A stretch of 64,000 nucleotides of DNA, from the NCBI RefSeq assembly GCF_001278035.1, contig NZ_CP009452.1:1521501-1585500 (forward strand). Reading direction: 5' to 3'. A model generated the notes under the pieces. The model had not been told where the DNA came from. It did not search any database and saw nothing but the letters and a program-made list of their open reading frames with translations. This DNA is from Sphingopyxis sp. 113P3 (GTDB taxonomy: Bacteria; Pseudomonadota; Alphaproteobacteria; Sphingomonadales; Sphingomonadaceae). Of this stretch, positions 1 through 64,000 are shown one piece after another. How positions within the stretch are numbered: the first letter of the stretch is position 1; every line of letters begins with the position of its first letter. The position numbers and the translations under genes are program-made.

Positions 1-1134
1 GAGGTCGAGCGGCACGCGCGCGAGCCGTTGCATCCGGCAGCGCACCGAGAAATCCTGATAGAGAAAGCTCTCGGGATGAAAAGCGCAATCAGGGTCGGCG
101 AGCATTTCGCGCAGGGCCGCCGCGACAGCGTCCTCGACATCGGCGGCGTCCACCTCGGGGGCTTCGGGGGCGGGCGTCGCAGCGCGGACGGGTCTGTCGT
201 CGCCCTCGCTGATCCGGCGGAGGAGTTCGCCGGCGGCTACGGGGGGAGGCGCCGGAGGAGGCGATGGGGGCGGGGCGGTTTCCATCGCGGCAAACAGCAT
301 CGAGCGCATGTCGTTGGGTTCCGCCTCGGGAAGCGGCAAAAGTCCGTGCGTTCCGCCGCGCGAATGCGTTTGCGTTGTGCCGATGCGTACCGACACGGGA
401 CGACGCGAGATGGCAGGACCGAGGCCGAGGAAGCTGCCGCGTTCAAGGTCGCGGATCTGCTCCGCCTGCCGCCGCTCCATGCCGAGCAGATCGGCGGCGC
501 GCGCCATGTCGATGTCGAGAAAGGTACGGCCCATCAGGAAATTGCTCGCCTCGGCCGCGACATTCTTGGCAAGCTTGGCAAGGCGCTGGGTTGCGATGGC
601 ACCGGCGAGGCCGCGCTTGCGCCCACGGCACATCAGGTTGGTCATCGCGGCGAGGCTCGCGCGCCTTACCGCGTCGGATACATCGCCCGAGGCGCTCGGC
701 GCGAACATCTGGGCTTCGTCGACCACGACCAGCGCGGGGAACCAGTGCTCGCGCGGTGCGTCGAACAGCGCGTTCAAGAAAGCCGCAGCGCAGCTCATCT
801 GCGCCTCTATGTCGAGCGCGTCGAGACTGAGAATGATCGAGGCACGATGCTCGCGAATGCGCGCACCCATTGTCGCGATCTCGCGCTCGTTATAATCGCC
901 CGCGTTGATCACGACGTGATTGTAAGCATCTGAAAGCGTGACGAAATCGCCTTCGGGATCGATTACGACCTGCTGGACAAGCCCTGCGCTTTCCTCGAGC
1001 AGCCGTCGTAGCAGGTGCGACTTGCCCGACCCCGAATTGCCCTGGACAAGCAGACGGGTTGCAAGCAGTTCCTGCACATTGACGTGCACCGGCCGTCCGG
1101 CGCCATCGGTTCCGATTTCGATGCTGCTGTTCAC
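1..1134 (-). CDS. HerA-type ATP-binding protein (DUF87-like), incomplete at C-terminus
   Basis: The gene is read leftward and runs off the left edge, so the C-terminus is missing; 378 codons are visible. The start is a GTG at 1134, because a TAG stop lies in frame only three codons upstream. A Walker A motif (GNSGSGKS) sits at residues 32-39, followed by a Walker B-like segment (ALVVVDEAQ) and a later IATQRL sensor-like strand. This is the layout of HerA/FtsK-superfamily ATPases of the DUF87 type, which include DNA-translocating motors. The region after about residue 270 is rich in Ala and Pro and looks like a linker to a further domain outside the window. It is divergent from the small gene at 1228. 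The exact substrate cannot be deduced. Family assignment is fairly secure, function is not. Confidence 0.75.
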   Translation of the reverse strand, partial: MNSSIEIGTDGAGRPVHVNVQELLATRLLVQGNSGSGKSHLLRRLLEESAGLVQQVVIDPEGDFVTLSDAYNHVVINAGDYNEREIATMGARIREHRASIILSLDALDIEAQMSCAAAFLNALFDAPREHWFPALVVVDEAQMFAPSASGDVSDAVRRASLAAMTNLMCRGRKRGLAGAIATQRLAKLAKNVAAEASNFLMGRTFLDIDMARAADLLGMERRQAEQIRDLERGSFLGLGPAISRRPVSVRIGTTQTHSRGGTHGLLPLPEAEPNDMRSMLFAAMETAPPPSPPPAPPPVAAGELLRRISEGDDRPVRAATPAPEAPEVDAADVEDAVAAALREMLADPDCAFHPESFLYQDFSVRCRMQRLARVPLDL

Positions 1135-1227
1135 GCCGCCGCCCTACCGACGCGCCCGCGCCTTGACAACCGGAGGGTGGCAGCCTTCGGTCCGGATCAC
1201 CCCGGACTGGCAAGGAAGACGAAGGCG

Positions 1228-1488
1228 ATGGATTTTGACGACCAGCTCAGGCGCTATTTTGGGACGGCGGATCTCGCCGCTATCCATCCGGAAGCCCTCG
1301 CTGCAGGGACCGAGCGAATGCGTGTCGATCTCGGACTGGAGACAAATAGCGGCCGCCGCTTTGCGCTCTGGTCGCTGCTCTACATGCTCGGCGCCGCGCC
1401 GGATCTCGACATCGCGTTCAAGGAGGCGAGTGAACGCGATGCGGCGCGCGACTTCATGGACATGATCGACCGGAGCGGGGAGGGGTAG
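1228..1488 (+). CDS. Small conserved hypothetical protein (86 aa)
   Basis: An 86-residue reading frame starts at ATG 1228, preceded by a purine-rich AAGGAAGACGAAGG ribosome-binding stretch. The protein is acidic and probably helical, with the segment ALWSLLYMLGAAPDLD in the middle and a C-terminal FKEASERDAARDFMDMI helix. No membrane segment or catalytic motif is visible and I do not recognise the family. Its last 35 bases overlap the convergent 3' end of cobA. The good ribosome-binding site and plausible composition support a real gene over the longer out-of-context starts upstream, which run into the divergent ATPase gene. Confidence 0.6.
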   Translation: MDFDDQLRRYFGTADLAAIHPEALAAGTERMRVDLGLETNSGRRFALWSLLYMLGAAPDLDIAFKEASERDAARDFMDMIDRSGEG

Positions 1489-2278
1489 AAGCTTCGCGCG
1501 CAGGACCGGGCGCGGCGGCGGCGCAGGCCCTGCTGGCTTGCCTGGCGCCGCGCACCGCTTCACCGACCAGGATCAACGTGGGGGCGCCGGGGGCAAGCGA
1601 ACGGACGGCAAGACCAAGGAGGTCGAGCCGGGTCACGACCTGCTGTTCGTCGGCGCGGCTGACGTTGCATGCGGCGATCACGGGCGTTGAGCCAGGCAAG
1701 CCTGCTGCAATAAGCTGCCGGGTGATTTCGGGCGCGGCGTCGCGTCCCATGTAGAAAGCGAGCGTCGAGCTGTCGGCTGCGAGCGCATTCCAATCTGGGC
1801 CCAGTGCCGCGCCGTGGCGGCTGTGCGCGGTGACAAAGCGCACGCCAGGCGCAACGCCGCGCAGCGACAGCGATACCCCCGCCGACGCGGCGGCGGCACT
1901 CGCAGCGGTGACGCCAGGACAAATACGGACATTGTGCCCCGCTGCGCTGAGTGCGCCGATCTCTTCGGCCGAGCGTCCGAAGAGCGACGGATCGCCGCCT
2001 TTCAGTCGCACAACGCGCCGTCCCGCGCCTGCGGCCGCAACGAGCAACGCGTCGATCGTCTGCTGGTCCTTCGAGTGGCGCCCTGATCTCTTGCCGACGC
2101 TCACCCGCTCGGCTTGCGGCGGGATCAAGGCAAGCACTTCGGGGCTGACGAGCGCGTCGTAGAAGACGATGTCGGCCGCAGCGATCAGCCGGACCGCCTT
2201 CATCGTCAGCAGTTCAGGGTCGCCGGGGCCCGCCCCGACGAGCCACACCATCCCGGGGGCGAAATCATCATGCGGCAT
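1454..2278 (-). CDS. cobA: Uroporphyrinogen-III C-methyltransferase (SUMT)
   Basis: This 274-residue protein would methylate uroporphyrinogen III at C2 and C7 with S-adenosylmethionine to give precorrin-2, the precursor of siroheme. Siroheme is the prosthetic group of the NirB nitrite reductase encoded four genes upstream. The sequence shows the tetrapyrrole-methylase N-terminal motif VWLVGAGPGDPELLT and the VRLKGGDPSLFGR loop. It lacks the N-terminal CysG dehydrogenase/ferrochelatase domain, so precorrin-2 oxidation must be done by another protein. ATG 2278 is chosen because GAGGAGAAG lies just before it; a start six codons upstream at 2296 has no such site. The start overlaps the nasA stop by 11 bases, so it is the last gene of the nitrate operon. 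The C-terminal 20 or so residues are low-complexity. Confidence 0.92.
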   Translation of the reverse strand: MPHDDFAPGMVWLVGAGPGDPELLTMKAVRLIAAADIVFYDALVSPEVLALIPPQAERVSVGKRSGRHSKDQQTIDALLVAAAGAGRRVVRLKGGDPSLFGRSAEEIGALSAAGHNVRICPGVTAASAAAASAGVSLSLRGVAPGVRFVTAHSRHGAALGPDWNALAADSSTLAFYMGRDAAPEITRQLIAAGLPGSTPVIAACNVSRADEQQVVTRLDLLGLAVRSLAPGAPTLILVGEAVRGARQASRACAAAAPGPAREASTPPRSGRSCP

Positions 2279-4865
2279 GGCTCTTCTCCTCGGCAATGAT
2301 GCGCGCGAGCGCGGGGCGGCACGAACCGCAATTGGTGCCGGCGCGCAGTGCGGTCCCGATCGCGGCGACGTCGGTGAGGCCTTGATCGCGGATCGCGGCG
2401 ACGATTGTCGTCATCCCGACATCGAAGCAGACGCAGACGAGCGGACCCCGGTCGGCTTGCGCACCCGGCGCGCGTCCGGCGAGCAGCGTGGGCGCGACCG
2501 CGGGAGCGGCAAGCTGCGCGATCAGCCAGTCGCGTGGCGGGAGTTCGCCGCTTCGCGTCACGAACAAGGCGCCGGCAAGGCGCCCGTTCGCGACGATCGC
2601 GATGCGCCGCGTCCCGCGCGCAGGGTCCTGCGCCTCGATCCGTTCGCCGCGCGGTAGAAGTGCCTCGATACGCTGGAGATCCTCGTCGCCTGCGAGCTCC
2701 CAGAGGACCCCTGCGGGAACCGCTACGCGGGTCGCCCAGAGACACGCCGGTCGATCAGCGAGCTCCTCGGCAAGGAGCAGAAAGCCGCGCCATAGCGGCG
2801 TGACGGGAGCGATGGACGCAGGCGTGCGCTTGAATCCCGGTTGGCCCGAGACAGGATCGACGAGCGGGCGGGGCAGCAGCCCGGTTCTTCCGCCGCTCGC
2901 AGTGCGATCGGTCCAGTGGATCGGCACGAACATCTCGCCCATGCGCTGGCCTTCGGAATAGGCGACGCGGTAGACGCTTTCCCCCTGCGGGGTGTCGACC
3001 CTCGCCAGCCCCCCGTTGCTGAGCCCGAGCCGAGCGCCATCGCATGGGTGCACCTCGACCAGTGGCTCTTCGCGATGTCGCGCCAATTTGGGGGCGAGCC
3101 CCGTGCGCGTCATGCTGTGCCATTGGTCGCGGTAACGCCCCGTATTGAGCGTGAGCGGCCATTTGACGAGGGGATCCGGAAGCGGCTTCTGCGTGACCCA
3201 AATCAGTCGTGCGCGGCCGTCCTCGGTCGAAAAACGCCCGTCTGCATAGGGGCGGTCGCCGCCCCAGCGAAAAGGAAGCATCGCGTCATAGGCGGCGTTT
3301 CCGCCCTGCGCGGCACCGGGCAGCGCAAAGCGGCGCGCGCCTTCATTCTCGTAGGTTGAAAGGCGGCAATGCTCGCGCCAGATGTCGGCAGGCCGGTCAT
3401 AGGCGAAAGCGGTTTTCCAACCCATGCGGCGCGCGACTTCCTTGACGATCCACCAGTCGGGCCGTGCCTCGCCGGGGAGAGGAAAGAGCGCGCGCTGACG
3501 GCTGATCGTGCGGTCCGAATTGGTGACGGTTCCGTCCTTCTCACCCCACGCAGCAGCCGGAAGGCGCACGTGTGCAAAGGCGGTGGTGTCCGTCTTCTCG
3601 ATCACATCGCTGACCACGACGAAGGGGCAGGCTTCGAGCGCTTCGCGCACGCGGTTGGCATCGGGCATCGAGACGGCGGGGTTGGTCGCCATGACCCAGA
3701 GCGCCTTGATCCGGCCTTCGCCAACCGCGCGGAACATGTCGACGGCCTTAAGGCCGGGCTTTTCGGCCATGGTCGGCGCCGCCCAGAAGCGCTGGACGCT
3801 GGCGCGGCTCTCTGCTGTGAAATCCCGGTGCGCAGCGAGTGTCGAGGCGAGCCCTCCGACCTCGCGACCGCCCATCGCGTTGGGCTGGCCGGTGATCGAG
3901 AAGGGGGCGGCACCCGGTTTGCCGATCCGGCCTGTCGCGAGGTGGAGGTTGGTGATCGCATTGACCTGGTCGGTTCCCGCGGTCGATTGGTTGATCCCCT
4001 GGCTGAAAAGCGTGACGGTGCGCGGCGTCGCGGCGAAGAGCTCATAGAAATGCCTGAGATCCGCGGCGGCGACGTCGCAGATGCGCGCTGCCGACCACAG
4101 GTCATTTCCCTCTCCAAGCCGATCCCAAAACTCCTCCGGTACCGCAACATGCGCGCCGAGATAGGCCTCGTCGACGATGCCCGTCTCGCGGCAATATTGG
4201 AGAAGTCCGTTCATCAAGGCGACGTCGCTGCCGGGCCGGATCGCGAGGTGGAGGTCGGCTTCTTCGGCGGTTTCGGTGCGGCGCGGGTCGATCACGACAA
4301 GCTTCGCGCCCGCCTCGCAGCGCGCACGGATGCGCTGGTAGACGATCGGGTGACACCAGGCGGTGTTCGATCCCACCAGAATGAACAGGTCGGCCGCGTC
4401 GAGATCGTCGTAGGTCGCCGGGACGACATCCTCCCCGAAGGCGCGCATGTGACCCGCGACCGCGCTCGACATGCACAGGCGCGAGTTGGTGTCGATGTTT
4501 GCGCTGCCGATGAAGCCCTTCATCAGCTTGTTCGCGACATAATAATCCTCGGTCAGAAGCTGACCCGAGACGTAGAAAGCAACGCTGCCCGGCCCGTGGC
4601 GGGCAATGGTTTCCTTGAAACGTCTGGCAACAAGATCGAGCGCCTTGTCCCAGCTCGCACGGCGACCTGCGATCGTCGGATAAAGGAGGCGGCCTTCAAG
4701 CCCGACCGTCTCCCCCAGATGCGTGCCCTTCGAGCAGAGGCGACCGCGGTTCGCAGGATGGTCGGGGTCACCGACGATCTCGACGCTGCGCGCGCCCGTC
4801 ACCCTCGCACGGATGCCGCAGCCGACACCGCAATAGGCGCAGGTGGTGCGGATCGCCTCTGCCAT
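2268..4865 (-). CDS. nasA: Assimilatory nitrate reductase, catalytic subunit
   Basis: This 865-residue molybdoenzyme reduces nitrate to nitrite in the cytoplasm using bis-MGD and iron-sulfur centres. Four N-terminal cysteines (C9, C12, C16, C44; motif CAYCGVGC...GRLCSKG) bind a [4Fe-4S] cluster. The bulk is the molybdopterin-binding fold, with a C-terminal dinucleotide-binding part. A final BFD-like [2Fe-2S] domain (VCVCFDVGM ... TNCGSC) is typical of NasA/NarB-type enzymes that take electrons from reduced pyridine nucleotide or ferredoxin partners. ATG 4865 is chosen because it overlaps the nirD stop by one base (TGATG) and precedes the cysteine motif by eight residues. A longer in-frame extension upstream has no family support. 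It lies between nirD and cobA. Confidence 0.95.
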   Translation of the reverse strand: MAEAIRTTCAYCGVGCGIRARVTGARSVEIVGDPDHPANRGRLCSKGTHLGETVGLEGRLLYPTIAGRRASWDKALDLVARRFKETIARHGPGSVAFYVSGQLLTEDYYVANKLMKGFIGSANIDTNSRLCMSSAVAGHMRAFGEDVVPATYDDLDAADLFILVGSNTAWCHPIVYQRIRARCEAGAKLVVIDPRRTETAEEADLHLAIRPGSDVALMNGLLQYCRETGIVDEAYLGAHVAVPEEFWDRLGEGNDLWSAARICDVAAADLRHFYELFAATPRTVTLFSQGINQSTAGTDQVNAITNLHLATGRIGKPGAAPFSITGQPNAMGGREVGGLASTLAAHRDFTAESRASVQRFWAAPTMAEKPGLKAVDMFRAVGEGRIKALWVMATNPAVSMPDANRVREALEACPFVVVSDVIEKTDTTAFAHVRLPAAAWGEKDGTVTNSDRTISRQRALFPLPGEARPDWWIVKEVARRMGWKTAFAYDRPADIWREHCRLSTYENEGARRFALPGAAQGGNAAYDAMLPFRWGGDRPYADGRFSTEDGRARLIWVTQKPLPDPLVKWPLTLNTGRYRDQWHSMTRTGLAPKLARHREEPLVEVHPCDGARLGLSNGGLARVDTPQGESVYRVAYSEGQRMGEMFVPIHWTDRTASGGRTGLLPRPLVDPVSGQPGFKRTPASIAPVTPLWRGFLLLAEELADRPACLWATRVAVPAGVLWELAGDEDLQRIEALLPRGERIEAQDPARGTRRIAIVANGRLAGALFVTRSGELPPRDWLIAQLAAPAVAPTLLAGRAPGAQADRGPLVCVCFDVGMTTIVAAIRDQGLTDVAAIGTALRAGTNCGSCRPALARIIAEEKSHAA

Positions 4866-5206
4866 CAAGCAGCCGCCATCAGCGTGCTCGCGCGGCAAAG
4901 GAGGACGCGGCCGCCATCGATCTTGACGGGCACGGTCGGTGTGCACCCCCTGTCGTCGCCCAGCGCCTCGCCCGTCGCGAGGCTGATCCGCCAGTTGTGG
5001 AGCGGACAGGCGACCGCCCCCCCGTGTACGATGCCCTGGCTGAGGCGCCCGTGCTTGTGCGGGCAGCGGTCGCGAAGCGCGAATATCTTGCCCTCCGCCG
5101 TGCGGAAAAGCGCGATATCATCGCCGCCTTCGACCTGTACGGTGCGGCTGCCGCGCACGGGGATCTGGTCTACCCAGCCGATATCGAGCCATTCTGCGGT
5201 GCTCAT
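4865..5206 (-). CDS. nirD: Nitrite reductase small subunit, Rieske-type
   Basis: This 113-residue protein is the small subunit of the assimilatory NAD(P)H nitrite reductase. It has the Rieske [2Fe-2S] ligand pattern: CPHKHGRLSQG supplies the first Cys/His pair and CPLHNW the second, about 20 residues later. Unlike many NirD proteins of enteric bacteria, all four Rieske ligands are present, so it should bind a cluster. The ATG at 5206 overlaps the nirB stop as ATGA and is preceded by a strong AGGAGG-type site. It overlaps nasA by one base at its own stop. Translational coupling with nirB and nasA is likely. Confidence 0.93.
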   Translation of the reverse strand: MSTAEWLDIGWVDQIPVRGSRTVQVEGGDDIALFRTAEGKIFALRDRCPHKHGRLSQGIVHGGAVACPLHNWRISLATGEALGDDRGCTPTVPVKIDGGRVLLCRASTLMAAA

Positions 5207-7695
5207 GCCAACTCCTCCTGCGGTGTGAAGCGCGCCATTGGCGCATGATGTTCGGCCTCGGCGCCCTCAGCACGCTGCGCCCAGGGGTCTCCCTGCGAGA
5301 AGCTCTGCGAGACGAGGAAGCGGGCGCGCAGCGCTTCACGGCCAGCGTCGTCTTCGACGATGCGCGCCTTGACATAATCGAGACCCACACGTTCGATCCA
5401 CGGCGCGGTGCGCTCAAGATAGCGGGCTTCCTCGCGGTAGAGCTGGATGAAGGCGGCGCAATAATCCATCGCTTCCTGTTCACTCGCAACCTTGCACAGC
5501 AGGTCGGTCGCGCGGACATGGATGCCGCCGTTTCCGCCGACATGGAGCTCGTAGCCGCTGTCGACGCAGACAATTCCAAAATCCTTGATCGTCGCCTCGG
5601 CGCAGTTGCGCGGACAGCCCGAGACCGCGATCTTGAACTTGTGCGGCATCCAGCTGCCCCAGCTCATCCGCTCGATCTTGACGCCGAGCCCCGTGGAATC
5701 CTGCGTTCCAAAGCGGCACCATTCGGATCCCACGCAGGTCTTAACCGTCCGCAGCGCCTTGCCATAGGCGTGACCTGAGACCATTCCGGCAGCATTGAGA
5801 TCCGCCCAGACCGCCGGCAGATCCTCTTTCTTGATCCCGAATATGTCGAGCCGCTGGCCGCCGGTCACCTTGACCATCGGGGCATTGAATTTCTCGACCA
5901 CGTCTGCGATCGCGCGCAGCTCGGCGGGGCTCGTGATCCCGCCCCACATGCGCGGGACGACCGAGTAGGTGCCGTCCTTCTGGATATTGGCATGGAGCCG
6001 TTCGTTGACGAAGCGGCTCTGCTGGTCGTCCTGATATTCGCCAGGGAGCGCGCAAAGCAGATAGTAATTGAGTGCAGGGCGGCAGGAGGAGCAGCCGTCG
6101 GGCGTCGCCCAGTGCAACTTCTGCATGACCTCGGGGATCGAGCGCATGCCTTGCGCGATGATCTCGCGGCGGACATCGTCGTGGCCGAAGCTTGTGCATT
6201 TGCACAAAGTCTTCGGTCCCGATCGCACCTCATCGCCCAAGGTCAAGGCGAGCAGAGTTTCGACAAGACCGGTGCATGACCCGCAGCTTGCCGATGCCTT
6301 GCAACTGCTCCGCACCGCGTCGAGGCTGTGTGCTCCCTTGGCAATGGACGAGACTACCTGCCCCTTTGTCACGCCGTTGCAGCCGCAGATTTCCGCGTCA
6401 TCGGAAAGCGCTGCAACGGCGGCCTTAGGGTCCGCCCGCCCACCTCCGGAGGCGAAGGCCTGGCCGAAGATCAATATGTCGCGAAGCGCCGAGACATCTT
6501 CCTGGGTCTTGAGAAGATCGAAATACCAGTTCCCGTCGGCGGTGTCTCCGTAGAGAACGGCGCCCACGACGCGATCGTCCCGAAGCACCACGCGCTTGTA
6601 GACCCCGCGGCTGGCATCGCGCAGGACGATGTCCTCGCACTCGTCGCCGCCTGAGAAATCGCCCGCCGAGAAGACGTCGATCCCCGAGACTTTCAGCTTG
6701 GTCGACGTCACCGAGCCGCGATAGCCCGTGGGCTTGTCGACCAGGCCATCGGCAAGGCTCCGGCACATGTCCCAGAGCGGCGCAACGAGGCCGTAGACCT
6801 GTCCGTCATGTTCAACGCATTCGCCCACCGCCAGAACCGCCGGATCGCTGGTCACCATATGGTCGTCGACCTGAATGCCGCGCCCCACGGCAAGGCCCGC
6901 GTCACGGGCGAGCTGGGTCGAAGGGCGGATGCCGACTGCCATCACGACGAGATCGGCCGGGATAAGCGTTCCGTCCTTGAGCTTCACGCCTTCGACCTTC
7001 ATCTCCCCGACGATCTCGGCGGTGTCGGCGCCGGTCAGTATCGTCTGGCCGCGCGCCTCCAGCGCCTGCTTGAGGAGCCACCCTGCCGCCTCGTCGAGCT
7101 GCCGCTCCATCAGCGTCGGCATCAGGTGAAGGACGGTGACCTTCATGCCCCGCAAGGAAAGCCCGTGCGCCGCTTCAAGTCCAAGCAGCCCGCCCCCGAT
7201 GACCACCGCCGCGCCGCCGCCCTTCTTCTTGCCGGCGTCGGCGGCTGCAAGCATTGCGTTGACATCGTCCATGTCGCGGAAGGCGATGACGCCGGGAAGA
7301 TCCTTGCCTGGCACCGGAATGATGAAGGGGTCAGAGCCGGTCGCGATCAGCAGCCGGTCGTACCGCTCGACCAGCCCGCTGCGCGTCGTCACCGTCCTTG
7401 CCGCGCGGTCAATCGCGACCACCGGATCGCCTGCAACCAGCGCGATTGCGTTCGACGCATACCAGTCGGCGTCGTTGATGATGATATCGCCGAACTCCTT
7501 CTCCCCAGCGAGGACCGGGGAGAGCATGATACGGTTGTAATTGACCCGCGGCTCGGCGCCGAAAATCGTGATACGAAAGCGGGAAGGGTCGCGGGCGAGC
7601 AGCTCCTCGACCGCACGGCATCCCGCCATGCCGTTGCCGATCACCACAAGATGCTCGCGCGTGTCGCTCTCCGCCGTAATTGGGCGATGTTCCAT
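5203..7695 (-). CDS. nirB: NAD(P)H nitrite reductase large subunit
   Basis: This 830-residue enzyme performs the six-electron reduction of nitrite to ammonium. The N-terminus is a flavoprotein (LVVIGNGMAGC, FAD; a second dinucleotide motif VVIGGGLLGLEAA, NAD(P)H). BFD-like [2Fe-2S] cysteines follow (EICGCNGVTKG and CGSCTG). The C-terminal part carries the siroheme/[4Fe-4S] ligands CVGSEWCRFG and SGCPRNCAEA. Length is typical for the family. The ATG at 7695 shares a base with the stop of the upstream barrel gene (TGATG). The frame stays open far upstream but that extension lies inside the barrel gene and has no family resemblance. cobA in the same operon supplies the siroheme precursor. Confidence 0.95.
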   Translation of the reverse strand: MEHRPITAESDTREHLVVIGNGMAGCRAVEELLARDPSRFRITIFGAEPRVNYNRIMLSPVLAGEKEFGDIIINDADWYASNAIALVAGDPVVAIDRAARTVTTRSGLVERYDRLLIATGSDPFIIPVPGKDLPGVIAFRDMDDVNAMLAAADAGKKKGGGAAVVIGGGLLGLEAAHGLSLRGMKVTVLHLMPTLMERQLDEAAGWLLKQALEARGQTILTGADTAEIVGEMKVEGVKLKDGTLIPADLVVMAVGIRPSTQLARDAGLAVGRGIQVDDHMVTSDPAVLAVGECVEHDGQVYGLVAPLWDMCRSLADGLVDKPTGYRGSVTSTKLKVSGIDVFSAGDFSGGDECEDIVLRDASRGVYKRVVLRDDRVVGAVLYGDTADGNWYFDLLKTQEDVSALRDILIFGQAFASGGGRADPKAAVAALSDDAEICGCNGVTKGQVVSSIAKGAHSLDAVRSSCKASASCGSCTGLVETLLALTLGDEVRSGPKTLCKCTSFGHDDVRREIIAQGMRSIPEVMQKLHWATPDGCSSCRPALNYYLLCALPGEYQDDQQSRFVNERLHANIQKDGTYSVVPRMWGGITSPAELRAIADVVEKFNAPMVKVTGGQRLDIFGIKKEDLPAVWADLNAAGMVSGHAYGKALRTVKTCVGSEWCRFGTQDSTGLGVKIERMSWGSWMPHKFKIAVSGCPRNCAEATIKDFGIVCVDSGYELHVGGNGGIHVRATDLLCKVASEQEAMDYCAAFIQLYREEARYLERTAPWIERVGLDYVKARIVEDDAGREALRARFLVSQSFSQGDPWAQRAEGAEAEHHAPMARFTPQEELA

Positions 7696-8891
7696 CAGAT
7701 TATCCAGTCCAGTTGGAGCCAAAATTTGTTCGTATCGGCGGCAAAGCCGTCGGCGCGGTAGCGGGCGAAGCGAAGAGACGCGGTGGATCTGCCGAGCGTC
7801 GCGCCCGCGAGCAGGTCTATCTCCTCGCCATAGGAACGGCTCGCCCGATCGCTGCGATAGTCGTGATAAACCGCCTGGAGCGTGACGGCCTTGAGCGGGC
7901 CGATCGCTTTCCAGCTCCAGCCCGCACTCGCGTAGAGGTCGCGCACGCCATCGGGCGGCGTGACCAGGAATTTGTCCGCCCACCCCTGGAATTTGAACCC
8001 GGTTGCAAGCGGGGTCTGGAAACTGGTGAGCGGGGCCCCGTCGCTCGCGCCCATCACTTCATATCCGGCGCCAACCCGCGGGCCGCCGAGATCGACCCCG
8101 ACGTCGACCAGATAATAATCGGCCGCGTATCGATTGGGATTTCGGTGCCAGTCCGACTGGCGCGCATAGGAAAATTGATAGGCGATTTTTGCCGCGCCGA
8201 GCTTTTGCCTTCCCTCGAGCCGCGCGCCATAGCTCTGGCTCGATAGTTGGAAATCCTGCACCGCGGGCTCGTCCTGATCCACAAGATTGGCGAAAGCGGT
8301 GAGCTTTCCGAGCGGTGTCGCGACGCCAAGCGTGCCAAACAGATTGTCGCCCGACACCGCCTGCGGCCGCGCACCAGTGCCGTCGATGCCCCAGATCGTG
8401 CGGACGCTCCACGCATAGGCGATGTGTGCCGTTACACCTTGCGCAGGTGCGATTTCGGCGCGCACTGCGTCGAAGCTCTGGCTGTTTTGGCGAAAGCTGA
8501 CCGAACCGACGAAACGCTCATCATCGAAGGCCAGCCGCTGGCGTCCGGCCGTGATCACGACGCCGGGCGCAGCATAGCGAAGCTGCGCGCGGCTAAGGGC
8601 GATGTTTTCGGGGTCTGCAATCAGCGGGGTTGCGGGCGACCCCCCAAGGCCGCTGAAATAATCATCGATGATCGCGAGATTGCCCTGGCCCTCGATCAGG
8701 GCCGACCAGCGATCGGCTTTCGCCGCGACCCCGGCCCGGACGCGCAGCGTCAGCGCGTCGGCTCCCGCGAAACCCTGCTGATCGACGCTTTCATAGCGCA
8801 AACGGGCCTCGCCGAGCGGGGAAAGCACGATGTCCTGTGCGCAGAGCGTGGTCGGCATCAGCGCGGGAAGAAGAAAGAAGGCGCGCACCAT
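7695..8891 (-). CDS. Outer-membrane beta-barrel protein (alginate-export/porin-like)
   Basis: The protein is 398 residues long with an N-terminal signal peptide (MVRAFFLLPALMPTTLCAQ, cleavage expected after CAQ). The mature part alternates hydrophobic and polar residues in short strands separated by Gly/Asp turns, ending in NKFWLQLDWII, as expected for a transmembrane barrel. It resembles the alginate-export (AlgE-like) barrel family found in sphingomonads. Its position between the nitrate transporter and nirB, with a 1-base gap upstream and a 1-base overlap downstream, suggests it is an outer-membrane channel for nitrate, nitrite or a related anion. That role is inferred from context only. 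ATG 8891 is chosen over an upstream in-frame start because it begins the signal peptide. Confidence 0.8.
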   Translation of the reverse strand: MVRAFFLLPALMPTTLCAQDIVLSPLGEARLRYESVDQQGFAGADALTLRVRAGVAAKADRWSALIEGQGNLAIIDDYFSGLGGSPATPLIADPENIALSRAQLRYAAPGVVITAGRQRLAFDDERFVGSVSFRQNSQSFDAVRAEIAPAQGVTAHIAYAWSVRTIWGIDGTGARPQAVSGDNLFGTLGVATPLGKLTAFANLVDQDEPAVQDFQLSSQSYGARLEGRQKLGAAKIAYQFSYARQSDWHRNPNRYAADYYLVDVGVDLGGPRVGAGYEVMGASDGAPLTSFQTPLATGFKFQGWADKFLVTPPDGVRDLYASAGWSWKAIGPLKAVTLQAVYHDYRSDRASRSYGEEIDLLAGATLGRSTASLRFARYRADGFAADTNKFWLQLDWII

Positions 8892-8892
8892 G

Positions 8893-10104
8893 TCAGATCC
8901 GCACGCCCTCGGGTGCACTCCAGGTGGTCCGCCACTGCTTCTTGACGAACATCAGCGCGGCGAGGGCGGCCACAGCGAGCCCGGCAAAGATATAAAATCC
9001 AGGGGCAAAGCTGCCTGTCCACTGTTTGGCGAAACCGAGAGAGGAGGCGAGGTAGAAGCCGCCGACGCCTCCTGCCATACCGACAAGCCCGGTCATCACG
9101 CCGATTTCATCGGAAAAGCGCTGGGGAACCAGCTGGAAGACCGATCCGTTGCCGGTGCCAAGCGCGAGCATCGCAATAACGAACAGAGCGAGCGCGGCGG
9201 GCAGGCTTGCAGCCTGGGGCACGCCTGCGAGCGCGAGCGCCGCTACCACATAGACAATCATGAGCGCACGCACGCCGCCGATCCGGTCGGCCAACGCGCC
9301 GCCCAATGGCCGTACGAGCGACCCTGCAAAGACGCAGCCCGCGGTGCAATAGCCCGCAATCACAGGAGTGAGGTGAAACTGGTCGGTAAAATAGATGGTC
9401 AAGGAGGCGGCGAGCCCGACGAAACCCCCGAACGTTACCGAATAAAAGGCCATCAGCCACCAGGCGTCGGCGGACTTGAGCGGCTCGAAATAATCGATCA
9501 GCTTCTTGGGCGCGGGGCTATGGGGGGCGTCCTTCGCCATGAAGAGATAGGCGACGAAAACGACCGTGAGCGGGATGCAGGCAAGGCCGAGAACGGCATT
9601 CCATCCGAACAGCTTTGCAAGACCGGGTGCAAAAAGAGCAGCGAGCACCGTCCCTGAGTTGCCCATGCCGGCAAGCCCCATCGCCTTGCCCTGGTGTTCG
9701 GGTGGGTACCAGCGGCTTGCCAGCGGCAGCGCGATCGCAAAGCTCGCCCCCGCAAAGCCGAGGACAACGCCGAGCGCGAGCGTTCCTGCAAAGCTCGATA
9801 CTCCCATCATCCACGCGGTCAGGAGCCCGGCGATGACGATCGCCTGGCTGATCGCGCCCGAGAGCTTGGGGCCGATGCGATCGACGAGCAGGCCATTGCT
9901 GACGCGCAAAATCGCACCCGCGAGCGTCGGGACGGCGACCATCAATCCCTTTTGGGCTGGCGTGAGCCCCAGATCCTCGGAGATTGCAGGCGCGAGCGGC
10001 CCGAGGATGACCCACACCATGAAGGCGAGGTCGAAATAGAGAAAGGCTGCGACCAATGTCGGCCAATGTCCGCTCGACCAGAAGCTTGATTGTTCCTTCG
10101 TCAT
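8893..10104 (-). CDS. narK: Nitrate/nitrite transporter of the NarK/NasA major facilitator family
   Basis: A 403-residue polytopic inner-membrane protein with about 12 hydrophobic segments. It carries the glycine-rich nitrate signatures of the NNP family (GMGNSGTVLAALFAPG in the first half, ALGTGNGSVFQLVP in the second). It would import nitrate, and possibly export nitrite, for the reductases encoded downstream. ATG 10104 follows a GGGGACGG ribosome-binding stretch; the longer in-frame extension overlaps the terminator of the leader and is rejected. It is the first structural gene after the sigma-54 promoter and ANTAR leader, so its expression should depend on NasT antitermination. Confidence 0.93.
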   Translation of the reverse strand: MTKEQSSFWSSGHWPTLVAAFLYFDLAFMVWVILGPLAPAISEDLGLTPAQKGLMVAVPTLAGAILRVSNGLLVDRIGPKLSGAISQAIVIAGLLTAWMMGVSSFAGTLALGVVLGFAGASFAIALPLASRWYPPEHQGKAMGLAGMGNSGTVLAALFAPGLAKLFGWNAVLGLACIPLTVVFVAYLFMAKDAPHSPAPKKLIDYFEPLKSADAWWLMAFYSVTFGGFVGLAASLTIYFTDQFHLTPVIAGYCTAGCVFAGSLVRPLGGALADRIGGVRALMIVYVVAALALAGVPQAASLPAALALFVIAMLALGTGNGSVFQLVPQRFSDEIGVMTGLVGMAGGVGGFYLASSLGFAKQWTGSFAPGFYIFAGLAVAALAALMFVKKQWRTTWSAPEGVRI

Positions 10105-10131
10105 CGTCCGTCCCCTTTTGCGACGGGCAAT

Positions 10132-10179
10132 AAAAAAGCCGCCAGGACGGCGGCCACATGCGGCGCATCCTGACGGCTT
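10132..10179 (-). terminator. Second intrinsic terminator of the nas leader
   Basis: Read on the minus strand, GCCGCC-GTCCT-GGCGGC is followed by six T residues. An alternative longer stem pairs AAGCCGTCAGGA (10168-10179) with TCCTGGCGGCTT, with one G-T wobble, around a 20-base loop and ends in the same T run. The T run stops 27 bases before the narK start codon. The two alternative foldings suggest either a simple second terminator or another switch point. Confidence 0.75.
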
Positions 10180-10200
10180 CATTGCCTCTTGGAGTGCGGG

Positions 10201-10233
10201 AAAAAGGCTCCCCGCCTGCCGCGCGGGCCAGCC
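10201..10233 (-). terminator. First intrinsic terminator (attenuator) of the nas leader
   Basis: On the minus strand GGCT and CCCGC pair with GCGGG and AGCC around a seven-base loop (GCGGCAG), with a small internal loop, then run straight into TTTTT. The 5' GGC of this stem is also the 3' arm of ANTAR hairpin 2 (10231-10246), so the two structures exclude each other. Confidence 0.8.
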
Positions 10234-10283
10234 CCCTCGTTGGAGCGGCGCCGCTGTGATCTCGGCCCGGCAGCCTTGCCGGG
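10231..10283 (-). promoter_or_regulatory. ANTAR-type antiterminator RNA (two hexaloop hairpins), predicted NasT target
   Basis: Hairpin 1 (10266-10283, minus strand) is CCCGGC-AAGGCT-GCCGGG, a perfect six-pair stem with a six-base loop. Hairpin 2 (10231-10246) is GCTCC-AACGAG-GGGGC, five pairs including one G-U. Both loops have A at position 1 and G at position 4, the known recognition features of ANTAR-domain antiterminators. The linker is 19 bases. The 3' arm of hairpin 2 overlaps the 5' arm of the terminator at 10201-10233. NasT binding should therefore stabilise hairpin 2, block the terminator and let transcription reach narK. The trans-acting NasS and NasT are encoded immediately upstream. 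Confidence 0.85.
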
Positions 10284-10334
10284 TGACGTCAAATTGCCTG
10301 ATTCGTCTCGTGTGCGCAAGCGGTTATTTTGCAG

Positions 10335-10350
10335 TGCAACATTTTCGCCA
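10335..10350 (-). promoter_or_regulatory. Sigma-54 promoter of the nas structural operon
   Basis: On the minus strand TGGCGAAAATGTTGCA fits the sigma-54 consensus TGGCAC-N5-TTGCA with the invariant GG-N10-GC spacing. The predicted start of transcription is near 10324, giving a leader of about 220 bases before the narK ATG. The promoter begins 24 bases after the nasS stop. It implies activation by an NtrC-type enhancer protein; I did not identify the enhancer sites, which would lie within the nasS coding region. Confidence 0.75.
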
Positions 10351-10373
10351 TACGCGGTCTTGGAAGACTTCCC

Positions 10374-11585
10374 TCACGGAAGGCTTGCAAGATATCCTGC
10401 AATATCCTCCGGGTCGAAGGCGCGGCGATCGAAGAAGCGATCGGCGCCGAGGAGCAGGCGGCCTTGCGTCGAGCCGGCGCCGATCGGGGCATCGAGACCG
10501 CCTTCGAGCTTCGAACTGGCTCCCGGCAGGGGCGCGCCTGAACCCGCGAGCGCTGCCCGGTAGATGTCGGGACGAAAAACCTCTGCCGCGGTCGCCGCGT
10601 CGGCAGGCGAGAAGCCGATTTTGTCCCAGCGCACCATTTGCGAATAGAGCCACGCCGCCTGGCTGCGCCAGGGAAAATTGGCAGCCTCGCGATATTGGAA
10701 CATGAAATCGGGGTACGCGACCGGCGCGCCGCCGGGAACGACGCGGATACGGTCGGTGATGGCCCGTTCGATCGCGTCCTGCGGGGCGTCGAGATAGGCG
10801 GGGCGCGCGAGGATGGCGGCGCTCTCGGCGGCGCTCGCAGGCTCCACGAAATGCGCGGCCGCCGCATGGAGCGCGCGCAGCAACGCCTCGACCGCATCGC
10901 GGCGCGCTTCGATGACATCGCTGCGAACGGCGAGCACTTTTTCGACCCCGCGGCGCCAGATCTGCGCGGTCGCGAGCGCGATATGCCCGACGCCGCGATC
11001 AACCGCGATGGCGTTCCACGGCTCCCCGACGCAGATGCCGTCGACCTCGCCGGCAGCCAGCGCATCGGCGGCAAAGGGGGGACTGGTCACCGTGATTTCG
11101 ACGTCGCTGTCGGGCTGGATGCCGACCCCGGCAAGCCAGTAGCGAAGCATATAATTATGGCTGGAATAACGATGGACGACACCAAAACGCAAAGGGCGGC
11201 CCGCCGCCTTGCGTGCCGCTGCCGCCTCGCGCAGCGCCGCGCCGAGCGCTGCGGGATCGCCCAGACCATCGCCGAGCCCCACCTCGGCAGCAAGCGCGGT
11301 CGAGAAGGTCACGGCATTGCCGTTCAGTCCAAGTACGAAGGGGACCGCAAGCGGCACCGCGGGCCGGTCGCGACCGAGCGCGGTCGCGATCGCCAGCGGA
11401 GCGATCAGGTGCGCAGCGTCAGTGTGCCCGTAGAGCAATCGGTCGCGCACCGTCGCCCAGGTCATGTCACGAATGAATTCAATTTCGACGCCTTCGCGCG
11501 CGGCAAAGCCCAGTTCATGCGCGAGAATCGGCAGCGCGGCGTCGACCAGCGGCAAAAAGCCGATGCGAAAGCGTTCGGCGCTCAC
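10374..11585 (-). CDS. nasS: Nitrate/nitrite sensor NasS
   Basis: A 403-residue protein related to the periplasmic nitrate-binding proteins (NrtA/SsuA-like fold, segment RIGFLPLVDAALPILAHELGF), but without a signal peptide, so it is cytoplasmic. In characterised NasS/NasT systems NasS sequesters NasT when nitrate and nitrite are absent and releases it when ligand binds. The start is GTG 11585, which overlaps the nasT stop (GTGA) and follows GGGAG. It is co-transcribed with nasT and lies just upstream of the sigma-54 promoter of the structural genes. Direct ligand residues cannot be verified by eye. Confidence 0.9.
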   Translation of the reverse strand: MSAERFRIGFLPLVDAALPILAHELGFAAREGVEIEFIRDMTWATVRDRLLYGHTDAAHLIAPLAIATALGRDRPAVPLAVPFVLGLNGNAVTFSTALAAEVGLGDGLGDPAALGAALREAAAARKAAGRPLRFGVVHRYSSHNYMLRYWLAGVGIQPDSDVEITVTSPPFAADALAAGEVDGICVGEPWNAIAVDRGVGHIALATAQIWRRGVEKVLAVRSDVIEARRDAVEALLRALHAAAAHFVEPASAAESAAILARPAYLDAPQDAIERAITDRIRVVPGGAPVAYPDFMFQYREAANFPWRSQAAWLYSQMVRWDKIGFSPADAATAAEVFRPDIYRAALAGSGAPLPGASSKLEGGLDAPIGAGSTQGRLLLGADRFFDRRAFDPEDIAGYLASLP

Positions 11586-12163
11586 TCCATATCTCCCAAA
11601 AGCGCGTCGCTCGTCACGATCGCCTCGGCGATTTCGGCGATCCGGCGGTTGGTTCGCATCGCCTGTCCGCGCAGCAGTGCATAGGCGGCAGGTTCGTCGA
11701 TTCCCCGCCGTTTCATCAAGATCGCCTTGGCCCGGTCGATGGTCCCGCGTTCGGCGAGGGCATTTTTCGCTTCGTCGAGCTCCCGCTGGAGCCGTGAAAA
11801 GGCCTGGAAGCGCCGCACCGCGAGATCGACCACCGGTTTGATCCGCTGTTTCGAGAGCCCATCGACGACATAGGCCGAGACGCCCGCGTCGATCGCGGCG
11901 CCCGTCGCTTCGGCATCGCTCTGGTCGACAAACATTGCGATCGGGCGCGCGAGCGCGCGCGACATGGCGAAGAAATCCTCGAGCAGGTCTCGGCTCGGGT
12001 TTTCCAGGTTGATCAGGACCACTTCGGGGCGCGCGGCCTCGACCTGCGCGACGATCGGCCCCTTGGGGTCGATGAGAATGAGATCATCGAGGCCCGCCTC
12101 GCGCAGACCGTCCGAAATGATCGCAGCGCGCGTTGTGCTGGTGTCGATGATCGCGATCCGCAT
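11582..12163 (-). CDS. nasT: ANTAR-domain transcription antiterminator NasT
   Basis: A 193-residue RNA-binding response-regulator-like protein. Residues 1 to about 120 form a receiver-like domain and the C-terminal 60 residues are an ANTAR domain (RAKAILMKRRGIDEPAAY...LRGQAM), which binds hexaloop RNA hairpins. The predicted phosphoacceptor region reads VVLINLENPSRD, with Asn where a receiver usually has Asp, in line with control by NasS rather than by phosphorylation. The start is ATG 12163 (MRIAIIDTS); ATG 12175 four codons upstream is possible. Its predicted RNA target lies at 10231-10283, ahead of narK. Confidence 0.92.
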   Translation of the reverse strand: MRIAIIDTSTTRAAIISDGLREAGLDDLILIDPKGPIVAQVEAARPEVVLINLENPSRDLLEDFFAMSRALARPIAMFVDQSDAEATGAAIDAGVSAYVVDGLSKQRIKPVVDLAVRRFQAFSRLQRELDEAKNALAERGTIDRAKAILMKRRGIDEPAAYALLRGQAMRTNRRIAEIAEAIVTSDALLGDME

Positions 12164-12292
12164 GTCCCGCGCCATACGTTGCGCCGGCTGGCTTCGCCAG
12201 TCCCTTGAAGTGGAACCCAAAGAAGGGGCGATTTGCGGTCGATCTTGGGATAGACCAGTCCCCGCGGGCGATCGGTCCGCGCTTGATGCGAG

Positions 12293-13141
12293 GTGCAGGT
12301 GGAAGAGGGCAAGCCCCGAACGTCTGAGCGCGACTCGATTGCGCTGCCCGTGCAGCGCGTCGGCCTCGGTGAACCCGGTGACGCGGCGCTTACCCGGATG
12401 GTGCCGATCGAGGCGCCGGTGTCGATCGAGGTTTCGGGGATCGGATATGCCGTCATGATGGCGACTCCGACCGACCTTGAGGATTTTGGGCTCGGCTTTG
12501 CCATGAGCGAGGGGCTCGTCGATGGCCCCGATCAGGTGCGCGGCATCGACGTGCACGCCATCGATGGCGGCTGGGCGCTGCGCATCTGGCTGCCGCCCGA
12601 GCGCAGCGCGCGAGCGCTCGAACGGGCACGAAAGCGCGTGAGCGAGAGCAGCTGCGGCCTGTGCGGCATGGAGAATATCGAGGAGGTGCTGCGCCCTCTT
12701 CCCCAGGTCACGGGGCAAATCGCGGTCGGTCGCGAGGCGCTCGCCGCGGCACTGGCAGCGCTTGGCGAGCATCAGCCGCTCGCGCGCGAGACGGGGGCGG
12801 TGCACGCGGCCGCCTTCTGCTCGCCCGCCGGCGAGATTCGGATCGCGCGCGAGGACGTCGGGCGGCACAACGCGCTCGACAAGCTGATCGGGGCGCTCGC
12901 CCGCGCGGCTGTCGACCCCGCGAGCGGCTTTATCCTGCTCTCCGCGCGCTGCAGCTATGAACTTGTCGAAAAGACGGTCCTCGCCGGCTGCCCGATGCTT
13001 GTCACCATCTCGGCGCCCACGAGTCTCGCGGCCGAGCGTGCGGCTGCTGCCGGGCTGACGCTGGTGACGCTCGCCCGGCCTGATTCCGCCCTGTTGGTGA
13101 GCGGGACGCTCGCCGCAGACCAATGCGCAGGGTCTCGCTGA
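12293..13141 (+). CDS. fdhD: Formate dehydrogenase accessory sulfurtransferase
   Basis: A 282-residue protein of the FdhD family, which passes sulfur from a cysteine desulfurase to the molybdenum cofactor of formate-dehydrogenase-type enzymes. The hallmark cysteine motif is visible in SESSCGLCGMENIEEV, and the later AREDVGRHNALDKLIG and LSARCSYELVEK segments are family signatures. The start appears to be GTG 12293; another GTG lies two codons further. It is divergent from nasT and converges, with a 13-base gap, on the FdhF/YdeP-type oxidoreductase, its likely client. NasA is a second molybdoenzyme nearby but is not known to need FdhD. Confidence 0.93.
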   Translation: MQVEEGKPRTSERDSIALPVQRVGLGEPGDAALTRMVPIEAPVSIEVSGIGYAVMMATPTDLEDFGLGFAMSEGLVDGPDQVRGIDVHAIDGGWALRIWLPPERSARALERARKRVSESSCGLCGMENIEEVLRPLPQVTGQIAVGREALAAALAALGEHQPLARETGAVHAAAFCSPAGEIRIAREDVGRHNALDKLIGALARAAVDPASGFILLSARCSYELVEKTVLAGCPMLVTISAPTSLAAERAAAAGLTLVTLARPDSALLVSGTLAADQCAGSR

Positions 13142-13154
13142 TATCGGGGCTGTG

Positions 13155-15425
13155 CTAGGTCGCAGCGATGACCCGGACCGGGATCGACTTGGCGGCCGGC
13201 GTGCCGCTCACCGGGTCGCAGTGATCGAGCGGGAGGAGCGGATTGAGTTCAGGATAATAGCCCGCAACCGCGCCGCGCGACATCGGATAGTCGATGATCG
13301 TCAACCCCTCGACCCGCCGAACGATCGCATCGTCGCTGATTGTCTCGAGCGTAACGCGCGCGCCCGCTTCAAGCCCGCGCGCTTCGCGATCGGCGGCATT
13401 CATGAATAGGATCATCCGGTCGCCCTTCACGCCCCGGTAGCGGTCATTGTAGCTGTAGATGGTGGTGTTGAACTGATCGTGCGAGCGGACCGTTGCCAGC
13501 CGCAACATCGCCGGGTCGGCAACCTTGGCGTCGACCTCCAAACCCGGCAGGACCAGGAAATTCGCCTTTCCATTGGGGGTCGCCCACACCCGGCGTCGCG
13601 GCGGGATATCGAGGTGGAAGCCACGCGGCGCCTCAATCCGCTGCCTAAAGCCCTCGTAGATCGCCGGATAGACCTCCGCGATCTTGTCGCGAATACGGCC
13701 GTAATCGTCGATGAAGCCCCGCCAGTCGACCTTGCTTGCAGGCAGCGTTGCCATCGCCATCCGGCAGACGATTTCGACCTCGGGGAGGAGATGCACGCTC
13801 GCGGGTTCGAGCACACCGCGCGACGCGGTGATATTCGACATCGAATCCTCAATTGTCACAAACTGCTCACCCGCCGCGGTTTCGATGCGTTCGGACCGTG
13901 CGATAACGGGAAGAATCAGCGCCTCCCTGCCGTGGACGAGATGGCCGCGGTTGAGCTTGGTCGCGATGCCCACGGTCAGGTCGAGCTTGCGCATCGCCTC
14001 ATAGGCGCGCTCGGTATCGGGCACTGCACGGACGAAATTGCCGCCGAGCCCGATAAAGACCCTGGCGGTTCCCGCGAGCATCGCCTCGACCGACTCGATC
14101 GTATGGTGGCCATGTGTACGTGGCGGCTCGAAGCCGAAGACCTCGCGCACTCGGTCGAGATAGGCCGCGCTCGGTTTCTCGTCGATGCCGACCGTGCGAT
14201 CGCCCTGGACGTTAGAGTGTCCTCTGATCGGGGAGATGCCGGCACCAGGGCGCCCGAAATTGCCCTTGAGCAGGAGGATATTTGCAACCTGCTGCACCAG
14301 CCGCGATCCAAGTTGATGCTGGGTCAGCCCCATTCCGTAACAGATGATAGTCGCGCCCGAGCGTATGTAGATTTCGGCGCAGCGGCGGATCTGCTCTTCA
14401 GAAACCCCTGACACAGCGACAATATCGGCCCACTCCTGCGCCTCGATATCCTGCTTCAGCTCCGCCAGGCCTTCGGTGTGATCGCGCAGGAAATCATGGT
14501 CGAATACGGTCTCGCCCGCCGCCTCGCGCTCGAACATGACCTTCATCATGCCCTTGAGGAGCGCGAGGTCGCCGCCGATGCGGACGTGAACGAACTCGCT
14601 GGCAATCTTCGTCGACCCGAAGGTCGCCATTTGCACTGCGTCCTGCGGTTCGGTGAAGCGGATCAGCGCCCGTTCGGGCATCGGGTTTACCGCGACGATG
14701 GGAACGCCGCGCTTGCGCGCCTCGACAAGCAGGCTCATCATCCGGGGCGCGTTGGTGCCGGGGTTCTGCCCCATGACGAAGATCGCCTCGGCGTGTTCGA
14801 AATCCTCGAGTATCACCGTGCCCTTGCCGACGCCGATCGCGGGCGGCAGCCCCCGGCTTGTCGGTTCGTGACACATGTTCGAGCAATCGGGGAAATTGTT
14901 GGTGCCATATTCCCGCACGAAGATTGAATAAAGGAAGGCTGCCTCGTTCGGCGTGCGGCCCGAGGTGTAGAATTCGGCCTGGTTCGGGTCTGAGAGCCCT
15001 CGCAGATGGCGGCCGATCGTCGCGAAGGCTTCATCCCAGCTCACCGGCACATAATGGTCGGTCGTGGCGTCGTAGCGCATCGGTTCGGTCAGGCGGCCCT
15101 GCATTTCGAGCCAATAATCGGACCGAGCCATCAGCTCGCTGACTGTGTGCTGTGCGAAGAAATCGCGCGTCACGCGAAACTTCGTCGCCTCGTGCGCGAG
15201 CGCCTTGGCGCCATTTTCGCAGAATTCGAGCTTTTTGGTGCAATCGGCGTCGGGGAAGGCGCAGCTTGGACATTTGAAGCCGCCCGGCTGATTCATCGCC
15301 ATGAGCGCGCGCGAGCCTTTGGTGACCACGCTCTGTTCGAGGAGCACCTTCGCGGTTGCAGCGGCGGCACCCCAGCCGCCCGCGGGCCTCGTGTAGCTTC
15401 GGTATTTCAGCTTGCCGTCGGCCAT
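13155..15425 (-). CDS. FdhF/YdeP-family molybdopterin oxidoreductase
   Basis: A 756-residue molybdenum enzyme of the formate-dehydrogenase-like YdeP family. Cysteines C52, C55, C62 and C69 (KCPSCAFPDADC...FC) bind a [4Fe-4S] cluster near the N-terminus. The motif SNMCHEPTSRGL carries the probable Mo-ligand cysteine, followed by IFVMGQNPGTNAPRM of the MGD-binding domain. There is no twin-arginine signal, so it is cytoplasmic. The substrate of the family is not well established, and formate is not proven. The gene stands alone between fdhD (convergent) and trmJ; ATG 15425 is preceded by AAAGGAGCG. Confidence 0.88.
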   Translation of the reverse strand: MADGKLKYRSYTRPAGGWGAAAATAKVLLEQSVVTKGSRALMAMNQPGGFKCPSCAFPDADCTKKLEFCENGAKALAHEATKFRVTRDFFAQHTVSELMARSDYWLEMQGRLTEPMRYDATTDHYVPVSWDEAFATIGRHLRGLSDPNQAEFYTSGRTPNEAAFLYSIFVREYGTNNFPDCSNMCHEPTSRGLPPAIGVGKGTVILEDFEHAEAIFVMGQNPGTNAPRMMSLLVEARKRGVPIVAVNPMPERALIRFTEPQDAVQMATFGSTKIASEFVHVRIGGDLALLKGMMKVMFEREAAGETVFDHDFLRDHTEGLAELKQDIEAQEWADIVAVSGVSEEQIRRCAEIYIRSGATIICYGMGLTQHQLGSRLVQQVANILLLKGNFGRPGAGISPIRGHSNVQGDRTVGIDEKPSAAYLDRVREVFGFEPPRTHGHHTIESVEAMLAGTARVFIGLGGNFVRAVPDTERAYEAMRKLDLTVGIATKLNRGHLVHGREALILPVIARSERIETAAGEQFVTIEDSMSNITASRGVLEPASVHLLPEVEIVCRMAMATLPASKVDWRGFIDDYGRIRDKIAEVYPAIYEGFRQRIEAPRGFHLDIPPRRRVWATPNGKANFLVLPGLEVDAKVADPAMLRLATVRSHDQFNTTIYSYNDRYRGVKGDRMILFMNAADREARGLEAGARVTLETISDDAIVRRVEGLTIIDYPMSRGAVAGYYPELNPLLPLDHCDPVSGTPAAKSIPVRVIAAT

Positions 15426-15512
15426 TGTCCGCGCTCCTTTCGAGGCCGTCTCGCGCGGTCTCTGCCGCTGCGTCTATCGCCAATGAGGGAGGCGCTCAAG
15501 CGATCGCGCGGC

Positions 15513-16256
15513 CTAGTCCTTCTGAGGCGTCCGCGGCGAACTGCGCGCGTGGCCGAGCGCGGTGATGATCCCGTGCATCATCCGGATGTCATTATGCGAC
15601 CAGCCCGTCTTGGTGAGCGTCGTACGCAGCGTGCGCAGCGTCGCAGTCGTCCGCTCAGGCGGGAAGAAATAGCCAGCGGCGTCGAGGTCGCGGACGAGAT
15701 GGTCGATGAGATCCTCAAGCTCGCCGTGCGGGGCCGGGGGATCGAGCGGCACCTCGGGCGGGCTCGCGAGGGCCTCGCCTTTCGACCATTCATAAGCGAG
15801 CAGAATGACCGCCTGCGCGAGATTGAGCGAACCAAATTCCGGATTGATCGGCACGGTGACGATTTCGTGCGCGAGCGCGACGTCGTCGCTTTCCAGGCCC
15901 GACCGTTCCGGTCCGAAAACAAAGGCCGACCGGCTGGCGCGTGCATGAACCTGCCGCGCTGCAGCCTCAGGGGTCAGAACCGGCTTGGTGACGCCGCGCT
16001 TGCGCACCGTGGTCGCATAGATGTGGCCGCAATCGGCGACCGCCTCGGCGAGGCTTTCGAACAGCTGGGCGTCGGCGAGGACGCGGTCGGCTCCCGAGGC
16101 GGCCGGGCCCGCGTCGGGATTGGGCCATCCATCGCGCGGCGCGACGAGTCGCAATTCGGTCAGCCCGAAATTGAGCATCGCGCGCGCCGCCTTGCCGATA
16201 TTTTCACCGAGCTGCGGGCGGACGAGGACGATAACCGGGGTAGGAGCCTTGCTCAC
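15513..16256 (-). CDS. trmJ: tRNA/rRNA 2'-O-methyltransferase, TrmJ-like (SpoU family)
   Basis: A 247-residue SPOUT-fold methyltransferase. The N-terminus ([24 protein letters not shown]) is the SpoU motif 1, and [18 protein letters not shown] and [15 protein letters not shown] are motifs 2 and 3 with the knot residues. The family member TrmJ methylates the ribose of position 32 in tRNA, which is the expected role, but the exact substrate is inferred. The ATG overlaps the nrdR stop by four bases, so both are in one leftward operon. Confidence 0.87.
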
Positions 16257-16723
16257 GAGCCGTTCTTGTGCGCCGCTTCGTTGATCGTCGCGGCGAACTC
16301 TTCAAAATCCTTGGCCTCGGTGAAGTCGCGGTAGACGCTGGCGAAGCGGATATAGGCGACGTTGTCGAAGCCTTTGAGCGCCTCCATCACCATCGCGCCG
16401 ATCTGCGCCGCCTGCACCTCATTCTCGCCCGAGGTTTCGAGCTGGCGCTGAATGCCCGAGACGAGCCGTTCGATACGTGCCCCATCGATCGGCCGCTTGC
16501 GGCATGCGATCTGGACGCTGCGCATCAGCTTTTCGCGGTCGAAGGGTTCGCGCGTGCCCCCAGCCTTGAGGACCGCAACTTCTCGCAGCTGAATACGCTC
16601 GAAAGTCGTGAAGCGCGCGCCGCAATCCTCGCATTGGCGGCGGCGGCGGATCGCGGCGCCGTCCTCGGTCGGACGGCTGTCCTTCACCTGACTGTCTTCA
16701 TGGCCGCAATAGGGACAGCGCAT
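16253..16723 (-). CDS. nrdR: Transcriptional repressor NrdR
   Basis: A 156-residue regulator of ribonucleotide reductase genes. It has the N-terminal zinc ribbon ([17 protein letters not shown] ... [12 protein letters not shown]) and an ATP-cone ([16 protein letters not shown]). Length and motifs are those of the family. It is located between a small membrane-protein gene and trmJ, downstream of glyA, a frequent alphaproteobacterial arrangement linking one-carbon and deoxynucleotide metabolism. No NrdR boxes were looked for outside this window. Confidence 0.96.
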
Positions 16724-16726
16724 CGG

Positions 16727-16945
16727 TTAGCGCTTCACCCTGCCAAGGAGGGTGATGGCGGCCCCGGCGAATAGCCCGACGGGCCAGCTGACCGCCGGGA
16801 GCAAGCCGCCGGCGATTGCCCCGATGACCGCGCCGGCGAGCACGGGGCGCGTCGAGGGATGGTCGGCTCCCTGCTTGCCCATTGCTTTCACCTCTGCGAG
16901 CGTGCGCTCGACGAGCGTGGGTTCCTCGGGATGCTGCCGCGCCAC
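16727..16945 (-). CDS. Small membrane protein (72 aa)
   Basis: A 72-residue frame starts at GTG 16945, five bases after the glyA stop, and ends three bases before nrdR. The first 35 residues are charged (ARQHPEEPTLVERTLAEVKAMG) and the second half contains two hydrophobic stretches, VLAGAVIGAIAGGLLPAV and WPVGLFAGAAITLLG, predicted to form a helical hairpin in the membrane. I do not recognise a named family. Tight spacing between two sure genes on the same strand supports it. A longer version from 17248 would lie inside glyA in another frame and is rejected. Confidence 0.65.
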   Translation of the reverse strand: MARQHPEEPTLVERTLAEVKAMGKQGADHPSTRPVLAGAVIGAIAGGLLPAVSWPVGLFAGAAITLLGRVKR

Positions 16946-16949
16946 CGGT

Positions 16950-18257
16950 TCAGTCCTGATAGATGGGGAAGCGCTCGCAGAGCGCGCGAACGCGTCCCCT
17001 GACATTGGCCTCGACATCGGCGTCGCCATGCTCGCCCTTGTCGCGCAATGCTTCGAGCACGTCGGCGACCATGTCGCCGATTTCCTCAAACTCCGCAATG
17101 CCGAAACCGCGCGTCGTACCGGCAGGCGAGCCGACGCGAATGCCGCTGGTCTTGATCGGTGGCAACGGGTCGAAAGGAATGCCGTTCTTGTTGCAGGTGA
17201 TCGCGCTGCGCTCGAGCGCCTCATCGGCGTCGCGGCCCGTGACGCCAAGCGGGCGCAGATCGATGAGCGCGAGGTGGGTGTCGGTTCCGCCGGCGACGAG
17301 ATCGGCGCCGCGTGCCTTCAGCCGGTTCGCAAGCGCCTGTGCATTGGCGATCGTCGCCTTTGCATAGCTCTTGAACTCAGGGCGCAGCGCTTCGCCGAAC
17401 GCCACCGCCTTTGCCGCGATGACGTGCATCAGAGGACCGCCCTGGAGACCCGGGAAAACCGCCGAGTTGATGCGCTTGGCGATCGCCTCGTCGTTGGTCA
17501 GGATCATGCCGCCGCGCGGACCGCGGAGGGTCTTGTGGGTGGTCGTGGTGACGACATGAGCATGCTGCATCGGCGAGGGGTGCGCGCCGCCCGCAACGAG
17601 CCCTGCGAAATGCGCCATGTCGACCATCAAAAGCGCGCCGACATCGTCGGCAATGGCGCGGAAGCGCGCGAAGTCGAGCGTCCTGGGATAGGCCGAACCG
17701 CCCGCGATGATGAGGGCAGGGCGATGCTCCTTCGCGAGCCGCTCCACCTGCTCGAAATCGACGAGATGATCATCAGCCCGCACGCCATATTGGACTGCGT
17801 TGAACCATTTGCCCGACATGGCGGGCGCCGCGCCGTGGGTCAGGTGTCCGCCGGCATCGAGGCTCATCCCGAGGATCGTCGCGCCGGGCTTCGTCAGCGC
17901 GAGCAGCACGGCGCCATTTGCCTGCGCGCCCGAGTGCGGCTGGACGTTCGCGAAGTTGCAGTCGAACAGCTGCTTGGCGCGGTCGATCGCCAGCGTCTCG
18001 ACTTCGTCCGAAGGCGCGCAGCCCTGGTAGTAACGACGGCCCGGATAGCCCTCGGCATATTTGTTGGTGAACACCGACCCCTGCGCCTCGAGTACCGCCT
18101 TTGAGACGATGTTCTCGCTCGCGATGAGCTCGATCTGAAATTGTTCGCGGTCGAGCTCATGCTTCATCGCTGCGGCGATGGCGGGGTCAACGCTAGCGAC
18201 GCCATCGGTGAAATAGCCGGCCGATTTGATGGGCTTGTCGAGCGTTTCGGTGGTCAT
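16950..18257 (-). CDS. glyA: Serine hydroxymethyltransferase
   Basis: A 435-residue pyridoxal-phosphate enzyme interconverting serine and glycine with transfer of a one-carbon unit to tetrahydrofolate. It shows the [11 protein letters not shown]-terminal signature, [10 protein letters not shown], and the PLP-lysine motif [19 protein letters not shown] 18257 is chosen because it overlaps the rpiB stop (ATGA) and follows CTGGAGAAC; the extension upstream to 18353 lies within rpiB. It heads the run glyA, small membrane gene, nrdR, trmJ. Confidence 0.97.
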
Positions 18258-18706
18258 CGGCTGTTCTCCAGGACGGGCGGGTGGGAAAGTTTGTCGACGC
18301 GGCGCGTATGGCGGTCGCCCGCGAATTCGGTCGTGAGGAAAGTGGTGATGCACGCCTTCGCCATATCGATGCCGGTCAGCCGCGCGCCGAGCGCGACGAC
18401 ATTCGCATCATTATGCTCGCGCGCGAGCTTGGCCGACAGCGGCTCGGACACCAGGGCGCATCGACATGTCGGATTACGGTTGACCGAGATCGAGATGCCG
18501 ATCCCCGAGCCGCACAGTGCAATGCCGCGTTCGGCGCTCCCGTTCGCGATCGCGTCGGCGAGACGGTAGCCATAGTCGGGGTAGTCGACGCTCTCAGGGC
18601 CGTTGGTCCCGAGATCGGCGACCTCGTGCCCCTCACCGCGCAGCCAATCGGCGAGCAGCCCCTTGAGCTCATAAGCGGCATGGTCGGAAGCAATGGCTAT
18701 GCGCAT
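18254..18706 (-). CDS. rpiB: Ribose-5-phosphate isomerase B
   Basis: A 150-residue RpiB/LacAB-family isomerase that interconverts ribose 5-phosphate and ribulose 5-phosphate. [16 protein letters not shown] starts the Rossmann-type fold, and the active-site segment [14 protein letters not shown] with its catalytic cysteine is intact. The start at ATG 18706 fits the family; upstream in-frame sequence is unrelated. Coupling to glyA by a 4-base overlap is a common arrangement in alphaproteobacteria. Confidence 0.95.
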
Positions 18707-18816
18707 GGCGCGTTTCCTGCAGCGAAAGGGAATCGATGAGCGCGCTTTAGTGGAAGGATGAAAGATTGGCCATAAGCCAGGTGGCAAATTTCTGACGCGG
18801 CAGCTAAGGCGGCGCC

Positions 18817-18981
18817 ATGTCCGATACCGTCATGTCCTTGCTGATGCTCACCGGGGTCGTCCTGACCGGCGGGGCAGCCTATGTCTTTCGGATGGGCGAC
18901 AAGCGCCGCGCGCTGCTCATGTTCGTCGCAGCGCTCGTGATGTTCGCCAATGTCGCCATCTGGCTGGTGCCGACGCACTAG
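18817..18981 (+). CDS. Small hydrophobic membrane protein (54 aa)
   Basis: A 54-codon frame starts at ATG 18817 behind an AAGGCGG site and ends with TAG at 18981. It encodes two hydrophobic segments, SLLMLTGVVLTGGAAYVF and ALLMFVAALVMFANVAIWL, separated by the basic turn RMGDKRRA, so a two-helix inner-membrane protein with a cytoplasmic loop is likely. The gene is divergent from rpiB and convergent with the hydrolase at 19021. No function is known to me. The alternating hydrophobic composition and good initiation site make chance unlikely. Confidence 0.6.
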   Translation: MSDTVMSLLMLTGVVLTGGAAYVFRMGDKRRALLMFVAALVMFANVAIWLVPTH

Positions 18982-18989
18982 GGGCTGCC

Positions 18990-19011
18990 CGCCCCCTTTG
19001 CAAGGGGGGCG
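18990..19011. terminator. Hairpin between convergent genes
   Basis: CGCCCCCTT and AAGGGGG(G)CG pair around a three-base loop, with one bulged G, in the 39-base gap between the convergent small membrane gene and the hydrolase. There is no long T run on either strand, so it is a probable rather than certain bidirectional terminator. Confidence 0.45.
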
Positions 19012-19020
19012 AACTTGGCC

Positions 19021-19677
19021 TCAGCGGATCGGCGAGTCAGGTGCGAGCCGCATATCCAGATAGTTATCGAGCGACTTCATCAGCTGTTCAAGTTCGTGCT
19101 CGAAGAAATGATTGGCACGCGGGATCTCATCATGGTGGATGGTGATGCCCTTTTGCGTGCGGAGCTTGTCGACCAGCTTCTGCACCGCGGCGGGGGGCAC
19201 GATCTCGTCTGCGCCGCCTGCAACAATGATGCCCGACGAGGGACAGGGCGCGAGGAAGCTGAAGTCGTACATGTTCGCTGGCGGTGCGACCGACAGAAAA
19301 CCTCGAATCTCCGGACGGCGCATCAAGAGCTGCATGCCGATCCATGCGCCGAAGCTGAAGCCCGCGACCCAGGTCGTCTGCGCCTCGGGGTGGATCGACT
19401 GCACCCAGTCGAGCGCCGACGCGGCGTCGCTGAGTTCGCCGATTCCGTTATCAAAGGTGCCCTGGCTACGCCCGACACCGCGAAAATTGAAACGCAGCAC
19501 CGCAAATCCGCGCGCCACGAAGCTCTTGTACATCGCCTGCGTAATGCGGTCGTTCATCGTGCCGCCGCCCTGCGGGTGCGGGTGCAGGATCAGCGCGACC
19601 GGTGCGCGCGGGCGCGGCGGGGGAGAAAATCGGCCTTCGATGCGGCCTTCGGGACCGGGAAAAATGACGTCGGGCAT
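19021..19677 (-). CDS. Alpha/beta hydrolase
   Basis: A 218-residue alpha/beta-hydrolase-fold protein. The nucleophile elbow is GFSFGAWIG (serine in GFSFG), the oxyanion region is LHPHPQGGGTMND, and a late Asp (GGADEIVPP) and His (PRANHFF) complete a triad. The pattern RFNFRGVGRSQG is typical of the bacterial YpuI/OsmC-unrelated small hydrolases often annotated only as alpha/beta hydrolase. ATG 19677 follows GAAGGTG. The substrate is unknown. It is divergent from the cysteine desulfurase gene. Confidence 0.82.
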   Translation of the reverse strand: MPDVIFPGPEGRIEGRFSPPPRPRAPVALILHPHPQGGGTMNDRITQAMYKSFVARGFAVLRFNFRGVGRSQGTFDNGIGELSDAASALDWVQSIHPEAQTTWVAGFSFGAWIGMQLLMRRPEIRGFLSVAPPANMYDFSFLAPCPSSGIIVAGGADEIVPPAAVQKLVDKLRTQKGITIHHDEIPRANHFFEHELEQLMKSLDNYLDMRLAPDSPIR

Positions 19678-19925
19678 GGGCGCACCTTCTAAGTTTCTTG
19701 GGGCTTGCCAAAGACCCGGGTGACGGGTTGGCGGAGCGGGAGCGGCGCCTATATAGAAAAAGGGTGGCAAGTTGCAACTTTTGCGAATCGCTCGCAATAA
19801 GCGGTTATTTTTTGCGTCCCCGCCGCGCCCGACCGTATCCCTGCCGCCCGCTTGTCACCGCCGCTCGGGCGCGGATGACATGCGTCACTCGACATGGACC
19901 CGAATAGGGGGCAGAGGCTCGCACG
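19678..19925. other. Divergent intergenic region
   Basis: This 248-base stretch separates the leftward hydrolase from the rightward cysteine desulfurase and should hold both promoters. An A/T-rich patch at 19751-19766 (ATAGAAAAAGGG) and another at 19797-19816 (AATAAGCGGTTATTTTTTGC) stand out. I see no open frame of convincing quality and no confident promoter match. Confidence 0.4.
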
Positions 19926-21011
19926 ATGATCTACCTAGACTATCAGGCCACCACGCCGCTTGCGCCCGAAGCGCGCGAGGCGATGCTGCGCTGGTTGGGA
20001 AACGAAGGGGACAGCTTCGCGAACCCCTCGAGCACGCACAAGGCGGGGCGCGCCGCCGCAGCGGCGGTCGAGGTTGCCCGCGATCAGGTTGCGGCGCTGC
20101 TGCCGGCAGGGGGACGCGTTTTCTTTACCTCGGGCGCGACCGAGGCTCTCAACTGGGCGCTGTTTCGCGGCGCGGAAGCGAAGCCGGGCGGGGTTGCAGG
20201 GCTCAGTATCGAACATGCCGCCTCGCTCCAATGTCTCGAGCGGCTCGATGCCGCAATCCTGCCCGTGGACGGTGAGGGCATCGCATTGCCACCCGACGAG
20301 AGCTTGATCCCCGAAAACGGCATCGTCGCGGTCATGCTGGTCAACAACGAGGTCGGTACGGTGCAGCCGGTGGCCGATTTCGCCGCCGCGGCGCATGCGA
20401 AGAACAGCCTGCTGCTTTGCGACGCGGTGCAGGGCTACGGCCGCATCGCGATCCCCGATGCGGCTGACCTTATCGCGCTGTCCGCGCACAAGATCCACGG
20501 ACCCAAGGGCATTGGCGCGCTTTGGGTCCGCGACGGCGTTGATCTTGAACCCTTGATGTTCGGCGGCGCGCAGGAGCTGGGAATGCGCTCGGGCACGGTC
20601 TCACCGGCGCTGTGTGCAGGCTTTGGGGCTGCGGCGGCGCTGGCGGCCGAGCGGTTCGATGCCGATGCGGAGCATGCCGAGCGGCTGTGGTCGCTTGCCA
20701 TGGACATGCTGCCCGAGTGGACAATCAACGGCGCGGCGAACTCGCGCTATCACGGCAATCTCAACGTGCGGCGCGAAGGCGTAAATGGTCTGCGCCTGAT
20801 GTCCGACGCACGCGATATAGCCTTTTCGCTTGGCAGCGCCTGTGGCAGCGGGTCGGGCAAGGTCAGCCATGTACTGCGCGCGATGGGCGTGAGCGAAGCC
20901 GACGCGCGCGCCTCGATTCGGCTCGGCTGGGGACGCTATACGAGCGAGGACGAGCTTCGCGGCGGGCTCGACGCGATCAAGGCGGCTGCGCGGCTGCAGG
21001 GGGTCAATTGA
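19926..21011 (+). CDS. Cysteine desulfurase, IscS/NifS-type
   Basis: A 361-residue class V aminotransferase-fold PLP enzyme that would release sulfur from cysteine. The N-terminus IYLDYQATTPLAPEA, the histidine-containing IEHAASLQCLE, the PLP-lysine segment LIALSAHKIHGPKGIG and the catalytic-cysteine loop LGSACGSGSGKVSHVL are visible. It is somewhat shorter than housekeeping IscS (about 400 residues). Its stop overlaps the start of a [2Fe-2S] ferredoxin gene (TGATG). No iscU or suf genes are adjacent, so its client may be that ferredoxin or a general sulfur-transfer pathway. Confidence 0.9.
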   Translation: MIYLDYQATTPLAPEAREAMLRWLGNEGDSFANPSSTHKAGRAAAAAVEVARDQVAALLPAGGRVFFTSGATEALNWALFRGAEAKPGGVAGLSIEHAASLQCLERLDAAILPVDGEGIALPPDESLIPENGIVAVMLVNNEVGTVQPVADFAAAAHAKNSLLLCDAVQGYGRIAIPDAADLIALSAHKIHGPKGIGALWVRDGVDLEPLMFGGAQELGMRSGTVSPALCAGFGAAAALAAERFDADAEHAERLWSLAMDMLPEWTINGAANSRYHGNLNVRREGVNGLRLMSDARDIAFSLGSACGSGSGKVSHVLRAMGVSEADARASIRLGWGRYTSEDELRGGLDAIKAAARLQGVN

Positions 21012-21346
21012 TGCGGGTCACTTTCATCCACGCCGATGGCAAGCGGCGAACCGAGGCCGAAGCGGCCCCCGGCGACATTTTGCTCGACGTGGCGCAGGCG
21101 CATATGATGCCGCTTGAAGGAACATGCGAGGGGCAGATGGCCTGCTCGACCTGCCACGTCATCGTGGCGAAGGAAGATTTCGGGCGCCTGCCGCCCGCAA
21201 GCGAGGAAGAAGAGGATATGCTCGACCTCGCGGCAGGGGTGCGGCGCACCAGCCGCCTATCGTGCCAGATCGTTCTGACCGAGGACCTCGACGGGCTGAC
21301 GGTGCACATCCCGGCCGAAAGCCGCAATATGCAGGGGCCGCGCTGA
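21011..21346 (+). CDS. [2Fe-2S] ferredoxin, adrenodoxin type
   Basis: A 111-residue ferredoxin with the ligand pattern C-x5-C-x2-C (CEGQMACSTC) and a fourth cysteine in RLSCQIVLTEDLDGL, as in adrenodoxin/Fdx of the iron-sulfur assembly and P450 electron-transfer type. It begins at ATG 21011, overlapping the preceding desulfurase stop by one base. Likely an electron donor for cluster assembly or for an oxygenase; which one cannot be told from the sequence. Confidence 0.92.
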   Translation: MRVTFIHADGKRRTEAEAAPGDILLDVAQAHMMPLEGTCEGQMACSTCHVIVAKEDFGRLPPASEEEEDMLDLAAGVRRTSRLSCQIVLTEDLDGLTVHIPAESRNMQGPR

Positions 21347-21640
21347 CATGATGAGGTCGCGCGCGCCGGCTGGAAGCAATTGCGCTGCCTTATCGGAGGC
21401 CGGCAAAGGTCAACCTTGCCATTCGCGCACCTCGTAAATGGATGACCGGGATGATTGTCACACGGCCCGAGACGCGGAAGCGTGTTGCCTGACAGAAGGG
21501 TTGGTGTGCCTCCTCTTGGCGCTCCTTTGCAGGATCAAACCCGCTCGGGAGCGGCGCGGCAAGGCCTTTGAACTGTGCGGGCGCGCCCCGCCGATCCAGC
21601 CGGCTCTCGGCACGCTGGCGCGAGCGGCGAGCGTGCCAGC
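21347..21640. other. Intergenic region upstream of the SRP RNA
   Basis: About 300 bases without a convincing gene. Open frames on both strands here have poor composition and run into the SRP RNA. The one clear structure is a hairpin at 21609-21637 with arms GGCACGCT/AGCGTGCC and a 13-base loop, just ahead of the ffs promoter; it may end the ferredoxin transcript but lacks a T run. Confidence 0.4.
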
Positions 21641-21669
21641 TTGCAATTCCTGCCTGGCCTCGCCATATG
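21641..21669 (+). promoter_or_regulatory. Promoter of the SRP RNA gene
   Basis: A -35 element TTGCAA (21641-21646) and a -10-like element CATATG (21664-21669) are separated by exactly 17 bases. The G run that opens the SRP RNA starts seven bases further, at 21676, where transcription should begin. Confidence 0.6.
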
Positions 21670-21675
21670 CGCCGC

Positions 21676-21764
21676 GGGAGTCGGGCGGACGCAGTCTTCG
21701 CCAACCCGGTCAGGTCCGGAAGGAAGCAGCCGCAACGAATTCGCTGCGGGTCGTTCCGGCTCCC
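21676..21764 (+). ncRNA. ffs: Signal recognition particle RNA (4.5S type)
   Basis: The diagnostic SRP domain IV apical sequence is at 21709-21730: GTCAGGTCCGGAAGG followed by AAGCAGCC, identical to the conserved Ffh-binding hairpin of bacteria. The ends pair as a long hairpin: GGGAGTCGG at 21676 with CCGGCTCCC ending at 21764. The length of about 90 bases fits the short bacterial class. It lies alone between the ferredoxin and dnaX; exact ends may differ by a few bases. Confidence 0.95.
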
Positions 21765-21813
21765 ACCCATTTCCCCCTTCGACAAGATGGCGCGCCGCCC
21801 CTAAGACGGGGCC

Positions 21814-23520
21814 ATGGACGATTCCGCCGACGACGACACGCCGATGCTGGGCATGGACCTGCCGGAGACGCCTGCGCCCGCGGCGTCGAGCGGCCCCTAC
21901 CGGGTCCTCGCCCGCAAATATCGCCCGCAGACCTTCGCCGAGTTGATCGGACAGGAAGCGATGGTGAAGACGCTGGGCAATGCGATCGCGCGCGACCGGC
22001 TGGCTCATGCCTTCTTGATGACCGGGGTGCGCGGAGTCGGCAAGACCTCGACCGCGCGGCTCATCGCCAAGGCATTGAACTGCATTGGTCCCGACGGTCA
22101 GGGCGGGCCGACAATCGACCCTTGCGGGGTATGCGAGCCGTGCCGTGCGATCACCGAGGGGCGCCATATAGACGTGATCGAGATGGACGCCGCGTCCAAC
22201 ACGGGCGTCGATGATGTGCGCGAGATCATCGAGGCTGTGCGCTATGCCGCCGTCTCGGCGCGCTACAAGATCTACATCATCGACGAAGTGCATATGTTGT
22301 CGCGTAACGCCTTCAATGCGCTTTTGAAAACGCTCGAAGAGCCGCCGCCGCACGTCAAGTTCCTCTTCGCGACGACCGAGGTCAACAAAGTGCCCGTGAC
22401 GGTGCTTTCGCGGTGCCAGCGCTTCGATCTTCGCCGCATCACTCCCGACATGCTTTTTGCGCATTTCAGCACAATCCTGCAAAAGGAAGGCGTCGAGGCC
22501 GAGGCCCCCGCAATCTGGCTTATCGCGAGCGCCGCCGAGGGATCGGTGCGCGATGGTCTTTCAATTCTCGACCAGGCTATCGCCCATGCCGACCTCGATG
22601 GCGGCGGCACGATCACCGCCGATCAGGTGCGTGCGATGCTCGGTCTGTCCGATCGCTCGTCGATCGCCCAGTTGATGGCGGCGATATTGGAAGGCGAAGC
22701 CGGCGGGGCGATCGACCTCGCGCGCGCTCAATATGCCTTGGGGATCGAGCCTGTCGCGATGGTGCGCGGCCTGATGGACCTTGTCCACGCGATCACGCTC
22801 GCCAAAGTCTCACGCCACAACGATCCCGCGCTCGCTGCCGCGGACCGCGAGCGGATCGGGGATTGGGCAGAAAAGCTCGGCTTTGCGCCGCTCAACCGGC
22901 TTTGGCAGCTCCTGCTCAAGGGGCATGAGGAGGTGCTGCGCGCCAACAATCCGCTCGAGCATCTCGAAATGCTGCTGCTGCGCGTGATCTATGCCGCGTC
23001 GATGCCGGATCCGGGCGAACTTGCAAAGCTGCTCGAATCGGGCGGTCTCTCGGCACTGGCCCAAACGACGCCCGCGCCGCCGGCGGGACAGGAGCGGGCA
23101 GAAGCACCTGCCGCCGCCGAGGCGCCGCATGCCGAGGCGCCTCCCTCCGCATTGACGATAGCGCAAATTCATCAGCTTCTGGAAAGCAAGGGAAATCATC
23201 GTCTTGCGGGGCTTGTCTATGACCATCTCAAGTTGATCGAACTCGAGCCTGGCCGGCTGATTTTCGCGCCCGCGCCAGCGCTCGGCGAGGCCTTTGCCCG
23301 CGATCTTGGCGACGCCCTGTTTGCGGCGACAGGAACGCGCTGGCAGGTGGGCCCGGGCGAAGGCGCGGCACGGCCGAGTCTCGGAGATGTCGAGCAGGCG
23401 AAGATCGCGGATAATGAAGCGCGCATCCGCGAACTGCCCGTGGTGAAGGCCGCCCTGGCGGCTTTTCCCGACGCAAGGCTTGAACCGCCCGAAGACAATC
23501 GCCATAGGTCGAGCCCATGA
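21814..23520 (+). CDS. dnaX: DNA polymerase III subunits gamma and tau
   Basis: A 568-residue clamp-loader ATPase. Residues 30 to about 250 are the AAA+ module, with ARKYRPQTFAELIGQ, Walker A GVRGVGKTSTAR, four zinc-binding cysteines (C-x8-C-x2-C-x2-C style, CGVCEPC), the Walker B region VHMLS and the sensor PPPHVKFLFATTE. The C-terminal part after about 400 is Ala/Pro-rich and then forms a domain comparable to the tau polymerase-binding region. Its stop overlaps ybaB by four bases, the usual dnaX-ybaB pair. Confidence 0.96.
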   Translation: MDDSADDDTPMLGMDLPETPAPAASSGPYRVLARKYRPQTFAELIGQEAMVKTLGNAIARDRLAHAFLMTGVRGVGKTSTARLIAKALNCIGPDGQGGPTIDPCGVCEPCRAITEGRHIDVIEMDAASNTGVDDVREIIEAVRYAAVSARYKIYIIDEVHMLSRNAFNALLKTLEEPPPHVKFLFATTEVNKVPVTVLSRCQRFDLRRITPDMLFAHFSTILQKEGVEAEAPAIWLIASAAEGSVRDGLSILDQAIAHADLDGGGTITADQVRAMLGLSDRSSIAQLMAAILEGEAGGAIDLARAQYALGIEPVAMVRGLMDLVHAITLAKVSRHNDPALAAADRERIGDWAEKLGFAPLNRLWQLLLKGHEEVLRANNPLEHLEMLLLRVIYAASMPDPGELAKLLESGGLSALAQTTPAPPAGQERAEAPAAAEAPHAEAPPSALTIAQIHQLLESKGNHRLAGLVYDHLKLIELEPGRLIFAPAPALGEAFARDLGDALFAATGTRWQVGPGEGAARPSLGDVEQAKIADNEARIRELPVVKAALAAFPDARLEPPEDNRHRSSP

Positions 23521-23852
23521 AGTCGATCGAAGAAATGATGAAGGCGGCGCAGGAAGCCGCCGCTACGGTGCAGGCGCAGATGCAGGAGGCGCAGGCGAAG
23601 CTCGATAGCGTCGAAGTCGAAGGCGTCTCGGGCGGGGGTCTTGTACGGATCCTCGCGAGCGCCAAAGGCCGCATCAAGTCGATCCGTATCGACGATAGCC
23701 TGATGGTCCCTTCCGAAAAGCAGATGCTGGAGGACCTGCTCGCCGCTGCGTTCAATGACGCGCGCGAAAAGGCCGACCAGGCAAGCAACGAGGAAATGGG
23801 CAAGATGACCAGTGGCTTGCCGCTCCCGCCCGGGTTCAAGCTGCCGTTCTGA
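23517..23852 (+). CDS. ybaB: YbaB/EbfC family nucleoid-associated protein
   Basis: A 111-residue protein of the YbaB/EbfC family, small dimeric DNA-binding proteins. It starts with a helical coiled-coil (EEMMKAAQEAAATVQAQMQE) and contains the family motif VSGGGLVRILASAKGRIKSI. The gene overlaps dnaX (ATGA) and is its conserved partner. The recR gene that often follows in other bacteria is not present here. Confidence 0.93.
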   Translation: MKSIEEMMKAAQEAAATVQAQMQEAQAKLDSVEVEGVSGGGLVRILASAKGRIKSIRIDDSLMVPSEKQMLEDLLAAAFNDAREKADQASNEEMGKMTSGLPLPPGFKLPF

Positions 23853-24026
23853 AGTCGTGAGCGTTGGTAGCGCCAATCCGACCGGCAGGCTGGCTGCTCG
23901 GGCGAGGGGTGAGCGAACCCCTGTTCAGCCTGGCGTCATTGAACCTGAAGCAAGTTACGCCATATTAGGGCGGATAATCTTACAAACGGACGGCATGCCG
24001 GTTCGCGCCGCCGCCCAGGAGCCACA

Positions 24027-26423
24027 ATGACGCAATCTTTCCCCCTGTTGCCACTGCGTGACATCGTCGTTTTTCCGCACATGATCGTGCCGCTGTTCGT
24101 GGGCCGCGACCGCTCGGTCGCAGCGCTCGAAGTGGCGATGGAAGCCGACAAGGAAATCTTCCTCGTTGCTCAGCTTGATCCCGGCGAAGACGACCCGCAG
24201 CGCGACGATTTGTACGACGTCGGGGTGATCGCGACCGTCCTGCAGCTCTTGAAGCTGCCCGACGGCACTGTGCGCGTGCTTGTCGAAGGCAAGGAGCGCG
24301 CGAAACTCGCCTCGCTTTCTGCCGAAGACAAAGCGGTAATGGCGCACGTGACGCCGATTGCCGACACCCCCGACGACAGCGTCGACACCGCCGCCCTGAT
24401 GCGTTCGGTCGTCGAGCAGTTCGAAAATTATGCCAAGCTCAACAAGAAGATGCCCGCCGAAACCGCGGTGCAGCTTTCGCAGATTGACGATGCTTCCCGT
24501 CTTGCGGACTCGGTCGCGGGCAACCTCAACATCAAGGTCGCCGACAAGCAGGCACTGCTCGTTGAAGATGCGCCCGCCAAGCGGCTTGAGATGGTCTTCG
24601 CTTTCATGGAGGGCGAGCTTGGCGTTCTGCAAGTCGAGAAGAAGATTCGCGGCCGCGTGAAGCGGCAGATGGAGAAGAGCCAGCGCGAATATTATCTGAA
24701 CGAGCAGCTGAAGGCGATCCAGCGCGAGCTTGGAAACGACAATGGCGACGGCGGGGATGATCTTGCCGAGCTGCAGGCGAAGATCGACAAGCTCAAATTG
24801 TCGAAGGAAGCGCGCGCCAAGGCCGAAACCGAGCTCAAGAAACTGCGCTCGATGGCGCCGATGTCCGCCGAGGCGACCGTCGTGCGCAACTATCTCGACA
24901 CGCTCCTCGGGCTTCCCTGGGGCAAGAAGTCCAAGCTCAAGAAGGACATCGCGACCGCACAGGCGGTTCTCGACGACGACCATTATGCGCTCGAGAAGGT
25001 CAAGGACCGGATTGTCGAATATCTCGCGGTTCAGGCGCGTACCAACAAGCTGAAGGGGCCGATCCTCTGCCTCGTCGGCCCGCCGGGCGTCGGCAAGACT
25101 TCGCTTGGCCGTTCGATCGCGAAAGCGACGGGCCGCGAGTTCGTGCGCCAGTCGCTTGGAGGCGTGCGCGACGAGGCCGAGATCCGCGGGCACCGCCGCA
25201 CCTATATCGGCTCCTTGCCGGGCAAGATCGTGACCAACCTCAAAAAGGCCGGCACGATGAACCCGCTGTTCCTGCTCGACGAGATCGACAAGCTTGGCCA
25301 GGATTTCCGCGGCGACCCCGCCTCGGCGCTGCTCGAAGTGCTCGATCCGGAGCAGAATGCGAAGTTCCAGGACCATTATCTCGAGATTGACGTCGACCTT
25401 TCCGACGTGATGTTCGTGACGACGGCCAACTCGCTCAACCTGCCGCAGCCCTTGCTCGACCGCATGGAGATCATCCGCCTTGAAGGCTATACCGAGGATG
25501 AAAAGGTCGAGATTGCAAAGCGCCACCTGATCGCAAAGCAGATCGAGGCGCACGGGCTGAAGCCGGGCGAGTTCGAGCTCACCGAAGAGGGGCTGCGCGA
25601 TCTCATACGCTATTATACCCGCGAGGCGGGCGTGCGGACGCTCGAGCGCGAGATTGCGCGCCTTGCGCGCAAGGCGCTGCGCAAGATTCTCGAAGGCAAG
25701 GCGCAGAGCGTGACGATAACGCCCGAGAATCTTTCCGAATTCTCGGGCGTGCGCAAGTTCCGCCACGGCGTCGGGGACCGTGAGGATCAGGTCGGTGCGG
25801 TCACCGGGCTTGCCTGGACTGAAGTCGGCGGCGAGCTCCTGACGATCGAGGCGGTCACCGCCGCCGGCAAGGGCCAGGTACGCACGACCGGGAAGCTTGG
25901 CGAGGTCATGACCGAATCGGTGCAGGCGGCGCTCTCCTTCGTGAAGGCGCGCGCCCCGGCTTACGGCATCAAGCCGAGCCTTTTTGCGCGCAAGGATATC
26001 CACATCCACCTGCCCGAAGGCGCGGTTCCCAAGGACGGTCCCTCGGCCGGGGTCGGCATGGTGACGGCCATGGTTTCGACGCTGACCGGTATCGCCGTGC
26101 GCAAGGATGTGGCGATGACGGGCGAAGTCACGCTGCGCGGACGCGTGCTCGCGATCGGCGGCCTCAAGGAGAAGCTGCTGGCGGCGCTTCGCGGCGGGAT
26201 CACAACGGTCCTCATTCCCGAGGAAAATGAAAAGGATCTGGTCGAGATCCCGGCGAATATCACGAGCCAGCTCAAGATCATCCCGGTGTCCCACGTCGAC
26301 CAGGTGCTTGCCGAGGCGCTGGTATCACCAGTGGAACCCATCGAGTGGACGGAAGCCGACGAGCTGGCGGCATCTCCGCCGCACGGTTCGGGGGCCGACC
26401 CCGAAACGGCGATTCGACACTGA
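24027..26423 (+). CDS. lon: ATP-dependent protease La
   Basis: A 798-residue Lon protease degrading damaged and regulatory proteins in the cytoplasm. It has the N-terminal LON substrate-binding domain ([21 protein letters not shown]), a central AAA+ module with Walker [14 protein letters not shown] and Walker B LFLLDEID, and a C-terminal serine peptidase domain with catalytic Ser near residue 673 ([11 protein letters not shown]) and a Lys about 43 residues later. It is followed by a strong terminator and then hup, the common lon-hupB order. Confidence 0.98.
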
Positions 26424-26427
26424 CCGG

Positions 26428-26460
26428 GACGGCCCGGCGATCGCTGCCGGGCCGTCTTTT
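26428..26460 (+). terminator. Intrinsic terminator of lon
   Basis: GACGGCCCGGC and GCCGGGCCGTC form an 11-pair stem with a short loop, followed by TTTT, beginning five bases after the lon stop. Confidence 0.9.
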
Positions 26461-26468
26461 CACCGCAA

Positions 26469-26489
26469 AAACGTCATTTTATGACGTTT
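26469..26489. repeat. Palindrome upstream of hup
   Basis: Perfect 8-base arms AAACGTCA and TGACGTTT flank the five-base centre TTTTA. It sits 17 bases upstream of the predicted hup -35 box and could be an operator for a dimeric regulator or an upstream promoter element. No regulator is identified. Confidence 0.6.
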
Positions 26490-26505
26490 CCCGCCATTTT
26501 TTGCT

Positions 26506-26535
26506 TTGACAAGCCGGGGTCAAACAGCGTTAGTG
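26506..26535 (+). promoter_or_regulatory. Predicted hup promoter
   Basis: A consensus -35 TTGACA at 26506-26511 is followed after 17 or 18 bases by GTTAGT/TTAGTG as a weak -10. It lies about 60 bases upstream of the hup start in a non-coding A/T-richer stretch. Confidence 0.5.
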
Positions 26536-26593
26536 GCGCGCCATGGCCCGGCCATGAATCACTTATCCAACCACACACAGGGGTTCCTTAGGC

Positions 26594-26866
26594 ATGAACA
26601 AACAAGACCTGATCGCCACCGTCGCTGACTCGAGCGGCCTCACCAAGGGTGACGCGAGCAAGGCGGTTGAAGCCGTTTTCGACGCGGTCACTGCGACCCT
26701 GAAGAAGGGCGGCGAAGTCCGTCTGGTCGGTTTCGGGACGTTCTCGGTCAGCAAGCGCAAGGCGTCGACCGGCCGCAACCCGCGCACCGGCGAAACGATG
26801 ACCATCGCGGCGTCGAACCAGCCGAAGTTCAAGGCCGGCAAGGCTCTCAAGGACGCCTGCAACTAA
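26594..26866 (+). CDS. hup: DNA-binding protein HU
   Basis: A 90-residue HU/IHF-type histone-like protein. It starts MNKQDLIATVADSSGLTKGD and has the beta-arm signature region GFGTFSVSKRKASTGRNPRTGE, where the conserved Pro within RNPRTGE is the intercalating tip. HU rather than IHF is favoured by the single gene next to lon. It is monocistronic: own promoter upstream and a GC-rich hairpin downstream. Confidence 0.97.
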   Translation: MNKQDLIATVADSSGLTKGDASKAVEAVFDAVTATLKKGGEVRLVGFGTFSVSKRKASTGRNPRTGETMTIAASNQPKFKAGKALKDACN

Positions 26867-26894
26867 GTTGCCGGTGCCTTCTGGCGAATGACAT

Positions 26895-26923
26895 TCGGGC
26901 CGCGGCGTCAAGCCGCGGCCCGA
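26895..26923 (+). terminator. Hairpin downstream of hup
   Basis: TCGGGCCGCGGC and GCCGCGGCCCGA form a perfect 12-pair stem around a five-base loop, 29 bases after the hup stop. There is only a weak following pyrimidine run (CTTGC), so termination is likely but not of the textbook type. Confidence 0.65.
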
Positions 26924-27026
26924 CTTGCATCCGATTGAGGCTAGCATGCAAATCGCCGTTGCAATCATCGCCGCAACGGTTATGGACGTCCCGCTTTCGG
27001 ATGTCCGCCTTGATCGGAGCCGGGAC

Positions 27027-27101
27027 GGGCGCGTAGCTCAGTGGTAGAGCACACCCTTCACACGGGTGGGGTCGCAAGTTCAATCCTTGCCGCGCCCACC
27101 A
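27027..27101 (+). tRNA. tRNA-Val (anticodon CAC)
   Basis: A full cloverleaf is visible: acceptor GGGCGCG/CGCGCCC, D-arm GCTC-AGTGGTA-GAGC, anticodon arm CACCC-TTCACAC-GGGTG with anticodon CAC, T-arm GCAAG-TTCAATC-CTTGC, discriminator A and encoded CCA. It reads valine GUG codons. Confidence 0.96.
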
Positions 27102-27175
27102 TGATCCCGAAGGCCGTACGGCCGCCGAACGGATCATTCATCGCCTATTCAATGCGCTTGCCTTAGGACGGGGCC

Positions 27176-27490
27176 ATGATCCGCGCTTTGACCATCCCGC
27201 TTGCGTTCGCGCTGCTCCTCGCCACCGGGGCGCCTGCCGCTGCGCGCGGCGATCGTGACCGCGATCAGGCGCATCTGCGCGAGGCGGCAGCGCAAGGGCA
27301 GGTCATCCCGCTTGGACGGCTGATCGCCGAAGTCCGCTCGCGCCCGCCCTACAATGACATGACCTATCTGGGCGGACCGCAGTTTGACGCGCGGCGCATG
27401 ATCTATGCGCTGAAATTCATGGACGGTAGTCAGGTGGTCGTTGTCTATGTCGATGCGCGCACCGGCCGGATCGTGGGGCGGAAGCCCTGA
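27176..27490 (+). CDS. Exported PepSY-like protein next to a two-component system
   Basis: A 104-residue protein with a clear signal peptide (ALTIPLAFALLLATGAPAAA, cut after AAA). The mature 80 residues contain YALKFMDGSQVVVVYVDARTGRIVG, the strand pattern of PepSY-type domains, which often inhibit or sense in the periplasm. It lies 110 bases upstream of an OmpR-type regulator and histidine kinase on the same strand. Similar small periplasmic proteins encoded beside FeuPQ/PhoPQ-type systems modulate the kinase; that role here is inferred from position. No metal-binding residues stand out. Confidence 0.75.
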   Translation: MIRALTIPLAFALLLATGAPAAARGDRDRDQAHLREAAAQGQVIPLGRLIAEVRSRPPYNDMTYLGGPQFDARRMIYALKFMDGSQVVVVYVDARTGRIVGRKP

Positions 27491-27600
27491 CGATCCGTTG
27501 CCCACGAATCGCGCAACGACATTTTGCGATGATCGTTCCGACTTGATAGAGACGAACAGACGGACCGGCGCGTCGCCGGCCGCGGTTGAAAGGCGCCTGA

Positions 27601-28266
27601 ATGCGGATTTTGATTGTCGAGGACGAGCCCACGCTGGGGCCGCAGCTCAAGGCCACGCTCGAAGGCAACGGCTATGCGGTCGATCTCGCTACCGATGGCG
27701 AGGACGGCCATTTCCTGGGATCGACCGAGGACTATGACGCGGCGATTCTCGACCTTGGTCTGCCCGAGATCGACGGGCTGACCGTGCTCGACCGCTGGCG
27801 CAAGGAAAAGCGCAATTTCCCCGTGCTGGTCCTGACCGCACGCGACAGCTGGTCGGACAAGGTGGCGGGGCTTGACGCGGGCGCCGACGATTATCTCGCC
27901 AAACCGTTTCAGACCGAAGAACTCATTGCTCGGCTGCGTGCGCTCATCCGCCGTGCCTCGGGGAATGCGTCGAGCGAACTGACCGCCGGCAAGGTGCGCC
28001 TCGACACGCGCTCGGGCCGCGTCACGCTCGACGGACAGCCGGTCAAACTCACCGCGCAGGAATATAAGCTCCTCTCCTATCTCCTGCATCACAAGGGCAA
28101 GGTGGTGTCGCGTACCGAGCTGATCGAGCATATTTATGATCAGGATTTCGATCGCGATTCGAACACGATCGAAGTGTTCGTGACCCGCATCCGCAAGAAG
28201 CTGGGCGCGGACATCATCACGACAATTCGCGGTCTCGGCTACCAGCTCGACGACCCGCAGAACTGA
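27601..28266 (+). CDS. OmpR-family response regulator
   Basis: A 221-residue regulator with a receiver domain at residues 1-115 (acidic pair ED at 7-8, phosphoacceptor D51 in AAILDLGLPEIDG, KPF lysine near 101) and a C-terminal winged-helix DNA-binding domain (LTAQEYKLLSYLLHHKGKVV ... IRGLGYQL). The closest functional pattern is PhoP/FeuP. The kinase gene begins 14 bases after the stop. The ligand or stimulus is unknown. Confidence 0.93.
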   Translation: MRILIVEDEPTLGPQLKATLEGNGYAVDLATDGEDGHFLGSTEDYDAAILDLGLPEIDGLTVLDRWRKEKRNFPVLVLTARDSWSDKVAGLDAGADDYLAKPFQTEELIARLRALIRRASGNASSELTAGKVRLDTRSGRVTLDGQPVKLTAQEYKLLSYLLHHKGKVVSRTELIEHIYDQDFDRDSNTIEVFVTRIRKKLGADIITTIRGLGYQLDDPQN

Positions 28267-28280
28267 CGCGGCGCGCGCGC

Positions 28281-29687
28281 ATGGCCGAAGCCCGCGTCGC
28301 CCCGGTGGTCGAGACGGACCCGGATGCGGCGGGTAAACCGCAGGCGCTGAGGAGCCGGATCACCGGCTCGCTCGCGCGCCGGATGATTGCGATCGCGGCG
28401 CTCTGGATCTCGGTGCTTCTTCTCGGCGGCGGCTTTGCCCTCGACCGGGTGCTCACCGGGGCGATCACCCGCAATTTTGATTCGGGGCTCGAATATGTCC
28501 TGATTGCGATGATACGTTCGTCGGAAATCGGTCCCGACGGAGAGGTTCGCCTGATCCAGCCGCTCGGCGACCAGCGCTTTCTTGAACCCTATAGCGGCCT
28601 TTACTGGCAAATCAGTGGTGGAGGGCAGGAGCCCTACCCCTCGCGCTCGCTGTGGGAGCGCCGGCTCGCGACATCCGACGCGCACGACGACCAAGAGCTT
28701 CACACCTATGACAGCCATCAATTTCCCGGCGAGGAATTGCGCGTGCTCGAGCGCGACGTCGTGCTTCCGGGCAGCAAGACCAGGTGGCGGTTTCAGATTG
28801 CGCAGTCGCGCGAGACACTGGACCTCCAGATCCGCGCCGTGCGCGCAACGCTCATCCCGAGCCTGGGGCTGCTCGGACTGGGATTGATCGCGCTTGCAGC
28901 GCTCCAGACTTTTTACGGTCTCTGGCCGCTACGCCACATCCGGCGTGCGATTGCCGCGATGCGGGGCGGAGAGAACCGCCGCGTGATCGCGCCGCTGCCG
29001 CTTGAGGTGCAGCCGATGGTCGAGGAGCTCAATGCGCTGCTTGCGCACAATGAGAAGCAGGCGGAGGAAGCGCGGCTTCACGCGGGCAACCTCGCGCACG
29101 CGCTGAAGACGCCGCTCACCGTGCTCGTCAACAGCGCAACGAGCTCGGACAGCGAACTGGCCGAGACGGTCCGCCGGGAAGCGGCCACGATGCAGCGCCA
29201 GGTTGAGCATCACCTTGCGCGCGCCCGCGCGGTCGGGCGCCGCGGCGCTGCGCAGGCGCGGGCTAATGTATGGGAAAGCGTCGAGGGCGTGTCGCGTGCG
29301 GTCGGAGCGCTTTACCCCGAGGTGCGGCTCGACGCTGCAGGCGACAAGAGGCTGGTCGCAAGGGTCGAGCGGCAGGATCTCGACGAACTCGTTGGCAATC
29401 TTCTCGAAAACGCCGCCAAATATGGGGGCGGCAGCATCTTCGTGACGATCCAGCGCGAAGACGGCATGGCCGAAATACTCGTTGAGGACGACGGCCCTGG
29501 CATCTCTCCCGTCGATCGGGTGCGCATCTTCGATCGCGGAGTGCGGCTCGATACGGGCAAGCCAGGCACCGGCCTCGGTCTTGCGATCGTCCGCGACGTC
29601 GCCGAAATTTACGGTGGCAGCATCGGACTGGAGGAAAGCGAGGACCTCGGCGGACTGCTGGTGCGCCTGCGGCTTCCAGCGGGATAG
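28281..29687 (+). CDS. PhoQ-type sensor histidine kinase
   Basis: A 468-residue membrane kinase. A first membrane segment (MIAIAALWISVLLLGGGFAL) is followed by a periplasmic region of about 120 residues, a second segment (LGLLGLGLIALAALQTFYGL), a HAMP-like linker, the phosphoacceptor H273 in NLAHALKTPLTVL, and an ATPase domain with N-box (NLLENAAKYG), DDGPGI and GTGLGL motifs. It pairs with the regulator just upstream; the periplasmic region, rather acidic and aromatic, may meet the small exported protein at 27176. Confidence 0.93.
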   Translation: MAEARVAPVVETDPDAAGKPQALRSRITGSLARRMIAIAALWISVLLLGGGFALDRVLTGAITRNFDSGLEYVLIAMIRSSEIGPDGEVRLIQPLGDQRFLEPYSGLYWQISGGGQEPYPSRSLWERRLATSDAHDDQELHTYDSHQFPGEELRVLERDVVLPGSKTRWRFQIAQSRETLDLQIRAVRATLIPSLGLLGLGLIALAALQTFYGLWPLRHIRRAIAAMRGGENRRVIAPLPLEVQPMVEELNALLAHNEKQAEEARLHAGNLAHALKTPLTVLVNSATSSDSELAETVRREAATMQRQVEHHLARARAVGRRGAAQARANVWESVEGVSRAVGALYPEVRLDAAGDKRLVARVERQDLDELVGNLLENAAKYGGGSIFVTIQREDGMAEILVEDDGPGISPVDRVRIFDRGVRLDTGKPGTGLGLAIVRDVAEIYGGSIGLEESEDLGGLLVRLRLPAG

Positions 29688-29726
29688 GGAGGCGGCGGCT
29701 TCGCGCTTTCGCTGCGACTGGCATGA

Positions 29727-29761
29727 AAAAGGGCGCGACGCATTTGCCTCGCGCCCCTTTT
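29727..29761. terminator. Bidirectional terminator
   Basis: AAAAGGGCGCGA pairs with TCGCGCCCCTTT around a ten-base loop, with T runs on both strands, between the convergent kinase gene and the repeat protein gene. Confidence 0.88.
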
Positions 29762-29778
29762 GTCAAAGCCCAATGAGC

Positions 29779-30630
29779 TTAATTGGCCTGACGGCTTTCT
29801 GGCTCACCTTCCTCGGCCGGAGCCGCATCGGCGGTTTGCGGAGCTTCAGCGCCCGTCACCTGGGCAACGGCGGCTGCGAACTGTTCGGCGGTGTAGGCAG
29901 CGCTAAGGCCGCTGGGCCCCATGTTGAAGGCGCTCCTGGGCAGCGCGACGTCACCGCTCTCCGTCGTGACGACAACATTCTGGGCATCGAACGACTTCAC
30001 CGTGCCGAGCACTGCCGTACCTTCAAGGCCGCGCACCTCGGCGCCAGGCGTGAGCGCGGCGGCGACCGCGGCGTCGTCCGCCGCTGAAGCCTGGCTCGCC
30101 TGCTGCATCGCGGCGGCAAACTGTTCGGCAGTGAAACTGCTCTGCAGTCCGCTCTGGCCGACGAAGAAGGCACTCTTGGGCACTTTGACGTCCCCTGACG
30201 GGGTCGTCACCACGACGCCCGATGCGTCGGCAAGCTTGACCGTGCCCAAAACGGCTGATCCGTTAGCGCTGCGCACTTCGGCACCGGGCTTGAGTGCGGC
30301 TTCGAGCGCCTGCGCGTTCGCGGCCGCTGCCTGGTCGATCGCAGCGCTGAGCTGCGCGACGGTAATGGTGATCGCCGGGCCCTTCTCACCCTTGGCAAAC
30401 GCGTTCTTGGGGAGGGTCACCGGCTTCTCGTTCAGCGTCACGACGACATTGTCGCCCGCATCGCTCGCGATCGGACCGATGGCTGCGCCTTCGCTATCAT
30501 ATACGATGGTACCGGGGGTAAGATCAGGTCCGCTCGCGGCCGCCGCAGGCGCGTCCTGCGCCATGGCCGGCGCACCGGCGGCAAGCGCGGTACTGAGGAA
30601 AAGGGTCGTCACTAAAGCGATCTTTCGCAT
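29779..30630 (-). CDS. Exported protein with three internal repeats
   Basis: A 283-residue protein with signal peptide (IALVTTLFLSTALAAGAPAMAQ, cut after MAQ). Three units of about 75-80 residues follow (approximately 38-113, 114-193, 194-265). Each has a beta-rich part of the form PGxxVxxxxGxxxGTV...VVVTxxSGDVxLPKSAF and a helical TAEQFAAAxxQ part. The beta half resembles PRC-barrel or SH3-like folds. Units 2 and 3 are more alike than unit 1. The C-terminus is acidic. I do not recognise a characterised relative; a periplasmic or surface role is inferred from the signal peptide. It is monocistronic. Confidence 0.75.
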   Translation of the reverse strand: MRKIALVTTLFLSTALAAGAPAMAQDAPAAAASGPDLTPGTIVYDSEGAAIGPIASDAGDNVVVTLNEKPVTLPKNAFAKGEKGPAITITVAQLSAAIDQAAAANAQALEAALKPGAEVRSANGSAVLGTVKLADASGVVVTTPSGDVKVPKSAFFVGQSGLQSSFTAEQFAAAMQQASQASAADDAAVAAALTPGAEVRGLEGTAVLGTVKSFDAQNVVVTTESGDVALPRSAFNMGPSGLSAAYTAEQFAAAVAQVTGAEAPQTADAAPAEEGEPESRQAN

Positions 30631-30831
30631 CGCGTTGTCTCTCCTTGAGAATTTGATGTTGGAGTCAGGGTCTCAACGCATGGGAGCAGCCGATGACCAC
30701 GCAATTGCTGCCGAACCGTGTCCTGAGCGGGACGAGTCGTTCCAAATTGGCGCAAATCCTGCTTCCTTGCCTGCGCAAGCGGAAGGGTGGACGCGTGCTT
30801 CCTTCCCGCCGCGATGCCACTCCTCGCGTGA

Positions 30832-30854
30832 CCGGGTCCAGACACATTTGAGAC
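30832..30854 (+). repeat. Left terminal inverted repeat of the IS
   Basis: The sequence begins CCGGGTCCAG and ends ACATTTGAGAC. It matches the reverse complement of 31935-31956 at 19 positions with three mismatches and a one-base gap. Confidence 0.75.
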
Positions 30855-30924
30855 GCGAGGCTTGAGAAAGACTCGGGGGTCTTCGAAGCTGAGGTTGCAA
30901 CACACCAGCTGAAGGAGACCCCCG

Positions 30925-31950
30925 ATGCAAGTATTTCACCTGCCAGGCCGCGTTAGCAGAACCGCCCAGTTGATGTCTCGCCTGATCGGCGCGAAAGCCC
31001 CCGATAGCGAAGCGGCGATCAGGCGAGACATTGTTCATCGCTGGCGGCAGGCCATCCGCGAAGGGCTCTGCGCCGCTGCCGCGGCGAGGGCCGTGGGTGT
31101 CCCGCGCGCAACCCTCTACCGCTGGGAGAAGCGGCCGGAGCCGCTGAGCCGAAGGCCACTGCGGGTGCGCCAGCCGCGCTGGTCGCCAGCACTCGCCGAA
31201 GCGGTCGAGGAACTGCGGCTCGACAACCCCATGTGGGGCAAGCGCAAGATCGCCGTGCTGCTCGCCCGCGAAGGCTTCATGACCTCCGTCTCGACGGTCG
31301 GGCGCATCCTTCGAAGACTCGTCGCCAGAGGAGCAGTCGTCCCCGTGCCCCTGCTGCGCAGAAAACCCGGAGGACGCCGCTTCCGCTACAACAACAAGGA
31401 ACGACACGCCCGTCGCCTGCCCAAAGGCCTCAGGCCATCGCTCCCAGGCCAGCTGGTCCAGATCGACACGCTCTTCATCAACATCCGACCCGGCAAGGCG
31501 ATCAAGCACTTCACAGCCTATGATCCCGTCGCAAAGTGGACCCTCGGCAAGGTCGCCGCCAGCGCCACCGCCACCAATGCCACCGCCCTCCTCGACAAGC
31601 TCATAGCCGAAGCACCCTTCCCGATCACCGGTATCCAGGTCGACGGCGGCTCCGAGTTCAGGGCTGAGTTCGAGACCGCCTGCCAAATCCGCGGCCTCCC
31701 GCTCTTCGTCCTCCCTCCCAAAAGCCCCCAACTCAACGGCGCCGTCGAACGAAACCAGGGATGCTGGCGATACGAGTTCTACGAATCCTACGACCTGCCC
31801 CATCGCATCGACCAACTACAGCCATTCGTCGATGCCTTCGCACACCGCTTCAACCACGTCAGGCCACACGAGGCTCTCGACATGAAAACCCCCGCCGAGT
31901 ACCTCCAGTCCATCAGCTGCGGAAATCTCCAGCAGTCTCATATGTACTGA
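30925..31950 (+). CDS. IS481-family transposase
   Basis: A 341-residue DDE transposase. The N-terminal 130 residues hold helix-turn-helix segments ([21 protein letters not shown]). The integrase core shows D in [12 protein letters not shown] in [12 protein letters not shown] and E in [12 protein letters not shown], with the usual spacing, then [12 protein letters not shown] of the IS481/IS3-like C-terminus. The gene is intact, with a GGAGACC site before ATG 30925, and could be active. No frameshift window is visible, in contrast to IS3 elements. Confidence 0.9.
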
Positions 31951-31956
31951 ACCCGG
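31935..31956 (-). repeat. Right terminal inverted repeat of the IS
   Basis: On the minus strand this starts CCGGGTTCAG and ends ACATATGAGAC, the partner of 30832-30854. It overlaps the last codons of the transposase gene, as is common in compact insertion sequences. Confidence 0.75.
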
Positions 31957-31964
31957 ACATCGCG

Positions 31965-31993
31965 TTGACAGCGCTGCCCCCCAACCCTATATG
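31965..31993 (+). promoter_or_regulatory. Near-consensus sigma-70 promoter for rpoBC
   Basis: TTGACA (31965-31970) and TATATG (31988-31993) are exactly 17 bases apart. The -35 box starts nine bases beyond the right inverted repeat of the IS. Transcription would begin near 32000, giving a leader of about 170 bases before the rpoB ATG at 32172. The leader itself has no long open frame and no clear terminator. Confidence 0.7.
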
Positions 31994-32171
31994 GCGATCA
32001 CACCCTTCCGTCCGGGACGGGCCCGATCTTGCGCAGCGGGTTCCACGAATAGGGCGTCGGGGATTTCGAGATGCGTTGAGAAGCTGCGGTAAGCCGGCAA
32101 CGGTTGGTCGCGGCCTTTTTGCGTCTCTATGGCGCTCGCGATTTGATTTTTTTGAGGCGAGACAATCACAT

Positions 32172-36350
<4,179 letters not shown>

Positions 36351-36404
36351 GATTTTTCCTCACCCCTCTCGCCTCTGCGCGGGAGGGGAAGATGGAGCAG
36401 ATAT

Positions 36405-39400
36405 ATGAACCAGCTTACCAACTTCATGAACCCGGTCGCGAAGCCCGAAACCTTCGACATGATCAAGATCGGCATCGCGAGCCCCGAGCGTATCCGCTCC
36501 TGGTCGTTCGGCGAGATCAAGAAGCCCGAGACGATCAACTACCGCACGTTCAAGCCCGAGCGTGACGGCCTCTTCTGCGCGCGCATCTTTGGCCCGATCA
36601 AGGATTATGAGTGCCTGTGCGGCAAGTATAAGCGCATGAAATACAAGGGCATCGTCTGCGAGAAGTGCGGTGTCGAAGTCACGGTGACCAAGGTTCGCCG
36701 CGAGCGCATGGGTCATATCGAGCTCGCTGCGCCGGTTGCGCACATCTGGTTCTTGAAGTCGCTGCCCTCGCGTATCGGCCTGCTGCTCGACATGCAGCTC
36801 AAGCAGCTCGAGCGCGTCCTCTATTTCGAGGCCTATATCGTTCTTGAGCCTGGCCTGACCCCGCTCGAGAAGTTCCAGCTCCTGACCGAAGATGAACTGC
36901 TCGATGCGCAGGACGAATATGGCGAAGATGCCTTCTCGGCCGGTATCGGCGCCGAGGCGATCCGCGTGCTTCTCGAGAATCTCGATCTCGAACAGGAACG
37001 CGTCGACCTCATGGAAGAGCTCGCCACGACCAAGTCGGAGCTCAAGCCCAAGAAGATCATCAAGCGCCTGAAGGTTGTCGAGAGCTTCATCGAATCGGGC
37101 AATCGCCCCGAGTGGATGATCCTCGAAGTCGTGCCGGTGATTCCGCCTGAGCTGCGCCCGCTGGTGCCGCTTGATGGCGGCCGCTTCGCGACGTCCGACC
37201 TCAACGACCTCTATCGCCGCGTCATCAACCGGAACAATCGCTTGAAGCGGCTAATGGAACTGCGCGCGCCGGACATCATCGTCCGCAACGAGAAGCGCAT
37301 GCTGCAGGAAGCGGTCGATGCGCTGTTCGACAATGGCCGCCGCGGCCGCACCATCACGGGCGCCAACAAGCGTCCGCTGAAGAGCCTCTCGGACATGCTG
37401 AAGGGCAAGCAGGGTCGCTTCCGTCAGAACCTGCTCGGCAAGCGCGTCGACTATTCGGGCCGGTCGGTGATCGTGACCGGTCCCGAACTCAAGCTGCACC
37501 AGTGCGGCCTGCCCAAGAAAATGGCGCTCGAACTGTTCAAGCCGTTCATCTACGCGCGCCTTGACGCCAAGGGTCTCTCGATGACCCTCAAGCAGGCGAA
37601 AAAGTGGGTCGAAAAGGAACGCAAGGAAGTCTGGGATATCCTCGACGAAGTGATCCGCGAGCACCCGGTCCTCTTGAACCGCGCCCCGACGCTCCACCGC
37701 CTCGGCATCCAGGCGTTCGAGCCGGTGCTGATCGAGGGTAAGGCGATCCAGCTTCACCCGCTGGTCTGCGCCGCGTTCAACGCTGACTTCGACGGCGACC
37801 AGATGGCGGTCCACGTGCCGCTGAGCCTCGAGGCCCAGCTTGAAGCCCGCGTGCTGATGATGTCGACCAACAACATCCTCAGCCCCGCGAACGGAAAGCC
37901 GATCATCGTGCCCTCGCAGGACATGGTGCTCGGTCTTTACTATCTCTCGCTCGAGCGCGAAGGCGAGCCGGGCGAGGGGATGCTGCTTGCCGACATGGCC
38001 GAGGTGCACCAGGCGCTCTACACGGGGGCGGTTACGCTGCACTCGAAGATCATCAGCCGCGTCCCGCAGACCGACGAGGATGGCAATGAGTATCTGAAGC
38101 GGTTCGAGACCACTCCGGGCCGCATGCTGATCGGTGAATGCCTGCCGAAGTCGCACACCGTACCCTTCGACGTCGTCAACCGCCTTCTCACCAAGAAGGA
38201 AATCGGCGACGTGATCGACCAGGTCTATCGTCACACCGGCCAGAAAGAGACCGTTCTGTTTGCCGACGCCATCATGGCGCTGGGCTTCCGCCACGCGTTC
38301 AAGGCGGGCATCTCCTTCGGCAAGGATGACATGATCATCCCGGCGTCGAAGGAAAAGCTGGTCGACGAAACCCGCGCGCTCGTGAAGGACTTCGAGCAGC
38401 AGTATCAGGATGGTCTGATCACGCAGCAGGAAAAGTACAACAAGGCGATCGACGCCTGGTCGCAGTGCGGCGACAAGGTCGCGAATGCGATGATGGAGGA
38501 AATCCGCGCGACGCCGAAGCTCGACGACGGCCGTCTCGCCCCGATCAACTCCATCTACATGATGGCGCACTCGGGTGCGCGTGGTTCGCAGGCCCAGATG
38601 AAGCAGCTTGCCGGCATGCGCGGCCTGATGGCCAAGCCGTCGGGCGAAATCATCGAGACGCCGATCATCTCGAACTTCAAGGAGGGCCTGACCGTTCTTG
38701 AGTATTTCAACTCGACCCACGGTGCGCGCAAGGGTCTGGCTGACACGGCGCTCAAGACGGCGAACTCGGGTTATCTTACCCGCCGTCTCGTGGACGTGTC
38801 GCAGGACTGTGTCGTGATCGAGGATGACTGCGGCACCGAACGCGGCATGGAAATGCGCGCGATCGTTCAGGGCGGTTCGACGATCGCCTCGCTCGGCGAG
38901 CGTATCCTCGGCCGCACCACGCTCGAGGACGTCGCCGACAAGGATGGCAATGTCATCGCTCCGGTGGGCACACTGCTCGACGAAGCGATGGTCGCGAAGA
39001 TCGAGGAAGCCGAAGTTCAGGCCGTCAAGATCCGCAGCCCGCTCGTCTGCGAAGCGACGATGGGGGTCTGCGCCAAATGCTACGGCCGCGACCTTGCACG
39101 CGGCACGCCGGTGAACATCGGCGAGGCCGTGGGCGTCATCGCCGCCCAGTCGATCGGTGAGCCCGGCACGCAGCTGACGATGCGGACCTTCCACATCGGC
39201 GGCGCGGCGCAGGTCAACGAGCAGTCGAACCTCGAGGCCATCTCGGACGGCACGATCGAATATCGCGACATGGCGACGATTGTCGACCAGCGCGGTCGCC
39301 GCTTGGCGCTGTCGCGTTCGGGCGAAATCGCGGTCATCGACAGCGAGGGCCGCGAGCGTGCGACCCACAAGCTGCCCTATGGTGCGCAGATCATGCACAA

Positions 39401-40688
39401 GGACGGCGAAAAGGTGAAGAAGGGCGACCGGATCGCCGAATGGGATCCGTTCACCATGCCGCTGATCACGGAAAAGAACGGTGTCGTGAAGTATCAGGAC
39501 CTGATCGATTCCAAGACGCTGATCGAACAGGTCGACGAAGCGACCGGCATCGCGCAGCGCGTCGTGATCGAATATCGTGCGGCTGGCCGCGGCAAGAAGG
39601 AAGACCTTCAGCCGCGCCTGACCCTGCTCGACGACGCCTCGGGCGAGGCTGCGCGCTATCTGCTCGCGGTCGGCACGATGCTGTCGGTCGAAGACGGCCA
39701 GGAAGTGAAGGCCGGCGACGTTCTTGCCCGTGTCACCCGCGAGGCATCGAAGACGCGCGACATCACCGGCGGTCTGCCGCGTGTGGCCGAGCTCTTTGAA
39801 GCGCGCATTCCGAAGGACAACAGCGTCATCGCGAAGATCAGCGGCCGCATTGAATTCGTCAAGGATTACAAGGCGAAGCGCAAGATAGCGATCGTGCCTG
39901 AGGAAGGTGATCCGATCGAGTATCTGATTCCCAAGTCAAAGGTCCTGGAAGTGCAGGAAGGCGACTATGTGAAGCGCGGCGACGCGCTGATCTCTGGCTC
40001 GCCGAACCCGCACGACATTCTCGATGTCATGGGCGTCGAGGCGCTCGCTGAATATCTCGTCGCGGAAATCCAGGAAGTCTATCGACTCCAGGGCGTGAAG
40101 ATCAATGACAAGCACATCGAGGTGATCGTTCGCCAGATGCTGCAGAAGGTCGAGATCACCGACGGCGGCGACACCACGCTGCTGCCGGGCGAACAGCTCG
40201 ATTATCTGGAGATGATGGAGTATAACGCGAAGCTGCCGAAGAATGCCAAGCCCGCCGAAGGGCGCCCGGTTCTCCTCGGCATCACCAAGGCGAGCCTGCA
40301 GACGCGCAGCTTCGTCTCGGCCGCGTCCTTCCAGGAAACGACACGCGTCCTCACCGAAGCGTCGGTGCAGGGCAAGGTCGACTCGCTGATGGGCCTCAAG
40401 GAAAATGTCATCGTCGGCCGTCTCATCCCGGCGGGCACCGGCGCTGCCATGAACCGCGTCCGCGTCACCGCCTCGTCGAAGGATGCCGCGCTTCGCGCCG
40501 CCATGCGCGCCGCGAACCAGGAGCATCTGATCGCGCCGCAGACCGCGGCCGAGGAGCATGAGGCTGAACTCCAGCAGGGACCTGAAGCTGCGATGGGCGA
40601 CGACCCGCTCGGCGCGGTGCAGGGCGAGGACTTTACGACCGACGACGTGATGGTCGAAGAGCGCCCGGAGGGTGAGAGCGAGGAATAA
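36405..40688 (+). CDS. rpoC: RNA polymerase subunit beta'
   Basis: A 1427-residue beta' subunit. The N-terminal zinc site is [23 protein letters not shown], the catalytic magnesium motif is [12 protein letters not shown], the second zinc site includes [15 protein letters not shown], and the C-terminus is acidic. Length is normal for alphaproteobacteria. It begins 54 bases after rpoB without a terminator between, so both are co-transcribed, and ends before a clear terminator. Confidence 0.98.
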
Positions 40689-40718
40689 GCGTCTCGCATC
40701 CACGCTCGCGTAAGAAAC

Positions 40719-40753
40719 AAGCCCCGCCGGTCCCTGACCTGGCGGGGCTTTTT
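40719..40753 (+). terminator. Intrinsic terminator of rpoBC
   Basis: AAGCCCCGCC pairs with GGCGGGGCTT (ten pairs) and is followed by TTT, 31 bases downstream of the rpoC stop. Confidence 0.92.
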
Positions 40754-40754
40754 C

Positions 40755-41057
40755 ATGTCTGAAATTGGTCTGGCTGCATCCCCGGCATTCACGCATATCG
40801 ATTTTCAGGGAAATCTGGTCGTCTTCACCGGGCGGCGGGCACCCGGTTTTTCGCCCCCGTTCGCAGAGCTGGAAACCAGCAAGATGGCCATTGCCCCCCG
40901 GCGCGCACGTGGGATCGGCTTGCCGGACTTGAAACCCAGGATCGCGAGGGGCGGGCCAAATATTTTCCCGGCAAGTGAGGCCAATATTTGGTGCGACTTG
41001 ATGTTTACTGCTGCGTCTGGTTGTATGTCCTGGTAACGACATGGAGGGGCATGGACG
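40755..41057. other. Intergenic region between rpoC and an exported-protein gene
   Basis: About 300 bases with no convincing open frame. The right third is A/T-richer (around 40967-41035) and should hold the promoter of the downstream gene, but no box pair with good spacing could be picked confidently. Confidence 0.4.
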
Positions 41058-42386
41058 GTGATCGCCAAAATACTTCGAGACGCCAGACCTGGTCTTGGAC
41101 GCACGATACCGGGGGTCGCCCTCCTGGGGCTTGTTGGTGCCATGTCCACCTCGGCATGGGCCGTTCCGCTGACCAGCTTCAAGGACCAGGGCGTCGACCA
41201 TCTCTTCGGCAGCTACGCCCCGCGCGGGGACTGCGCGAAGCAGCCCAGTGTTACCATCGACGAAAAGGGCATGACATTCCGCGCCATCGGGCAGGAGCGA
41301 AGGCCGCCTCGCGTCGATTATGCGGTGAGCTTCTGGGGACAGCATTATGAGGGCATCATGGCGGTCTTCTACCCATTTCCGCTGAGCGACAGCGACTTGG
41401 GGCGCGTCCTGATGTATGTGAACGACGACGAGCGGCGCGGCGTCATCCGCTTCGAGGCTGACCTGCCGCGCGGGAAGGCGGCAGAGCCCTTCCACGCCGC
41501 CTTTACCAATGGCGGTCTCTTCACCCTCTGCGAGGGCAGCGCCCCTGCCAAGGCTTCCCTGCCGGCGCAACCGGCTTCCGCGGCCTCGGTGCAGGGCGTA
41601 GCAGCGGAGTGGACCAATCTTGCTGGCCTCGTCGGAAAATTTCCCGGAAGCTACGCCGCGGACAATATCGATATCTTCGATCGGGGAGCGATTGCTGCGG
41701 CACTGAAAGCGCTGATGGGTCCCAAGATGCCGATCCTCCAAGCCAATCTTTCGGTCGCGGCGCCGCTCGGGCGCGCCGGCAATATCTATTATCTGACCGG
41801 CAATGCCCAGCACCAGGGCGGGGTGGAGCAGGCCTATGTGCTTGTCGATCCCTCCCGCCGGGCGGTCGAAGTGGGACTTTGGGAAAGGGGTAAACTGACG
41901 GTCTATTCGCCTGGCAGGGCAGGACGGCTGCCTCTCCCGCCTGCGGTCAGGACCTTGCTCGACAATAGTCCGCCGGAAACCGCCGTACCCTTGCCTGGCA
42001 CACCGTGGGAAGTGGTGCCGGTCGCGGGACGCGCGCCGCTCGCCTATGTGAGCGCTGCCGCCTCGCCGACGATCGAATCGCTCGGGCTTTATTGCGAGGG
42101 CGGGAAGCCGTTCATGGCCTTGCTGCTCAACAAGCCGCTTTCCGGAAGCGCAATGACCTTGTCGTGGAATTTTTCGGGCAGGCTCGTCCATGTTCCGGTA
42201 CGGCGAGCCAATTCTGAGGGCCGGCAATGGATCGGCGGCATCACGGGGTCGCAGCTCATCCCGCTGCTCATGCAGCAGCGCGGGACAGTGATGCTGCGTA
42301 TCGACGGACGGCACGAAGGCGAAGCTTCGCTCGCCGGCGCGCCTGCCGTGCTGCGCAGCAGCCTGCGTGGATGCGCTGCACTCTGA
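41058..42386 (+). CDS. Exported protein of unknown function (442 aa)
   Basis: A 442-residue protein starting at GTG 41058, with GGAGGGG about 12 bases upstream. A signal peptide is visible (VALLGLVGAMSTSAWA, cut after AWA, around residue 35). The mature protein has two halves joined near residue 180 by an Ala/Pro-rich linker (ASLPAQPASAAS). Recurrent motifs are LFGSYAPRGDCAKQPSVTID near the start and SLGLYCEGGKPFMALLLN near the end; the paired cysteines (for example D-C-A, L-C-E, Y-C-E) suggest disulfides. I do not recognise a family. It is monocistronic, flanked by terminators. Confidence 0.7.
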   Translation: MIAKILRDARPGLGRTIPGVALLGLVGAMSTSAWAVPLTSFKDQGVDHLFGSYAPRGDCAKQPSVTIDEKGMTFRAIGQERRPPRVDYAVSFWGQHYEGIMAVFYPFPLSDSDLGRVLMYVNDDERRGVIRFEADLPRGKAAEPFHAAFTNGGLFTLCEGSAPAKASLPAQPASAASVQGVAAEWTNLAGLVGKFPGSYAADNIDIFDRGAIAAALKALMGPKMPILQANLSVAAPLGRAGNIYYLTGNAQHQGGVEQAYVLVDPSRRAVEVGLWERGKLTVYSPGRAGRLPLPPAVRTLLDNSPPETAVPLPGTPWEVVPVAGRAPLAYVSAAASPTIESLGLYCEGGKPFMALLLNKPLSGSAMTLSWNFSGRLVHVPVRRANSEGRQWIGGITGSQLIPLLMQQRGTVMLRIDGRHEGEASLAGAPAVLRSSLRGCAAL

Positions 42387-42487
42387 GCGGACGCGCTTCT
42401 CTTCCCCTGATCCATGACATCGGCGCTTGCTCCGCGAAGACGAAGGCGAGGGGAATAATCGCCCCTTGCAGATGGCGTGATGAGAGG

Positions 42488-42515
42488 AGCCCCGGCGGAG
42501 CGCTCCGGCGGGGCT
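42488..42515. terminator. Near-perfect palindrome between convergent genes
   Basis: AGCCCCG-G-CGGAG pairs with CTCCG-G-CGGGGCT with a single G/G mismatch, in the gap between the exported-protein gene and the convergent GST gene. A weak T-rich tail (TTCGTT) follows on the plus strand. It probably terminates the upstream gene. Confidence 0.6.
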
Positions 42516-42594
42516 TCGTTGGATCTGGCGGCAGCTTCGCAGGCCAGAGACCCTGAACGGGCCGCGCCCCGTGCCGGCGGAGGCTGGTCGTGCC

Positions 42595-43284
42595 TTAAGC
42601 CGCAGTCACTTCGAGGCCGCGCTGTACAGCTGGCCGCGCCAGGCCCGCGCCGAGCCACCGCTGGACGTGAACGAAACGGTCGAACCCGACAATGTCGCCC
42701 GCTTCATAAAAGCCGATCAGATTGCGCACCCAGCCGAGCAGCGAGATGTCGGCAATGCTGTAATCATCGCCCATAACCCAGGAGCGCTCAGCGAGCCGCG
42801 CGTCGAGGACCCCGAGCAGGCGCGCGGATTCGGCCGCGTAGCGGTCACGCGGGCGCTTGTCTTCATAATCCTTGCCGGCAAATTTGTGGAAAAAGCCAAG
42901 CTGCCCGAACATCGGTCCGACGCCGCCCATCTGCCACATCAGCCACTGGATCGTTTCGTAACGCGCGTTCGGATCGGAGGCGAGGAACTGCCCTGTCTTG
43001 TCGGCAAGATAAATAAGGATCGCGCCCGATTCGAACAGCGCCAGCGGTGTGCCGTTCGGCCCGGTGGGGTCGTAGATCGCGGGAATCTTGCCATTGGGAT
43101 TGAGCGCGAGGAAAGCGGGATCGTGGCTTTCGTTTGCCATGATATCGATCCGGTGCGGCTCGTAGGCAATGCCCGTTTCCTCGAGCATGATGCCGACCTT
43201 CACCCCGTTGGGGGTTGGCGCCGAGAAGAGCTGGAGGCGATCGGGATGCTGCGCTGGCCAGCGCTCGAATATGGGATGCGTCAT
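42595..43284 (-). CDS. Glutathione S-transferase family protein
   Basis: A 229-residue protein of the Ure2p/YghU-like GST class. The N-terminal thioredoxin fold has LQLFSAPTPNGVKVGIMLEE, NPNGKIPAIYDP and FESGAILIYLADK, the glutathione-binding strands, and the C-terminal part is all-helical with MGDDYSIADISLLGWV. It would conjugate or reduce with glutathione; the substrate is not known. Its ATG overlaps the chorismate mutase stop (ATGA), so the two are translated together although no metabolic link is obvious. Confidence 0.88.
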   Translation of the reverse strand: MTHPIFERWPAQHPDRLQLFSAPTPNGVKVGIMLEETGIAYEPHRIDIMANESHDPAFLALNPNGKIPAIYDPTGPNGTPLALFESGAILIYLADKTGQFLASDPNARYETIQWLMWQMGGVGPMFGQLGFFHKFAGKDYEDKRPRDRYAAESARLLGVLDARLAERSWVMGDDYSIADISLLGWVRNLIGFYEAGDIVGFDRFVHVQRWLGAGLARPAVQRGLEVTAA

Positions 43285-43568
43285 GCCTCTTTCTCCCGCT
43301 TCGCTTTTTCGTGATGGCGGATCACCTCATCGATGATGAAGCGCAGGAATTTCTCGCTGAATTCGGGGTCAAGATCCGCATCGCGCGCGAGCCGGCGCAG
43401 GCGTTCGATCTGCCGCGCCTCGCGGTCGGGGTCGGCGGGGGGAAGGTCCATCGTCGCCTTGAGCTCGCCAACCGCCTTCGTCACCTTGAAGCGTTCGGCG
43501 AGCATATAGACGAGCGCGGCATCGATATTGTCGATACTCTGGCGAAAACGGCTCAACTGGTCGTCCAT
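43281..43568 (-). CDS. Chorismate mutase (AroQ class)
   Basis: A 95-residue all-helical chorismate mutase domain, converting chorismate to prephenate for phenylalanine and tyrosine synthesis. Typical features are the N-terminal FRQSIDNIDAALVYMLAERFKVTKAVGELKA with its arginine and lysine pocket residues, and PPADPDREARQIERLRRLA. ATG 43568 is used; the in-frame extension upstream is in a region with poor composition near the divergent prenyl synthase start. It is a free-standing domain, not fused to prephenate dehydratase. Confidence 0.88.
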   Translation of the reverse strand: MDDQLSRFRQSIDNIDAALVYMLAERFKVTKAVGELKATMDLPPADPDREARQIERLRRLARDADLDPEFSEKFLRFIIDEVIRHHEKAKREKEA

Positions 43569-43677
43569 CGGGCGGGCGGCTCCTCTCGTTCGCGGCACGC
43601 TTGGCACTGCAACGGGGGCGCTGGCAAGCCGAAAGTCGTTGCAAATTGCCCCCCGCGCGGCCAAGGGAGCGCTCGCC

Positions 43678-44691
43678 ATGACTGCGGAAATCCATCAGCT
43701 CCACGGGGATCGCCCGCCCTCGCTCGACCCGATGATGGCGCTCGTCGCCGCCGACATGAATGAGGTGAACGCGGTCATTCTCGACCGCATGCAGTCGGAA
43801 GTCCCGCTGATCCCCGAGCTCGCTGGGCATCTTATCGCCGGCGGCGGGAAGCGGATGCGCCCCATGCTGACGCTCGCCTGCGGGCAATTGCTCGACTATC
43901 CGGGACACCGGCACTGCAAGCTCGCCGCCGCGGTCGAATTCATCCACACCGCGACCCTGCTCCACGACGATGTCGTCGACAAGTCGGACCTGCGCCGGGG
44001 GCGGCAGACCGCAAACATGATCTGGGGTAACAGCGCCTCGGTTCTCGTCGGCGACTTCCTCTTCAGCCGCGCTTTTGAGGTGATGGTCGAAGACGGATCG
44101 CTGAAGGTGCTCAAGATACTCTCGCGTGCGTCGGCGGTGATTGCCGAGGGCGAGGTCAACCAGCTCTCCGCGCAGCGCCGGATCGAGACGAGCGAAGATC
44201 AGTATCTTGCGATCATCAACGCCAAGACCGCCGAGCTCTTCGCCGCGGCGTGCAAGATTGCCGCAGTGGTCGCCGAGCGCGACGAGGCGACCGAGGCTTC
44301 GCTCGACGCCTATGGCCGCAACCTCGGCATCGCCTTCCAGCTCGTCGACGATGCGATCGACTATGTGTCCGACGCCGAAACGATGGGGAAGGGCGTCGGC
44401 GATGACTTTCGCGACGGGAAGGTGACGCTGCCCGTCATCCTTGCCTATGCCCGGGGGAGCGCGGAGGAACGCGAATTCTGGAAGCAGGCAATCATCGGCC
44501 ATCGCGCCTCTGACGCTGACCTTCTGGAGGCGAAGGCGCTGCTCCTGAAGCATGATGCCATCGCGGACACCCTCGCGCGGGCGCGTCACTATGGCCAGCG
44601 CGCGGTCGACGCGATCGGCGGCTTCCGCGCGAGCCAGGCGAAGGCGGCGTTGACCGAAGCTGTCGCCTTCGCGGTCGCCCGCGCCTATTGA
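43678..44691 (+). CDS. Polyprenyl diphosphate synthase (octaprenyl/decaprenyl type)
   Basis: A 337-residue trans-prenyltransferase that elongates isoprenoid diphosphates for the ubiquinone side chain. The two aspartate-rich motifs are LLHDDVVDKSDLRRGR and FQLVDDAIDYVSD, and GGGKRMRPMLTLA binds the primer diphosphate. ATG 43678 is used, divergent from the chorismate mutase gene. Residues around the first Asp motif suggest a long-chain enzyme (ubiquinone-10 is usual in sphingomonads), but product length cannot be read off. It lies seven bases upstream of hrpB. Confidence 0.92.
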   Translation: MTAEIHQLHGDRPPSLDPMMALVAADMNEVNAVILDRMQSEVPLIPELAGHLIAGGGKRMRPMLTLACGQLLDYPGHRHCKLAAAVEFIHTATLLHDDVVDKSDLRRGRQTANMIWGNSASVLVGDFLFSRAFEVMVEDGSLKVLKILSRASAVIAEGEVNQLSAQRRIETSEDQYLAIINAKTAELFAAACKIAAVVAERDEATEASLDAYGRNLGIAFQLVDDAIDYVSDAETMGKGVGDDFRDGKVTLPVILAYARGSAEEREFWKQAIIGHRASDADLLEAKALLLKHDAIADTLARARHYGQRAVDAIGGFRASQAKAALTEAVAFAVARAY

Positions 44692-44698
44692 GGAAGCG

Positions 44699-47173
44699 AT
44701 GGCCGCCGCGCGCCAGCCGCTTCCTATCGACGCCGTCCTGCCCGATATCCTCGCGGCGTTGACGCTCAAGCCCAGTCTCGTCGTCGTTGCGCCCCCGGGG
44801 GCGGGCAAGACCACGCGCATTGCCCCGGCGCTCCTCGACCAGCCATGGTGCAACGGCGCGGTGTGGCTCCTCTCGCCCCGGCGTCTTGCGGCTCGCGCCG
44901 CGGCCGAACGCATCGCGGAGGAAAGGGGCGAGCCCGTGGGGGGGCTCATTGGCTATGCGACGCGGCTCGATAGCAGGCAGTCGGGTGCAACGCGCCTTCT
45001 CGTCATGACGCCTGGGCTCTTCCGCACCCGCATTCTGGCGGACCCTGAGCTTGCCGGGGTGAGCGCAGTGCTGTTCGACGAGGTGCACGAGCGTAGCCTC
45101 GATGGAGATTTTGCGCTGGCGCTCGCCATCGACGCCCAGCAGGGCTTGCGTGATGATCTTCGCCTCGTTGCCATGTCGGCAACGCTCGATGGCGCCCGCT
45201 TTGGCGCGCTTCTCGGTGATGCGCCTCTCGTCAAGAGCGAGGGCCAGAGCTGGCCGCTCGGCCTTCGGCACCTCGGCCGCCGTGCCGAGGACCGGCTCGA
45301 GGCGAGCGTCCTCGCAGCCGTCCGCCAGGCGCTCGCCGACGAAGCCGAGGGCGACATACTCGCTTTCCTGCCCGGCGCTGCCGATATCGAGCGCACGGCG
45401 GCGGCGGTCGACGAAGCGCGCCTCCCCCTTGTCGTCCACCGACTCCACGGACAGATCGATCCCGCGCTGCAGCGCAAGGCGCTCGTCCGCGACCCTGATG
45501 GCCAGCGCAAGCTGATCCTCGCGACGAGCATCGCCGAGACCAGCCTCACCATCGACGGGGTACGGATCGTCATCGACGCCGGCCTCTCACGCCGTCCCCG
45601 CTTTGACAAGGCGGCGGGGATTGCGCGGCTCGTTACCGAGCGGGCGAGCCAGGCTTCGGCCACGCAGCGGGCGGGCCGCGCGGCGCGGCAGGGGCCGGGG
45701 GTCGCTTACCGCTTGTGGGAAGCCCCGGCGACCGCGGGCATGCCGCCCTTCGACCCGCCCGAGATCCATGAGAATGACCTGATGCCGCTCGTCCTCGACT
45801 GCGCGAGCTGGGGGATTGTTGATCCCCGCCAGCTCGGATGGCTGGACCCGCCGTCGCCTGCCGCCATCACCGAGGCGAAGGCGCGGCTGATCGCAATCGG
45901 CGCGCTCGGCGAGGATGGCCGGATCACCGCCCACGGCAAGACGCTCGCCGCAGTGCCGCTACCCGTGCCGCTCGCGCACATGCTGCTCGACGCCGCCGCG
46001 GCAGGGGAGGCCGAGCTTGCGGCCCGGCTCTGCGTGCTGCTCACCGAGCCGGGTCTGGGCGGGCGCGCGGTTGATGTCGAGGCGCGCCTGCAGCGCTGGC
46101 GCGGTGCGAAGGGTGAGCGCAGCGAGGGCGCGGGGCGGCTCGCACGGCGGCTCGCGGCCCTTGCTGGACGGCTCGCGGCGAGGAGGGATCAGCAGCCCTC
46201 ACGTTCGATTGGCGGCTGGATCGCGACCGCCTGGCCTGACCGGGTTGCGCGCGCGCGTTCAGGACAAAGGGGCGAATATCTGAGCGTTGGCGGGCGCGCC
46301 TATCGGCTCGACCCCGCCGAACCGCTCGCGAACAGCGAATGGCTCGCTATCGCTGACGCGCAGGGGCATGCAGCAGGGGTGCGCATTCTCGCAGCGGCGC
46401 CGATCGACGCCAGTGAGATCGAGGCGCTGTTCGCTGACCGAATCGTCGCCCACGCGGCGAGCCGCTACGACGCAGCAAGCGACCGCGTCGACCATCGCCG
46501 CGAACGGCGGCTCGGTGCGATCACCCTTGCAAGCGGCAAGGCGGGGCCCAGCGAAGGGGCGGAAGATGATGTGGCGGTGCGCCTCGCGGCCGTACGCGAC
46601 AAGGGACTGGGAGTGATCGGCTGGGGGCGGGCGTCGCAGGCGCTTCGCCAGCGTGCATCGTTTGCGGGGCTCGACATCCTCTCCTCAGTTGCGCTTGCCG
46701 ACAGCCTCGACCTCTGGCTCGCCCCGCTCCTCGCTGAAAGCCGAGGACTGCGCGACATTCCCGATCGCAGGCTGGTCGACGCGCTGATGGGCCTCCTCGA
46801 CTGGCCGGCACGCCAATTGCTCGAAAAGCGCGCGCCCGCCGAATATATGACGCCAGCGGGGAGCCGTCACCCGATCGATTATGGCGCCGAGGGCGGGCCG
46901 ACGGTGAGCGTGCGGGTGCAGGAATTGTTCGGGCTCGCGCGGCATCCGAGCGTCGGCGAGCCGCCGGTGCCGCTCATCCTCGCGCTAACCTCGCCAGCCC
47001 ACCGCCCGATCCAGACCACGCGCGATATTGAGGGTTTCTGGGGCGGAAGCTGGCACGATGTGGCGCGTGAGATGCGCGGTCGTTATCCGAAACATAGCTG
47101 GCCCGATGACCCGGCGCGCGCGCGGCCAACCCTGCTCACCAAGGCCGCGCAGGCACGGCGTGATGCGCAATAG
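44699..47173 (+). CDS. hrpB: ATP-dependent RNA helicase HrpB
   Basis: An 824-residue DEAH-type helicase. Walker A is APPGAGKTTRIAPALLD, motif II is FDEVHERSLDGD, motif III is VAMSATLD, and motifs V and VI include ATSIAETSLTIDGVRIVID and ATQRAGRAARQGPG. The HrpB-specific C-terminal region, ending in HSWPDDP, is present. The cellular role in bacteria is not well defined; RNA metabolism is the family expectation. Length is typical. It may be co-transcribed with the prenyl synthase. Confidence 0.95.
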   Translation: MAAARQPLPIDAVLPDILAALTLKPSLVVVAPPGAGKTTRIAPALLDQPWCNGAVWLLSPRRLAARAAAERIAEERGEPVGGLIGYATRLDSRQSGATRLLVMTPGLFRTRILADPELAGVSAVLFDEVHERSLDGDFALALAIDAQQGLRDDLRLVAMSATLDGARFGALLGDAPLVKSEGQSWPLGLRHLGRRAEDRLEASVLAAVRQALADEAEGDILAFLPGAADIERTAAAVDEARLPLVVHRLHGQIDPALQRKALVRDPDGQRKLILATSIAETSLTIDGVRIVIDAGLSRRPRFDKAAGIARLVTERASQASATQRAGRAARQGPGVAYRLWEAPATAGMPPFDPPEIHENDLMPLVLDCASWGIVDPRQLGWLDPPSPAAITEAKARLIAIGALGEDGRITAHGKTLAAVPLPVPLAHMLLDAAAAGEAELAARLCVLLTEPGLGGRAVDVEARLQRWRGAKGERSEGAGRLARRLAALAGRLAARRDQQPSRSIGGWIATAWPDRVARARSGQRGEYLSVGGRAYRLDPAEPLANSEWLAIADAQGHAAGVRILAAAPIDASEIEALFADRIVAHAASRYDAASDRVDHRRERRLGAITLASGKAGPSEGAEDDVAVRLAAVRDKGLGVIGWGRASQALRQRASFAGLDILSSVALADSLDLWLAPLLAESRGLRDIPDRRLVDALMGLLDWPARQLLEKRAPAEYMTPAGSRHPIDYGAEGGPTVSVRVQELFGLARHPSVGEPPVPLILALTSPAHRPIQTTRDIEGFWGGSWHDVAREMRGRYPKHSWPDDPARARPTLLTKAAQARRDAQ

Positions 47174-47238
47174 CCTCTTTCCGCGCCGGATTGGAACGGC
47201 TAAGGCGGCGGCATCGAAAGCACTTACGAGGACGAGCG

Positions 47239-47517
47239 ATGAAAGCGCGGATTTTCCAGAAACCCAAGAATGCGATGCAGTCGGGCCGCGCCGGAACGCA
47301 GCGCTGGATTCTGGAATTCGCACCCGCCGAACCGCGCAAGGCTGACCCGCTGATGGGCTGGGCAGGCAGCGGCGACACGCGCCGGCAGATCCGCCTCGGT
47401 TTTGCGACCCGCGAGGCGGCGCTCGCCTATGCCGAGCGCAACGGGATTGAAGCCGAAGTCGTGCCGACCCCGACCCGAACCCTCAAGATCCAGGCTTACG
47501 CCGACAATTTCCGCTAA
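47239..47517 (+). CDS. ETC complex I subunit, NDUFS4-type
   Basis: A 92-residue protein homologous to the mitochondrial complex I accessory subunit NDUFS4 (AQDQ/18 kDa), which alphaproteobacteria share. It starts MKARIFQKPKNAMQSGRAG and has the conserved QRWILEF and GSGDTRRQIRLGFATREAALAYAE segments. ATG 47239 follows GAGGACGAGCG. Role: stabilises or is associated with NADH-quinone oxidoreductase. No other complex I gene lies in the window, so it is an unlinked accessory gene. Confidence 0.88.
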   Translation: MKARIFQKPKNAMQSGRAGTQRWILEFAPAEPRKADPLMGWAGSGDTRRQIRLGFATREAALAYAERNGIEAEVVPTPTRTLKIQAYADNFR

Positions 47518-47521
47518 GCGT

Positions 47522-47740
47522 TCAGACGTCGGCGTCGGGTTGCAAGAGCTTGTGGAGATGCACGACGACATATTTCATTTCCGCGTCGTCCACGGTGCGC
47601 TGCGCGGCAGCGCGCCAGGCCTTTTCGGCTGACTTGTAATCGGGAAACAACCCGACGACGTCGAGCGCGGTGAGGTCGACGAAATCGAGGCCTTGCGGAT
47701 CGCTGACGCGTCCGCCGAAAACGAGGTGCAATTTGCTCAT
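47522..47740 (-). CDS. DUF4170 family protein
   Basis: A 72-residue protein matching the DUF4170 pattern (KLHLVFGGRVSDPQ ... VDLTALDVVGLFPDYKSAEKAWRAAAQRTVDDAEMKYVVVHLHKLL). Function is unknown; the family is restricted mostly to alphaproteobacteria. It converges on the NDUFS4-type gene with a four-base gap. No signal peptide or membrane segment. Confidence 0.83.
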   Translation of the reverse strand: MSKLHLVFGGRVSDPQGLDFVDLTALDVVGLFPDYKSAEKAWRAAAQRTVDDAEMKYVVVHLHKLLQPDADV

Positions 47741-47816
47741 GATGCTGTCCTTGGCGCAGTGCGCGGGGGAGGAATGGGGCGCCCCCTAACAGCGCTGCGC
47801 CCTTGCGGCAAGCAGA

Positions 47817-48173
47817 TCAATCGTCCTTGCTGTTTGACTTGGGCAATAGCGAGCCGAGCAAGGCGCCGACCGCGGCGGCCCCGGCGACGAGTGCGATCGG
47901 CTGCTTTTCGGCAACATCCTTGAGCCTGCTGCTTGCACGCTTCGCCTGTGCCTTCCCCCTTTCATAGGCCTGGCCGGCCGCTTCGCGGGCAGCGTCGGCC
48001 TGCTCGCGGCCCTTTGCGGCAAGCTCGCCCGTCGCCTCGCGGGCGCGGTCATAGCCGTCCTGCAACCGTGCGCGCGCCGCCTCGGCGGCTGCCTTCGCGC
48101 TGTCAGCGGTCTTCTCCGCGAACTCGCTTGCTTTTGCGCGCGTGTCGCGAGCGGTTTCACTGAGGGGCTTCAT
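47817..48173 (-). CDS. YqjD/DUF883-like membrane-anchored protein
   Basis: A 118-residue protein made of a long charged amphipathic helix (heptad-like repeats of AK/AR, residues 5-85) followed by one hydrophobic segment, PIALVAGAAAVGALLGSLL, near the C-terminus. This layout is that of YqjD/ElaB-type inner-membrane anchored ribosome-associated or stress proteins. The ATG at 48173 has GGAGG six bases upstream; a second ATG directly before it (48176) is possible. It overlaps the preceding gene and is the last of a four-gene leftward operon. Confidence 0.75.
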   Translation of the reverse strand: MKPLSETARDTRAKASEFAEKTADSAKAAAEAARARLQDGYDRAREATGELAAKGREQADAAREAAGQAYERGKAQAKRASSRLKDVAEKQPIALVAGAAAVGALLGSLLPKSNSKDD

Positions 48174-48555
48174 CATCTTCCTCCACGAGGCTTTCGGCTT
48201 CATCGGCCGCTTGGTTTTCTGAGGGCGAGGGCTGCAAATGGGCGAACGCCCCCTCGGCGAGGTCGCGCACCTTCCGGCCGAGGCGCGGAACATGCTCCTT
48301 GAGCGGCTCACGAAACAGCCAGGCGATCCCGGCCATCGCGGCGAGGGCGATCGGCAGACGATTTTCGCGGAACTGCTCGCGCACCATATGCGCTGCATCG
48401 TCGACCTTCTCACCGACACGATATTTCCCGCGGTCGAGAAGCGATCCGGGCTTCAGGGCGTCGCCGGCAACTTGCAGCTTACGCCGCAGTTCGGCGCGCT
48501 GGATCATCGAGCGGCGTGCGGCGTTGATGAGACGAGCGCGCGAGGGCCGCATCAT
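48157..48555 (-). CDS. DUF3618-like protein, middle gene of a YqjD/YqjE-type operon
   Basis: A 132-residue protein. The N-terminal region is basic (MMRPSRARLINAARRSMIQRA), a membrane segment is LPIALAAMAGIAWLF, and the C-terminus is acidic (DEAESLVEEDDEAPQ). DUF3618-like or YqjK/YqjD-related features are seen, with moderate certainty. It overlaps the holin-like gene by four bases (ATGA) and the following gene by 17 bases, so the operon is tightly coupled. Confidence 0.65.
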   Translation of the reverse strand: MMRPSRARLINAARRSMIQRAELRRKLQVAGDALKPGSLLDRGKYRVGEKVDDAAHMVREQFRENRLPIALAAMAGIAWLFREPLKEHVPRLGRKVRDLAEGAFAHLQPSPSENQAADEAESLVEEDDEAPQ

Positions 48556-48998
48556 TCCTCTCCCCGTGCAAGCAGATCATCGCGAAACGCCGCCTTGACG
48601 TCGTCGAAGCGAGTTCGCGCGCGCCAAGCCGCAAGGCCCGCGACAAGCAGCAGCAGCGCCACCACGATGAGCGTCGCGAGAAGCGGGCCGACATTCTGCG
48701 CCAGAACCAGGATGGCACCAAATGCGAGCGCCAGCATCGCAACCAGCAGCGCGCAGAGCGCGATGAAACCCCACGCCGACGACCAGACCGTCCCGTGATA
48801 GGCGAGCGCGCCGCGCGCCTTGAAGAGCGCGACTTCCGCTTCTGCTGCCGCGCGCAGATCATCGACCACATCGCCGACGATCTTGTCGAGCGGCACCGGC
48901 GGCGGTGTCACGGGACGCCCGTCGGGTGCATAGCCGTGGCTCACACCATCGAAGCCGCGCTCGGACGGCGGCGGGGTGTCGGGTGCTGGGGACGACAA
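48552..48998 (-). CDS. Holin-superfamily III / YqjE-like membrane protein
   Basis: A 148-residue protein with a Pro-rich N-terminus, an amphipathic segment (LDKIVGDVVDDLRAAAEAEVALFKARG), then two strong membrane helices (WGFIALCALLVAMLALAFGAI and VGPLLATLIVVALLLLVAGLA), and a charged tail. This is the phage-holin-superfamily-III/YqjE pattern. YqjE-like proteins are often encoded with YqjD, as here. It probably spans the inner membrane. Function unknown. Confidence 0.75.
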   Translation of the reverse strand: MSSPAPDTPPPSERGFDGVSHGYAPDGRPVTPPPVPLDKIVGDVVDDLRAAAEAEVALFKARGALAYHGTVWSSAWGFIALCALLVAMLALAFGAILVLAQNVGPLLATLIVVALLLLVAGLAAWRARTRFDDVKAAFRDDLLARGEE

Positions 48999-49002
48999 GG
49001 GA

Positions 49003-51032
<2,030 letters not shown>

Positions 51033-51114
51033 TCGCCGAGCCTTTGCGCGGGGGTTGCCAGCGCCCCCGCATTCGCTAGGACTGAGCCCTCGCATAGCGA
51101 ACGGGGGGTTTCCG

Positions 51115-51840
51115 ATGAAGGAGCGGGTACCTGCGGCCGCGCGGTCGCGGCTGTTCCTGGGCCTCGCCTGGGTCGGGGCAGCGGCAGCGTTGGTGGGCTT
51201 TGCCAAGACCTTCATTCACCCGCTGCTCACCGGCACCTTTCGCGGGCATCCAGCCATATATGGGCACGCTGCACTGCTCTTTGGCTGGGTCGCCTTCTTT
51301 CTGGTCCAGACGTTGCTGGTTAATCGCGGCAAGCTGGTCTGGCACCGGCGGTTGGGCGGGATCGGGGCGGCGCTTGGCATAGGGGCCGTGGTGTCGACGA
51401 TTGCCGTCGCGACGCTCGCGGCTCGCCGAACGGCAGCAGCGGGCGATCTTGACGGCGCGCAAGGCGAATTGCTCGTCGTGCAGCTGGAGATGAGTGCATT
51501 TGCAACCCTCGTCGCGGCGGCGATCCATTTTCGCCGGCGCCCTGACATTCACAAGCGGCTCATGCTGCTTGCGTTCATCGGTTCGCTCGGCCCCGCCTGG
51601 TTTCGCTTCCGTCACTATTTCCCGGAGGTCGGCAACCCGCTTTTCCTCTATTCGGTCCTGCTCGCCGACTCCCTGATCCTCATCGCGATGCTCGCCGACC
51701 TGCTGCGATACGGGCGCCCGCATCGCGTCTATGTGCAGGCCGGCGGTGCGATGGTGGCATTGCACCTTGTGGAGGTCTTCGCCTTCGCTTCGTCGCCCTT
51801 TCGGGCCGTAGCCGCGACGATTGCAGGTCCGATGCTCTGA
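51115..51840 (+). CDS. Integral membrane protein of unknown function (241 aa)
   Basis: A 241-residue protein with about six hydrophobic segments, including LGLAWVGAAAALVGFAKTF, GHAALLFGWVAFFLVQTLLV and GAALGIGAVVSTIAVATLA. Conserved-looking polar residues include HPAIYGHAALLFGW, KLVWHRRLGG and HKRLMLL, a histidine-bearing pattern reminiscent of DUF2306-like or cytochrome-like membrane proteins, without proof of haem binding. It begins 82 bases after eno. A perfect GC stem (51048-51070) in that gap may attenuate eno read-through. Confidence 0.7.
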   Translation: MKERVPAAARSRLFLGLAWVGAAAALVGFAKTFIHPLLTGTFRGHPAIYGHAALLFGWVAFFLVQTLLVNRGKLVWHRRLGGIGAALGIGAVVSTIAVATLAARRTAAAGDLDGAQGELLVVQLEMSAFATLVAAAIHFRRRPDIHKRLMLLAFIGSLGPAWFRFRHYFPEVGNPLFLYSVLLADSLILIAMLADLLRYGRPHRVYVQAGGAMVALHLVEVFAFASSPFRAVAATIAGPML

Positions 51841-51892
51841 ATCTGGCCGCATCCCGCTTGACGCCGCGAATCAACTCTGATTCAAGGCGCTG

Positions 51893-52219
51893 ATGACGCA
51901 GCGCCACAAATTCCGCAAATCGGTAGATCGGGCCATTGGTCCGACGATCGCGGTGATCGCGGTGGCGGCGATGATCGGCTATATCATCTTCGGCCCAACC
52001 GGTCTTTACGCCTGGGGCGACTATAGTCAGTCGGTCGAGAAAAAGCGCGTGGTGCTGAGCGAACTGACGAAGAAGCAGAACGAGCTTCAGAACCGCGTCA
52101 ACCTGCTCGACCGACGGCGGGTCGATCCCGATCTCGCCGACGAATATGTGCGAGAAAAGCTTGGCGTGATGCACCCCGACGAGATCGCAATCCCGATGGA
52201 CGGGGCCAAGAGGCCCTGA
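51893..52219 (+). CDS. ftsB: Cell division protein FtsB/DivIC
   Basis: A 108-residue bitopic septal protein. One membrane helix (IAVIAVAAMIGYIIFG) is followed by a coiled coil (EKKRVVLSELTKKQNELQNRVNLL) and the conserved DPDLADEYVREKLGVMHPDE motif with the FtsL/FtsQ-contact region. In alphaproteobacteria this gene sits between eno and pdhA, as here. It probably recruits or activates the septal peptidoglycan synthases with FtsL and FtsQ. Confidence 0.92.
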   Translation: MTQRHKFRKSVDRAIGPTIAVIAVAAMIGYIIFGPTGLYAWGDYSQSVEKKRVVLSELTKKQNELQNRVNLLDRRRVDPDLADEYVREKLGVMHPDEIAIPMDGAKRP

Positions 52220-52232
52220 AGGCACGCCGCTC

Positions 52233-52254
52233 CCCGTAGCGCGGGGTTTCCTTT
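52233..52254 (+). terminator. Probable terminator of ftsB
   Basis: CCCCG and CGGGG pair around a five-base loop, followed by TTTCCTTTT, 13 bases after the ftsB stop. The stem is short, so confidence is moderate. Confidence 0.55.
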
Positions 52255-52366
52255 TCAACGCGGGTGAATTCGAACCCGCAGACGGGCCCCGCGTTACCAC
52301 GCTCCTCATAGCGCCTCGCCGCGACCGGATCGCGGCGGCCCCCCGTGTCGGTCGGGGGTGCGGCTG

Positions 52367-52440
52367 CGATTGCACGAAATGCAATCGTGCGGAGGGAACA
52401 AATGGCCCGATTGCAGCGCTTTGGATTGCAGAAATTGCAT
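52367..52440 (+). promoter_or_regulatory. TTGCA repeat cluster upstream of pdhA
   Basis: In a 74-base stretch there is a perfect inverted repeat (arms CGATTGCA/TGCAATCG, five-base centre CGAAA; 52367-52387), a single ATTGCAG (52410-52416), and a direct pair ATTGCAGAA-ATTGCAT (52425-52440). Spaced TTGCA half-sites resemble operators described for ScfR/PccR/RamB-type regulators of acyl-CoA and acetate metabolism. The cluster ends 105 bases before the pdhA start. The intergenic region (52220-52544) otherwise shows only hairpins, including GCGGGT/ACCCGC at 52260-52279. Confidence 0.5.
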
Positions 52441-52544
52441 ACGTAGAGCGCCCGCCTCTCGCCGTCCCGGCGAAAGTTGCCAAACAGGGCAGGGCGCCCC
52501 TATAGGGGGCCTTGCCGTAACGGCTAAACGCAAAGGAAATCGCC

Positions 52545-53615
52545 TTGGCCAAAGCACCCGCGCGCAATGCCACCGCGCCAAAAAAATCCGCCTCCACGCC
52601 CGCTCCCACGCCGAACCGCGAGAAGCCCCGCGACCCTGCGCCCTATGAGGCGACGCCTGAGGAACTCGAAAAATTCTATCGCGAGATGCTGCTGATCCGC
52701 CGCTTTGAGGAGAAGGCCGGTCAGCTTTATGGTCTCGGCCTGATCGGCGGCTTCTGTCATCTTTATATTGGCCAGGAAGCCGTTGCAGTGGGCCTGCAGT
52801 CGGCGCTCGACGGCGACAAGGACAGCGTGATCACCGGCTACCGCGATCACGGCCATATGCTCGCCTATGGCATCGACCCCAAGGTCATCATGGCCGAGCT
52901 CACCGGACGCCAGGCCGGCATTTCGAAGGGCAAGGGCGGCTCGATGCACATGTTCAGCGTCGAGCATAAATTCTATGGCGGGCATGGCATTGTCGGCGCG
53001 CAGGTGTCGCTCGGCACGGGCCTTGCCTTTGCCCACAAATATCGCGGGGACGGCGGCGTCGCCATGGCCTATTTCGGCGACGGCGCGGCGAACCAGGGCC
53101 AGGTGTACGAGAGCTTCAACATGGCCGAGCTCTGGAAACTGCCGATCATTTTCGTGATCGAGAACAATCAATATGCGATGGGCACCTCGGTCAATCGCTC
53201 GTCGGCCGAAGACCAGCTCTATCGCCGCGGCGAGAGCTTCCGCATCCCCGGCATGCAGGTCGACGGCATGGACGTGCTCGCGGTGCGCGGCGCGGCGGAA
53301 GCCGCGCTCGAATGGGTGCGCGCGGGCAAGGGGCCGATCCTCCTCGAGCTCAAGACCTATCGCTATCGCGGCCACTCGATGTCCGACCCTGCCAAATATC
53401 GCAGCCGGGAGGAAGTTCAGGCGGTGCGCGACAAGAGTGACGCTATCGAGCATCTGAAAAAGCTGATGCAGGACGCTGGAATCAGCGAAGACAAATTCAA
53501 GGAGATCGACAAGGAGATCCGCCAGATCGTGAGCGACGCGGCCGACTTTGCCGAAAGTGCGCCTGAGCCCGACCTTTCCGAACTCTATACCGACGTGCTG
53601 GTGGAGCAATATTGA
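52545..53615 (+). CDS. pdhA: Pyruvate dehydrogenase E1 component, alpha subunit
   Basis: A 356-residue thiamine-diphosphate enzyme subunit. The ThDP motif is [20 protein letters not shown] with the closing NNQ ([10 protein letters not shown]). [13 protein letters not shown] is the phosphorylation-loop region of E1-alpha. The start is TTG 52545, with AAAGGAAAT eight bases before; the first 35 residues are Ala/Pro-rich, as in sphingomonads. It is co-transcribed with pdhB, one base away. E2 and E3 are not in the window. Confidence 0.95.
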
Positions 53616-53616
53616 G

Positions 53617-54999
53617 ATGGCGATCGAATTGAAGATGCCGGCGCTTTCGCCGACGATGGAAGAAGGCACGCTCGCCAAGTGGCTCGTCAAGGAAGGCGAC
53701 ACGGTAAAGTCAGGCGACATTCTCGCCGAGATCGAGACCGACAAGGCGACGATGGAATTCGAAGCCATTGACGAGGGGACAATCGCCTCGATCCTGGTTC
53801 CCGAGGGCACCGACAACGTCAAGGTCGGAACCGTGATCGCGACGATCGCGGGCGAGGGCGAGGATGCTGCAGCGCCTGCCGCAGCGCCGGCTCCCGCTCC
53901 GGCTGCAGACGCTGAGACGGCCGAGCCCGATCCGACGCCCGCACCTGTTCCTGTCGCCGAGAAGCCTGTGGCAAAGGAACGGGCGTCCGATCCAGACATT
54001 CCGCAAGGCACGGCCATGCAGCGGCTGACCGTGCGCGAAGCGCTGCGCGATGCCATGGCCGAGGAAATGCGCAAGGATGAGCGCATCTTCGTGATGGGCG
54101 AAGAAGTCGCCGAATATCAGGGTGCCTACAAGGTTACCCAAGGCCTGCTCGACGAGTTCGGCGACAAGCGGGTCGTCGACACGCCGATCACCGAATATGG
54201 CTTTGCCGGCCTCGGCACCGGTGCCGCGATGGGCGGTCTTCGGCCGATCATCGAGTTCATGACCTTCAACTTCGCGATGCAGGCGATCGATCACATCATC
54301 AACTCGGCGGCGAAGACCAACTATATGTCGGGCGGCCAGATGCGCTGTCCGATCGTGTTTCGCGGTCCCAATGGCGCTGCGAGCCGCGTCGCGGCGCAGC
54401 ACAGTCAGAATTATGCGCCCTGGTATGCAAGCGTTCCGGGCCTCATCGTGATCTCGCCCTATGATGCGGCCGATGCAAAGGGGCTGCTGAAGGCCGCGAT
54501 CCGCAGCGAAGATCCTGTCGTCTTCCTCGAGAACGAGCTTCTTTACGGCCGCAGTTTCGATGTCCCCGAGGTTGAGGATTTCGTGCTGCCGATCGGCAAG
54601 GCCCGAATTATGCGCGAAGGCAGCGACGTCACAATCGTCAGCTACTCGATCGGCGTCGGGCTCGCGCTCGAAGCCGCCGACGCATTGGCTGCCGAGGGGA
54701 TCGAGGCCGAGGTCATCGACCTTCGGACCCTGCGTCCGCTCGACACCGAGACGGTTCTGGCGAGCCTCAAGAAGACGAACCGCCTCGTCATCGTCGAGGA
54801 AGGCTGGCCTGTCTGCTCGATCGCGAGCGAGCTCGCGATGGTCGCGATGGAGCAGGGTTTCGACGACCTCGATGCCCCGGTAACGCGCGTTTGCAACGAG
54901 GATGTGCCGCTGCCTTACGCTGCAAATCTTGAAAAGGCGGCGCTGGTCGACACCCCGCGTGTGATCGCGGCGGTGAAGGCCGTTTGCAACCGGGGCTGA
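53617..54999 (+). CDS. pdhB: Pyruvate dehydrogenase E1 component, beta subunit, with N-terminal lipoyl domain
   Basis: A 460-residue protein. Residues 1-80 are a lipoyl domain with the modified lysine in [17 protein letters not shown], joined by an Ala/Pro linker (residues 85-125) to the transketolase-fold beta subunit ([52 protein letters not shown]). Fusion of a lipoyl domain to E1-beta is an alphaproteobacterial trait. ATG 53617 begins one base after the pdhA stop. With pdhA it forms the E1 tetramer that feeds the citric-acid cycle. Confidence 0.96.
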
Positions 55000-55030
55000 T
55001 TTTCAGCGCCGCACCCAAAGTCCGCTCGCA

Positions 55031-55071
55031 CCGAGCTTGCCGACGGGAAAAAACTCTTTCGGCAAGCTTGG
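55031..55071. repeat. Long palindromic hairpin downstream of pdhB
   Basis: AGCTTGCCGA and TCGGCAAGCT form ten perfect pairs around a 15-base loop containing an A run, extended outwards by a G-T and two G-C pairs. It lies 32 bases after the pdhB stop; no T run follows on either strand. It may be a terminator or a regulatory RNA element. Confidence 0.55.
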
Positions 55072-55117
55072 GGAGAGCTGTTCTTATTGCGTGCGTTCGG
55101 TTCTAACGCAGGGCGGC

Positions 55118-55759
55118 ATGACAGCTGAAGCGGCACCCCTTCCGAGCCTCTATCCGGACCTTCGCGACCCGCGCGTGATGGTCGCGGCACCGCGCGCGCG
55201 GCGCGCGGCGCTCGCAGGGCTGTGGGCGCTCGCCGAGCGGCTGACCAGGCTGCTTCGGGATGCGCGCGAGCCGATGATCGGGCAGATCAAGCTTGCCTGG
55301 TGGCGTGACATGATGGCGCTGCTGGCCAGCGATCCCGCCGCGCTGCCAAAGGGCGAGCCGCTGCTCGCCGAGTTGCAGGCGAACTGGGCCGGAGAGGGCG
55401 GGCTCGCCGCGCTTGTCGATGCGGCGGAAGCGGCGCTCCTTGCCGATAGCGATCCGGCGCGCCGGGATGCCGCGCGAGCCTTTGGGGCGGTGCTGTTCAG
55501 CCTTTCTGGCGGCGCGGAGGCGGCGGGATGCCGATGGGGCCTCGTCTGGAGCGCCGCGCTCCAGGAGGAGGAAAGTGCGGCGCGGGACCTGCTTGCTGCT
55601 GCCCGCGCCGAGCCCGCCCAGCCGCGTGCGGCCTTTTCAGGAACGCGCGCCTTGCTGATGCTCGATCGCTGGGCAGGGGCGATCGCGGCGCGCGCAGGTG
55701 AGCGCCATTGGCGCCGCGAAGGATTGCTGCTGCTGCGCATAGGCCTCATGGGCCGCTGA
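55118..55759 (+). CDS. Squalene/phytoene synthase-fold protein (NDUFAF6-like)
   Basis: A 213-residue helical protein matching the squalene/phytoene synthase superfamily, but short and without the usual DxxxD catalytic pairs. Segments AGLWALAERLTRLLRDAREPMIGQIKLAWWRDMM match the first half of the fold. Such bacterial proteins are related to NDUFAF6, a complex I assembly factor, and may bind prenyl ligands. Catalytic activity is doubtful because the aspartate motifs are lacking. It lies downstream of pdhB and upstream of cysE, with own spacing. Confidence 0.7.
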   Translation: MTAEAAPLPSLYPDLRDPRVMVAAPRARRAALAGLWALAERLTRLLRDAREPMIGQIKLAWWRDMMALLASDPAALPKGEPLLAELQANWAGEGGLAALVDAAEAALLADSDPARRDAARAFGAVLFSLSGGAEAAGCRWGLVWSAALQEEESAARDLLAAARAEPAQPRAAFSGTRALLMLDRWAGAIAARAGERHWRREGLLLLRIGLMGR

Positions 55760-55841
55760 TCGAATAATATGCGCCAGGGGTGGAAATAGGGTACGCCAGC
55801 CTCTATCTTGCGGCAAACCACAGGGTCTCAGGGGACATTCT

Positions 55842-56555
55842 ATGTTCAACGGGCTGGTCGCCTATCTCGATTCGATCAAGGCGCGCGACCCTGCGCCGCG
55901 GTCGCGCTGGGAAATCCTCCTCTACCCGGGGCTGCTCGCGGTCGGCATGCACCGCGTGGCGCACTGGCTGTTCGAGGCGGACCTGTTTTTTCTCGCGCGC
56001 TTCGTCAATCACCTTGCGCGCTGGCTCACCGGGATCGACATTCACCCGGGGGCGAAGATCGGCCGCCACCTCTTCATCGATCACGGTTTCGGCGTCGTCA
56101 TCGGCGAAACCGCAGAGATCGGTGACAATGTCTCCATCTACCAGGACGTGACGCTGGGCGGCACAGACCCTGCCAATGGCATTGGGGGCAAGCGTCATCC
56201 GACGCTCGCCGACGACGTGATCGTAGGCTCTGGCGCGCAGATTCTGGGGCCGGTCACCGTCCACGCGCGCGCGCGCATCGGCGCCAATGCGGTGGTGACC
56301 AAAGACGTGCCCGAAGGCGCGGTGATGGTCGGCATTCCCGCGCGCTCCACGCTCGTTGACGCGGCTGAATATGCCCGCGAGTTCGTGCCCTATGGCACGC
56401 CGTGCAGCGAAACCTTCGACCCTGCGACGCAGAAGATCGAGATCCTTCAGTGCCAGCTTGAGCAATTGCAAAAGCAGCTCGCAGCGCTGATCGCCGAGCG
56501 CGATGCCGAGGGCAATGACACGTCGCGGCGCAAGGGGAGCCGGACGCGCGCCTGA
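55842..56555 (+). CDS. cysE: Serine O-acetyltransferase (CysE/EpsC-type)
   Basis: A 237-residue acetyltransferase that activates serine for cysteine synthesis. A helical N-terminus (RSRWEILLYPGLLAVGMHRVAHWL) precedes the left-handed beta-helix with hexapeptide repeats (IDIHPGAKIGRHLFIDHGFGVVIGETAEIG ... LGGTD ... VVGSGAQILGPV). The catalytic histidine is in FIDHGFG. The C-terminal tail forms a coiled coil and may bind CysK. Overlaps the DUF2794 gene by one base (TGATG). Confidence 0.93.
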   Translation: MFNGLVAYLDSIKARDPAPRSRWEILLYPGLLAVGMHRVAHWLFEADLFFLARFVNHLARWLTGIDIHPGAKIGRHLFIDHGFGVVIGETAEIGDNVSIYQDVTLGGTDPANGIGGKRHPTLADDVIVGSGAQILGPVTVHARARIGANAVVTKDVPEGAVMVGIPARSTLVDAAEYAREFVPYGTPCSETFDPATQKIEILQCQLEQLQKQLAALIAERDAEGNDTSRRKGSRTRA

Positions 56556-56902
56556 TGGGGACGGTGACACCTCTGCCGCCTTCACTCCGCGCGGCGCCGC
56601 TCCAGACGGGCTTCGACCGGCACGAGTTGACCCGTATCCTCGATCTTTACGGACGCATGGTCGCGGCCGGAAAGTGGCGCGACTACGCGATGGATTTTCA
56701 GCGCGATGTCGCGATCTTTTCCGCCTTTCGGCGGACCGCCGAGCGCCCCGAGTATCGCATCGAAAAGCGCCCCGCCTTGCGAAGCCGCCAGGGCATGTGG
56801 TCCCTGGTCTCCGAGGGCGGGGCGATCCTGAAGCGCGGGGACGAGCTATCGAATGTGCTCGCCCCCGTCGAACGCAAGCTTATGAAGCTGGTTGGGGGCT
56901 GA
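56555..56902 (+). CDS. DUF2794 family protein
   Basis: A 115-residue protein with the DUF2794 pattern FDRHELTRILDLYGRMVAAGKWRDYAMDF ... VAIFSAFRRTAERPEYRIEKRPALR. Function unknown; restricted to alphaproteobacteria. Its ATG shares a base with the cysE stop, so it is in the same transcription unit. Its 3' end overlaps the convergent membrane-protein gene by 23 bases. Confidence 0.85.
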   Translation: MGTVTPLPPSLRAAPLQTGFDRHELTRILDLYGRMVAAGKWRDYAMDFQRDVAIFSAFRRTAERPEYRIEKRPALRSRQGMWSLVSEGGAILKRGDELSNVLAPVERKLMKLVGG

Positions 56903-57944
56903 CCGTCGCCGGCAGCTGGCTCGCAAGATTGGCGGGCAGCGTCCCGACCACCGCTGCACGCGCATTCTGCCAGAAAGCCGAAAGCAGCAGCAGCGCCGAG
57001 CCGATCACGAAGGCGGTCAGTGCAACGTTGAGTTCAACCGCGCCGAAGGTCTGGAAGAGCTGGGTCAGCGCGAAGAGCACATAGGCGAGCGCGGAGACGA
57101 GCAGCGCCCGTCGATCGATCGCGAGCGCGATCAGCCCGAACAGCACATAGATGGCCACGACCATCACCGCCGCGCCGCTCGAGATATTGTCGCCCTGCGT
57201 TACGCCGAGAAGGTGGAAGATCGGATGCGCAATCATCGGCGCCGCAAGAAGATGGAGCCAGAAGGCAACGTCGCTACGGCGTGTCTGGCGCGTCCGGTCG
57301 CTGCGATCCCACCACATTGCAAGCGCGAAAACGCCGAGCCCGGCGACGAGCACCAGTGTCATTACAAGCGTCTGCGAATGCTGCGGGACACCGGTGAGCG
57401 ACAGTATCAGAGCAACCGCCGTCGCCGCGAGCGCCGCGGTTCCTGCCGCGACCGTGATCGGCACCATGAAGCGCCTCCAGTGCAGCCAGGTCGCGCCCGC
57501 TGTGACGAGCGCGATGCTGCCGGCAAGCAGCGCGCCGAGCGTCTCGCCCGGACTCCTGCCGAACAGGGCTTCGCCATGTGCAACGAGGAAGCCGACCATC
57601 GTCGCGGCGACGCCGCCGGCAAAGGCGAGCATCAGCACGATGCTCGGAAGCGCCATGCGACGCTTACGCGTGAAATACTCCGCAAGAAACCATGAAGACG
57701 CCGCAACAAATGCGCCCGCGAGGGCATTGTGGATCGATTCTCCGATCCACGCGACGGCGACGAGGAGGATCACCGCGGCGATGCTGACGAAGATGTCGTT
57801 GAATCCGGTGATGAGGCGAAAATGCTCCTCATCGGCACCGGGAGCGGCGCGAACCGACGCGACGTGCGACCGGAAAGCCGCGGCGGCCTCCGGCGTCAAC
57901 ACTTTTGCATCGACCGCAGCTTGCAGGTCGCTTTCACTGTACAT
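56880..57944 (-). CDS. Polytopic membrane protein (354 aa)
   Basis: A 354-residue protein. A soluble N-terminal part of about 50 residues ([26 protein letters not shown]), typical of DUF2157-like or related membrane proteins, is followed by about ten hydrophobic segments (for example IFVSIAAVILLVAVAWIGES, LALLGAF-like stretches and AIYVLFGLIALAIDRRALLVS). ATG 57944 (MYSESDL) is preceded by AAGGACGACC. Function unknown. The converging DUF2794 gene shares 23 bases at its end. Confidence 0.75.
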   Translation of the reverse strand: MYSESDLQAAVDAKVLTPEAAAAFRSHVASVRAAPGADEEHFRLITGFNDIFVSIAAVILLVAVAWIGESIHNALAGAFVAASSWFLAEYFTRKRRMALPSIVLMLAFAGGVAATMVGFLVAHGEALFGRSPGETLGALLAGSIALVTAGATWLHWRRFMVPITVAAGTAALAATAVALILSLTGVPQHSQTLVMTLVLVAGLGVFALAMWWDRSDRTRQTRRSDVAFWLHLLAAPMIAHPIFHLLGVTQGDNISSGAAVMVVAIYVLFGLIALAIDRRALLVSALAYVLFALTQLFQTFGAVELNVALTAFVIGSALLLLSAFWQNARAAVVGTLPANLASQLPATVSPQPAS

Positions 57945-58087
57945 CGGGGTCGTCCTTCTAGACCGATCCCCTTGCCCCGCGCAGTTTATGCCACAGCTGT
58001 ATTGGTGATGCAATACGATAAGTCAGGCAGGCATGCGCCTGTTTCGGCGCCATCCGCGCCGATGATGACCGCAGCGCGGTAGGTCCC

Positions 58088-58122
58088 CCAGGCAGGAACG
58101 CCGACAGGGCGTTCCTGCCTGG
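58088..58122. repeat. Perfect 15-base inverted repeat
   Basis: The arms CCAGGCAGGAACGCC and GGCGTTCCTGCCTGG are exact inverted copies around GACAG. The element lies in the gap between two leftward genes, 16 bases downstream of the SDR stop, and has no T run, so it is either a non-canonical terminator, an RNA stabilising hairpin or a mobile palindromic element. Confidence 0.7.
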
Positions 58123-58138
58123 CAGGGGGGTGTCAGCT

Positions 58139-59041
58139 TCAGCCAAGCGCCTGCAGCGCCTTCATCACGATCATCGACTGTTCGCTTCCCGATTGCGGGA
58201 CGATTTCGCCGGTGCGGTCGGTGATCTTGTCCCACGCGGCAGCAATGCCTTCGGGGGTGCGCTCGTCCTCGGGGAGCGCGACGCCAGGCGTCGCGGTGAC
58301 ATAGGCGGCGTGATAGGCCCCCGCGCCCGCGCCGACGATCATGTTGGTGGGGGCGTCCTCGCTGACGAGGAAGAGCGCCGCGGGCACCACATTTTCCGGT
58401 GTGAACTTTTCGAACAGTTCGGGCGGGAAGATGTCCTCGGTCATGCGCGTTCCTGCAACCGGTGCGATGGTGTTGCAGCGGATATTATATTTTGCGCCTT
58501 CAAGGTGAAGCGTCTTGGTAAGCCCTGCGAGGCCGAGCTTTGCCGCTCCATAATTTGCCTGGCCAAAATTGCCGTAGAGCCCCGTCGACGAGGCGGTCAT
58601 CAGGATGCGGCCATAGGCCTGTTCGCGCATCAGGTCCCAGCATGCCTTGGTGACGTTGGCGCTGCCGATGAGGTGGACCTTCACGACGAGGTCGAAATCC
58701 TCCATCGTCATCTTCGCGAAGCTCTTGTCGCGCAGGATCCCCGCATTGTTGACCAGAATGTGAACGCCGCCCCATTCTTCCTTCGCCTTTGCCACCATTT
58801 CGGCCATCTGCTCATATTCCGTCACGCTGCCGCCGTTCGACATGGCGGTGCCGCCCGCCGCGCGGATTTCCTCGACCACCTCGAGCGCTGCGTCCGAATG
58901 CCCCGTACCATCGCGTGCGCCGCCAAGATCGTTGACGACCACCTTCGCCCCGCGCCGCGCGAGTTCGAGCGCATATGCGCGGCCGAGCCCACCGCCGGCG
59001 CCGGTCACTATGGCCACGCGTCCGTCAAAATTGATCGTCAT
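58139..59041 (-). CDS. SDR-family 3-hydroxyacyl-CoA dehydrogenase (MFE-2 type)
   Basis: A 300-residue short-chain dehydrogenase. TGxxxGxG cofactor motif is VTGAGGGLGRAYAL, the NAG motif is LVNNAGILRDKSF, the catalytic tetrad includes S (ASSTGLYG) and YGAAK. The pattern KVVVNDLGGARDGTG is that of the dehydrogenase domain of peroxisomal multifunctional enzyme type 2 (HSD17B4), acting on (3R)-hydroxyacyl-CoA. No hydratase or SCP2 domain follows, so it is free-standing. Role in fatty-acid or sterol degradation inferred. Confidence 0.88.
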   Translation of the reverse strand: MTINFDGRVAIVTGAGGGLGRAYALELARRGAKVVVNDLGGARDGTGHSDAALEVVEEIRAAGGTAMSNGGSVTEYEQMAEMVAKAKEEWGGVHILVNNAGILRDKSFAKMTMEDFDLVVKVHLIGSANVTKACWDLMREQAYGRILMTASSTGLYGNFGQANYGAAKLGLAGLTKTLHLEGAKYNIRCNTIAPVAGTRMTEDIFPPELFEKFTPENVVPAALFLVSEDAPTNMIVGAGAGAYHAAYVTATPGVALPEDERTPEGIAAAWDKITDRTGEIVPQSGSEQSMIVMKALQALG

Positions 59042-59166
59042 GATGAACTCCCAAAAGCCGGGGTCCCAGATGGGTTGCCCAAGAAAACCGGTCCGTCCCT
59101 TAATCGTTCGCAGCGCGCTGGCAAGGGCGAAAGGGCGGAAAAGAGCACGGCCTGAGGAAGCCAGGT

Positions 59167-60945
59167 TTAGCCCAATGCCTCCACCTCTTCGGCGAGCGCG
59201 AGCCAGCGGTCTTCGGCTGCAGCCTTTTCGCCGCGCAGCGCCTCCAGCTTCTCGGTCAGCGCCGTGAAGCGGGCGGGATCGCGGCTGAAGAGGCTGCCGT
59301 CGGAAAGCTCGGTCTCGATCCCCGTCATTTCCGCCTCGATCGCCTCGATCCGCGCGGGGAGAAGGTCGTAGTCACGCTGATCCTTGTAGCTCAGCTTCTT
59401 GCGCGCCTGAGGCGGGGAGGGCGGGGCCGGAGCGGCCTGCGCTTTCGCCTTGGCCGCGACGGGTTTCACCCGCTTTGCTTCCCAATCTGCATATCCGCCG
59501 GCGACGACATCGACCTTGCCCGAGCCGTCGAGACCCAAGGTCACCGTGACCGTTCGGTCGAGGAAGTCGCGGTCGTGACTGACCAGCAGCACCGTTCCGT
59601 CATAATCGGCGATGACCTCCTGCAAGAGGTCGAGCGTCTCAAGGTCAAGGTCGTTGGTCGGCTCATCGAGGACGAGAAGGTTCGATTCCCGGGCAAATTC
59701 GCGTGCGAGAAGAAGCCTCGAACGCTCGCCCCCCGACAATGCGCCAACGTTCGCATCGGCGATGGCGGGGTCGAAGAGAAAATCCTTCAGATATCCTTGG
59801 ACATGCTTCTTGACCCCGCGGACCTCGACCCAGTCGCCCCCATCGGCAAGGATGTCCCGCACCTTCTTCTCCGGCGAGAGAAGACTTCGCTGCTGGTCGA
59901 TGACGATGCCGTCGAGCGTCGGAGCGAGGGTGACGCTCCCTTCGTCCGGAGCGATTTCGCCGGTCAGCAGCTTCAGCAGGGTTGATTTGCCCGCACCGTT
60001 GGCACCGACGATACCGATCCGGTCGCCGCGCTGGATGCGAAAGGTAAAATCCTTGATGATCACCCGCTCGCCAAAGCATTTGGTGATGTGCTCGGCCACG
60101 ATCACCGATTTCGACCGGACATCGTCGTTGGCCAGCCCGAGCTTCGCGACTCCGGGACCGCCAATCATCGCGGCGCGCGCGGCGCGCATCTCCATCAGTT
60201 TCTCGAGCCTGCCCTGATTGCGGCGGCGCCGCGCGGTCACGCCACGTTCGAGCCAGTGGGCCTCGAGTCGGAGCTTGGCATCAAGCTTTTCGGCGGCGCG
60301 GGCTTCCTCGGCAAAGACAGCCTCGGTCCATGCATCGAAGCCGCCGAAGCCGATCTCCTTTCGCCGGATGTTCCCGCGGTCGAGCCACAGGGTCTGGCGG
60401 GTCAGGCGGGTCAAGAAGGTGCGGTCGTGGCTGATGACGACGAAAGCGCCCGCAAAGCGCGACAGCCACCCTTCGAGCCAGTCGATCGCGGCGAGGTCGA
60501 GATGGTTCGTCGGTTCGTCGAGCAGCAATACGTCGGGATTTTGCGCGAGCGCGCGGGCGATCGCGGCGCGGCGGCGCTCCCCGCCCGAAGCGCTGGCGGC
60601 CTCGCGCGTCATGTCGATGCCGAGCTGGTCGGCGATCGCGGCAACCTCATGCTCGGCGGGGGCGAGCTCGCCGCCTGTCGCATAATCCATCAGCGTGACA
60701 AAGCCCGTGAAGTCGGGCTCCTGTTCAAGAAGAACCACATGCGTGCCCGGGACGATCGTGCGCTTGCCCTTGTCGGCGTCGATGTGGCCGGCGAGCAGCT
60801 TGAGCAAGGTCGTCTTGCCCGCACCATTGCGGCCGATCAGCGCAAGCCGGTCGCGCGCGCCGATGTAGATATCGAGGTCCTGGAACAGCCATCCGCTGCC
60901 CTGGACCAGGCCGAGGCCTTCATAAGAGAGAATGGGGGCTGCCAT
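59167..60945 (-). CDS. uup: ABC-F family ATPase Uup
   Basis: A 592-residue protein with two ATP-binding cassettes in tandem and no membrane segment. Cassette 1: GRNGAGKTTLLKLL, SGGERRRAAIARAL, LLLDEPTNHLDL; cassette 2: GANGAGKSTLLKLL, SGGERSRLLLAREF, LVLDEPTNDLDL. A C-terminal coiled coil after a Pro/Ala linker (residue 500 on) is the Uup DNA-binding type. ABC-F proteins act on ribosomes or, for Uup, on branched DNA. ATG 60945 (MAAPILSYEGL) is the family start. Confidence 0.94.
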   Translation of the reverse strand: MAAPILSYEGLGLVQGSGWLFQDLDIYIGARDRLALIGRNGAGKTTLLKLLAGHIDADKGKRTIVPGTHVVLLEQEPDFTGFVTLMDYATGGELAPAEHEVAAIADQLGIDMTREAASASGGERRRAAIARALAQNPDVLLLDEPTNHLDLAAIDWLEGWLSRFAGAFVVISHDRTFLTRLTRQTLWLDRGNIRRKEIGFGGFDAWTEAVFAEEARAAEKLDAKLRLEAHWLERGVTARRRRNQGRLEKLMEMRAARAAMIGGPGVAKLGLANDDVRSKSVIVAEHITKCFGERVIIKDFTFRIQRGDRIGIVGANGAGKSTLLKLLTGEIAPDEGSVTLAPTLDGIVIDQQRSLLSPEKKVRDILADGGDWVEVRGVKKHVQGYLKDFLFDPAIADANVGALSGGERSRLLLAREFARESNLLVLDEPTNDLDLETLDLLQEVIADYDGTVLLVSHDRDFLDRTVTVTLGLDGSGKVDVVAGGYADWEAKRVKPVAAKAKAQAAPAPPSPPQARKKLSYKDQRDYDLLPARIEAIEAEMTGIETELSDGSLFSRDPARFTALTEKLEALRGEKAAAEDRWLALAEEVEALG

Positions 60946-61078
60946 GATGAACGGCTCGCTACCGATGCGTTCAGCCTGATGCAAGCCGCCTCCGCGCAAG
61001 GGCGGAACGGGTCTGCTCCGTCAGCGTTACGGGGTGGAGACCAACAGGGACCGGACGTCCGGCGTACAGGAGATTGAA

Positions 61079-61822
61079 ATGACGAAGTCCATGTTCACCG
61101 CTATGGCCGGCGGGCTCGCGCTATTGGCCGCCGCGCCCGCGCTTGCGCAGCCAGGAGGAACGACGGTGACGACAGCGACGCAGCAGGGCCCAATATTGAG
61201 CTTTACGGTCAGCGAGGAGGTCCGTGCCCGCCCCGACCAGGCGACCATCGGCGCCGGGGTCACAACGACTGCGCCGACCGCGGTGGCAGCGATGCAGGCC
61301 AACGCTGCGGCAATGGACAAGCTGATCGCGGCCGCCAAGGCAAAGGGCATCAAGGCCGAAAATATCCAGACGAGCGGCATCAACCTGTCGCCGCAATATG
61401 ATTATAACAATCGCGGCGACGGCCAGCCGCCGCGCTTCCTTGGTTATCAGGTTTCGAACAGCGTTCGCGCAACCACGAACAGGATCGACGACATCGGACC
61501 GCTGCTTGACGCGCTGGTCGCAGCAGGCGGCACCAATGTCGATGGGCCCTGGTTCGCGATGAAGGACCCTGACGCGATGCTGGTCGGCGCGCGCGGGGCA
61601 GCGATCAAGGCTGCGGAGGCAAAGGCGCAGGATTATGCCAAGCTCACCGGCTTCAGCGGCGCCCAGCTTGTCTCGATCAGCGAAGGGAGTTTCGGCGGCC
61701 CGCAGCCCCCGATGCCGGTGGCGCGGCTTCAGGCCATGGAAGCTGCAAAATCGACTCCGGTCGAGCCGGGACAGGTCGGCAATACGCTGACGCTGAGTTT
61801 CCAGTACCGGTTGGTGCCGTAA
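61079..61822 (+). CDS. SIMPL (DUF541) domain exported protein
   Basis: A 247-residue protein with signal peptide (FTAMAGGLALLAAAPALAQ) and a SIMPL domain (ILSFTVSEEVRARPDQATIGAGVTTTAPTA, later YQVSNSVRATTNRIDDIGPLLDALVAAGG). ATG 61079 follows AGGAGATTGAA. Family members are periplasmic or outer-membrane proteins linked with oxidative stress and membrane homeostasis. Function in this organism unknown. It is divergent from uup. Confidence 0.88.
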   Translation: MTKSMFTAMAGGLALLAAAPALAQPGGTTVTTATQQGPILSFTVSEEVRARPDQATIGAGVTTTAPTAVAAMQANAAAMDKLIAAAKAKGIKAENIQTSGINLSPQYDYNNRGDGQPPRFLGYQVSNSVRATTNRIDDIGPLLDALVAAGGTNVDGPWFAMKDPDAMLVGARGAAIKAAEAKAQDYAKLTGFSGAQLVSISEGSFGGPQPPMPVARLQAMEAAKSTPVEPGQVGNTLTLSFQYRLVP

Positions 61823-61829
61823 GGGGATC

Positions 61830-61852
61830 GGGCCCCGGCGCAAGCCGGGCCC
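61830..61852. terminator. GC-rich hairpin between convergent genes
   Basis: GGGCC(C)CGGC pairs with GCCGGGCCC, with one bulge, around a GCAA loop, eight bases downstream of the SIMPL gene. No strong T run, so a probable terminator only. Confidence 0.5.
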
Positions 61853-61880
61853 ATGTGTGTGGAGCCCCGGCTCGCGCACA

Positions 61881-62564
61881 TCAGTCCGAAAGTTCTTCTT
61901 CGGCCCAAGGCCAGGGGCGCTCGCGAAACCATTTCGTGATGATGTATTTGCGCCCCTTGCGCACCTTCATCCCATGGTGGAGCGTATCGGAGTTGGGCTC
62001 GCCGCCAGCGCCGATATTGTTCCAGGCGAGGAGCTTTCCCGTTTCAGGCCGGTGGATCTTGCCGGTCGCGAGGAACCGCGTCGCACCGCCGGCCGCGGGC
62101 TCATTGAGGTAAACCATCAGCGTCCAGCTGCGCTGGCCCGGGACGGTACAATAGGTCTCCCAATCCGCACCATGGGGGTCGAAGAAGTCTGTATGCGCCT
62201 TGAACTCCTGTCCGACATCATAGCGCTGTCCCTGGAGCGGCTCGCCAAACTCAAGCGGGATCCCGGTAAGCGCGTGCAGCTTTGCGTTGACGGAGCGAAC
62301 GAGCGGATCGCGGTGATCAAGGTCGCAGGTTGTGCTTGTACGGAACGCTTCGTCGCCATTGGGATCGGCGATTGTCGACGGCCGCACGTCGCGGTCGATC
62401 CTCTCGACCAATGCCGCGCAGCTTGCCGGGTCGAGAAAGCCGGGCAGGATGAACTGTTCAAGCTTTTCCGTCGGCGCGCGCCGGATCCTTGGAACGCCAG
62501 CAAGCCGCGCGGCGGTCTGGTCGGCACACGACGTAGCCATGTCGACGGATCGGTTTTCGGCCAT
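61881..62564 (-). CDS. 2-oxoglutarate/Fe(II)-dependent oxygenase, prolyl 4-hydroxylase-like
   Basis: A 227-residue protein with the double-stranded beta-helix of P4H enzymes. Iron ligands are H and D in KAHTDFFDPHG and the distal H in LHHGMKVRKGRKY, where the Lys/Arg after it binds 2-oxoglutarate. The pattern LMVYLNEPAAGGATRFL is typical. No signal peptide. Substrate unknown; in bacteria such enzymes hydroxylate proline in elongation factors or other targets. It converges on the SIMPL gene. Confidence 0.88.
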   Translation of the reverse strand: MAENRSVDMATSCADQTAARLAGVPRIRRAPTEKLEQFILPGFLDPASCAALVERIDRDVRPSTIADPNGDEAFRTSTTCDLDHRDPLVRSVNAKLHALTGIPLEFGEPLQGQRYDVGQEFKAHTDFFDPHGADWETYCTVPGQRSWTLMVYLNEPAAGGATRFLATGKIHRPETGKLLAWNNIGAGGEPNSDTLHHGMKVRKGRKYIITKWFRERPWPWAEEELSD

Positions 62565-62667
62565 GATGCGCTTCTAGGCGTTGCCCTCGGTGCGAACAAT
62601 GCTTGACGAAAAGGGGCGTGCCGCCTATCGCCCGCGCGCTGTCGGCGGCATGTCCGTCCGGCCTTGT

Positions 62668-62745
62668 GGCGATCGTAGCTCAGTTGGTTAGAGCACCGGT
62701 TTGTGGTACCGGGGGTCGTGGGTTCAAGTCCCATCGGTCGCCCCA
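62668..62745 (+). tRNA. tRNA-His (anticodon GTG)
   Basis: Cloverleaf: acceptor GCGATCG/CGGTCGC with a G at position -1 opposite discriminator C, D-arm GCTC...GAGC, anticodon arm CCGGT-TTGTGGT-ACCGG (anticodon GTG), T-arm GTGGG-TTCAAGT-CCCAT and encoded CCA. The extra G(-1):C73 pair is the identity signal of histidine tRNA and is encoded in the gene. Confidence 0.96.
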
Positions 62746-62843
62746 TTTTCCCACGTCATGCGCGATTCAACCTTTGGCGTGACTCTGCGCCGACGTTGCT
62801 TTATTACATCTTTGCGTAATTTTTTAACGTGAAGGGTCAAGCC

Positions 62844-63893
62844 ATGTCCGCTGTCTGGGATTTCGCCGATTTCGACGATCACGAACATGTCCACATGTTC
62901 CGCGACCGGGCGAGCGGGCTCACGGCGGTGATCGCCGTGCATTCGACGCATCTGGGGCCCGGCGCCGGCGGGGTGCGCTACTGGCATTATCCGCAGCGGG
63001 CCGCAGCGATCACGGACGCCCTGCGGCTGTCGCGCGGGATGAGCTACAAAAATGCGATGGCGGGGCTGCCGATGGGCGGCGGCAAGGGCGTGATTCTCGC
63101 AGACGAAGGCGCAGCGAAGAGCCCCGAACTCCTCGCTGCCTTCGGGCGGGCGGTCGAATCGCTCGGCGGGGCTTATGTGACGGCCGAAGATGTCGGGATC
63201 ACGGATGCTGACATGGTCGAAATTGCAAGACACACCAAACATGTCTCGGGACTACCCGTGGCGAGCGGCGAAGCGGGGGGCGACCCCGGACCATTGACTG
63301 CGTTTGGCGTCTATCTCGGGATCAAGGCGGCCATCCGCGAAGGCCTCGGGACCGACAGTGCGAAGGATGTGCGGATCGCCATCCAGGGCGTCGGCAGCGT
63401 CGGTGCGGGGGTCGCGCGGAGGCTTGCGGCGGAAGGCGCGCAGCTGACCCTGGCCGACGTCAACCTCACGCGGGCGAAGGCGCTGGCCGACGAACTCGGT
63501 GCCGAGCTCGCCGATTCGGCGGCGATCATGGAAATTGAGGCTGACGTGCTGAGCCCGAACGCCCTCGGTGCGATCCTGAACGAGAAAAGCATCGAACGGC
63601 TCAAGGTGTCGATCGTTGCGGGCGCTGCGAACAACCAGCTTGCGACGGCTGCTGACGGCCAGCGTATCCACGATCGCGGGATCGTCTATGCCCCTGATTA
63701 TGTGATCAACGCCGGCGGCATCATCAACGTGGCACTGGAGTATCTGGGACAGGGGAGCCGCGAAGAGGTTGAAAGCCGGATCCGCCAGATACCCGGCCGC
63801 CTTGCCGAGATTTGGGCCGAGAGCAAGGCGAGCGGCACGCCGGCGGCCGTGGTGGCCGACCGCATGGCCCAGAAGCTGATCGGGCGAGGGTAG
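62844..63893 (+). CDS. Glu/Leu/Phe/Val dehydrogenase family protein (leucine-dehydrogenase type)
   Basis: A 349-residue amino-acid dehydrogenase. The catalytic-lysine segment is GMSYKNAMAGLPMGGGKGVI, the NAD-binding motif is AIQGVGSVGAGVARRL, and GPLTAFGVYLGI separates the two domains. Length fits leucine/phenylalanine dehydrogenases (about 350) rather than glutamate dehydrogenases (about 420). It would deaminate branched-chain or aromatic amino acids with NAD. ATG 62844 is preferred; GTG 62829 is an alternative start. Confidence 0.88.
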   Translation: MSAVWDFADFDDHEHVHMFRDRASGLTAVIAVHSTHLGPGAGGVRYWHYPQRAAAITDALRLSRGMSYKNAMAGLPMGGGKGVILADEGAAKSPELLAAFGRAVESLGGAYVTAEDVGITDADMVEIARHTKHVSGLPVASGEAGGDPGPLTAFGVYLGIKAAIREGLGTDSAKDVRIAIQGVGSVGAGVARRLAAEGAQLTLADVNLTRAKALADELGAELADSAAIMEIEADVLSPNALGAILNEKSIERLKVSIVAGAANNQLATAADGQRIHDRGIVYAPDYVINAGGIINVALEYLGQGSREEVESRIRQIPGRLAEIWAESKASGTPAAVVADRMAQKLIGRG

Positions 63894-64000
63894 GGCGCCT
63901 CGACCGGCCGAAGCCGTGATCTGCGCAGGGGCCTCCTGCCACGGGCGGCGATGCTTCCTCCCGCCGGGCGGCTACAATTGGCGGCTGGCGTCCACTCTGA

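Follow-up and report, generated by a model that had tools for sequence, protein, structure and literature searches.

The leader of the nitrate assimilation operon in Sphingopyxis sp. 113P3 most probably acts as a nitrate-responsive antitermination switch controlled by NasT, working through a hexaloop hairpin at the foot of a conserved terminator (PT) together with a second hexaloop upstream (P2), and with a further hexaloop (P1) as an extra; we put the probability of this reading at about 85%. We infer a NasT switch from the hairpins, their covariation, the mutual exclusion of PT and terminator, the gene order and the presence of a single ANTAR protein. By analogy with published work on NasT, NasR and EutV, NasS would be the sensor, NasT would bind the hexaloops, and the direction of regulation would be the one described there. 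An earlier note on the window (the whole 64,000-nucleotide stretch of DNA that was analysed) had predicted an ANTAR antitermination leader before the nas operon. The leader is well supported, but the mechanism as drawn is not, and the five T taken as the end of its terminator belong to the loop of another hairpin, P3. The features are collected in Table 1, where A1 and G4 denote A at loop position 1 and G at loop position 4.

Table 1. Genes and RNA structures of the nasT-nasS locus, in window positions
Feature	Position	Strand	Description
nasT	11582..12163	-	ANTAR-domain antiterminator protein; Pfam ANTAR, E 2.4e-19; start codon uncertain
nasS	10374..11585	-	predicted nitrate/nitrite sensor partner; Pfam NMT1_2, E 6.7e-64; adjoins nasT
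P1	10283-10266	-	first hexaloop hairpin, CCCGGC-AAGGCT-GCCGGG, A1 and G4; 3 of 6 pairs changed on both sides (37 leaders)
P2	10246-10231	-	second hexaloop hairpin, GCTCC-AACGAG-GGGGC, A1 and G4; covariation (37 leaders)
P3	10215-10196	-	hairpin GCGGG-(GAGCCUUUUU)-CCCGC between P2 and PT; loop contains five T
PT	10186-10175	-	third hexaloop hairpin, GGC-AATGAA-GCC (RNA loop AAUGAA), A1 and G4; at terminator 5' foot
Intrinsic terminator	stem 10179-10136, six T 10137-10132	-	-29.8 kcal/mol; also found in the plain scan
narK-type transporter gene	8893..10104	-	first gene behind the switch; Pfam MFS_1

On the minus strand, the genes follow in the order nasT, nasS, leader, narK-type transporter, porin, nirB, nirD and a molybdopterin nitrate reductase-like gene, with the leader located between the end of nasS (10374) and the narK ATG (10104-10102). 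As the earlier note had stated, NasT is encoded 1.3 kb upstream: nasT ends at 11582, 1.3 kb before P1, and nasS lies between. NasT shares 99% identity with its counterpart in Sphingopyxis flava and has the only ANTAR domain found in a profile search of the whole genome; its relatives in the PDB are EutV (6wsh, the best match), 1s8n, 4akk and AmiR (1qo0). The neighbouring product is presumably NasS, a name taken from the gene order and from published NasS-NasT systems. An ANTAR protein and an adjacent substrate-binding-like sensor upstream of nitrate assimilation genes, the arrangement characteristic of such systems, were both observed here. The best NCBIfam match of the narK-type product was TIGR00886, the NarK family (282.2 bits, below the cut-off of 311.7), the nitrate reductase-like gene likewise matched NCBIfam below the curated cut-off, and the porin had a marginal Alginate_exp match. 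The names nirB and nirD were assigned from their ORFs, and the porin stop overlaps the nirB start at 7697-7693.

The stop that is conserved among relatives is an intrinsic terminator about 60 bases further on than the five T of the earlier note. It reads AAGCCGUCAGGA...UCCUGGCGGCUU plus the U tract (10179-10132), and its outer pairs use the first two of the six T. The comparison covered 141 leaders: that of the window, 80 from NasT loci in named records, almost all of them sphingomonad, and 60 from genomes of the family. The last group was taken as regions from 71 NasT proteins above 180 bits among the matches listed, the own genome included. At the threshold used, the terminator was found in 130 of the 141 leaders, leaving 11 without it. 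In an alignment of 37 leaders, 8 of its 18 pairs changed on both sides, and none of 500 shuffles scored as high on any measure. This alignment originated from 82 leaders passing a first array filter, which gave 79 distinct sequences and 47 after clustering at 92%; ten of these, the mis-assigned L033 and nine from other genera, were left out. A search of Rfam 15 over window positions 8000-12000 returned five weak matches, none reaching its gathering score; one of them, to isrD on the leader strand, overlaps the terminator and scored 16.8 of 37 bits (E 8.1).

In the switch first drawn for this leader, P1 and P2 form the dual-hexaloop pair, and P2 shares its 3' arm with a terminator ending in the five T at 10205-10201 on the minus strand. 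The stem and the T run are present in this strain, where the plain scan called CCCGC/GCGGG with five T terminator-like and where, in the window alone, a larger fold ending at the five T passes the terminator rule used here. L017 also carries five T, and many rows carry four. However, among 25 distinct Sphingopyxis leaders (from 27 of the Sphingopyxis group that were tried), the stem was 82.6% paired compared with 82.9% in shuffles, with no pair changed on both sides. Among the 37 wider leaders, pairing amounted to 49.5%, with 49.6% for the best slid version, and 18 of 500 shuffles attained the covariation score. The T run decays to TTT, CATT, ATT, CTT or CAT in some relatives and lies inside the loop of P3, a hairpin in which 3 of 5 pairs changed on both sides among the same 25 leaders. 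Missing covariation and the decay of the T run rule out the five-T terminator as a conserved stop, and we regard competition between P2 and that terminator as very unlikely to be the switch; a weak local terminator at 10205-10201 in this strain alone is possible.

The region around P3 was also analysed by folding. The interval between P2 and PT folded better than shuffles in the window and named-record group (mean z -1.77, with 45 of 76 below -1.5), and no better than shuffles in the window alone (z -0.32). A helix enclosing P2 is only a suggestion, with a mean z of -0.16 in the group of the window and L002-L081 and of -1.48 in the P2-only family group. When minus-strand pieces were folded singly, they stood out from shuffles in two cases only, P1 in isolation and the downstream terminator; single-sequence folding says little here, and the evidence is comparative. 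When P1, P2, P3 and PT were assessed jointly in the 25 Sphingopyxis leaders, one of the five measures (the number of pair types) was not above shuffles.

The hairpin that ties the hexaloops to the conserved terminator is PT, which lies outside the feature described in the earlier note (10201..10283). Its 3' arm is the 5' arm of the terminator, making the two structures mutually exclusive. PT was present in 129 of the 130 leaders having a terminator, the terminators being chosen without regard to PT; the exception, L145, is suspected to reflect a wrong choice of terminator. As a control, 40 distinct terminator-like structures outside leaders were collected from the same loci and the window under a slightly different rule (at most -15 kcal/mol and three closed outer pairs), several of them lying in coding sequence; 11 were PT-like, 10 of which represent a nirB switch described below, so that a PT-like hairpin occurred in 1 of 30 unrelated terminators.

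Within the 37 leaders of Sphingopyxis and Sphingomonas, PT does not vary and therefore offers no covariation, and genera were compared instead. Across genera, 52 distinct 18-mers were found among the 129 leaders, with stems that change in concert (GGC/GCC, GUGGC/GCCGC, CAGC/GCUG and GACAGC/GCUGUC); in the window, the stem has only 3 pairs. An alignment of 57 distinct rows, made up of these 52 and five from the second (nirB) switch, contained 28 cells changed on both sides compared with 11.7 in shuffles. Pair 4 was GC in 47 rows and AU in 10, and never unpaired. The covariation score of 0.174 exceeded all 500 shuffles, with partner slides of +2 and +3, which have fewer pairs, giving 0.174 and 0.184; two of the five measures (pairs changed on both sides and pair types) were not above shuffles. 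The closing pair was C:G in 57 of 57 distinct rows, which were not selected on the identity of that pair. Since selection of the rows required A1, G4 and a stem of 3 or more pairs, the loop letters and inner pairs are partly conserved by construction, and 129 of 130 is the fairer number for PT than loop or pair conservation.

The two A1/G4 hexaloop hairpins reported in the earlier note were both confirmed in the window, each loop being closed by a C:G pair. In the 37 leaders, P1 was paired in 100% of cells, and 4 of the 7 pairs of P2 (two flanking pairs included) changed on both sides. Under a single rule applied throughout, 87 of 129 PT-bearing leaders contained P1, P2 and PT together, and none of 2580 dinucleotide shuffles did. 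The array is thus beyond chance, and the stems of P1 and P2 covary in the 37 leaders; the number of arrays falls to 70 leaders if the P1 loop must start with A, and 42 of the 129 lack the array. P2 was found in 113 of the 129 PT-bearing leaders, compared with 1.6% of shuffles, and was missing by the same rule in 16. Hexaloop pairs are therefore conserved in homologous leaders, and the ANTAR reading stands on this point. The window and named-record loci contributed 80 leaders, distributed as 69 arrays, 7 with P2 and PT only and 4 with neither, while the 49 leaders of the family draw comprised 18 arrays, 19 with P2 and PT without P1 and 12 with neither. Loop-to-loop gaps within the arrays were 23-33 nt from P1 to P2 and 25-58 nt from P2 to PT; in the window, 19 nt separate P1 from P2 and 44 nt separate P2 from PT, the latter corresponding to 52 nt loop to loop.

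Several loci carry variations around the leader. In L035, L058 and L074, an insertion-like stretch of roughly 0.6 to 1.5 kb separates nasS from the array, with array, terminator and narK still together. L054-L057, L059, L061, L065 and their neighbours keep the array, followed by a gene whose product is only about 26% identical, along most of its length, to the narK-type transporter of the window, or unmatched. Several family loci, among them L115, L118, L143, L144 and L150, encode a second NasS-like protein of about 28-36% identity after the leader; it is perhaps an ABC transporter binding protein replacing NarK. Furthermore, two nasT-nasS loci with leaders (L021 and L031) occur on one contig (NZ_LNRU01000006.1, Sphingopyxis sp. 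H053). In the case of L076, a record titled Bacillus sp. 2B10 (RPSH01000006.1) encodes a NasT 78% identical to that of the window, with a sphingomonad-type leader, and is probably mislabelled or contaminated.

P1 appears to be the less constrained element. Its loop starts with A in 69 of the 87 arrays and with G in 18, and within Sphingopyxis G was found in 4 of 25 rows (L008, L015, L016 and L031), all 25 of which keep A1 and G4 in P2 and PT. As the first loop base of P1 varies while P2 and PT keep A1, P1 is under weaker constraint, and the best reading of the alignments is that P2 and PT would form the core pair, with P1 an extra hexaloop. The converse assignment, in which NasT binds P1 and P2 only and acts at a distance (for example via the intervening fold) on a terminator of which PT is a mere foot, could draw on the longer stems of P1 and P2, on their narrow spacing and on the fact that the terminator would conserve the 3' arm of PT anyway. 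We consider it improbable: the 5' arm of PT lies outside the terminator, which alone does not explain the matching changes in the arms, and PT-like hairpins are as rare in unrelated terminators as reported above. The family-draw leaders with P2 and PT and no P1, the G-first loops of P1, and the frequent occurrence outside the family of P2 and PT without a P1 that passes the filter also argue against it.

Outside the family, the comparison was extended to genomes of the class and the phylum. At E <= 1e-20, NasT matches occurred in 32 of the 240 genomes of the class and in 65 of the 249 of the phylum, counts that include the own genome and family members. Among the matches listed, 27 class and 20 phylum loci were taken. 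The class loci yielded 25 terminators, 18 of them with a PT whose loop begins with A or G and 4 with the triple array, and 10 loci had no terminator in the stretch read. The phylum loci yielded 16 terminator rows, in which one L229 terminator is counted twice, with PT in 12 and the triple array in 3, and 7 loci had no terminator in the stretch read. In L187, L191, L230 and L233, the hexaloop at the terminator foot has G, not A, at loop position 1. Like the window, these other alphaproteobacterial NasT leaders (L172-L191, L212-L218 and L220-L239) have PT at the foot of the terminator, preceded by P2, and 7 of the 30 PT-bearing rows pass the three-hairpin filter. They differ from the window in that the loop-to-loop distance from an upstream hexaloop to PT is only 11-21 nt in 24 of the 30 rows, as compact as EutV would lead one to expect. 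The long gap between P2 and PT is thus a sphingomonad peculiarity, most PT-bearing rows outside the family being compact, and the third hairpin is recurrent, not universal, outside the family.

A second PT-bearing terminator, located deeper in the operon, was identified in ten loci of the family (L123, L124, L125, L126, L133, L137, L142, L147, L152 and L153). Its PT stem is GATGGC/GCCATC in 7 of the 10, and it precedes a nirB-like start (VVIGNGMAGCRA... as in the nirB of the window) in 9, the stretch of L124 ending too soon. Three hexaloops accompany this second switch in L123, L147 and L152. In the operon of the window, a search from 10400 to 2001 found no second A1/G4 array.

To look beyond the operon, a covariance model (R1) was built from the same 37 leaders. 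In the own genome, R1 detected the leader at E 3.9e-15 and the next match at E 0.10; this second match, which reads as chance, and three further ones have neither a T run of five nor a hexaloop array. A search of the genome for the pattern of P2 and PT returned one match, the leader itself. These searches suggest that the leader operon may be the only direct target of NasT in the genome. Among family genomes, R1 gave matches at E <= 0.01 in 10 of 199, and the five below 1e-5 all have NasT. The same-genus genomes G042 and G181, without a listed NasT, gave no R1 match. G107 and G167 gave weak matches and have no listed NasT either, and matches near 0.005 are therefore probably chance. With 71 NasT matches above 180 bits listed in the same family draw, the model is clade-specific, so that its misses elsewhere mean little. 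In one family genome (G007:C1, 1606685-1612101), three weak R1 matches (E 5e-4 to 2e-3) were observed within 5.5 kb, away from its nasT.

Upstream of P1, a conserved promoter-like region was observed (window 10285-10345, minus strand), with TGYTGCR...GCRA in 72 of 86 distinct leaders and, in 39 of 86, CTTGV and GAATC spaced at 20-21 nt; a scan for the sigma-70 consensus found no promoter. This region would start the transcript close to P1. Its conservation fits an alternative in which nitrate acts at the promoter only and the hairpins are remnants or serve another role, such as RNA stability or binding of another protein. We give this alternative hardly any weight: with a strong terminator standing ahead of the first operon gene, some means of antitermination is required, and the loops follow the ANTAR rules beside the only ANTAR gene found.

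For the NasT switch, the following sequence of events is proposed. Without nitrate, NasS would hold NasT, and the polymerase would transcribe P1, P2 and P3; the terminator at 10179-10132 would then form and stop transcription before narK. With nitrate or nitrite, NasS would release NasT, which would bind the A1/G4 hexaloops. With P2 and PT as the working pair, PT would be held closed, removing the 5' arm of the terminator and allowing read-through. P1 would add another hexaloop, whose distance from P2 hardly varies, and P3 would fold part of the long gap between P2 and PT. As guesses, P1 may serve as an extra NasT site or a landing platform, and P3 as a compactor. A more specific and tentative version, to which we give somewhat less than even odds, is a three-site array in which NasT docks first on P1 and P2 as a stable platform and then captures the short-lived PT as it emerges, the distance from P2 to PT being bridged by P3 (by an enclosing helix in other genera).

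The hairpins can be compared with a published search definition of ANTAR targets, according to the available text of that survey: two hairpins of at least 3 bp with six-base loops, A1 and G4, separated by a variable linker, the second overlapping the 5' arm of an intrinsic terminator (PMC3369931). P1, P2 and PT in the window all show these hairpin characteristics; the overlap is found for PT, and not for P2 with the conserved terminator. A close parallel is the eut antiterminator of Enterococcus faecalis, where, in the portions of the two articles available, A1/G4 hexaloops also occur and the last one overlaps the 5' arm of the terminator and excludes it (PMC3369931, PMC8934654). Its protein EutV is, like NasT, a REC-like ANTAR relative, and is the best PDB match noted above. 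The spacing differs. The same sources report that EutV targets have linkers of 5-12 nt, that induction drops drastically at 3 or 14 nt (PMC3369931) and that an added 20 nt abolishes EutV antitermination in vitro, a dimer being proposed to contact each hexaloop individually (PMC8934654). This linker length is an experimental eut finding outside the search definition, and the leader, with its gaps of 19 and 44 nt, departs from it; since EutV targets have 5-12 nt, the 44 nt between P2 and PT count against the best reading. Compared with what the available eut text describes, the leader also has three hexaloops, not two, and the additional covarying P3.

Nitrate-responsive ANTAR switches before nitrate assimilation genes include NasR/nasF of Klebsiella oxytoca, for which the available text reports tighter binding of two hairpins than of one (about 1 versus 12 uM) and, from in vitro selection, loops with A1, G4 and a C:G closing pair (PMC7496416). 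The same A1, G4 and C:G combination was found in P1, P2 and PT. The systems differ in that NasR senses nitrate itself and the nasF motif is described there with two hairpins (PMC7496416), whereas NasS and NasT are separate here. Paracoccus denitrificans shares with Sphingopyxis the position of nasT-nasS upstream of the operon (PMC5424462, PMC3795266, as far as their available text goes). In the accessible part of one of these reports, two hairpins lie 137 and 91 bp before nasA, of which HI is needed for nitrate-dependent expression and HII is possibly attenuating (PMC5424462); three hexaloops and P3 are present in our case. In Bradyrhizobium, the available text describes NasT as acting on the nosR leader (PMC6759348). 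Within the portions at hand, published work describes the ANTAR motif as two hairpins (PMC3369931, PMC7496416). A literature search, largely without subscription papers or supplementary files, turned up neither a report on NasT leaders of sphingomonads nor an ANTAR leader with three hexaloops; leaders of this kind may be listed in the supplementary tables of the 2012 survey.

According to these results, nitrate assimilation in sphingomonads would be controlled at another terminator and another hairpin than first predicted, and mutants designed on the first reading would therefore leave PT and the conserved terminator unexamined. Additionally, the leaders of the family provide a large natural series, with two or three hexaloops, P2 and PT 25-58 nt apart in the arrays and A or G at the start of the P1 loop, in which the dual-hexaloop, short-linker model derived from EutV can be tested. 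If the three-site array proved true, ANTAR switches would not be strictly dual, and the spacing rule would be one of folded distance.
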